31,532 nucleotides of DNA, taken from the IMG/VR virus record IMGVR_UViG_3300048592_000160, positions 1-31,532 of that record; one strand, written 5' to 3'. The stretch comes from a virus. Position 1 is the first letter of the stretch. Each line of letters opens with the position of its first letter. Of this stretch, positions 1-31,532 are shown piece after piece. The notes under the pieces were generated by a model, which was not told the origin of the DNA, did no database searches, and worked only from the letters and a program-made list of their open reading frames with translations. The position numbers and the translations under genes were made by a program.

Positions 1-2
1 CC

Positions 3-254
3 TTCGAGACCGGGAACCTCATCGGCTTCCCCGTCATGGAGTGCGAGGACATGCCGACTGTCGGCGCGGACTCGCTGTCCATCGCGTTCGGCAACTTCGC
101 CGAGGCCTACACCATCGTGGACCGCACGGGCATCCGTGTCCTGCGTGACGCGCTGACCAACAAGCCGTACATCGGGTTCTACACGACCCGGCGCGTCGGC
201 GGCGGTGCTCTGGACTTCGAGGCGCTGAAGTTCCTCAAGTTCAGCACCACCTGA
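3..254 (+). CDS. Major capsid protein, HK97 fold, C-terminal fragment
   Basis: The reading frame is open from the window edge to the stop at 252-254, so only the last 83 or so residues are present. The end of the protein (GNFAEAYTIVDRTGIRVLRD, then a Gly-rich loop and FEALKFLKFSTT) is typical of the axial domain and C-terminus of HK97-type major capsid proteins, which build the icosahedral shell. The downstream gene order (virion protein, connector, neck, tail tube) fits this placement. A GC-rich hairpin follows the stop. Identification rests on family resemblance and context, because the N-arm, E-loop and any delta domain lie outside the window. Confidence 0.85.
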   Translation, partial: FETGNLIGFPVMECEDMPTVGADSLSIAFGNFAEAYTIVDRTGIRVLRDALTNKPYIGFYTTRRVGGGALDFEALKFLKFSTT

Positions 255-262
255 TCAATAGG

Positions 263-282
263 CCCGGCGCTCGTGCGCCGGG
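263..282 (+). terminator. Intercistronic hairpin after the capsid gene
   Basis: CCCGGCGC-TCGT-GCGCCGGG is a perfect 8-bp stem with a 4-nt loop, 9 nt after the capsid stop. It is followed by a pyrimidine-rich stretch (TCACCTTCCTTCTC) rather than a real T-run. It may act as a partial terminator or as a 3' stabiliser that lets capsid mRNA accumulate above downstream genes. The structure is seen directly; its role is inferred. Confidence 0.5.
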
Positions 283-309
283 TCACCTTCCTTCTCAGGA
301 GACGCACTG

Positions 310-735
310 ATGCGTGACATCACCAACAACCTCCACCTGAAGAACGTTATTCCTCCGGTGGCTGCTCGAACCGACAATACGGCCATCGTGGGAACCGTCG
401 TCGACCGCAAGGGCTACGATGCTCTCATGTTCGCCCTGTCCATCGGCACCAACACCGACGCCAATGCGACCTTCGCCGTTCTCGTCGAAGAGTCGGATGA
501 GTCGGGTGCCAACTTCTCGGCCGTCGCCGATGCCGACCTCAACGGCACCGAGGCCCTCGCGGGCTATCAGTTCGACGACGACACCGAGACGCGGAAGATC
601 GGCTATCGCGGAAACAAGCGCTACGTGCGCCTGACCGTGACGCCGACCGGAAACGACTCCGGCAACATCTTCCTGGCTGCTGTGGCCGTCCTCGGCTACC
701 CGGCCGTCGTGCCGACCGCCAACCCGCCGGCGTGA
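310..735 (+). CDS. Small virion protein, possible capsid decoration or head protein
   Basis: 141 residues. The start is the ATG at 310, preceded by AGGAG at 296-300. There is no signal peptide, membrane segment or catalytic motif. The sequence alternates short hydrophobic and Thr/Asn/Asp-rich stretches (for example VRLTVTPTGNDSGNIFLAAV) and ends in a Pro/Ala tail, which suggests a beta-rich structural protein. It sits between the capsid and connector genes and has its own hairpin on each side, so it may be made at a high level. Decoration proteins often occupy this slot, but I do not recognise the family, and a head-fibre or stabiliser role is equally possible. Confidence 0.6.
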   Translation: MRDITNNLHLKNVIPPVAARTDNTAIVGTVVDRKGYDALMFALSIGTNTDANATFAVLVEESDESGANFSAVADADLNGTEALAGYQFDDDTETRKIGYRGNKRYVRLTVTPTGNDSGNIFLAAVAVLGYPAVVPTANPPA

Positions 736-743
736 CAATCGTT

Positions 744-774
744 GGGGCTCGCCTGATGGCGGGCCCCTTCTTCT
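744..774 (+). terminator. Intercistronic hairpin with T-rich tail
   Basis: GGGGCTCGCC-TGAT-GGCGGGCCCC forms a 10-bp stem (744-753 with 758-767, one G-T wobble), followed by TTCTTCT. It lies 8 nt past the preceding stop and just before the Shine-Dalgarno of the connector gene. It looks like an intrinsic, probably leaky, terminator that separates high-dose head proteins from neck genes. Confidence 0.6.
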
Positions 775-785
775 AGGAGATGGCA

Positions 786-1421
786 ATGGGATACGCTCCG
801 ACACGGTACTCTGCGCCGAACGTTAAGCCGGTCTCCGTGATCGAGGCAAGGCGCCACTGCCGAGTGTCCACAGCTGTGGATGACGAGCTCTTCGAGGCTC
901 TGATCGACGTTGCAGTGCAGCACTTCGATGGATGGAACGGCGTCCTCGGCCGCTGCATGATCTCTCAGACTTGGGACCAGCACTACGACGACTTCAAGTC
1001 GATGGTTCTGCCGTTCCCGACGCTGACCATTACCACGGTCAAGTACGATGACGTGAACGACGCTGAGCAGCTCGTCTCGTCGTCCGACTATGCCCTCAGA
1101 AAGCTGAACACGGGCACGCACCACATCGCTCCACTTGCGCCGTTCACATGGCCGCTTGTGTCGGGCAAGCCTGAGGCTGTTCGCGTTCGCTTCGTCGCCG
1201 GCTTCGGCCCAAGCGCGTCAGACGTTCCTGCGCCCATTCGTCAGGCGTTGCTCCTGACTATCGGGACGATGTACTCGAACACGAAGGCCGACGTTGGCCT
1301 GAGGCGAGTCGTCATCGATGGTGTGGGCAGTCACGAGTGGGACAGCACCGGGATGCTGCTGAAGGCGAACGAGGTTGCCATTGATCGACTCATAGCTCCC
1401 TACAGGCTGGTGTCTCGATGA
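786..1421 (+). CDS. Head-tail connector protein (gp6 / phiE125 gp8-like)
   Basis: 211 residues from the ATG at 786. An earlier in-frame ATG at 780 exists, but AGGAG at 775-779 is correctly spaced only for 786. The opening (P-V-S-V-I-E-A-R-R-H-C-R, then DDELFEALIDVAVQHFDGWNG) has the helical pattern of the gp6/phiE125 gp8 connector family, whose members start with a segment like 'vtlaeaKahLRvd...dd..l..li.aA...ve...g'. Connector proteins form a dodecameric ring beneath the portal. The stop overlaps the next start (ATGA), so translation is probably coupled. A 14-bp palindrome lies inside at 867-880. Confidence 0.75.
   Translation: MGYAPTRYSAPNVKPVSVIEARRHCRVSTAVDDELFEALIDVAVQHFDGWNGVLGRCMISQTWDQHYDDFKSMVLPFPTLTITTVKYDDVNDAEQLVSSSDYALRKLNTGTHHIAPLAPFTWPLVSGKPEAVRVRFVAGFGPSASDVPAPIRQALLLTIGTMYSNTKADVGLRRVVIDGVGSHEWDSTGMLLKANEVAIDRLIAPYRLVSR
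867..880. repeat. 14-bp perfect palindrome TCCACAGCTGTGGA
   Basis: TCCACAGCTGTGGA is its own reverse complement and holds the window-wide enriched hexamer CTGTGG on both strands. Together with the following bases it also resembles a DnaA box (TCATCCACA on the minus strand). It lies inside the connector coding region. Function unknown. Confidence 0.5.
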
Positions 1422-1735
1422 GCTTCTCTGCCTCTACCCGATCCATGATGATAGCACGCGGCGCGAGCACTGTGGTCTTGCGCCGCGAGGGGCTCGACGA
1501 CGCTGACGTGCTGGCTGTTCAGATCAGGCTCTCGAGCACGAGCGAAGAGGCTCGAGGGCTGTCGGCTTACCTTCGTCGGTTTCTGCTGATCGGCGAGGAC
1601 GTGCCCGAGCGCTTCCTGCCGCTGAGGCCGAACGTGGATGTGCTGGTCATCGATGGCCGCGAATGGACGATCACTGGCGTCCACGTAAGGCCTCACAACG
1701 TAGCCTATGAGGTCGAGCTCGAAGGAGTTGGCTGA
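1418..1735 (+). CDS. Small neck protein, probable head-closure (stopper) protein
   Basis: 105 residues, start ATG overlapping the previous stop (ATGA), stop overlapping the next start by 1 nt. The N-terminal half has S/T-rich and Arg/Glu-rich segments. The C-terminal half (P-N-V-D-V-L-V-I-D-G-R-E-W-T-I-T-G-V) looks like the small beta-barrel of head-closure proteins, which typically carry a 'dv..i.g..y.V..v' motif. Its position between connector and neck protein agrees. The exact family is not recognised, so the stopper call leans on gene order. Confidence 0.55.
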   Translation: MSFSASTRSMMIARGASTVVLRREGLDDADVLAVQIRLSSTSEEARGLSAYLRRFLLIGEDVPERFLPLRPNVDVLVIDGREWTITGVHVRPHNVAYEVELEGVG

Positions 1736-2385
1736 TGGCTATCAGAACTCGCGTCGAGCCGCTGGGGCAGGCCATCGAGGCCGTGATAGATAGGACGTTG
1801 TCGCCGAAGGCTCAGGCCATGGCGTTTCGCAAGTTCGCCGAGGCCGAGATCCGCAAGGCCGACAACGTCAACCGCACTGCGCTTGGCCGAGTGCCCGAGA
1901 AGGTGATCTACGTTGACGGTCGTATCAGCGACACGCTCGAGGGGCTCAAGGTGCCCGGCAGTGTCGTCGTCGAGTACGAGGTGGTCAGCGATCTGGTTGA
2001 GCAGATGATGATCTACCTCCGTCGGACTGCCCCCGTGTTGACGGGTCGCTTCCGGGACACGATCTGGATCTACGCCGACGGCGTCCGCGTCATGGACCCA
2101 GCCCAGACTGTGGGTGCCGAGGAGATCATCATTGCGCCGACAACGGCTTACGCTCGGAAGATCGAACGCGGCCAGGGCCAGTTCCCCGGCAAGCTATTCG
2201 AGAACGCTGCCAAGTACGCTCAGAAGAAGTTCAGAGGCGGCGGTGTCTCGGTCAAGTTCACCTTCGCCGACATCACAGGAGGCGATACTCACTTGGGGCG
2301 TTGGGCTCGTAAACGAACTGGGAGAAATCGACACCAGCAAGCTCGAGATCGACGTAACCCCGCACTCATTATAAGGTTCAGGTAA
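1735..2385 (+). CDS. Neck / minor tail protein (gp10-like), C-terminus possibly frameshifted
   Basis: 216 residues as read. The central segment LRRTAPVLTGRFRDTIW followed by YADG and by APTTAYARKIERG matches the pattern of phage neck proteins of the HK97 gp10 type ('apv.tG.lr.si.v...g....Y....e.G'). They join the connector to the tail. The stop overlaps the next start as TAATG. From about 2280 the frame becomes Arg-rich with lower third-position GC, while the +1 frame over 2282-2374 reads like ordinary protein and ends just before the next gene. The end may therefore be frameshifted, although a basic tail ending in NPALII is also plausible for this family. The N-terminal 180 residues are secure. 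Confidence 0.7.
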   Translation: MAIRTRVEPLGQAIEAVIDRTLSPKAQAMAFRKFAEAEIRKADNVNRTALGRVPEKVIYVDGRISDTLEGLKVPGSVVVEYEVVSDLVEQMMIYLRRTAPVLTGRFRDTIWIYADGVRVMDPAQTVGAEEIIIAPTTAYARKIERGQGQFPGKLFENAAKYAQKKFRGGGVSVKFTFADITGGDTHLGRWARKRTGRNRHQQARDRRNPALIIRFR

Positions 2386-2786
2386 TGGCAGACAAGCATG
2401 TCGTGAATGCCTTTCTGGCTTACCTGGCGACGAACTGGAGCCAGACGCCAGTCGTAGGCCCAGATGACGCCGGCGCCGGCAACCCCGGCTCCAGCGAGCG
2501 CCTCACGCTCGAGTTTGACGCCTCTGCGCAAACCCAGACCAGCATGGCGCCCTATGGCACTCCTGCTGCCTGGGAGGAAACAGGCCGAGCGGTCCTGACA
2601 CTGGTCACTCGACCCAATAAGGATCGTGCGGCCAACGACGATATCAAGGAAGATCTGATGGACTTGTTCCGCGCTAAGCGGTTCGACGACATCTGCACTG
2701 AGGACTTGGTGTCGACAGACGAGACGGTCAACGGCTTGAGATATGTAACCGTCGAAGTCGCCTATACCTACTACTTCGTCAAATAG
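2385..2786 (+). CDS. Tail terminator / tail completion protein
   Basis: 133 residues, ATG overlapping the preceding TAA. An N-terminal helix (H-V-V-N-A-F-L-A-Y-L-A) is followed by beta strands with an aromatic end (T-V-E-V-A-Y-T-Y-Y-F). This, with the place directly before the tail tube gene, fits tail terminator proteins (lambda gpU type), which cap the growing tube and give the surface that docks to the head. No catalytic motif. The call rests on size, predicted fold and gene order. Confidence 0.6.
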   Translation: MADKHVVNAFLAYLATNWSQTPVVGPDDAGAGNPGSSERLTLEFDASAQTQTSMAPYGTPAAWEETGRAVLTLVTRPNKDRAANDDIKEDLMDLFRAKRFDDICTEDLVSTDETVNGLRYVTVEVAYTYYFVK

Positions 2787-2797
2787 GAGCATTCTCC

Positions 2798-3745
2798 ATG
2801 GCCATCAATCAGGGCTCTCGTCTGCGTACGGCCTACATCGCCGAGACGACCTGGGGCACCACCCCCGCCACCCCTACCTTCAAGAACCTTCGTCTGACCC
2901 GCAACTCGCTCCGCGGCAACAATGGCACGGCTACCTCGGACGAGATCCGCGACGACCGCAACGTGGTCGACGAGATCGTCCTGTCTCGCTCTGCCGGCGG
3001 CACGCTGGAAGGCGAGTTCAGCTACGGCAGCTTCGACGACCTCATCGAGGCGTGCCTCATGGGCACGTGGACCACCAACGTCCTCAAGGTGGGATCGACT
3101 CTTCGCTCGTTCACCATCGAAGAGACGTCCGAGGTCGGCAGCGCTGCCCCGCGCTACGCTCGCTTCCCCGGCATGATGGTCGACACGTGGTCTCTCGAGG
3201 CTCCGGCCCGCGAGAAGATGATGACTTCCTTCAGCTTCCTCGGGCGCAAGGAGGACCACAGTGACGGTCATACGCTGATCACCGGCGCGACCTACACCGC
3301 GGTCAACTCCGAGAAGATCATCCCCACCTCTGGCTCGCTCGCCATCGGCACCTTCTCCGGCACCGATGTCACGCTCGCTGCTCCGAAGGTCCTGAGCTTC
3401 TCGCTCAACGTCAACAACAACCTGGCCGAACGGCCTGTGGTTGATGATGAGTACTCGCTTCAGCCGCGAGTGGGCAAGTGCGACGTTACCGGAGAGATCA
3501 CGATCTACTTCGAGGACAAGTCGCACTACGAGATCATCGACCGTCACGATCTGGGCGTCCTGTCGGTGACCGTTGGCTTCGAGGCCAACAAGAAGTACAC
3601 GATCCTGCTGCCGCGTCTTCGCTACGGCGACGGCGAGCGTATCGGGAAGACGCTCAACGACGACATCAAGGTCCGCATCCCGTTCCGCGGCACCTACGAT
3701 GGAACCGAGGCCACCAGCATCAAGATCACGAGGGCAGTCGCATGA
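2798..3745 (+). CDS. Major tail protein (tail tube)
   Basis: 315 residues with a good ribosome site (AGGAGC, 7 nt before ATG). The start pattern (GSRLRTAYIAETTWGTTPAT, then LRLTRNSLR and SDEIRDDRN) is characteristic of the phage tail tube family, in which the subunit stacks as hexameric rings. A repeated beta-rich layout with LEGEFSYGSFDDLIEACL fits the first tube domain. High third-position GC suggests strong expression. The stop overlaps the next start (ATGA). Confidence 0.85.
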   Translation: MAINQGSRLRTAYIAETTWGTTPATPTFKNLRLTRNSLRGNNGTATSDEIRDDRNVVDEIVLSRSAGGTLEGEFSYGSFDDLIEACLMGTWTTNVLKVGSTLRSFTIEETSEVGSAAPRYARFPGMMVDTWSLEAPAREKMMTSFSFLGRKEDHSDGHTLITGATYTAVNSEKIIPTSGSLAIGTFSGTDVTLAAPKVLSFSLNVNNNLAERPVVDDEYSLQPRVGKCDVTGEITIYFEDKSHYEIIDRHDLGVLSVTVGFEANKKYTILLPRLRYGDGERIGKTLNDDIKVRIPFRGTYDGTEATSIKITRAVA

Positions 3746-3927
3746 AGCTGAAGGTTCTTCACTCGTTCGAAGCGTATCCCGGCGGTCAGTATCGCTCGTT
3801 CTACGCCGGGGAGATCGTCAACGATCTGGACGACGACTACGCTCAGCTGCTGATCACGAAAGGCCACGTCGAGCCTGTGGACAGCCCAGGGCCTCGTCTT
3901 CCGCTGACCGGCGGAGGCAAGAAGTGA
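3742..3927 (+). CDS. Small conserved-type phage protein, function unknown
   Basis: 61 residues, start overlapping the tail tube stop (ATGA), stop overlapping the next gene's GTG start. The sequence MKLKVLHSFEAYPGGQYRSF followed by YAGEIVNDLDDDYAQLLITKG and VEPV matches a common phage small-protein layout: strand, Gly/Tyr turn, 'G.iv.l.d..A..Li..G.ve'. Such proteins often sit near capsid or tube genes. No function is assigned; a virion accessory role is only an inference from position. Confidence 0.65.
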   Translation: MKLKVLHSFEAYPGGQYRSFYAGEIVNDLDDDYAQLLITKGHVEPVDSPGPRLPLTGGGKK

Positions 3928-4337
3928 AACTCTCTCAGCTTAAGGTCAATTCCGCTGCCATCCGCAGCGGAGTCTGGGTCGAGATCCCATGGCTTGACGG
4001 AGTCGCCATGCGTCTCCGTGGGCTCGAGAATGTCGACTACCAGCGTCGCCGCGCCGACCTTATCCGAGAGAAGGCTGCGGAAGCGAAGGCGAACGGAGTG
4101 CCGCCGGACAAAGTCACCACGATGGACGTTGAGGTCGAGGCATTCGTCGAGTGCCTGATGCTCGATTGGCGTGGGCTGACCGAGGACGACGGCACTCCGA
4201 TCCCGTACTCAGCAGAGCAGGCGCTCGCTTACTTCAAGGACCCGGATCTGATCGATCTGTGGAACGCGGCTTACTGGGCTAGCCAGCAGGTCCGCAATGC
4301 CAAGAAGGAGCAGCTTGAGGAAGACAAGGGAAACTGA
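3924..4337 (+). CDS. Tail assembly chaperone, short form (gpG analogue)
   Basis: 137 residues. The start is GTG at 3924, overlapping the previous stop (GTGA) with GGAGG 6 nt upstream; upstream in-frame ATGs lie inside earlier genes. It is an acidic, helix-rich protein (S-A-E-Q-A-L-A-Y-F-K-D-P-D-L-I-D-L) located between the tail tube and tape measure, the standard place of the chaperone that coats the tape measure during tail assembly. Its final codons GGA AAC TGA are part of a slippery heptamer that yields a longer form. Confidence 0.85.
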   Translation: MKLSQLKVNSAAIRSGVWVEIPWLDGVAMRLRGLENVDYQRRRADLIREKAAEAKANGVPPDKVTTMDVEVEAFVECLMLDWRGLTEDDGTPIPYSAEQALAYFKDPDLIDLWNAAYWASQQVRNAKKEQLEEDKGN

Positions 4338-4711
4338 TAGCCGTCCTTCGTTGGGCAATCGTCTACGGTGAAGACCTCGCCGAGTTTGACGAATGGACAA
4401 AGAGGGACGGCAGGCTACCGGTTCCTCTCAGGACCCAGCCTGAGCTGAGGCCTGAGCTCACTCACATTCTCGAGGCCTTCTGGTCCTTGAGTGGTGATCG
4501 ACATTTTACGAACGGGGTGCCGCTAGCCATCCCGTTCTCCTCCATCGTATCTTACGCTCAGGTGTACGGCTACGATGAAGACCAGGATGCGTTTCGACGG
4601 TTCGAGACTCTGATCCGAGCTCTGGACGCTACCTTCATCAAGGATCGTCACGAGCAGATTGCCGAAGAACGACGAGCCGAAGAAGAGAACCGAAAGAGAG
4701 GGCTCTCATGA
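3924..4711 (+). CDS. Tail assembly chaperone, long frameshifted form (gpGT analogue)
   Basis: Read as 3924-4334 joined to 4334-4711 by a -1 shift on GGGAAAC, giving about 262 residues. After ...EEDKGN the product continues L-I-A-V-L-R-W-A-I-V-Y-G-E-D-L-A and ends in a Glu/Arg-rich helix (AEERRAEEENRKRGLS). The T part has no good independent start before 4487, and its last codons overlap the tape measure start, so it is almost certainly made only by frameshifting. In lambda the fusion recruits tail tube protein to the tape measure. Known in the family; here inferred from heptamer, frame and position. Confidence 0.85.
4328..4334 (+). promoter_or_regulatory. Programmed -1 ribosomal frameshift site GGGAAAC
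   Basis: The heptamer reads G GGA AAC in the chaperone frame, exactly the X XXY YYZ form, and the next codon is the TGA stop. The -1 frame is open from here to 4711 and encodes good protein sequence. This is the same arrangement as the lambda G/GT site (GGGAAAG). The site is seen directly; frameshifting efficiency is unknown. Confidence 0.9.
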
Positions 4712-7353
4712 CGACCACAGTCAACTCTCTGCGCATCGAGGCTTCGGTCGCGGGTGCTGAGACGGCTATTGCGAAGCTGAGAGCCCTCGAAGAAGCTCAG
4801 CGCAAGGTGGGCAAGGCGGGCGATCAGCTCGCCAAGGACACCGACCGCGGGGACAAGTCGTTCGCCAACGCCGCCAAGACTGCTGAGGCTCTCCGTCGGA
4901 AGTACATCGATGGCTACTCGGCCGCCCAGAACTTCCGGGCTGAGGTCGCGCGACTGAACCGGGCTATCGAGGCCGGGACAATCTCTTCCTCGGACGCTGC
5001 CACAGTCCTGTCGGCGCTCAAGTCGAGGATGGATCAGGCTGCCGCTGGCGCAGTGAGCGCTGGCACCCAGATGCAGACGTTTGGCCGCAGTGCAGCGAAC
5101 GCCACGCATCTGACGATGCAGAACATGGGCAACCTGCAGTTCCAGCTGAACGACATTGCGATGGGGCTCGCTACAGGCCAGTCGCCGTTCATCGTCATCA
5201 GTCAGCAGGGCGCCCAGATAGCTCAGATGTTCGGGCCCGGCACGTCTATTCGTAGCGCCATCGCTGCCCTGGGCGCCGGCTTCGTGGCCATGCTGAACCC
5301 GATCAACCTGACTGTGGTAGGTCTCGCCGCGGCAGCCGCTGGCGTCAGCTACCTGTGGTCTACGTGGGACAGCGGCGGTAGTCAGGTCGAGGAGGCGTTG
5401 AAGCGTCATGAGGAGTTGATCTCTCAGATCAAGGACGCTTACGGCGAAGCCGCCAAGGGCGCGAAGGATTACGCCAGCGAGTCGCTCAGCGTCATTCAGG
5501 CTGCTACACAGCAGATGCAAGAAGACCTTCGTGCCGCTGTCCTAGCAGGCGCACAGGACGCTGCGTCGGCATTCCCCGGCCGCAGCTTCACGTCCTACAG
5601 CATGGACGACTTCGAGGGGAGCATTGATGTCCTGAACCGCTTCAGGCAGGCGATGCACGACCTGGACGCGGGCATTGCTTCCGGAGAGCCGAACCTTCGT
5701 CTGTTCCGCGAGCAGATGGCGGCTATTCTGCAGGATGATCGGGCTTCAGAGAGCCAGCGTGCCGCCGCTCGGTACTTCATCGAGATCACCGAGGAGGCAG
5801 GCAAGGCAGCCCGCGCGCTCGAGGCCTACGCTACTGTAGCCAAGACGATCTACGCTACTCGAGCCCCCCATGAAGTCGGGCCTGAGTATCGTGGCCCGGT
5901 GTTGATCGGCCCAGAGGTTCAGCCGCAGCGGCCGCCGAACCTTCTGGACTTCGATCCTGACAAGACCGGCGACACGCCGAAGAAGGAGACCAAGGCGGTC
6001 GACACCTACGCCGAGCTCATGCGGGTCACGGATCAGCGTATCGCTCAGCTTCGTGTCGAGCTCACAGCACTGGGCATGACCGAGGAGGCTGCTCGTCGAT
6101 ATCGTCTTGAGCAGGAGCTGCTTCTTCAGGCTCAGCAGCGTGGCATTGCGCTGTCGCCGCAGGAGGAGCAGCAGCTTCGGAACAAGGCCCAGGTCATGGC
6201 CGAGATCCAGAAGCAGACGGAAGACCTGAAGGATGCCCAGAAGTCCGCCGAAGAGGCCGGCAAGTTCATGGCCTCGACTCTCGAGCAGGCTCTGATGGGT
6301 GTCGTCCAGGGTGGAGATCAGGCGAAGCAGGCTATCATGCGCCTGATCGCTGAGCTCCTCAAGGGTGCACTGATCGGAGAAGGCGCCTTCGCTGGCGTGT
6401 TCAAGCGTCTCGCCGGTGGCGGTGGGTCGAGCGCTGGGGCAGTAGCCCAGACTGTGGACGAAGCTGTCAACGGTCTAGCCGCGGGCACCGAGGTCGGCGC
6501 TGCTCGTCTCGCAGGAGGCGCCGATGCTCAGTCGATGGCCTGGAATTTCTGGGCGTCGAAGGGGCTCAAGCCGCACCAGATTGCCGGCGTCATGGGAAAC
6601 ATCGGTGCAGAGTCAGGCTTCAATCCTTCCGCTGTCGGTGACGGTGGCAAGGCCTGGGGCCTGTATCAGCATCATGCCGACCGTAGAGCCGGCATCAGTG
6701 GCTTCCTCGGCGATCCGATGAAGCAGCACGAGCTGGCCTGGCAGGAGCTGCAGGGTCCCGAGAACCGAGCGTGGAGTGCCCTGATGGGCTCTTCGAACGT
6801 TCGTGAGGCGACTGCTGCCTTCGGTGGCTTCGAACGTCCACAGGGCTTCTCGTGGGGCAACCCGGAAGGGATGCACAACTGGACCGGACGACTGGCTGGC
6901 GCTGAGCAGGCGTTGGCCAAGTTCGGCCAAACCACGATAGGCGCCACGGAAGGACTCGGGACGCTGGGCAAGGGCTTCGTCGATATCGGCGGCGCGCTTG
7001 CAGGGGCCAGCGGAGGTGGCGGAGGTGGCGGCTTCGGCGGGATCATCTCTGCTTTCCTCAGCCTCATCACTGGCGGTGGGTTTGCCAAGGGCGGCGTGAC
7101 TGATCGTCCCGCAGTCTTCGGCGAGGCTGGCCCCGAGGCTGCTGTGCCCCTGCCGGACGGTCGCTCGATCCCGGTCAAGATGCACGGCGGTCGTGGAGGC
7201 AGCAACTACAAGTTCGGTGACACCAACATCACGATCCAGGGCGAGGCCTCTGGCTCCACTGTGGATCGTATCGACAAGAAGATCCGCCGTGCTCAAGCAG
7301 ACCTGATCAAGGAGCTTCAGCGCAGCCGCAGCAACGAATGGCGGGACGACTGA
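4708..7353 (+). CDS. Tail tape measure protein with embedded lysozyme-like domain
   Basis: 881 residues, the longest gene of the tail module, following the frameshifted chaperone as usual. The N-terminus is coiled-coil rich; FQLNDIAMGLATGQSPFIVI with QQGAQIAQMF near residue 150 is a typical tape measure motif, followed by a hydrophobic stretch around 190-215. Residues about 607-730 resemble phage tail lysozyme domains (W-N-F-W...G-N-I-G-A-E-S-G-F-N-P...WGLYQHH), with Glu635 as likely catalytic residue. The C-terminus has GGFAKGGVTDRPAVFGEAGPEA, common at tape measure ends (quoted as two parts: GGFAKGGVTDRP and AVFGEAGPEA). It sets tail length and probably opens peptidoglycan locally during DNA entry. 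Confidence 0.92.
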   Translation: MTTTVNSLRIEASVAGAETAIAKLRALEEAQRKVGKAGDQLAKDTDRGDKSFANAAKTAEALRRKYIDGYSAAQNFRAEVARLNRAIEAGTISSSDAATVLSALKSRMDQAAAGAVSAGTQMQTFGRSAANATHLTMQNMGNLQFQLNDIAMGLATGQSPFIVISQQGAQIAQMFGPGTSIRSAIAALGAGFVAMLNPINLTVVGLAAAAAGVSYLWSTWDSGGSQVEEALKRHEELISQIKDAYGEAAKGAKDYASESLSVIQAATQQMQEDLRAAVLAGAQDAASAFPGRSFTSYSMDDFEGSIDVLNRFRQAMHDLDAGIASGEPNLRLFREQMAAILQDDRASESQRAAARYFIEITEEAGKAARALEAYATVAKTIYATRAPHEVGPEYRGPVLIGPEVQPQRPPNLLDFDPDKTGDTPKKETKAVDTYAELMRVTDQRIAQLRVELTALGMTEEAARRYRLEQELLLQAQQRGIALSPQEEQQLRNKAQVMAEIQKQTEDLKDAQKSAEEAGKFMASTLEQALMGVVQGGDQAKQAIMRLIAELLKGALIGEGAFAGVFKRLAGGGGSSAGAVAQTVDEAVNGLAAGTEVGAARLAGGADAQSMAWNFWASKGLKPHQIAGVMGNIGAESGFNPSAVGDGGKAWGLYQHHADRRAGISGFLGDPMKQHELAWQELQGPENRAWSALMGSSNVREATAAFGGFERPQGFSWGNPEGMHNWTGRLAGAEQALAKFGQTTIGATEGLGTLGKGFVDIGGALAGASGGGGGGGFGGIISAFLSLITGGGFAKGGVTDRPAVFGEAGPEAAVPLPDGRSIPVKMHGGRGGSNYKFGDTNITIQGEASGSTVDRIDKKIRRAQADLIKELQRSRSNEWRDD

Positions 7354-7354
7354 G

Positions 7355-8092
7355 ATGGCCACTATCTTCGAGGACATGCCGCCGATACTTCGGCCGAATG
7401 AAGTGATGTTTCATCCGATGCCCTCGGTGAAGGTCGGACCGACATTGCCAGATGGGCGTCGTCAGACAATACAGTCTGCGGCGCCCCACTGGATGGCCGA
7501 GATCAAGTATAATCTGGCGACAGCGGATGAGGTTCGCGAGTGGCGTGCAACTGTCGCTAAGATGGAAGGCGGCGCCCGTGAGTACGTCATCCCCGTCTAC
7601 GACCGTCGGCAGGCTCCGTGGCCCACGGGCTTCGACTGGATGAGCAGCAAGCCCACCGTGACTGTGGGCGGCAACATCAATAGGAAGCAGATCATTCAGG
7701 TCTACCCGATTGCGGCTCCGGGCAGCAGCCCTTACGGGAACACCATACCCGCTGGGACGACGCGGATCTGGATCGAGTGTCAGCGGTCTGGTCGCATCAG
7801 GCGCGGTCAGTACTTCTCAGTCCGAGACGGCACCATGCGCCAACGTCTCTACATGATCATCAATGTCGAGCGCTACAATCTGTCCAGCGCTGTGGGAGAT
7901 GTCGATCAGGGCTACATCGACTTTATCCCGCCGATGAGGACGGACACGCCGATCCGGCAGCTGCTGGACTTCGATGATCCTCGAGCAACCATGACGCTCG
8001 CTGAGCCCGGCAGCGGCAAGCTGACGCTGAGGGCTTGGGAAACCTACGAGCCGTCAATCATCGCGCGGGAGAGCTTCGGTGGAGTTTTCTAG
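7355..8092 (+). CDS. Distal tail protein
   Basis: 245 residues, starting 1 nt after the tape measure stop. Beta-rich, with IKYNLATADEVREWRATVAK and a conserved-looking FDFIPP-like segment (Y-I-D-F-I-P-P-M-R). Its place directly after the tape measure and before the hub protein matches the distal tail (Dit/GTA gp12-like) position, where a hexameric ring ends the tube. No enzymatic motif. The precise family is not recognised; the role is mainly from synteny. Confidence 0.65.
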   Translation: MATIFEDMPPILRPNEVMFHPMPSVKVGPTLPDGRRQTIQSAAPHWMAEIKYNLATADEVREWRATVAKMEGGAREYVIPVYDRRQAPWPTGFDWMSSKPTVTVGGNINRKQIIQVYPIAAPGSSPYGNTIPAGTTRIWIECQRSGRIRRGQYFSVRDGTMRQRLYMIINVERYNLSSAVGDVDQGYIDFIPPMRTDTPIRQLLDFDDPRATMTLAEPGSGKLTLRAWETYEPSIIARESFGGVF

Positions 8093-8654
8093 GCTTCAGC
8101 GTCGCCTGCTCAGAGGCGAGAAGATCAACCTGGCCCGTATGGCTGAGTTCCACTTCCGCTCAGGCGTTCAGCGGTACTGGCCAGGCCACACCAAGTTCAC
8201 TGACTTCGAGGGTAACACCTGGGAGCCAACGATGGGCATGGGCGCGGTCACCGGCATTCGTCAGTCGCACAACGGGACGGCGCCCGAGCTCAAGTTCGAA
8301 CTGTCAGGGATTGATCGTCGGTTCATGAGGATCGCTCGCAGCGCTGGGGACGAGTACTACAATCGTCTTGTCCGAGTCATGTGGCAGTTCTTCGACGACG
8401 ACTGGAACCTGATCGGCAATCCCATCGTCATGACATGGGGACTCATGAAGACGATGGCTTCGAAGCGTCAGACAGACGAGGAGACTCAGTTGCAGTCGCT
8501 GATCCTCACTGCCGAGTCGCCGTTCGAAGGTCGCGCTCGTGCCAGGAACTCATACCTCACGGACACTGATCAACGCCGCAGGTCACCGGGAGACCTTATA
8601 TGTTCACGGATCGCGGGAATAGAAACGAAGCTCATCACGTTTCCTGCTTTCTGA
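8079..8654 (+). CDS. Tail hub / baseplate protein (GTA gp13-like position)
   Basis: 191 residues. The start is GTG at 8079 (V-E-F-S-R-L-Q), with GGGAG upstream, overlapping the previous gene by 14 nt. The sequence AEFHFRSGVQRYWPGHTKFT, then GNTWEPTMGMGAVTGIRQ and FELSGIDRRF is similar in layout to small hub proteins that follow the distal tail gene in GTA-like tails ('....r.......l.....yepamG.....i......'). It probably forms the ring between distal tail and tip. Function from position and pattern. Confidence 0.6.
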   Translation: MEFSRLQRRLLRGEKINLARMAEFHFRSGVQRYWPGHTKFTDFEGNTWEPTMGMGAVTGIRQSHNGTAPELKFELSGIDRRFMRIARSAGDEYYNRLVRVMWQFFDDDWNLIGNPIVMTWGLMKTMASKRQTDEETQLQSLILTAESPFEGRARARNSYLTDTDQRRRSPGDLICSRIAGIETKLITFPAF

Positions 8655-9037
8655 AGGACATCGCTCGACGGCCTTTTGTGTGGGGCCACACCGACTGCGC
8701 CTTGGTGATAGCCGACTGGATGATCTCCCAGGGTCGCAACTACGATCCTGCGGAGTCATTTCGTGGAACGTACAAGACCGAGAAAGAGTGCTCGGAGATC
8801 CTTCGTCAACACGGAGGGCTGCTGCGGCTCTTCAGACGTATCGCCAAGGACCTCAATCTCGCCCGCGTCTACGACTTTCAACCCGGAGATGTGGGCGTGG
8901 TTCGAGTCTATCGTGAGGATGGCTCATCCGAGCACATCTCGGCAATCAGGACGCCGTCGGGACGATGGGCGATGAAATGCACCCATGGAGTCATGATCCT
9001 GACTAAGGTAAAGGTGGTCGCCGCCTGGAGGATTTAA
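8600..9037 (+). CDS. NlpC/P60-like Cys-His peptidase, tail-associated
   Basis: 145 residues, ATG at 8600 with GGGAG 7 nt upstream, overlapping the hub gene by 55 nt. The motif RPFVWGHTDCALVIADWM places a catalytic Cys after 'WG..DC', followed by the helix seen in phage NlpC/P60 and DUF6950-type proteins; RGTYKTEKECSEILRQHGGL is also characteristic. A His in SSEHISAIR is the likely second catalytic residue. Such proteins sit between hub and tip genes (GTA gp14 position) and are thought to trim cell-wall peptides during entry. Confidence 0.75.
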   Translation: MFTDRGNRNEAHHVSCFLKDIARRPFVWGHTDCALVIADWMISQGRNYDPAESFRGTYKTEKECSEILRQHGGLLRLFRRIAKDLNLARVYDFQPGDVGVVRVYREDGSSEHISAIRTPSGRWAMKCTHGVMILTKVKVVAAWRI

Positions 9038-9039
9038 CG

Positions 9040-11097
9040 ATGCCGTTCTTGGGAGCCGTCTTCGCCGTCATATCCTCGGGCTTCGCAGCGCTCGGCATCA
9101 CCGGCTCGATGATCTTCAGCGTCCTGCTCAACGTCGGCCTGGCTCTCATTCAGATGGCCATGGTCAAGCAGCCGAAGCCCGATGACATCCAGCAGGTCTT
9201 CCGTCAGTCGACGCCGGAGCGTATCGTTCACGCCGGCCGCGTTCGCACAGGCGGACCATTGATCTTCCTCGAGACCCTCGAGAATGCCCTGTGGATGATC
9301 ATCTACTTCGGCCAGGGACCCGTGGATGCTTACGAGGAGTGGTTCGTCGACAGTCGCTCAGTCATCATGAACAGCGACGGCTGGTTGACCAGCAAGCCCT
9401 ACGATAAGCGCAACATCGTCCGCCTCGAGTGGAAGACTGGGGAGACTCGCAGCAGCGCGTACACCTCGCTGGTCCAGGCCTTCGACGGCATCGTGAACTA
9501 CAAGTGGCGAGGTGATGGCCTTGCCACTGCCATGGTTTATGCCGACGCGGTTGGTCCGACACGAGTGCCCAAGGTCTACCCAAACCGCATCCCGCTTGTG
9601 AACGTGCTCGGCCGGTTCTCGAAGCCGTACGATCCTCGCACGGGAACGTACCGGTGGACCTCGAACTTGCCGCTGCTGATGCTGTTCTACCTGACGCATC
9701 CTGACGGTCTGGCCATCCCGATGGAGTTGATCGACGAGGACGACTTCATCCGCGCAGCGAACTACGCTGACGGACTCGTGTCGACCAAGTCTGGCGGCAG
9801 CGAGCGCAGGTATCATGGCTCTCTGTCGTGGAAGATGACTGAGAAGCCGAAGGACGTCATCAATCGCCTGAACGCTGCGATGGACGGTCGACTGTTCCTT
9901 CGCTCGAATGGCAAGGTTGGCTTCAAGGTTGGCAGGTGGGAAGAGCCCACAGTCCATATCGAGGACATTCACATTCTCATGGCTGAACTGGCGGACTCGT
10001 CCTCTCCGATCCAGGAAGCCAACGAGATCGTGATCCGCTACACGAACAAGAACGCCAACTACACGCCGGTCACGTCAGACCCGTGGATCAATCAGGCGGC
10101 GTTGAGGAAGTCCGGTGGTGCGGTCCGCAACACGACGATGGACCTCTTCGCTATCGACAACCACAACCACGCTCGACGGATCGCAAAGATCCTCGACCAG
10201 AAGCTGAACCCCGCCTATCAGGGCACTATCGTCACGGACATCACGGGTCTTGAGGCTTGGACAGAGCGCTTCATCACCATCGACTACGATGATCTGGAGA
10301 TCGAGGGCGGCATCTTCGAGGTGACCAGCATCGCCTTCAACGAGGACGAGCTGACCGTCGAGATGCAGATAGCCTCTGTGGAGTCGACACTGTACGACTT
10401 CGACCCGGCGACTGAGGAAGGCGATGAGCCAGTCAACCCCAGTTCGCTGGGCGAGGACGCTGTCCCGAGCATCACCAACTTTACCGCGGTCACCGAGGTA
10501 GAGAAGGTGAACAACGACCGCAGAGTCAACGTCGTGCTGAGTGCAGACGTTCCCGAGAGGAACACGAACAAGGAGAAGGGCGACAACGTCAACTTCGAGT
10601 TCCAGTGGTCTCGGGCCAATCGGAATATCTGGAACTCGATTGGCGGCATCCGTGATGACAACATCGTGGAAGTCCGCAACCTGAACGACGGCGGCAAGTA
10701 CGACTTCAGAGTTCGCCTTCGTGCTGGTGACGGTTCGCCGGGTGAGTGGGAAGTGATCGAGGACTTCGCCGCCATTGGCGATCCGACGCCGCCGAGGATC
10801 CCGACGAACATCAGGGCCGTGATAGCCTCCGAGAACTCTGTGGAAGTAACGGCCACAGCGCCGGACGATCCGGATCGCTTCTACGCCTTCAGGCTCTATC
10901 AGAGCAAGACGAACAACTCGAGGGCAGGCGTGCTTGTCGCTACTCAGACTGGGGCTGAAGGGACGCGGTTCACGATCACCGACAACAAGGCAAAGCCGAG
11001 GAACACCTACTACTACTTCGTCGCCTCCGTCAACTACTCCGGTGTGGAGTCAGCACGGAAGCCTGCCCGCAACAACCCGGTTAGGATGCCGCGATGA
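9040..11097 (+). CDS. Tail tip / host-specificity protein (lambda J / GTA gp15-like) with two FN3-like domains
   Basis: 685 residues. A hydrophobic N-terminal stretch (about residues 8-48) is followed by FRQSTPERIVHAGRVRTGGP, a signature found at the start of GTA-like tip proteins. The middle holds hub-type beta domains (GYHGSLSWKM-like and ITGLEAWTERF). From about residue 475, two fibronectin-III-like segments follow (FEFQWSRANRNIW ... YDFRVRLRAGDG; FYAFRLYQSK ... YYYFVASVNYSGVESA). It closes the tube and carries host contact. It follows the peptidase gene and its stop overlaps the fibre start (ATGA). Confidence 0.82.
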   Translation: MPFLGAVFAVISSGFAALGITGSMIFSVLLNVGLALIQMAMVKQPKPDDIQQVFRQSTPERIVHAGRVRTGGPLIFLETLENALWMIIYFGQGPVDAYEEWFVDSRSVIMNSDGWLTSKPYDKRNIVRLEWKTGETRSSAYTSLVQAFDGIVNYKWRGDGLATAMVYADAVGPTRVPKVYPNRIPLVNVLGRFSKPYDPRTGTYRWTSNLPLLMLFYLTHPDGLAIPMELIDEDDFIRAANYADGLVSTKSGGSERRYHGSLSWKMTEKPKDVINRLNAAMDGRLFLRSNGKVGFKVGRWEEPTVHIEDIHILMAELADSSSPIQEANEIVIRYTNKNANYTPVTSDPWINQAALRKSGGAVRNTTMDLFAIDNHNHARRIAKILDQKLNPAYQGTIVTDITGLEAWTERFITIDYDDLEIEGGIFEVTSIAFNEDELTVEMQIASVESTLYDFDPATEEGDEPVNPSSLGEDAVPSITNFTAVTEVEKVNNDRRVNVVLSADVPERNTNKEKGDNVNFEFQWSRANRNIWNSIGGIRDDNIVEVRNLNDGGKYDFRVRLRAGDGSPGEWEVIEDFAAIGDPTPPRIPTNIRAVIASENSVEVTATAPDDPDRFYAFRLYQSKTNNSRAGVLVATQTGAEGTRFTITDNKAKPRNTYYYFVASVNYSGVESARKPARNNPVRMPR

Positions 11098-13007
11098 CCG
11101 CGCTACAGGACACAATCAACAACGACCTCCGAGACTACAATACGCTCGGGGATCCTGGCTCAGGCCTGTACTCGTTCTTGATGTCCGACCTCCGAGACAT
11201 CCTGAACACGATGGCAGACGGTTCCCAGTTCATTGCGGACGTCAAGACGTTCCTCAATGCGGCTGACACCAATGCCGCTCGTACGGCGCTGGGGCTGGGC
11301 ACGGGAAGCTCGCCGACGTTCACGGCAGTCACGTTGACGGGTAACCTGACCGTTGACACGACGACGCTCTTCGTCAACGCCTCGACGAACCGAGTTGGCA
11401 TTGGCACCGCATCGCCGACCGTGACTCTCGATGTCGTCGGCGCCGCTGCCTTCAGCTCGACCATGACTGTGGCGAGCACGGTGACTCTGTCTGGTAACCT
11501 GATCGTCGACACCTCGCTGCTCTACGTCGACTCGGCCAACAACCGAGTGGGCATCAACACGGCCTCGCCAGCGTTCACCTTCGACGTTGTCGGCGAGATG
11601 AGGTCTATCGCCAACAATGCCACGAACGCTCTTCGCGTCGTGCAGACGGGGCCTGGCAACGTCGTCCTGTTCGAAGACGTAGCGTCGACCGATACGACGC
11701 CCTGGCTGTTCAATGCGGACGGCGTCGTCTGCCACGGGCATACTGTGGCCCAGGTGGCGGACTCGTCGCTCACGCCGATGAACCAGGTCCAGTCGCTGGA
11801 CTCGAACGCCAACGGCTTCTGGGCTCAGCGGTGGTCGGCGAACACCAGCCCGGCCTACCTGCGCCTGGGCAAGTCTCGCGGCACCTCGGTTGGCACCCGT
11901 GGCACGCTGTCGCTCAACGATCAGATCGGCTCTGTCCTGTTCCTTGGCGACGATGGTTCCGTGTTCCGCGCGGCAGCCGAGATCGTTGCCGAGGCCGACG
12001 AGGTCTGGGGCTCGAACGACACGCCGGCTCGTATCGTCTTCAAGGCTGCGCCGAACGGCTCTGGCACAGCTGTGGAAGTCATGCGTATTTCGTCGACCGG
12101 CTTCCTGTCGCTCGAAGGGGACACCGACACTGGTCTGTCGAACCCCGCAGCGAACGAGCTTGCGTTCCACGCTGGTGGCAGCGAGGCGATGCGCCTCGAG
12201 GAAAACGGCCGCCTGATCATCAACCACACCGACAGCGTCAGCTCATCGTCTACGCACTACGAGTTTCAGATCCACGGCAACTCATCTGCTACGTCGGGCA
12301 TGATGCTTACTAACTGGGCCGCTGTGTCCGGGTCAGACCCGCGCATAGTGTTCGCCAAGAGCATGTCCGGCACCGTCGGGACCAGGACAGCGGTGGGCAG
12401 CGGCGACAACCTCGGCTCTATCGGCTTCGCCGGTGACGATGGCTCCGACTTTGTGTGGGGTGCTCAGCTACTCGTGGAAGCGGACGGCAGCGTCTCGACC
12501 GGCATAGTGCCGTCACGGTTTGTCTTCTACACGATGAACACTTCCGGGTCGTTGTCGCTTCGTCTGTATATTCGTCAGGACGGAGCGGTCCATCCGGGAG
12601 CTGACAACTCGCAGCCGCTGGGCGGAGCTTCCTTCAGGTGGTCTGTGGTCTACGCCGGAACTGGATCGATCAACACCTCGGACGCACGCGAGAAGCACTT
12701 GCTCGGCTACCTGACCGATGCCGAGTTCGAGGTGTCCCGCCTGGTCTCTCGCAGCATCGGCAAGTACCAGTGGCTGGCCGCTCTTGAGGAGAAGGGCGCC
12801 ACTGCACGTATCCACGTCGGCCCCACGGCCCAGGCTGTGGCTCATGCCTTCACTTCAAATGGACTCGATCCGTCGAGGTATGGCCTGTGGTGCATGGACA
12901 GAGCCGAGGATGGCACCGAGCGCCAGAGCCTCAGGTCTGACCAGCTTGCCCTGTTCATGATCGCAGGGCTTGAGGAGCGCGTAAGCGCGTTGGAAGAGAG
13001 AGTGTAA
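11094..13007 (+). CDS. Tail fibre with C-terminal self-cleaving chaperone (peptidase S74 type)
   Basis: 637 residues. Residues about 75-165 hold two similar fibre repeats of about 45 residues (LTGNLTVDTTTLFVNASTNR with VGIGTASPTVTLDVVG; LSGNLIVDTSLLYVDSANNR with VGINTASPAFTFDVVG). The last 110 residues from Ser529 (SDAREKHLLGYL ... HVGPTAQAVAHAF ... DQLALFMIAGLEERVSALEERV) match the intramolecular chaperone of endosialidase-type fibres, which trimerises the stalk and cuts itself off before the Ser of the SD dipeptide. Family knowledge; the dyad partner is not verified here. Probably a receptor-binding side or tip fibre. Confidence 0.88.
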   Translation: MTALQDTINNDLRDYNTLGDPGSGLYSFLMSDLRDILNTMADGSQFIADVKTFLNAADTNAARTALGLGTGSSPTFTAVTLTGNLTVDTTTLFVNASTNRVGIGTASPTVTLDVVGAAAFSSTMTVASTVTLSGNLIVDTSLLYVDSANNRVGINTASPAFTFDVVGEMRSIANNATNALRVVQTGPGNVVLFEDVASTDTTPWLFNADGVVCHGHTVAQVADSSLTPMNQVQSLDSNANGFWAQRWSANTSPAYLRLGKSRGTSVGTRGTLSLNDQIGSVLFLGDDGSVFRAAAEIVAEADEVWGSNDTPARIVFKAAPNGSGTAVEVMRISSTGFLSLEGDTDTGLSNPAANELAFHAGGSEAMRLEENGRLIINHTDSVSSSSTHYEFQIHGNSSATSGMMLTNWAAVSGSDPRIVFAKSMSGTVGTRTAVGSGDNLGSIGFAGDDGSDFVWGAQLLVEADGSVSTGIVPSRFVFYTMNTSGSLSLRLYIRQDGAVHPGADNSQPLGGASFRWSVVYAGTGSINTSDAREKHLLGYLTDAEFEVSRLVSRSIGKYQWLAALEEKGATARIHVGPTAQAVAHAFTSNGLDPSRYGLWCMDRAEDGTERQSLRSDQLALFMIAGLEERVSALEERV

Positions 13008-13008
13008 T

Positions 13009-13329
13009 ATGAAGATCGACAGCAACGCCCCGATCAAGGATCTCTATGGCAACCCGATCCTGAAGCCCGACGAGACCGGTTGGACTCTGGGAGAACTCAT
13101 CGCTACGGCTTTCTTGACGCCGCTCAAGGGAGACGAAGCGATGACTGCTATCGACGAGAAGCTCGAGGCCTACCGCTTCGCCAAGCTATTCGTCGGTGCT
13201 GACAAGCCCGTAGAGCTTTCACTAGAGGACGTGGTCAAGATCCGTAAGCGGATCGCCAAGGCGTTCCACGTTGCTCTGGCCGGCCCCGCCCTTGAGCTGC
13301 TAGAAGGAGATGTAGATGGCCGAAAGTGA
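13009..13329 (+). CDS. Small protein downstream of fibre, function unknown
   Basis: 106 residues, ATG 1 nt after the fibre stop. The opening (I-K-D-L-Y-G-N-P-I-L) and a central GWTLGELIATAFLTP followed by a charged helical region resemble small phage proteins found beside tail fibre genes that have the phrase 'tlgd....aL'. Soluble, no signal peptide, no cysteines. It may be a fibre accessory or assembly protein. The 3' end overlaps the next gene by 14 nt. Confidence 0.6.
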   Translation: MKIDSNAPIKDLYGNPILKPDETGWTLGELIATAFLTPLKGDEAMTAIDEKLEAYRFAKLFVGADKPVELSLEDVVKIRKRIAKAFHVALAGPALELLEGDVDGRK

Positions 13330-13639
13330 TCTCCCTGCTCGACGGGGAGATGATCTGTACTTCCGCTTTGAGTGCAAGAACTCGGACGAGACTGCGTTCA
13401 ACCTCACAGGGTCGACCATGACGTTCCGAGTCTATCACTCATCGATGGACGACTTCGTGCTCAACCACGCTGATCTGACGATCAACGCGGCTGCTGGCAC
13501 GGTCGAAGGATGGGTGCCGAGAGCCACAGTCGCACTGTTCCCTGTGGGAGCATTGGCCAGCTACGAGCTAGACCGAGAGATCGACGGCAAGCGTGAGACG
13601 CTAGTCATTGGCAAGGTCGACGTGAGGGAAGGCCGATGA
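13316..13639 (+). CDS. Baseplate/surface protein resembling a BppU N-terminal domain
   Basis: 107 residues. RRGDDLYFRFECKNSDETAF, then NLTGSTMTFRVY, then a late FPVGALASYELDREIDGKRE and IGKVDVREG show the beta-sandwich layout of upper-baseplate (BppU-type) N-terminal domains, where 'GDd....f.....g..~dLtG.t..f.v' is typical. AAGTVEGWVP fits the central strands. Likely a virion surface module beside the fibres. Overlaps the previous gene by 14 nt and the next by 4 nt. Confidence 0.65.
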   Translation: MAESDLPARRGDDLYFRFECKNSDETAFNLTGSTMTFRVYHSSMDDFVLNHADLTINAAAGTVEGWVPRATVALFPVGALASYELDREIDGKRETLVIGKVDVREGR

Positions 13640-14067
13640 CCAGTCCCACAGTAGTTCGGGTGACTGTGACGCCGGGGCCTGACGTTGTGAGAGTCGTGGC
13701 TGCAGGGCCTATGGGTCCTGCTCCCACAGTTCCTAAGTACGCTCTCACGCCGATCAGTTCCTCAGCGGGCGTGCTCGACATTCCTTTCGACGAGGGCTCC
13801 ACGGTCCTCATCACGCTAACGGAGAACGTTACCTCGGTCACGTTCTCGGGTATCCCGGCTGACGGCTTCTGCCAGAGGCTGGTGGCCTACATCAAGCAGG
13901 GAGGCTCAGGAAACTACACGATCAACTGGCCCTCATCTGTCCTGTGGCCTAGCGGCGGCGTTCCGAACTTGACTTCGGACGTTGGCGCTATCGACTGCTT
14001 CGTCTTCGACACAATCGACGGCGGTGACAACATCCTCGGCGCTCTGGCTGCCGCTGACTTCCGGTAA
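13636..14067 (+). CDS. Virion surface protein with collagen-like GPMGPAP and beta domain
   Basis: 143 residues, ATGA overlap with the previous stop. The N-terminus is Val/Thr rich and includes a short collagen-like GPMGPAP. The rest (TLTENVTSVTFSGIPADGFC, then YIKQGGSGNYTINWPSSVLW and LTSDVGAIDCFVFDTIDGG) is a recurrent beta-domain pattern in phage tail and fibre proteins. There is no secretion signal. Its likely role is decoration of the tail tip or a fibre head. The exact partner is unknown. Confidence 0.6.
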   Translation: MTSPTVVRVTVTPGPDVVRVVAAGPMGPAPTVPKYALTPISSSAGVLDIPFDEGSTVLITLTENVTSVTFSGIPADGFCQRLVAYIKQGGSGNYTINWPSSVLWPSGGVPNLTSDVGAIDCFVFDTIDGGDNILGALAAADFR

Positions 14068-14077
14068 GGAGACTTTC

Positions 14078-14518
14078 ATGTCCAAGGGCAATACCTTCGA
14101 GAACGACCTGCTCAAGCTGATCTTCAATGCCACGGCGATTGCCAACATCGCCGACAATGCAGCGTCGTCGCCGCTGACCAACCTCTACGTCTCGCTGCAT
14201 ACGGCGAACCCCGACGAGACGGGCAACCAGGAGACCAACGAGGTCTCGACCGGTGACTATACCAACTACGCTCGTGTCGCTGTCGCTCGCAGCGGGTCGG
14301 GCTGGACGGTCACCAACAACTCCGTCTCTCCTGCTGCGGACATCGTGTTCGCTGCTGGGACCACGGGAGATGCAGCGACCCTGACGCACTTCGGCATCGG
14401 CACTGCGGCGAGCGGCACTGGCAAGCTGCTCTACAAGGGGTCGCTGTCGCCGACCATCGCGGTCGCCGACGGCGTGACGCCTCGGATCCTGACCACGAGC
14501 ACGATCACCGAGGACTGA
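14078..14518 (+). CDS. Putative tail fibre / virion protein
   Basis: 146 residues starting at the ATG at 14078, which has AAGGAG at a 6-nt spacing; the longer frame upstream lies in the previous gene. NLYVSLHTANPDETGNQETN followed by YARVAVARSGSGWT is a well-known pattern in phage tail-fibre-associated proteins ('lyvaLht..Pge.g....E..y..YarvaV'). THFGIGTAASGTGKLLYKG continues the pattern. Probably a surface-exposed fibre component. Confidence 0.7.
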   Translation: MSKGNTFENDLLKLIFNATAIANIADNAASSPLTNLYVSLHTANPDETGNQETNEVSTGDYTNYARVAVARSGSGWTVTNNSVSPAADIVFAAGTTGDAATLTHFGIGTAASGTGKLLYKGSLSPTIAVADGVTPRILTTSTITED

Positions 14519-14522
14519 TGAG

Positions 14523-14582
14523 CTTCGGCCAATACCCCGAACTGCCCCACGGGGCTACTGCGCCGGGCCAGTAGGGCCGAAG
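14523..14582 (+). promoter_or_regulatory. Structured RNA leader, possible three-way junction
   Basis: The 92-nt gap before the 1266-residue gene folds on paper as a closing stem CTTCGGCC (14523-14530) with GGCCGAAG (14575-14582), a short hairpin GCCC-CACG-GGGC (14544-14555), and a hairpin TACTG (14556-14560) with CAGTA (14569-14573). It ends 28 nt before the ATG and upstream of the ribosome site GGAG at 14600-14603. An alternative hairpin GGGC-CGAAGAA-GCCC (14574-14588) competes with the closing stem. No known riboswitch family is recognised. Pairing is by eye. Confidence 0.35.
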
Positions 14583-14610
14583 AAGCCCGGCAACCCTTTG
14601 GAGCAACGTC

Positions 14611-17600
14611 ATGACTCGTTGGTACATCAAGGGCGGTGACAGCGGCGTAATATCCTCCGGTACGGCGGATTTCGACTTCGTCCCCGCGTCGACGATCCGG
14701 CCGGGTGATACCTTCATCGCCCGCGTCGCGACGCGCGATGCGCGGACGCCTGCGCCAGTCACCAGCGGCGACTGGACGTTCATCACGTCCTCCCCGGATA
14801 CCTCGAACAGCACCAGCGGGTCCGACGCGGCGATCTCGCAGGACTTCGTCTGGTACACGACTTTCGACGATACGAAGGACCTGACGTGGTCGCGCGGCGG
14901 GTCGGCCGTCCAGCTTCGCGGCGCCTTCGCTGTCGCACCGGCGATGGGCTACGAGATCGAACTGGTCGCGTCGTCCAGCGGGACGAACGCCACCGGAGCG
15001 ACGACGAGCACTCTTACCAGCCTGACGACGACCGAAGACGACGAGTTGATCGTCATGTTTGCGTCATCCGGCCGGAACACCTCGTGGACGAATTGGGACG
15101 CCGCGACCGATCCGACCACGGCGTCCGGCTCGGGCGGATCCAGCCAGATCGGCCTGTTCGACCCGACGACGGCGTGGCAGCGGCACCAGTCCAACGGATC
15201 GACGTCCGGCTCGGACATCAGCGGGTCCATCGGCGTCGCGGTCAAGTCGTCCGCCGGCTCGACCGGCAACATCACCGTCACCAATGGCGTCACGATCAGG
15301 CCGGCATGGGTGGCGACCCGCTGGCGGCAGGTGCAGGCGACCACGCTGAAGGTCGTTCAGACCGGCGGCGGCGGCGTCTACCCGGGCACCGGCGACACCA
15401 ACGCGGCCACGCTGCCGTTCACGCCGACGAGCGGGAACACGTTGTTCGCCTTCGTCGCCATCGACAAGGACGCGACGTCCGACGTCACGGCGACGGGCTG
15501 GACCCGCGAAATGCAGGAGCGGAGCGGTTCGGCCGTCTCCGCCGCCCTGTTCCGCAAGGTGTCGGACGGCACCGAGACCGAGATCGAGGTCACCTACACC
15601 TCGTCCGCCTCGTCGGGCTTCTCCTTGTTCGTGGTCGAGATCGAGGGCGAGGTCGAGATCGACGTCTCGGCGACGAGCACGACTTACCTGTCGACCGCAT
15701 CGAAGACGTCCGGCACGGCGACGACGGCCAACACCACGGCGGCAGGCGGCCTCGCCATCGGCTTCTGGGCCAACGACAGCTATGCGTCGTGCGACAGCGG
15801 CACGCTGGAGACGTGGTCGGACGGCTTCATCGCCGCACCCGGTCCGAAGACCCGCCAGTATTGGGGGGCGTCCGACGTCGGCTCGCCGGCGGTCGCGGTC
15901 GGCTGGAAGGAGATCGAGAGCAGCGGCACGGCGGTCTCGACGTCCTACACCTACACAGGCGACACCGACGACGAGAACTTGCTTTTCCTCGTCGTCCTCA
16001 AGGAGGTCGTCTCTGGGTCTGTGGCCTCGTCCTCCGGCTCAGCTTCTGTGTCTGGTATCGGTGCGTCCTACGCGGGAGGTGTCGGCAATGTCTCTGGCGT
16101 TGCTGCGGTCTCGGGTGTCGGTGCGGCTCAGGCGGCATCCGCTGGATCGTCGAGCGGTGTTGCCGCGACGACGGGAGCGGGAGCAGCTTCGGCAAGTGCA
16201 GTCGGCACGTCTGCGGGCTCGGCTACAGTCTCGGGCGTTGGCAGCCAGTCTGCCGAAGCCGATGCCACAGGAACAGCTGCTGGCTCATCGAGTTCGTCGG
16301 CTCAAGCGAGAGCTGACGTTCGTAGCGCTGGCAGTTCCTCCGGTCAGGCAACCACCTCCGGTGTCGGTGCAGCTCGTGCCTCGGCGCAGGCCACCTCTGC
16401 CGGCGTTGCGACTGCCACAGGAGCCGCTGCCGCACGGGCTGGGGCTGCTGGCACGTCAGCTGGCGCGTCTAGCGTCACTGGCCTGGCTGCCGCTGCTGCT
16501 AGCGCTGTAGGAACTTCCGCGGCCTCCACCACTGTGGCGGTTGTGGCTGCTTCGAGCGTTGCCGCCGTCGGGACTTCGACTGCGGCTGCTGCAGTGGATG
16601 GCGACAGTGCAGCGAACGCTGACGCTGCGGGAACGTCTGCGGGCGTTGCAACCGTCAGCGGCGTGACTCCGGAAGTCGCTCCTCAGAACACCGTAGCCCC
16701 TGTGGTCACTGGTGTCGGCTACGTCGGCCAGACGCTCACGACGACGGATGGCACGTGGACAGGGTCGCCGACCGGTTACACTTACCAGTGGCAGCGCAAC
16801 ACGGGATCGTGGGCAGACATCTCCGGCGAGACGTCTTCCACCTACGTCGTCGCGCTTGAAGACGAAGGAGTGCCAGTCCGGTGCGTCGTTACGGCCACCA
16901 ACGATGATGGGTCGACGGACGCTGCCTCAAACGTCATCGAGCAGTGGGTTCCGACTGACTACACGGAAGGATCCATCGCTCTCTGGTTTGACGCCTTCTC
17001 GCCCGACACAGTCACCGAAAGCAGTGGCGCGGTGTCGGCATGGGCGTCTCGTGTCGGCAGCAAGAGTGCTGCTCAGGCGGACGGAACGCGCCAGCCGATC
17101 TACTCGGCGACCGCGCACAACTCTCTGCCTGGCATCACCGCTGACGGCAGTAACGACCGCCTGACAGTGGCGAACCCGGCGGGCCTCCCGTCCGGGACGA
17201 CAGCGGGCGCGATCATCGTCGCTGCGTACATGGGCGACAAGGTCGCGTCGGCGATCTCGCTGACCGGCTACGGCGCCTATACCGGCAACTACTACCCCCG
17301 CTCGCTGACCACCGCGAGCGGCTTCTGGCGCGCCAAGACGACCGAGCCGGGGTTCGTGGATCGGTCGACCGCGAGCTTCACGCCGAACCAGTACGAGACG
17401 CAGAACATTGGCGTCGCCTACTTCAACTCGGCGGGCATGGAGTTTGCGCTAAACGGCGCCGGGCCGAACACCTATTCGGTGTCGATCAACACGCAGCAGG
17501 AGACAAACGGGCTTCACATCTTCGCCCGCGAAGCGTTCGCAGACTGGTACTTCAAGGGAACGGGTAAGGAGTTCATCTACACCTCCGGCACTCTGTCGAC

Positions 17601-18411
17601 GGAGAACCGTCAGTACTTTGAAGGGTACCTGGCCCACCGCTGGGGCATCACGGATCGTCTCGACAGCGGACACCCGTACAAGACGAACGCGCCGACTCCA
17701 GACTACGGCTCCTCTGTGGCCTCCTCCGATGCTGCCGCAAGTGTCAGCGGTGTCGGCGGCGCACAGGCTAGCGCCATCGGCAGTTCTGACAGTGCCGCAA
17801 GTACGAGTGGCGCTGCAGCAGCCTATGCGTCGAGCTCTGGGACGGCCTCTGGCGGTAGTACGACTCAGATGCTTACCGCCTCCGGCTCTGTGGCGTCGTC
17901 TTCAGGCCAGGCAAGCGTGTCTGGCGTCGCTGCTGCGAGCGCTTCGACAGCCGCGAGCGCTGCAGGATCGTCGACTGTCACGGGACTTGCGGCCGCAAGT
18001 GTAAGCGCCGTAGGTAGTTCTGACAGTGAGGCCACAGTTGCGGGGTCGCTCGCCGCTGAGGCACGTTCGACCGCCTCGGCGTCGGGCTCGGCTACGGTCG
18101 ACGCCCAGTCGAGCATTGAGGAGTCTGCAGATAGCGTTGGCTCGAGCACCGGAGCGGCGACCGTGCTCGGGTCGGGAGGGGCGCTTGCGTCGGCGCAGGG
18201 ATCGGTGCAGGGCGTTGCCACCGTTTCCGGCGTGGCGCGAGCGTCCCTCTCATCAATCGCTGTCGCGACGGGTGGAGCCACAGTTGAAGGCGTGGCCGCT
18301 GTCTACGCCGATGCTGTGGCTGCCTCTGTGGCTGCTTCAGTTGTCGACGGCAAGGCTCGTGCTTCTGGGCTTGTCGTGCCGTCGCCTCTCTATTGGGTAG
18401 CCTCAGCTTAG
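14611..18411 (+). CDS. Giant modular surface protein: two 20-residue repeat arrays, Ig-like and LamG-like domains
   Basis: 1266 residues, GGAG 7 nt before ATG. Domains by eye: an N-terminal beta-rich region (1-467) with two related halves rich in Ser/Thr/Gly; repeat array 1 (about 468-687); an Ig-like domain (about 693-777, PVVTGVGYVGQTLTTTDGTW ... YQWQRNTGSW); a LamG/ConA-like domain (about 787-1027, ALWFDAFSPDTV ... FEGYLAHRWG); and repeat array 2 (about 1033-1255). The repeat unit resembles S-A-G-x-A-T-V-S-G-V-G-A-A-x-A-S-A-x-G-T. The N-terminal and LamG parts use almost only G/C third positions, whereas the arrays use many GCT/TCT codons, suggesting modular assembly. Probably a flexible virion appendage that binds glycans. 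Confidence 0.8.
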   Translation: MTRWYIKGGDSGVISSGTADFDFVPASTIRPGDTFIARVATRDARTPAPVTSGDWTFITSSPDTSNSTSGSDAAISQDFVWYTTFDDTKDLTWSRGGSAVQLRGAFAVAPAMGYEIELVASSSGTNATGATTSTLTSLTTTEDDELIVMFASSGRNTSWTNWDAATDPTTASGSGGSSQIGLFDPTTAWQRHQSNGSTSGSDISGSIGVAVKSSAGSTGNITVTNGVTIRPAWVATRWRQVQATTLKVVQTGGGGVYPGTGDTNAATLPFTPTSGNTLFAFVAIDKDATSDVTATGWTREMQERSGSAVSAALFRKVSDGTETEIEVTYTSSASSGFSLFVVEIEGEVEIDVSATSTTYLSTASKTSGTATTANTTAAGGLAIGFWANDSYASCDSGTLETWSDGFIAAPGPKTRQYWGASDVGSPAVAVGWKEIESSGTAVSTSYTYTGDTDDENLLFLVVLKEVVSGSVASSSGSASVSGIGASYAGGVGNVSGVAAVSGVGAAQAASAGSSSGVAATTGAGAASASAVGTSAGSATVSGVGSQSAEADATGTAAGSSSSSAQARADVRSAGSSSGQATTSGVGAARASAQATSAGVATATGAAAARAGAAGTSAGASSVTGLAAAAASAVGTSAASTTVAVVAASSVAAVGTSTAAAAVDGDSAANADAAGTSAGVATVSGVTPEVAPQNTVAPVVTGVGYVGQTLTTTDGTWTGSPTGYTYQWQRNTGSWADISGETSSTYVVALEDEGVPVRCVVTATNDDGSTDAASNVIEQWVPTDYTEGSIALWFDAFSPDTVTESSGAVSAWASRVGSKSAAQADGTRQPIYSATAHNSLPGITADGSNDRLTVANPAGLPSGTTAGAIIVAAYMGDKVASAISLTGYGAYTGNYYPRSLTTASGFWRAKTTEPGFVDRSTASFTPNQYETQNIGVAYFNSAGMEFALNGAGPNTYSVSINTQQETNGLHIFAREAFADWYFKGTGKEFIYTSGTLSTENRQYFEGYLAHRWGITDRLDSGHPYKTNAPTPDYGSSVASSDAAASVSGVGGAQASAIGSSDSAASTSGAAAAYASSSGTASGGSTTQMLTASGSVASSSGQASVSGVAAASASTAASAAGSSTVTGLAAASVSAVGSSDSEATVAGSLAAEARSTASASGSATVDAQSSIEESADSVGSSTGAATVLGSGGALASAQGSVQGVATVSGVARASLSSIAVATGGATVEGVAAVYADAVAASVAASVVDGKARASGLVVPSPLYWVASA
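16012..16670 (+). repeat. Coding repeat array 1, 60-nt (20-residue) period
   Basis: About ten or eleven degenerate units, such as SSGVAATTGAGAASASAVGT, SSGQATTSGVGAARASAQAT and SAGVATATGAAAARAGAAGT, line up at exactly 20 residues; one stretch of 42 residues holds two degenerate units. Nucleotide identity between units is modest, so this is an old or protein-level repeat. Confidence 0.75.
17707..18375 (+). repeat. Coding repeat array 2, 60-nt (20-residue) period
   Basis: About ten units of the same family as array 1, for example AAGSSTVTGLAAASVSAVGS, SDSEATVAGSLAAEARSTAS and ATGGATVEGVAAVYADAVAA. It starts immediately after the LamG-like domain and runs almost to the C-terminus. Confidence 0.75.
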
Positions 18412-18421
18412 GAGGATCATT

Positions 18422-18952
18422 GTGCAACTTCCTCGAGAGTATCAGTGGCTCAGTGCAGAGCCGGCGCCTCGTATGTTGATCGAGGCGTTGAAGGAGTACG
18501 GTGTCAAGGAGCATCCCGGTGACTCGGACAATCCGGCGATCATCGGGTGGGCTAAGGAGACAGGCCTCGACCGGACCTACCGAGACGATCTCACTCCATG
18601 GTGTGGTCTCTTCATGGCGGTCGTGGCCAAGCGAGCGGGGAAGGACGTTCCGGCCACTCCTCTGTGGGCTCGTGCTTGGGCCAACTGGGGTAACGCCACC
18701 CCGCTCGCTATGCTTGGCGACGTGCTCGTCTTCGCCCGCCGTGGCGGAGGAGGACACGTCGGACTGTACGTAGGAGAGGACAGCTCCTGCTACCACGTCC
18801 TGGGCGGCAACCAGCAGGACATGGTCTGCATCACGAGGATCTTGAAGTCTCGGTGCATCGCTGTCCGTCGCCAGTATCGCACTGGCGTTCCGTCGAATGT
18901 CCGCCGCATCTACCTGGAAGCGTCGGGCTCAATTTCCATCGATGAGAGGTGA
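18422..18952 (+). CDS. Endolysin, TIGR02594-type NlpC/P60-like peptidase
   Basis: 176 residues, GTG start at 18422 with GGAGG about 6 nt upstream. The layout (L-I-E-A-L-K-E-Y-G-V-K-E-H-P-G, then DLTPWCGLFMAVVAKRAG, ATPLWARAWANWG, GDVLVFARRGGGGHVGLYVG, VLGGNQQD) is that of the TIGR02594 family of phage cell-wall hydrolases. Likely catalytic residues are Cys61 and His112. No signal peptide or membrane segment, so it needs a holin; the holin gene follows 3 nt after the stop. Confidence 0.85.
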   Translation: MQLPREYQWLSAEPAPRMLIEALKEYGVKEHPGDSDNPAIIGWAKETGLDRTYRDDLTPWCGLFMAVVAKRAGKDVPATPLWARAWANWGNATPLAMLGDVLVFARRGGGGHVGLYVGEDSSCYHVLGGNQQDMVCITRILKSRCIAVRRQYRTGVPSNVRRIYLEASGSISIDER

Positions 18953-18955
18953 CTC

Positions 18956-19129
18956 ATGCAAGCTTACAACAAGGCCATCGCCGCGTTCATTGGCGGCGTC
19001 GTCGCGATGATCGCCATCTGGTGGCCTCCCATCGGGCAGTATCTCACTGTGGAGATGCAGGCCGCTCTCGTCCCGCTGCTCGCTGCCCTGTTCACCTGGG
19101 CGGCTCCTGCGAACAAGCCTCGGGAATGA
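18956..19129 (+). CDS. Holin
   Basis: 57 residues, ATG at 18956 with AGAGG 6-7 nt upstream. Two hydrophobic segments, AIAAFIGGVVAMIAIWW (about 7-23) and AALVPLLAALFTWAA (about 36-50), are separated by a short turn with PPIGQYL, and the tail is charged. Placement directly between endolysin and spanins and its size make a small two-helix holin the natural reading. The stop overlaps the spanin start (ATGA). Too short for common gene-length cutoffs. Confidence 0.75.
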   Translation: MQAYNKAIAAFIGGVVAMIAIWWPPIGQYLTVEMQAALVPLLAALFTWAAPANKPRE

Positions 19130-19344
19130 GTGGCTTCGCCCTCAGTCTGGCCGGCGGCGGGCTTCTGCTCGTCGCTGGCCTCATCACCTTCCTTGTCCGC
19201 CGAGCTCGCCTGCAGGCAGCCAGCGAGGCAAGGGAAGCCATCCTCAAGGAGGAGGCTGCAGCGCATGAGCGTGTCGCCGAGGTTACCTCTGAGCATCGCA
19301 CTCGCCGGACTACTGCTGACCGGCTGCGCGACGGCTCCTTCTAG
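19126..19344 (+). CDS. Inner-membrane spanin (Rz-like)
   Basis: 72 residues, ATG overlapping the holin stop. One N-terminal transmembrane segment (FALSLAGGGLLLVAGLITFLV, about 4-24; a bit over 20 residues), then a positively charged RRARLQ, then a polar helical region rich in Glu/Ala/Arg that fits a periplasmic coiled coil. The outer-spanin gene starts inside its 3' end in another frame, the classical Rz/Rz1 arrangement. It should join the outer lipoprotein to fuse membranes at the end of lysis. Confidence 0.8.
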   Translation: MSGFALSLAGGGLLLVAGLITFLVRRARLQAASEAREAILKEEAAAHERVAEVTSEHRTRRTTADRLRDGSF

Positions 19345-19498
19345 CCGGCTCATGTGCCCGGAGCTGGTCACGTATCCAGCGGGGCAGCAGGCTCGCCTTG
19401 CAAGGGAAATGGAGGAAGCAGTCGGCAAGATCTGGCCGACTTTCATCCGTGACTACGGTCTCTTGAGAGACCAGTGCAGGGCGATAGAAATAGATTAG
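19265..19498 (+). CDS. Outer-membrane spanin lipoprotein (Rz1-like)
   Basis: 77 residues from the ATG at 19265. The N-terminus MSVSPRLPLSIALAGLLLTGC is a lipoprotein signal with lipobox L-L-T-G-C (Cys21). The mature part of 57 residues ends in a predicted helix (RLAREMEEAVGKIWPTFIRD). It overlaps the inner spanin by 80 nt in a different frame. The longer open frame upstream is a shadow of the inner spanin. Expected in the outer membrane of a Gram-negative host. Confidence 0.85.
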   Translation: MSVSPRLPLSIALAGLLLTGCATAPSSRLMCPELVTYPAGQQARLAREMEEAVGKIWPTFIRDYGLLRDQCRAIEID

Positions 19499-19499
19499 A

Positions 19500-19540
19500 G
19501 CCCACAGGGCAGTGTCGGGCAAGCCCTGCAACCGAAATCC
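19500..19540 (+). promoter_or_regulatory. Possible H-type pseudoknot before the 87-residue gene
   Basis: CAGGGC (19505-19510) can pair with GCCCTG (19523-19528) over a 12-nt loop, and the loop's TCGG (19515-19518) can pair with CCGA (19532-19535). A competing hairpin is GCCC-ACA-GGGC (19500-19510). It shares AAGCCC-x-GCAACC with the leader at 14583-14595. It lies just before the ribosome site of the next gene. Pairing is by eye only. Confidence 0.3.
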
Positions 19541-19554
19541 TTATGGAAGCTGCC

Positions 19555-19818
19555 ATGGGCGACCCAGAGAACTTGACGAGAGAGACGGTGAAGCACATTG
19601 CGAGAGAGGCTGCTCAGGAAGCCGTACACGAGACCTTCTTGGTCCTAGGCATAGACCTCAACAACCGTAACGAGGTCAAGTCACTGCAGAGGGCTCTCGC
19701 TCTCGCTTCATCTGCTGATGCTACTTGGAGGACATTCTTCAAGAGCCTCGTGACCAATGCTGGCGTTGCCGCGGCCAGCGTCGTGATTACCTACTTCGCC
19801 TTGAGAGGTGCCCCGTGA
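19555..19818 (+). CDS. Small C-terminally membrane-anchored phage protein
   Basis: 87 residues. The ATG at 19555 is chosen over ATG 19543 because GGAAG at 19545-19549 is correctly spaced only for it. The N-terminal part is charged and helical (LTRETVKHIAREAAQEAVHE, TFLVLGIDLNNRNEV), and the C-terminus has a transmembrane segment (AGVAAASVVITYFAL). This layout is frequent in phage genes next to lysis cassettes, often annotated as membrane or holin-like proteins. The exact role is unknown. Its stop overlaps the next gene's GTG. Confidence 0.65.
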   Translation: MGDPENLTRETVKHIAREAAQEAVHETFLVLGIDLNNRNEVKSLQRALALASSADATWRTFFKSLVTNAGVAAASVVITYFALRGAP

Positions 19819-20327
19819 TAAAAAGACCTGGTCTGATAGGGGCAATAGTGGCGTGGATCGCCGTGCTGTTCGTGTCAGCGGCAGGCTTCACGACCTGGTG
19901 GGCAGTCAAGGAAGCGTTGAGCCCCAGTTCGGGAGTCCCAGCCTTCACGATTGACTACGCCTACGTCAAGAACCCACAGGTTAGCCCTGGCGAGTCTGTG
20001 GTGATCGAGATGCAGGCCAGACGGCTTCATCTGTGCCCGAGCATCATCGCATCGTTCTGGATGACTTCAGACGGCAGGCCCTGGACAAGGTTCCCGCCGA
20101 TCACTGGCGGCTACACGCCGCTCGACCCGGACGGCTACTCTGTGGATTTCGAAGTACCGGCGCCGCTGGCTAACACGGTGACCGGGGAGTTGCCGAAGCC
20201 GGGGGTCTATCGCTACCGGTCGATCAACGCGCCGCTGTGCGATGGGCTGCTGCCAACGGAAACGCCGGACACGTTGACGATCTGTCTAATCGTGCCCGGC
20301 GAGCCTCTTCCCGAGTGTGCGAAGTAA
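19815..20327 (+). CDS. Membrane-anchored extracytoplasmic protein, function unknown
   Basis: 170 residues from GTG at 19815 (overlap GTGA), AGAGG about 7 nt upstream. One N-terminal membrane segment (LIGAIVAWIAVLFVSAAGFT, about 7-26) without a clear cleavage site is followed by a beta-rich domain (FTIDYAYVKNPQVSPGESVV, then RRLHLCPSIIASFWM and YSVDFEVPAPL) with four Cys in the outer part, one pair possibly bridged. It is the last gene of the plus-strand block before the terminator. A role at the host envelope, for example superinfection exclusion, is conceivable, but nothing in the sequence proves it. Confidence 0.65.
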   Translation: MIKRPGLIGAIVAWIAVLFVSAAGFTTWWAVKEALSPSSGVPAFTIDYAYVKNPQVSPGESVVIEMQARRLHLCPSIIASFWMTSDGRPWTRFPPITGGYTPLDPDGYSVDFEVPAPLANTVTGELPKPGVYRYRSINAPLCDGLLPTETPDTLTICLIVPGEPLPECAK

Positions 20328-20330
20328 CCT

Positions 20331-20359
20331 AAGGCCGCCATCGTGCGGCCTTTTTCTTT
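20331..20359 (+). terminator. Rho-independent terminator of the late operon
   Basis: AAGGCCGC (20331-20338), loop CATCGT, GCGGCCTT (20345-20352), followed by TTTCTTT. A perfect 8-bp GC-rich stem with a T-tail on the plus strand. It separates the plus-strand late genes from the convergent minus-strand genes; the last minus-strand gene ends at 20358. Confidence 0.9.
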
Positions 20360-20741
20360 AGGCGGACAGGTACCGGTTCGCCACCATGACCAGATCGTTG
20401 GCGAGCTTGGCGTGCTCCTCAGGGAGCTGCTTCGTCATCGCCTGAACGAAGTTCCTCATCGCCTCTATCACTCTCCTCGCGGTCACAGCCTCCTCTGTGG
20501 ATAAGCCGTCCACAGTGAGCATGACGGGAGGATGACTGGTGCCCAGCACCGTCAGTATGATCGATGAGCCATTGACGATCAGCTTCAGCTCTCCCGGCGT
20601 AGGCTCCCAGGCAGTCTGCATCGCCGGCGTACCGGGCCCCGACACCGCGTCGTTTATCGTGATGTCTCTCACGGGCAGCCCGAGGTAGCCCTGGCTTTTC
20701 CCCACAACTCGGGTGCACCCGCTTATCCGACGTATCATCAT
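20358..20741 (-). CDS. Conserved-type phage protein of unknown function (SAWEPTP-like)
   Basis: 127 residues. The ATG at 20741 overlaps the preceding stop (CTATGATG); an open extension further upstream lies over that gene and looks unlike protein. The N-terminal half (R-R-I-S-G-C-T-R-V-V, LPVRDI, AWEPTPGELKLIVNGSSIIL, VLGTSHPPVMLTV) is a beta-rich domain I recall from many phage genomes with the phrase 'sAWePTp.El..l..G..i.L.vlG..HPPv'. The C-terminal half is a helical pair (EEAVTARRVIEAMRNFVQAM). I know no assigned function. Last gene of the minus-strand block. Confidence 0.7.
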   Translation of the reverse strand: MMIRRISGCTRVVGKSQGYLGLPVRDITINDAVSGPGTPAMQTAWEPTPGELKLIVNGSSIILTVLGTSHPPVMLTVDGLSTEEAVTARRVIEAMRNFVQAMTKQLPEEHAKLANDLVMVANRYLSA

Positions 20742-20941
20742 AGCGTCACCTCGATCAGCCCGAAAGCGAAGGAGACGACAGCGGTGGTCAGCGGGATGAG
20801 GACGCAGGCAGCTAGAGCCGCCTTGGCTCTCGCCGTGAGGTCGTCCTTGGCCTCGACGAAGCTCGCCACCGAAGCGATGGTGGCGAACACGAGCAGCGGT
20901 GAGAGTATCGCAGCGATGAGCTGCCACAGGTTGATCACCAT
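20738..20941 (-). CDS. Small two-helix membrane protein
   Basis: 67 residues. The ATG at 20941 is chosen because it overlaps the preceding stop (ATGGTGA); an upstream in-frame ATG at 20956 would overlap more. Two hydrophobic segments (LIAAILSPLLVFATIASVAS and AALAACVLIPLTTAVVSFAF) are joined by a charged loop (FVEAKDDLTARAK). It resembles a holin in topology but lies in the minus-strand block, away from the endolysin, so it may be an antiholin, a second holin or an unrelated membrane protein. Confidence 0.65.
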   Translation of the reverse strand: MVINLWQLIAAILSPLLVFATIASVASFVEAKDDLTARAKAALAACVLIPLTTAVVSFAFGLIEVTL

Positions 20942-21057
20942 TTCATTTCCACCCATGAGAAGAGGATCACGAGGCAGCAGGCGATGCTGACGAGGCAGCA
21001 GGCCGCGCTGACGGGCTCGACGTTGTCTTCGATCCAGAACAGGAAGCGATCAAGCAT
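20935..21057 (-). CDS. 40-residue membrane peptide
   Basis: ATG at 21057 with a near-perfect ribosome site (AAAGGAGA, 5-6 nt spacing). The peptide MLDRFLFWIEDNVEPVSAAC continues CLVSIACCLVILFSWVEMKW, with one hydrophobic segment containing four Cys in two CC pairs. Its stop overlaps the start of the next small membrane gene by 7 nt, so the two are probably translated together. No function can be assigned. Confidence 0.6.
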   Translation of the reverse strand: MLDRFLFWIEDNVEPVSAACCLVSIACCLVILFSWVEMKW

Positions 21058-21075
21058 GGCTTTCTCCTTTCACCG

Positions 21076-21094
21076 GATCAGTGTAGCACTGATC
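21076..21094 (-). promoter_or_regulatory. Inverted repeat over a possible extended -10 promoter
   Basis: GATCAGTG-TAG-CACTGATC is a perfect 8-bp inverted repeat, 19 nt before the start of the 40-residue gene. On the minus strand it contains TGCTACACT, which reads as an extended -10 (TGn-TACACT), but no good -35 is seen. A regulator-bound operator over a weak promoter is one reading; an RNA hairpin is another. Confidence 0.35.
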
Positions 21095-21107
21095 GGTTAA
21101 GGATAGG

Positions 21108-21179
21108 TTAATCACCTCGAAGCGCGATGATCGCTACGGCTACGCCGATCAAGAGCACAAAGAAAATAAACCATTCCAT
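21108..21179 (-). CDS. 23-residue membrane micro-protein
   Basis: ATG at 21179, GGAGG 5 nt upstream. The product MEWFIFFVLLIGVAVAIIAL plus RGD is almost entirely one transmembrane helix with a short charged tail. It begins right after the terminator of the H1-like gene and precedes the inverted repeat. The strong ribosome site, proper start and stop, and neighbouring small membrane genes support translation. Function unknown; similar single-helix peptides can modulate membrane enzymes or lysis. Confidence 0.5.
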   Translation of the reverse strand: MEWFIFFVLLIGVAVAIIALRGD

Positions 21180-21190
21180 GTCAGCCTCCA

Positions 21191-21223
21191 TTAAAAAGCC
21201 CGCCCTCACGAATGAGGACGGGC
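21191..21223 (-). terminator. Rho-independent terminator with UUCG tetraloop, minus strand
   Basis: On the minus strand GCCCGTCCTCA-TTCG-TGAGGGCGGGC forms an 11-bp stem (one T-G wobble) capped by the very stable TTCG loop and followed by TTTTTAA. It ends the transcript of the H1-like gene and the helicase/nuclease block. Confidence 0.9.
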
Positions 21224-21246
21224 GTGGCGGCGACTCCCGGTTGGGA

Positions 21247-21546
21247 TCACGCAGCCTTCTTCTTCGGAGCAGCGGCCTTGGGAGCCGCCTTCGCCTTCGC
21301 CGCCGGCTTGGCCTTCTCGGCCTTGGGAGCCGGCTTGGCCTCGGCCTTCGCCTCGGTCTTCAGCTGATCGACGACGGACTTGAGCTCGTCCTTCGTGTTC
21401 CAGCCGTAGGACTTCCCGGACTTCTTGACGCCCAGCTTCCTGAGCTTGAGCCGGACAGTCTCCGCCACCAGACCGGTGGCCTCGACCAGATCGGCGATGC
21501 CGTACTTCGAGTCACTCTTGGCCGCCTCGGCCTTTTCCTTTGCCAT
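21247..21546 (-). CDS. Small DNA-binding protein: helix-turn-helix domain with histone-H1-like Lys/Ala/Pro tail
   Basis: 99 residues, ATG at 21546 with GAGGAG about 8 nt upstream. Residues 14-60 (YGIADLVEATGLVAETVRLK, LRKLGVKKSGKSYGWNTKDE) look like a compact helix-turn-helix in which a 'doLvea.gl....vr..Lrk.gv' pattern is followed by a wing. Residues 64-99 are almost only Lys, Ala, Pro and Glu (AEKAKPAAKAKAAPKAAAP), as in histone H1 and bacterial H1-like or HU-tail proteins. It overlaps the helicase 3' end by 35 nt. It probably coats or organises DNA or regulates transcription. Last gene before a strong terminator. Confidence 0.75.
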   Translation of the reverse strand: MAKEKAEAAKSDSKYGIADLVEATGLVAETVRLKLRKLGVKKSGKSYGWNTKDELKSVVDQLKTEAKAEAKPAPKAEKAKPAAKAKAAPKAAAPKKKAA

Positions 21547-23041
21547 TTCGATGTCTCCTCAGACGATCCAGCACCATGTCGGTTACCTTGCCCTTACGTT
21601 TTATAGCCAAAAGGCAGTCCTCGTCAACTGTTCCTTCGGCGTATAGCAGAAAGACGTCGCAATCTTTCTCTTGGCCCCTCCTGTGGATGCGTTTGATTGC
21701 CTGAGCATAGTCGATATAGCTGTAGGGCAGCGAGTAGATGATGGCGACGCTGGCGCGGTACAGATCGATGCCGACACCGCCGGTCTTGATCTGGCAGACG
21801 AGTACGTCAATCTCGCCACCCTGAAATCGACGAATGAGCTCCGGTCGATCCTGCTTCTTCGTTCGCCCCGTAAGTGTCTCGACCCTCAGGCCGACGAGCT
21901 CCTCGCTTATGGCAAGGACTTCCTCAGTGTAGCAGCAGAAGATCACGACCGGCAGCTCGACTCGTTTGATCAGCGAGCTGACACGCCGCAACTTGGCCAG
22001 CCCTACAGTGACGGGGTCGCCGGCGTCATCGAGCACGAAGCCGCCACAGACCTGGCGTAGCTTCACGATCTGCGTCACTCGCAGGGGCGCTGTGATTGAC
22101 GATGAGGCGCTGAGGTAGGTGACCAGGTCGTTCTCTAGCTCCTCGTAAATCTGGCGCTGTACGCCTCGCAGGCGCACGGGAGACTCGTGTATCATGAGGC
22201 CTGGCAGGTCGAGCACGTCGCGAGCCTTCACGCTCATGCAGTAGGGCGACACCTCCTCGAGGAACTCTGGCAGCTTTCGCTGGTCGAACCGACGCCGACG
22301 CTCGGCGATCTGCTTCTGCTTCATCAGGCGACGCCAGGCCATCGATCCCGGTCGATACTTCGACAGGTCGAAGTTCAGTGGCTCTATGTAGTAGTCCTCG
22401 AAGTCCTTCCACCGATCACCGAACACACTGACGTTGAGGAAGCGGAACTGGGCCCAGAACTCCTGTGGCGCCTTGTCGAGCGGAGTGCCGGTCAAGATTA
22501 TCCTGTGGCTGCCACAGTGCTTGAGCTTGGATGCAGTGCGTGACGTCAGCGAGGATCGCTGCCTCAGTCGCTGAGACTCATCGTAGGCGATTAGGTCCCA
22601 CTCGAGCTTGCGGACCTTGTCGACGATCTTCGGCAAGGCTTCGTAGTGCACGATCAGCAGGCGCGGGCAAGGAGCCTTCTTGAGCTCATCAAGCGACCGG
22701 CACAGCTTCACCTGTGGCACCTGAGCGCTGAGCGTGGCCAGCCACGTGGTCTCCAGGTTGTTGAGCGGGACGACGAGCAGGCCAGAGAAGCGATTGTCAG
22801 CGAGAGCTTCGATTACGCCAGTCGCGATCCACGTCTTTCCTGTTCCTTGTTCGAAGACCAGAGCGGCGGTCTTCACGCGGAGGACGAACTCGACTGCCTC
22901 CTTCTGGTAGCCGTCCAGCTTTTCGAAGGTGTTCTTCGACGAACTCCACAGCTTCCTGTGGAGTGACGACGACAGTGGCTCCGCCACCTTCACGCTTGAT
23001 TGTGAGGATCGTCTCGTCCTGGATCTTGCTCGTTTCGCCAT
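21512..23041 (-). CDS. SNF2-family DNA helicase / ATPase
   Basis: 509 residues from ATG 23041. Motif I EQGTGKT (64-70, Lys69), motif II DESQ (154-157), motif III LTGTP (183-187), and C-terminal motifs V-VI with KTGGVGIDLYRAS then QAIKRIHRRGQ, the SNF2/RapA signature. Common in phage replication modules, where such enzymes remodel or translocate along duplex DNA. The start lies within the nuclease gene; GGAGGTGA is 9-12 nt upstream of it. The first 40 residues are basic and Ser-rich, so a later start cannot be excluded. The C-terminal tail is Lys/Gly rich. Confidence 0.9.
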   Translation of the reverse strand: MAKRARSRTRRSSQSSVKVAEPLSSSLHRKLWSSSKNTFEKLDGYQKEAVEFVLRVKTAALVFEQGTGKTWIATGVIEALADNRFSGLLVVPLNNLETTWLATLSAQVPQVKLCRSLDELKKAPCPRLLIVHYEALPKIVDKVRKLEWDLIAYDESQRLRQRSSLTSRTASKLKHCGSHRIILTGTPLDKAPQEFWAQFRFLNVSVFGDRWKDFEDYYIEPLNFDLSKYRPGSMAWRRLMKQKQIAERRRRFDQRKLPEFLEEVSPYCMSVKARDVLDLPGLMIHESPVRLRGVQRQIYEELENDLVTYLSASSSITAPLRVTQIVKLRQVCGGFVLDDAGDPVTVGLAKLRRVSSLIKRVELPVVIFCCYTEEVLAISEELVGLRVETLTGRTKKQDRPELIRRFQGGEIDVLVCQIKTGGVGIDLYRASVAIIYSLPYSYIDYAQAIKRIHRRGQEKDCDVFLLYAEGTVDEDCLLAIKRKGKVTDMVLDRLRRHRNGKGKGRGGQE

Positions 23042-23213
23042 CGGGCGTCTTCACCTCCAACGCAAAGAACATGCCATTGACGCAGCCCACGAGGTCCGGA
23101 ACGCCAGCGACCTGGAACATGCTGCCGTGAACCTTGAACCACCAGCCGCCTACTTCTCGCTCAAGCCTGTCGCGTATCCTTCGCTGAAGGCGGCTCTCAG
23201 GTTTTTTCGCCAT
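22797..23213 (-). CDS. VRR-NUC domain nuclease
   Basis: 138 residues. Motifs: an N-terminal helix with E6/R8-type charged start, GVPDLVGCVNGMFFALEVKT (Asp40, Glu53, Lys55) and Gln65, the order of the PD-(D/E)XK VRR-NUC family. The domain core ends near residue 95 (PQEAVEFVEEHL). The remaining 40 residues are Arg-rich and coincide with the helicase N-terminus in the other frame, so they may be of little functional value. VRR-NUC proteins are structure-specific nucleases; next to an SNF2 helicase it may act on forks or recombination intermediates. Confidence 0.85.
   Translation of the reverse strand: MAKKPESRLQRRIRDRLEREVGGWWFKVHGSMFQVAGVPDLVGCVNGMFFALEVKTPDGETSKIQDETILTIKREGGGATVVVTPQEAVEFVEEHLRKAGRLPEGGSRVRPPREDRRSGLRTRNRKDVDRDWRNRSSR
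22943..22964. repeat. Perfect inverted repeat ACTCCACAG-CTTC-CTGTGGAGT
   Basis: Nine-bp arms and a 4-nt loop, holding one CTGTGG hexamer on each strand. It lies in the stretch where the nuclease and helicase frames overlap, so the mRNA hairpin could affect helicase initiation. Confidence 0.5.
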
Positions 23214-23228
23214 GCCCTAAGTTTCCTA

Positions 23229-23257
23229 TTGACGGTCCATTGGATATCGCTTATCCT
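23229..23257 (+). promoter_or_regulatory. Sigma70-type promoter for the plus-strand 91-residue gene
   Basis: TTGACG (23229-23234), 17-nt spacer, TATCCT (23252-23257). Close to the alphaproteobacterial housekeeping consensus. Initiation is expected near 23264, shortly before the ATGs at 23270-23294. This is the only clear -35/-10 pair I could find in the window. Confidence 0.75.
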
Positions 23258-23284
23258 GTATTCATCGCAATGAAGCGATGGGGA

Positions 23285-23560
23285 ATGACTCAAATGACCA
23301 AGGTCTCGACCACCGTTCGCTACGACTACATCACCATCCGCGCGACCTATGACAACGGCGCCCGCCTCAACATGACGCAGTCCGCCCGCGGCAAGAAGAT
23401 CAGCTGCGATGGCCTCACGAAGGCCCAGGTCGAGCGCATCTTCAACGGCTGGACGAAGCTGGGCAAGGGCCGCACCTACGGCGACACGATGGAGCATCTT
23501 GCCAAGATCGTCGCTTCTTCGAAGTCGCCCGACGACCTGATCTCCGTCATCGACTGCTGA
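23285..23560 (+). CDS. Plus-strand orphan gene inside the minus-strand block, unknown function
   Basis: 91 residues from the ATG at 23285; ATG 23294 (MTKVSTTVRYDYITIRATYD) has a better spaced GGGGA and may be the real start, and ATG 23240 lies within the promoter. Beta-rich N-terminal half, then KAQVERIFNGWTKLGKG and a Cys near the end. No family recognised. It has its own promoter and a terminator 7 nt after the stop, so it is an autonomous unit opposite in direction to its neighbours. Such placement suggests an immediate-early or host-directed gene, but this is inference. Confidence 0.65.
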   Translation: MTQMTKVSTTVRYDYITIRATYDNGARLNMTQSARGKKISCDGLTKAQVERIFNGWTKLGKGRTYGDTMEHLAKIVASSKSPDDLISVIDC

Positions 23561-23567
23561 TACTCAA

Positions 23568-23592
23568 AAGCCCGGGCTCATCACCCGGGCTT
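23568..23592. terminator. Bidirectional terminator between convergent genes
   Basis: AAGCCCGGG-CTCATCA-CCCGGGCTT, 9-bp perfect stem. On the minus strand it is followed by TTTGAG, on the plus strand by AAGAG, so the better tail is for minus-strand transcripts coming from the SSB gene. It ends both the orphan plus-strand gene and the recombination/replication operon. Confidence 0.8.
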
Positions 23593-23612
23593 AAGAGTGG
23601 CTTGCCTGAGGA

Positions 23613-24323
23613 TCACTCCTCGACGACGCCTGCCTCTACGCCGGCGTCGATCACCGCTGCGCGCTTCTTACGCAACGTCTTGTAGTCGTCGAGGTCGACA
23701 TCGAGCTCGTGCTCCTCGACGAAGTCGGCGAGCTCATCCTCGTCCATCCCGTCGATCTCGTCCTGAGGCGTTGCCGACTTCTTCTTCGACTTCTTGGAGC
23801 CACGCGACGACCGAGAAGGAGCCTCTTCTTCCTCCTCTTCCTCCTTCGCCTTGCGGGACTTTCCCTTGGCCGGCTTCTCGTCCTCCTCCTCGTCGTCGTC
23901 CCGCTTCTTCGACTTCTTCCTCGACTTCTCGAGCGGCCCGTAGTCGACGACCTTCGACTGCTTCTTGTCCTCCCACGGCACGATGTCAACCTGGACCATG
24001 CACTCCAGATCGACGAACTCGTCGAGCGGCAGGTCCCACTCGTCGTCGGGGATAGGATACCCGCAGGCCCTCAGGAGGCCCTTGAGGACCCACAGGGACT
24101 GTGGCAGCAGGCTGGTGTTGAAGTAGAGGATGCCCCCTTCGGCTTCGCCGCCAGTGACGACGAACTTCCACTTGAGGTAGGGGCCGTTGTTGGACTTCTC
24201 TTCCGTCACTTCCAGGACCCGAACGGGATGGTTCCCTTCGGGTACTCTTACGCGCTCCTCGACTTCCGAGAGGTTCACTCGAAGGCTCGAGGACTGGCTG
24301 CGGCGACTGCTTCTGGCCATCAT
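23613..24323 (-). CDS. Single-stranded DNA-binding protein (DUF669-like OB fold) with charged linker
   Basis: 236 residues, start overlapping the previous stop (GAATGATG), GGAG just upstream. Residues about 25-135 (VPEGNHPVRVLEVTEEKSNN, GPYLKWKFVV, ILYFNTSLLPQSLWVLKGLL, LECMVQVDIVPWEDKKQSKV) follow the DUF669-type SSB pattern found beside Sak4 ATPases. Residues 135-190 are a highly charged linker with Lys blocks and runs of Asp/Glu (KEEEEEEEAP). The last 45 residues (DEIDGMDEDELADFVEEHEL, then DVDLDDYKTLRKKRAAVIDA) form a small helical domain like the C-terminal modules of phage SSBs. Probably cooperates with the Sak4 ATPase next to it. Confidence 0.75.
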   Translation of the reverse strand: MMARSSRRSQSSSLRVNLSEVEERVRVPEGNHPVRVLEVTEEKSNNGPYLKWKFVVTGGEAEGGILYFNTSLLPQSLWVLKGLLRACGYPIPDDEWDLPLDEFVDLECMVQVDIVPWEDKKQSKVVDYGPLEKSRKKSKKRDDDEEEDEKPAKGKSRKAKEEEEEEEAPSRSSRGSKKSKKKSATPQDEIDGMDEDELADFVEEHELDVDLDDYKTLRKKRAAVIDAGVEAGVVEE

Positions 24324-25114
24324 TCATCTCCGGAGATGACCTCGAGGATATCCTCGTAGGTCGGATCCACAATCACGTCCGGGGCCTGGGTACCTTTCGG
24401 CTTCCGGACCTTCGTGACATACACTGGATTTGGACCGATACGCAAGCAATATTCGATCCTCTCGACAACTTTTTTCTTGCCGTTTACCTCCTTCTTGATC
24501 TGACGGTTACGGATGAACGTGTTGCCGATCACTGAGACGGCAGCGTTCAGCGTTCTCACGACGCTGGGCGACAGCGCGGGGCCCACCTCTGGCGACAGCG
24601 TCTGCTCGTCGTCAGCGTCCTCGTCCAGGTTGAACGTCCGATCCTGGGCGATGAAGACGACGTTGATGCCGAGCTTCGACAGGTCCCGGTAGTTGACGAG
24701 CCACTCCTTCAGCCGCCCGGCGACGTTGCCCCAGTCCTGCTTCGTCATGCTGCCCCAGTCACCGGCGCGCTTGCCGGGCTTCTTCTTCTTGGCAGACACT
24801 TCCTCGACGACGATCTGCTGCAGCTGGCTGACGGTGTCAATCACCACTGTCTTGTACTTCTTGGGGTTCTCCTTCAGCCACCAGTAGACGTCCTCGAAGT
24901 CCTCGAAGGACTCGATCTCCTTGACGAAGACATCCTCCACGTCAGAGATGCTGTCGGTGCCCTCGTCCCGGACGTCCAAGTATAGGATGGGGCCGGGAAA
25001 CGAGGAGGCCAGCGTCGTCTTGCCAGTGCCGCTCCGGCCATACAGCACGAAGCTCCGGTACCGCTTGATGTCAGCGACCGGTGTCGTCTTAAGCTCAGGT
25101 GTCTTCTGAGTCAT
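24320..25114 (-). CDS. Sak4-type RecA-like recombinase ATPase
   Basis: 264 residues. Walker A GRSGTGKT (26-33), Walker B KTVVIDT (Asp93), a later INVVFIAQDR strand with Gln/Asp typical of the sensor region, and the AAA_24/phage nucleotide-binding layout. Sak4 proteins are the short RecA-core recombinases that work with SSB-like partners in single-strand annealing; the SSB gene follows with a 4-nt overlap. The 5' end overlaps the nuclease gene by 20 nt. Confidence 0.82.
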   Translation of the reverse strand: MTQKTPELKTTPVADIKRYRSFVLYGRSGTGKTTLASSFPGPILYLDVRDEGTDSISDVEDVFVKEIESFEDFEDVYWWLKENPKKYKTVVIDTVSQLQQIVVEEVSAKKKKPGKRAGDWGSMTKQDWGNVAGRLKEWLVNYRDLSKLGINVVFIAQDRTFNLDEDADDEQTLSPEVGPALSPSVVRTLNAAVSVIGNTFIRNRQIKKEVNGKKKVVERIEYCLRIGPNPVYVTKVRKPKGTQAPDVIVDPTYEDILEVISGDE

Positions 25115-26072
25115 AGTATTCTCGCTCCTTCACGTAGTCGACGTCTGACCCCTGGAGCTCGGCCCTACAGATGCTCTCGAACTCGCACCACTCGCAGTGG
25201 TTGTCGATACTCTTGACTTTCGTCTTGCCGTGATTATCCGCAACGTCACGAGCGGTCTCCACAAAGTCAGCGAAGAGTATATCAACCACACTCGACTTTG
25301 TCGGGTTAAAAATCCTCTTGAAGTACTCGCTCCGGTTCCTTACCGCACCCTCCATCAAGTGCTCGTAATCCCGAGGATCCAGCCCCAGCTCGGCCAGAGT
25401 CTCCAGCACTGCTGTGGGCAACGTGTCGAGCTGACGCTGGCTGAGCTTGCCGGACTTCAACACCTCAGGACGCATGGGCGTCTTGGAGCGAATGTTGTCC
25501 CACAGGGTGCCCTCTACGGCGGGCCAGCCCATCATGTCGACGACGCGAATATAGACGGCTGACTGCAGGTTCCTCCACCTGTGGTCGTCAGTCATCATCT
25601 TGCTGAACGTCTTGTGCTCGACAAGCCACCGCATGTTCTTGGCCTTGCCGAAGGCATCGATGCGCCCCTTGGCGATGATGCCGTCACTGATCTCGACGTT
25701 GAACTCGTGCTCCGCAGCGCGACCCTTGCGGCGGATGTACGTCAGCGAGTCTTCCGGCCAGTGCAGGAAGTACTCAGTCATGATGATACGAGCGGTGTCG
25801 CGGACTTCCTCGTCAGCGTCAACGTCCAGTGCCTCCTGCCAGTCCTCGGCGTTGGCGAATTTGTCCAGCGCTTCATGGACGATCTTGCCGAACGTCAACG
25901 GGCGACTGACTTCCTTGCGGCGTAGCTTCTCGACGTATCGCAGGTGGTAGGCGTATCGACACTTCCGCCACAGCTTAATTTTGCTTTGACTGACGTAGAA
26001 GAAGTTCGACCCTTCGGTAGACGTTTCCGAGGTGTCGGGATCTGAGGAGGAAGGCTTCGCGGTCCGAGCCAT
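25095..26072 (-). CDS. Cas4-like PD-(D/E)XK exonuclease with Fe-S cluster
   Basis: 325 residues, ATG at 26072 with AGGAG 7 nt upstream. Nuclease motifs: His66 (FGKIVHEAL), Asp139 (KGRIDAF), Glu152 and Lys154 (LVEHKT). Cys38 near the start (LWRKCRYAYHLRY) and Cys293, Cys296, Cys302 at the end (CEWCEFESIC) form the one-plus-three cysteine arrangement of Cas4/AddB-type Fe-S nucleases. It lies directly upstream of Sak4 and SSB, so a role in making single-stranded ends for annealing recombination is likely. No CRISPR genes are present. Confidence 0.88.
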   Translation of the reverse strand: MARTAKPSSSDPDTSETSTEGSNFFYVSQSKIKLWRKCRYAYHLRYVEKLRRKEVSRPLTFGKIVHEALDKFANAEDWQEALDVDADEEVRDTARIIMTEYFLHWPEDSLTYIRRKGRAAEHEFNVEISDGIIAKGRIDAFGKAKNMRWLVEHKTFSKMMTDDHRWRNLQSAVYIRVVDMMGWPAVEGTLWDNIRSKTPMRPEVLKSGKLSQRQLDTLPTAVLETLAELGLDPRDYEHLMEGAVRNRSEYFKRIFNPTKSSVVDILFADFVETARDVADNHGKTKVKSIDNHCEWCEFESICRAELQGSDVDYVKEREYYDSEDT

Positions 26073-26166
26073 GGAACACTCCTGAAAGGGCTTCAGCGGT
26101 TGCTTCGACGTTGGTTAGCGCCATCAGCAGTGCTTCTGCCTCGGCGATGGTGAGGTCAAGTTTCAT
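25975..26166 (-). CDS. Small helical protein overlapping the nuclease start
   Basis: 63 residues, ATG overlapping the end of the preceding gene by 11 nt. Composition is helix-rich and looks genuine ([20 protein letters not shown], then EATAEALSG and [13 protein letters not shown]). It overlaps the first 98 nt of the Cas4-like gene in another frame. The nuclease start is well supported, so this would be a true overlap. Function unknown. Confidence 0.55.
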
Positions 26167-26422
26167 CCAGTGCCCCCGGCAAGAACTGGCCTTCGGTCAT
26201 CACAGCGTCAGCGTAGATCGTCGGCTCGTCTGCATGAGCCAGGTTCTTCTCTGAGTAGATGTGCAGGAAGTAACCGCCACCGTCAGCCTCGTGCCGGACG
26301 ACGTACCGTCCTGCTGGCTCGTGCGGCAATCCTTCGTAGAGGTTGAACCTGGAGACGACCGTGCCAGCGATGCGATAGTCGCCGGTCACCTTGACCACTC
26401 GGTCACCCACTCTGAACAGCAT
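26156..26422 (-). CDS. Small SH3/KOW-like beta-barrel protein
   Basis: 88 residues from the ATG at 26422, chosen because GGGAG lies 7 nt upstream; the longer open frame from 26458 lies inside the polymerase gene. [20 protein letters not shown], then TVVSRFNL and [20 protein letters not shown] have the alternating strands and 'vGDrVvk..g.y...GtVv' pattern of SH3-like or KOW-like barrels frequent in phage genomes. It overlaps the polymerase end by 20 nt. No assigned role; perhaps a polymerase or nucleic-acid accessory. Confidence 0.65.
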
Positions 26423-28961
26423 TCTGCTTCTCCCATTTCTCGAGTGATACCCCAGCACCCCAGGGGCCGACCTTGCCGTCAGCCAGCACGGGCACCTTCA
26501 GCTTGATGTCAAACTCATCGAACAGTCTCGGCCTGGTCATGATCGTCAGCAGCCGCCCCATCACCTCAGGAACCAGTTCGGTCTTGACCATGGCTAGGAT
26601 GGCGTCATGGACTGTTCCCACGATCCTCACTTTATCAGGCCCGTACTCCTCGCGCAACTGAAGCGCAGACATTAGGTTGATCTCGTTGGCGAACGACTGC
26701 ACCGGCGAGTTGATGGCCTGCCGCTCAGCCTCCCTCCGCTGTGGCGTGTCTTCCATCAGCAGCGCATTAGGCAGTCGTCGCTTGCGACCAGACAGCGACC
26801 TCACGTAGCCGTTGCGACGGGCGAAGTTCCGCTGCTTGGTGTGCCACTGAGTGTAGTCGGCATAGCTGCTGAAGAACGCCTCGCGGCTGGCCTGAGCCTG
26901 CTCGTCAGTCACGCTGACGCCGTAGTTGTCGCGAGCGTATATCTTGAACTTCTTCCACCACATTCCATATAAATATCCGAAGTTAATCGCCTTCGCCTTC
27001 TTGCGATACTCTTTCCACTCCTTGTTGATCTCGGCTGCTGTGTCCGGGCCCATCTCGAGCAACGCCTCGATGGACTTGGCGTAGTTCAGCGACTTGTCCT
27101 GCTTCCACGTTCTCGCGGTGTCGAGCACGAGGTCCTTCAGGGCGGCGCCGCGCTCAATCTCATTGATGGCCGTCAGCCAGTGCACGTCCACATCGTTGTT
27201 GAACGCCCACAGCATTCGGCGCTCGCCTGCCAGCTCAGCGGCGATGCGAAGCTCGATCTGGCTGAGGTCGCACTCGATCAACGTCCAGCCGGGCGGAGCC
27301 GTGATCAGCGTCCGGATGCGAGGATCCCGCGGCACTTGCTGAAGGTTGGGGTGCTCGCAGGACAGTCGACCGGTCACGGTTCCGTGCAGCTTGAACGACG
27401 GGTGAAGGAAAGCGTGATCCTCGCCGCGGATGCGACGCCAGTGGATGAATGGCTTCCAGCCATCGATGAAAAAGGATAGCTGTTGCTTGGCGGCTCGATA
27501 CCTCAGCAGCGCCCCGACGCATGGATGATCGATCTGGTTGAGGGCGGACTCGCTACAGGAAGGATTGCCCGCGTCTGTCTTCTCAACCACAGGGATCTTC
27601 AAGTCCTCGTACAGCAGCTTGGACAGCTGCTTCGTCGAGCCCCAGTTGATGTCGCCCCACTGCTTCAGCTCTTGCTCGGCATCGTGCTTCAGCTGACGAA
27701 GCACAGCCTCAGCCTCGTCGAACTTGGTGTGGTCTATGTAGATGCCATAGTACTCCACCTCAGTGAACATCCGAGAGCAGGGCATCAGTATTAGCTCGAA
27801 CACCCGCCGCGTCTCAGGCTCCCTCCTCAGCATCTTCCTGAATACACGCCTCAGCTCAAGCGTATAGTACAGGTCATGGGCGTGATACATCGCTAGCTTT
27901 TCTATCGATGTATTGCCGCGCTTGCCGTCTTTGTCGATATCCCAGTCGGGCGCGCCACAGAACCTCATGGCCAGGTCCTTGAGGCCGTGACGAGTATTCT
28001 CGTCGAGGGCGTAGTGTGCCAGCATAGTGTCGAAGACCAGCAGCTCGTGCCACCTGACGCCGTAGTGAACCCAGACCCACAGGCAGTCGAACTTCCCGTT
28101 ATGTGCGACGAGCTCGACTTCGTTCTCTCTCAGCCGCTGGTCAACCCTGTGGATCATGTCGTCCAGCGTGTCATCGCTGAACGGCGAGCCATCGTGATGC
28201 AGAGGCAGCGACCACTCTCCCGCGTTTGTGCCGAAGCCGATCATCGTGATCTTTGCCGGGGCGTCGATATACGTCGGCTTGCCCTTGACCGTCTTCAGCT
28301 CTTTCTTCTGCCACGGGTACAGGCAGGTGGTCTCGATGTCGAATGAGACTGTGCCGGTCAGCGCGTCGAGCATCTGCTCGAAGTCCGCCATCGTCTTGAC
28401 GAGGTGCGGACGTAGCTTTCCCTCTCGGGGTATCTCACCGGCCTTGATGATCTCGCACAGCAGTCGGATGTCGTTCTCGATGAAGTGCAGCTGGGCGGGA
28501 TCGCGCAGAGCGAAGGCCGGGTGGAACGTCGGCAGGTAGATGATGCCGTCACGCTCGAAAGGCCGACCTCGTCGTGACGTGATGCCCGCTGCTCCGGTGA
28601 TCGACATGAGCGGCGTGTTGCCCAGCAGCAGGACGAACTTCGGCTTAACCTTGGCGATCTCCTTGTCCAGCCACACCTTGCACTTCTTGATCTCGCTCTT
28701 CGTCGGCGTTCGATTGTCAGGTGGCCTGCAGTGGACGGCATTCGTGATGTAGACACGACGACGCCCGATGCCGTAAGCCTCGAGCAGGTCGGTCAGCAGC
28801 TGGCCCGCCTTGCCTATGAAGGGCTTCCCGCCCTCGTCCTCGTTCCTGCCCGGCGCCTCGCCTATGATCATGACATCGCATGGCGTCGGGCCTGTGCCCA
28901 TGAGTCCGACTGTCTTGCAAGTCAGGTGAAGCTTGCAGAGAGTACAGTCCTCACTTCTCAT
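26403..28961 (-). CDS. Uracil-DNA glycosylase (family 4 type) fused to DNA polymerase I (family A)
   Basis: 852 residues. Residues 1-175: family 4-like UDG with Cys6, Cys9, Cys78 and Cys94 placed for a 4Fe-4S cluster, motif [20 protein letters not shown] (34-53) and [10 protein letters not shown] (143-152). Residues about 200-380: 3'-5' exonuclease with VSFDIETT (Asp208, Glu210), VAHNGKFD and YHAHD (Tyr359, Asp363). Residues about 390-850: polymerase with motif [11 protein letters not shown] (Asp565), motif [13 protein letters not shown] (Phe661 kept) and motif C TVHDAI (Asp786). It replicates phage DNA, and the UDG part may recognise uracil. N-terminal UDG domains occur in some phage polymerases (SPO1). 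It overlaps dCMP deaminase by 11 nt. Confidence 0.93.
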
Positions 28962-29415
28962 CCACGATCTCCTTCGTAGCCCAGTCTATCACATAACCCG
29001 ATGGAGTCACCTGATAAATTCCTCCCGGGAACAGGTGAGCGTACTTCTCCAGGTGGTCGGATTTCCGGTAGAGCCGGTCGAAGAACAAGCGACTGACGCA
29101 GCGCACTCCGATGTACCTCATGCAGTCTGCGCACGGGCTGTCCGTGACATAGAAGTCCTTCAGGTTGCCGAACATGCTGGGGGGCACGTAGTCAATGGCG
29201 TTGACTTCGGCGTGGATCGTCTCGTGGCAGCCGTTGCGTCCCGGGCAGGAGTTGCCAGTGCAGTGGGGCTTGCCAGGCGGCGCGCCGTTGTACCCTATGC
29301 TGACGATGCGGTTCTGAACGACGACGACTGCTCCCACGTTTAGCCGGAAGCAAGTGCTGCGTTTGGAGACAACGTGAGCGATCTCCATGAAGAGAGAATG
29401 GCGGCTTATCCTCAT
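28951..29415 (-). CDS. dCMP deaminase
   Basis: 154 residues. Zinc site HAEVNA (His68, catalytic Glu70) and PCADC (Cys95, Cys98); the GYNGAPPGKPHC stretch with Cys52, Cys57, Cys63 and His64 fits the second, structural zinc of phage/ComEB deoxycytidylate deaminases. Converts dCMP to dUMP for thymidylate synthesis. The start overlaps the regulator gene stop (ATGA). It lies one gene from the putative dCMP hydroxymethylase, so both enzymes use the same substrate. Confidence 0.92.
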   Translation of the reverse strand: MRISRHSLFMEIAHVVSKRSTCFRLNVGAVVVVQNRIVSIGYNGAPPGKPHCTGNSCPGRNGCHETIHAEVNAIDYVPPSMFGNLKDFYVTDSPCADCMRYIGVRCVSRLFFDRLYRKSDHLEKYAHLFPGGIYQVTPSGYVIDWATKEIVDEK

Positions 29416-29744
29416 GAGATTGGGAGTCCATCGGCTCGGATCAAGTTGCGGATGTAGTCGGCCACAGTGATGTTGAGCTCCTTCGACTTCTGCCGGACAC
29501 TCCAGTACTCTCTGTCCGTCAGGTTGACGCGGACAGCCTTCAAGCGTTGCTGCACCATCGAGTGACGACGCTTGAGGACTAGCTTGTCACGTCTCTTGCG
29601 TACTGCTCCCGGCGTTCGCCCTATCTGTGGGGCGATGAGCTTGATTGGAATTCCTCGATCCCACAGGTCTCGAAGGATGGCGTCCTCTTCCGGCGTCCAG
29701 TCTGGCTGAGAGCCGGCAATGACCATCTTACGGCTTTTTGCCAT
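29412..29744 (-). CDS. Two-part DNA-binding regulator: SANT/Myb-like helix-turn-helix plus ribbon-helix-helix-like domain
   Basis: 110 residues from ATG 29744; ATG 29726, just after the upstream stop, is also possible, and neither has a good ribosome site. The N-terminal domain (DWTPEEDAILRDLWDRGIPI, KLIAPQIGRTPGAVRKRRDK) follows the SANT/GcrA-like 'Wt.eed..L..lw..g.s...IA..lgRt..aV..r...L' pattern. The C-terminal part (VRVNLTDREYWSVRQKSKEL, NITVADYIRNLIRADGL) resembles MetJ/Arc-type ribbon-helix-helix proteins. Likely a phage transcription regulator. It overlaps the hydroxymethylase end by 17 nt. Confidence 0.72.
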   Translation of the reverse strand: MAKSRKMVIAGSQPDWTPEEDAILRDLWDRGIPIKLIAPQIGRTPGAVRKRRDKLVLKRRHSMVQQRLKAVRVNLTDREYWSVRQKSKELNITVADYIRNLIRADGLPIS

Positions 29745-30570
29745 AGAGCTGATACCAATCGTTCTCGAAGATGTGAAGGCTGGTGGCGTGCATGACGTAG
29801 AGTCCGGGCTTGACATCGTGCCAGAGCTCGTCGTCTATCCTCAGCTGCTCGAGTACCCACAGCAGTAATCGAACCGTGAGATAGATATCGTCCCTGAAGT
29901 GGCGGACGAAGTCGCACGAGCGGAGCGGGTAGTATACGTCCATCCGTCCCTCTCGCATGATGAACTGGTAGCCCAGGGTACAGGGCTTCCTGTGGTCCGG
30001 GCCGAGCGAGACGTCCTCGGGGAAGTAGATGGGCAGCCACGCCTGGCGCGTCTGAGGATCTCGCACAAGCAGGTTGAGCAGATCGCGAAGATCGCCGTAT
30101 CGAGCACGGATACCGTAGTGGCCGACAGGGTTGTCCAGCTCCATGAAGCCAGCATCCCAGTCCTCCGGAGTGCGGGTAGGAGCAGTCACCACGCCGGCGT
30201 AGCGTGGCCAATATCGCTCCATGTAGTTGTGGTTGAATTGCTCATCGCTCCTGAAACGATCCGCGCTGTTACCCCAGGGCCAGTTCGCCCACTCCACGCC
30301 AGGATTGATCGGGACGCCGCAGACGCGCTCCTGGAAGTGTTTGTCCGCCCACGGCAGGTTAGGCTCGATGTCCTTTCGCCAGTGCGACAGGTCCTCGATG
30401 CCCTGCAACGGCACCTCGCAGCGGAAGTGCATCAGCTCGTAGGTCTTCATCTCTGGCCGGTCGGCGACGTTCATGCCTTGCCAGTGCATTGGTCGAGCAG
30501 CCCTGCCGTTGGCGTACATATCCTGCTTGACGCGAGCCATCAGGTTCTGGAAGTTGCGGTCGGTGATCAT
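29728..30570 (-). CDS. Deoxycytidylate 5-hydroxymethylase, T4 gp42-like (thymidylate synthase superfamily)
   Basis: 280 residues, start overlapping the previous stop (GAATGATC), GAGG 7 nt upstream. Conserved superfamily sites: nucleophile Cys197 (KPCTLGYQF), Gln202, RSCD (Arg217, Ser218, Asp220), and TSLHIFEND (His266). Eleven residues after Arg217, where thymidylate synthases have Asn177 (E. coli numbering), it has Asp228 in FRDD; T4 dCMP hydroxymethylase has FRND with Asp179 at this place, and SLHVY where this protein has SLHIF. Asp there is known to favour cytosine over uracil. It would make 5-hydroxymethyl-dCMP from dCMP and methylene-tetrahydrofolate. A divergent thymidylate synthase is the main alternative. 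Confidence 0.72.
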   Translation of the reverse strand: MITDRNFQNLMARVKQDMYANGRAARPMHWQGMNVADRPEMKTYELMHFRCEVPLQGIEDLSHWRKDIEPNLPWADKHFQERVCGVPINPGVEWANWPWGNSADRFRSDEQFNHNYMERYWPRYAGVVTAPTRTPEDWDAGFMELDNPVGHYGIRARYGDLRDLLNLLVRDPQTRQAWLPIYFPEDVSLGPDHRKPCTLGYQFIMREGRMDVYYPLRSCDFVRHFRDDIYLTVRLLLWVLEQLRIDDELWHDVKPGLYVMHATSLHIFENDWYQLYGKKP

Positions 30571-31370
30571 TCATCATCCTCGTCTGGGTCTACGTACTCA
30601 TTCCTGTAGCCTGGGTGGTGATCGTTTAGGTACTTGATGAGCGACTTCAGCTGCCCCTTCTCGATCCTGCTGTGGGCGTCGTCGTGCACTCTCATCGCCT
30701 GAGCGAACTTCGCAATGCCGCGATTGTGCTCGGGGCACAAGTAGCGAGCGGTCCACTTCACGATCCAGTCGAAGAAGTACTTGTCCCGGTTCCTGATGTC
30801 CTCGAGGTCTGCCACAGGATGGTCGAGCAGCGGGATGATCGTGACGAAGTACATCGGGTGGAGCGTGATGTTGGCGAAGTGAAAGCGCACGGACTCAACG
30901 TCTAGCTCGAAGCCCTCCAGCAGCACGTCCCGAACGAACACCAAGTCCGCCGGGAACTTCTTGAAGTATTCCGTAGTCCTGTAGAAGATGTCAATCCCCG
31001 TCCGTTTGTTGTTCTGCAGTGTCAGGCAGACAGACTGGATGCACGGGCCCATGACGCTGGCCCGCTTCGACGAGCCCTCATGCCCCTTGACTAGGTGGTT
31101 GTACGTATGGAACCCGACGCTGCCATACTTGGCCTTGCCCAGTCGTGCTTCCCACTGCCGCATCGCCTCAGCCCGAGACTCCTCGTGCAGGTAGTATTTG
31201 CGGAGCATCGTCATCTTGGACTTAGTGTACCCACAGTCCGCCAGCGTCAGGTCGTTCTCCCAGTTCCGGTAAAGGACAGAGCGTCCTCGAAGGATCTTGC
31301 GAGCCCCCGAGTAGAACGCTGCTTTCTGGCCGCACATTGCCAGCGCGCTGTCAAGCCAATCGTCTCTCAT
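30567..31370 (-). CDS. Second thymidylate-synthase-superfamily protein, divergent, function unknown
   Basis: 267 residues, GGGAG 4 nt before ATG. A Cys after Gly-Pro (Cys110, SVMGPCIQSVCLTLQ) aligns with the catalytic Cys, and FYRTTEYFKKFPADL aligns with LYQRS.D.FLG.PFNI without a gap, putting Asp142 eleven residues after Arg131, the base-specifying position. HFANITLHPMY (His171) fits the last conserved site. Other family residues are replaced. Lengths and order are as in the neighbouring enzyme, with a 4-nt overlap, so an old duplication or a hetero-oligomer is plausible. It might be a nucleotide-modifying enzyme or a non-catalytic partner. Superfamily membership is inference from aligned motifs. 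Confidence 0.55.
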   Translation of the reverse strand: MRDDWLDSALAMCGQKAAFYSGARKILRGRSVLYRNWENDLTLADCGYTKSKMTMLRKYYLHEESRAEAMRQWEARLGKAKYGSVGFHTYNHLVKGHEGSSKRASVMGPCIQSVCLTLQNNKRTGIDIFYRTTEYFKKFPADLVFVRDVLLEGFELDVESVRFHFANITLHPMYFVTIIPLLDHPVADLEDIRNRDKYFFDWIVKWTARYLCPEHNRGIAKFAQAMRVHDDAHSRIEKGQLKSLIKYLNDHHPGYRNEYVDPDEDDE

Positions 31371-31527
31371 GTGACTCCCTTATCCGGTCAACCTCCTCTA
31401 GCCACTCTCGAGCCTTGCGCTTCGCCTCCTGCTGCCAGCCCTCAGCCACTCGTGGCGGCAATGTCGGGTCGAAGGCAGCAGGTGCGATCCGCTCGGCCAG
31501 GAAGTCTACAGCTTCCTGTGGGATCAT
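31351..31527 (-). CDS. Small helical ORF at the right edge
   Basis: 58 residues if it starts at ATG 31527; 5 nt later the window ends, so it may be the tail of a longer gene. Predicted sequence M-I-P-Q-E-A-V-D-F-L then Pro-rich, then a charged helix (QQEAKRKAREWLEEVDRIRE). It overlaps the next gene's start by 20 nt. Codon use is like its neighbours. No function recognised. Confidence 0.5.
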   Translation of the reverse strand: MIPQEAVDFLAERIAPAAFDPTLPPRVAEGWQQEAKRKAREWLEEVDRIRESHERRLA

Positions 31528-31532
31528 TCGTC

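Follow-up and report, generated by a model that had tools for sequence, protein, structure and literature searches.

Does the pair of overlapping genes near one end of this viral DNA, both encoding relatives of thymidylate synthase (TS), form a module for the modification of cytosine, and what might each protein contribute to it? The window analysed here is an entire virus record of 31,532 bases. The two adjacent open reading frames that the initial annotation had singled out were recovered with the positions, lengths and strand listed in Table 1. The genes, transcribed in the order B then A, overlap by 4 nucleotides (ATGA), and the dCMP deaminase gene lies downstream of A in the same operon, with the Myb/GcrA-like gene sitting between them. 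In relatives, an NTP pyrophosphatase gene is often found at the spot that the partial open reading frame occupies in the window. The GcrA/Myb-like protein and the presence of Brevundimonas phages among the relatives hint at an alphaproteobacterial host, and the polymerase that neighbours the dCMP deaminase is fused to a uracil-DNA-glycosylase domain.

Table 1. Genes at and around the A-B pair in the window, with the evidence for each assignment.
Feature	Position	Strand	Evidence
Family-A DNA polymerase with N-terminal uracil-DNA-glycosylase domain	26403-28961	-	PF03167 1e-33, PF00476 7e-68
dCMP deaminase	28951-29415	-	PF00383 2e-16, PF14437 5e-7, PHROG_174 2e-34
Small Myb/GcrA-like DNA-binding protein	29412-29741	-	PF07750 1.6e-5 (below cut-off), PHROG_323 D5-like regulator 1e-8
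Protein A, TS superfamily, Asp228 at the TS-177 position	29728-30570	-	280 aa; PHROG_160, hhalign, model
Protein B, predicted TS-fold family without annotation	30567-31370	-	267 aa; model pLDDT 89.8, conservation
Partial ORF, cut by contig end, directly upstream of B	31351-31530	-	ORF list

As the initial annotation had reported, both proteins carry the Cys, Arg and Asp residues of a TS-like active site (C197, R217 and D228 in A; C110, R131 and D142 in B), with the Asp placed 11 residues after the Arg as in TS (R166-N177) and T4 gp42 (R168-D179), and the FRDD and SLHIF motifs of A match FRND and SLHVY of gp42. The three residues were invariant in 92 A sequences, and only Y60, C110, R131 and D142 were invariant among 84 B sequences, although in one alignment identity to the B protein of the window was as low as 16%. 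The AlphaFold check suggested for the two proteins returned models (pLDDT of 93.1 for A and 89.8 for B) that both matched TS-superfamily structures. Since the residues are invariant in both families and the models match this superfamily, the motif agreement exceeds chance, and the proposed membership, with Asp at position 177 in both proteins, was upheld.

Protein A belongs to PHROG_160 (E of 5e-25) and aligned to a profile of TS and dCMP hydroxymethylases with a P of 99.5 and an E of 2e-21 (hhalign). Its model, which had MilA, TS and AfhB as best structure matches, gave 9iqc as top Foldseek match (3.5e-12) and VIA Z values of 19.2 to MilA (rmsd 2.4, 217 aligned) and 18.8 to AfhB (rmsd 2.7, 208 aligned), and the fold is accompanied by the equivalents of Cys146 and Arg166. 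We compared 83 A sequences with 60 TS, 58 dCMP hydroxymethylases, 11 M6-type dUMP hydroxymethylases, 15 AfhB-type and 5 AF3-type sequences. At the TS-177 position, where TS has Asn, the sequences of A (83/83) and B (84/84) alike carry Asp, as do the T4-type dCMP hydroxymethylases (58/58) and the AfhB group; at TS-147, where TS has His, A has Thr or Ser, in line with the Thr of the T4-type enzymes (58/58) and with the AfhB group. Moreover, TS-167 is Ser in 82/83 A sequences and TS-126 is Arg in 83/83, unlike the MilA type with its Ala176 and Lys133. A specificity of A for cytosine is thus fairly well predicted. An ordinary thymidylate synthase is ruled out by Asp177, by the lack of His147 and by the FAD-dependent TS encoded near A in two relatives (MW202777 and MW202455), in which A is therefore unlikely to be the source of dTMP; the "thymidylate synthase" annotation of A in the phages that carry the pair is probably wrong. 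The reading that we prefer, and to which we give an even chance, is that the A-B pair would be the core of a pathway altering cytosine at the mononucleotide stage, before its entry into phage DNA.

Among the cytosine-type enzymes, A formed a clade of its own, marked by an invariant R194 before the Cys, Q176 at R127 and F268 at Y209, and by Asp at H212. In a tree of 51 sequences, A grouped with AfhB and AF3 with support of 99/93, although the branches are long. AfhB is named in PDB titles a dCMP hydroxylase and flavin-dependent monooxygenase, the use of flavin being taken from these titles only, and it is related to a 5-hydroxy-dCMP synthase of RB69-like phages (PMC13390438). A special case of our preferred reading, with the chemistry specified, is that A would be a flavin-dependent dCMP 5-hydroxylase like AfhB, producing 5-hydroxy-dCMP whose hydroxyl group would then be modified by B at the nucleotide level. 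The top Foldseek match, the position in the tree and the residues that A shares with AfhB at TS-209, and with both AfhB and AF3 at TS-212 and, by alignment, in the absence of Glu58, agree with such an activity. However, the AfhB type is marked, as read from our alignment and not from a published definition, by Asn at TS-169 and by a Glu that precedes the Cys, whereas A keeps Asp at the former position (Asp220, 82/83) and has Arg at the latter; given also the long branches, we regard this specific chemistry as rather unlikely.

The initial annotation had instead favoured 5-hydroxymethyl-dC as the product, which would make A a folate-dependent dCMP hydroxymethylase like T4 gp42 that produces 5hmdCMP, with B as an accessory protein and 5hmdC in the DNA, with or without later tailoring. 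This activity would be consistent with the conservation in A of Asp228, Thr198, Ser218 and the pterin-contact residue Asp220 (TS D169), the last of which makes A more folate-like at that position than the AfhB-type enzymes with their Asn, and with helper genes like those of T4 (dCMP deaminase, NTP pyrophosphatase and kinase). The published signature of dCMP hydroxymethylases, however, comprises Asp or Glu three residues before the Cys and Ser or Thr before the Tyr (PMC6400193). At the first of these positions A has Arg194 in 83/83 sequences, versus Asp in 58/58 dCMP hydroxymethylases and also in the dUMP hydroxymethylases; at the second, two residues before Tyr96, His114 is invariant in A where the dCMP hydroxymethylases have Ser. 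The position of Glu58/60 was occupied in A by His78 or Asn across three alignments and never by Glu, as judged by sequence alignment only. Thus, A appears from its sequence to lack the full signature, although the Asp at 177 is present, and a clade of A with the T4-type dCMP hydroxymethylases was weakly rejected (p-AU 0.037). The 5hmdC product was consequently not borne out, and a hydroxymethylase activity of A is considered unlikely.

For protein B, no Pfam match exceeded the cut-off, and its sequence profile found nothing in the PDB. It falls only into PHROG_34294/13667 (for the B proteins of NoShow and HippoPololi, E of 6e-132 and 3e-110 to PHROG_13667), both of which are listed as of unknown function and in which the TS fold was not recognised. 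Its model gave VIA Z values of 12.8 to AfhB 9iqu (rmsd 4.0, 177 aligned), 12.1 to MilA and about 11 to TS. The alignment of B to the TS profile, which by itself was not significant (hhalign), sets C110, R131 and D142 opposite C146, R166 and N177, so that the predicted fold is combined with a Cys-Arg-Asp motif in register; judging by spacing, Y60 may tentatively correspond to TS Tyr94. On the basis of predicted structure and motif, B would be a new TS-fold family, which fits the divergent new member that the initial annotation had suspected. No near relative of B was found in the bacterial genomes searched. A third TS-like paralogue of about 170-220 amino acids, with the same Cys...Arg+11 Asp motif and no Pfam or PHROG match over the cut-off, was observed in L060 (7441-7983), L058, L068, L099, L101, PMBT14, Almagne, STP12, STP9, Lebethron and Yakult, adjoining A in most of them.

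Of 106 phage records with A, about 103 also had B (85 from actinophages and 18 others), a count matched by organism tallies and not accession by accession; gp46/gp47 of phage Muddy is one such A/B pair. In 65 well-flanked loci from IMG/VR or phages, each with 4 kb or more on both sides of A, B was directly upstream of A in 47, elsewhere in 11 and absent in 7. Conversely, no B without A was found, the B queries of the phage collection matching only A-carrying organisms. Six contigs from metagenome-assembled genomes also carry A and B, two of them binned as archaea (L284 and L286, assigned to Pacearchaeota and Aenigmatarchaeota), which may be virus contigs or mis-binned.

Counting those not cut short, nine A loci lack B, and they come from two separate regions of the A tree. 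A gene resembling C5-cytosine methyltransferases was present in all nine, as in the seven B-less loci among the 65, and in none of the B-bearing neighbourhoods clustered (Fisher p of 1.4e-9 on the 65 loci, ignoring relatedness). The exclusion is not absolute, since in the human-gut phage MT121964 a tandem pair of B-like genes precedes A, giving a run of three TS-like genes (L309:6274-9045), and a C5-methyltransferase match lies elsewhere. The Cys of the methyltransferase is kept in HPEC or QPKC in the B-less loci (L041, L045, L064, L083, L084, L085, L086, L091 and L096), most of which also carry an asparagine-synthase-like gene; in L096 (about 6877-9039) an intein-like sequence appears to interrupt the methyltransferase-like gene directly behind HPEC.

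The occurrence of B-less A in two parts of the tree indicates that A can work without B, and hence that B probably comes after A; the finding of A without B, yet never of B without A, suggests the same order, although B could also depend on A because the two share an operon, and not because of the order of reactions. B most likely acts after A, with two live alternatives. In the first, A and B would pair as an obligate heterodimer, each supplying what the active site of the other lacks, as might be expected from the overlapping genes, the near-perfect co-occurrence and the shared TS fold, whose dimers have shared active sites with phosphate-binding arginines donated by the partner chain (PMC5175136). 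The nine B-less loci, the invariance of R175/Q176 in A of B-bearing and B-less loci alike, and the 11 loci in which B is not adjacent to A make this arrangement improbable. In the second, B would be a non-catalytic nucleotide-binding regulator derived from a TS-fold enzyme, for instance a dCMP sensor; neither R126 nor R127, the phosphate-binding arginines of TS, has a conserved counterpart in B, and His207 is kept in only about half of the B sequences, so that B may not be catalytic. However, the nucleophile position is Cys in all 84 B sequences, a constraint not expected from nucleotide binding by itself, and we hold a regulator to be very improbable.

The genes around the pair recur in the order thymidylate-kinase-like, NTP pyrophosphatase, B, A, dCMP deaminase, DNA polymerase, Cas4-like nuclease and Sak4. 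The cytosine-modification network defined by MetaGPA contains TS, PF01503, PF00383, PF14437, PF14743 and PF01068, and TS positions 147 and 177 were its strongest links to cytosine-modified contigs (PMC8670742). Members of this network recur here: PF00383 and PF14437 in the deaminase of the window, and, beside the pair in other loci, PF01503 (L012) and a PF14743+PF01068 ligase (L009). By its kinase, NTP pyrophosphatase, dCMP deaminase and DNA ligase, the neighbourhood resembles published cytosine-modification networks.

The initial annotation had also expected enzymes that tailor the modified base beyond the right edge of the window. No carbamoyltransferase (PF02543) was found in the window or in the records of 13 relatives, and no glycosyltransferase (PF00535/PF00534) in the window or in 12 of these 13 records; the exception, Streptomyces phage Zuko, carries GT2 domains some distance away from the module (about 20 kb), along with a GT1 match below the cut-off. 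Tailoring by these known enzymes was therefore rejected for the window and 12 of the 13 relatives. The papers searched made no mention of base modification for Muddy, GTE2 or FF47.

Collectively, our computations provided the fold, the invariant residues, the cytosine-type residues of A, the tight A-B linkage and the operon context. Of the initial interpretation, the fold, the Asp at 177, the new protein B and the look of a cytosine-modification module, which we consider likely, have stood, while the 5hmdC product and the tailoring enzymes have not. Returning to the preferred pathway, we infer that dCMP would be the substrate of A, that B would be catalytic and second, and that the phage DNA would be modified. 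Cys197 of A would attack C6 of dCMP, Asp228 would serve both to recognise the cytosine ring and to protonate it, and C5 would be functionalised; B, with its Cys nucleophile, a phosphate-binding Arg and the Asp, would then act on the product of A or complete the chemistry at C5. The phage kinase and the NTP pyrophosphatase would fill the nucleotide pool with the modified form, and the dCMP deaminase would divert plain dCMP. A bolder version, possible though somewhat doubtful, is that B forms a new family of catalytic TS-fold proteins, which perform a second C5 reaction on the modified dCMP made by A, giving an undescribed cytosine hypermodification built wholly at the nucleotide level, without glycosyl- or carbamoyltransferase, and that in some lineages B is replaced by the C5-methyltransferase-like enzyme, which would also use Cys attack on C6.

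The new part of this module would be B, a TS-fold family predicted from its model, overlooked until now and tied to A. A fold, a partner and likely active-site residues can thereby be assigned to a protein labelled "hypothetical" in some 100 sequenced phages, the therapeutic mycobacteriophage Muddy among them. Should a new modified cytosine be made, this would predict which phages withstand restriction and other defences directed at DNA, and would explain why the "thymidylate synthase" annotation is probably wrong.

Compared with known systems, A has the fold, the Cys, Arg166 and His207 in common with ThyA, and differs from it by Asp for Asn177, Thr or Ser for His147, and the loss of R127, Tyr209 and, by alignment, Glu58. 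T4 gp42 shares with A Asp177, the Thr after the Cys, Ser167, Asp169, His207 and similar helper genes; in contrast, Asp145, Ser94 and (by alignment) Glu60 are missing from A, in which Gln stands at R127 and Phe at Tyr218. The CMP hydroxymethylase MilA, which gave the highest VIA Z for A and has the cytosine-specific Asp, shows extra helices after the core as B does, but it prefers ribose (Ala176, Lys133), whereas the Ser218 and Arg175 of A are those expected for deoxyribose. AfhB of phage HY126 (PDB 9iqu and 9iqc) has in common with A the TS fold, Asp177, the Thr after the Cys, Phe209, Asp212 and, by alignment, the absence of Glu58, and AF3 likewise has Asp at TS-212 and no Glu58. Despite about 20% identity and the differences at Asp169 and at the Arg before the Cys, where AfhB and AF3 have Glu, AfhB was the best or near-best structural match for both A and B.
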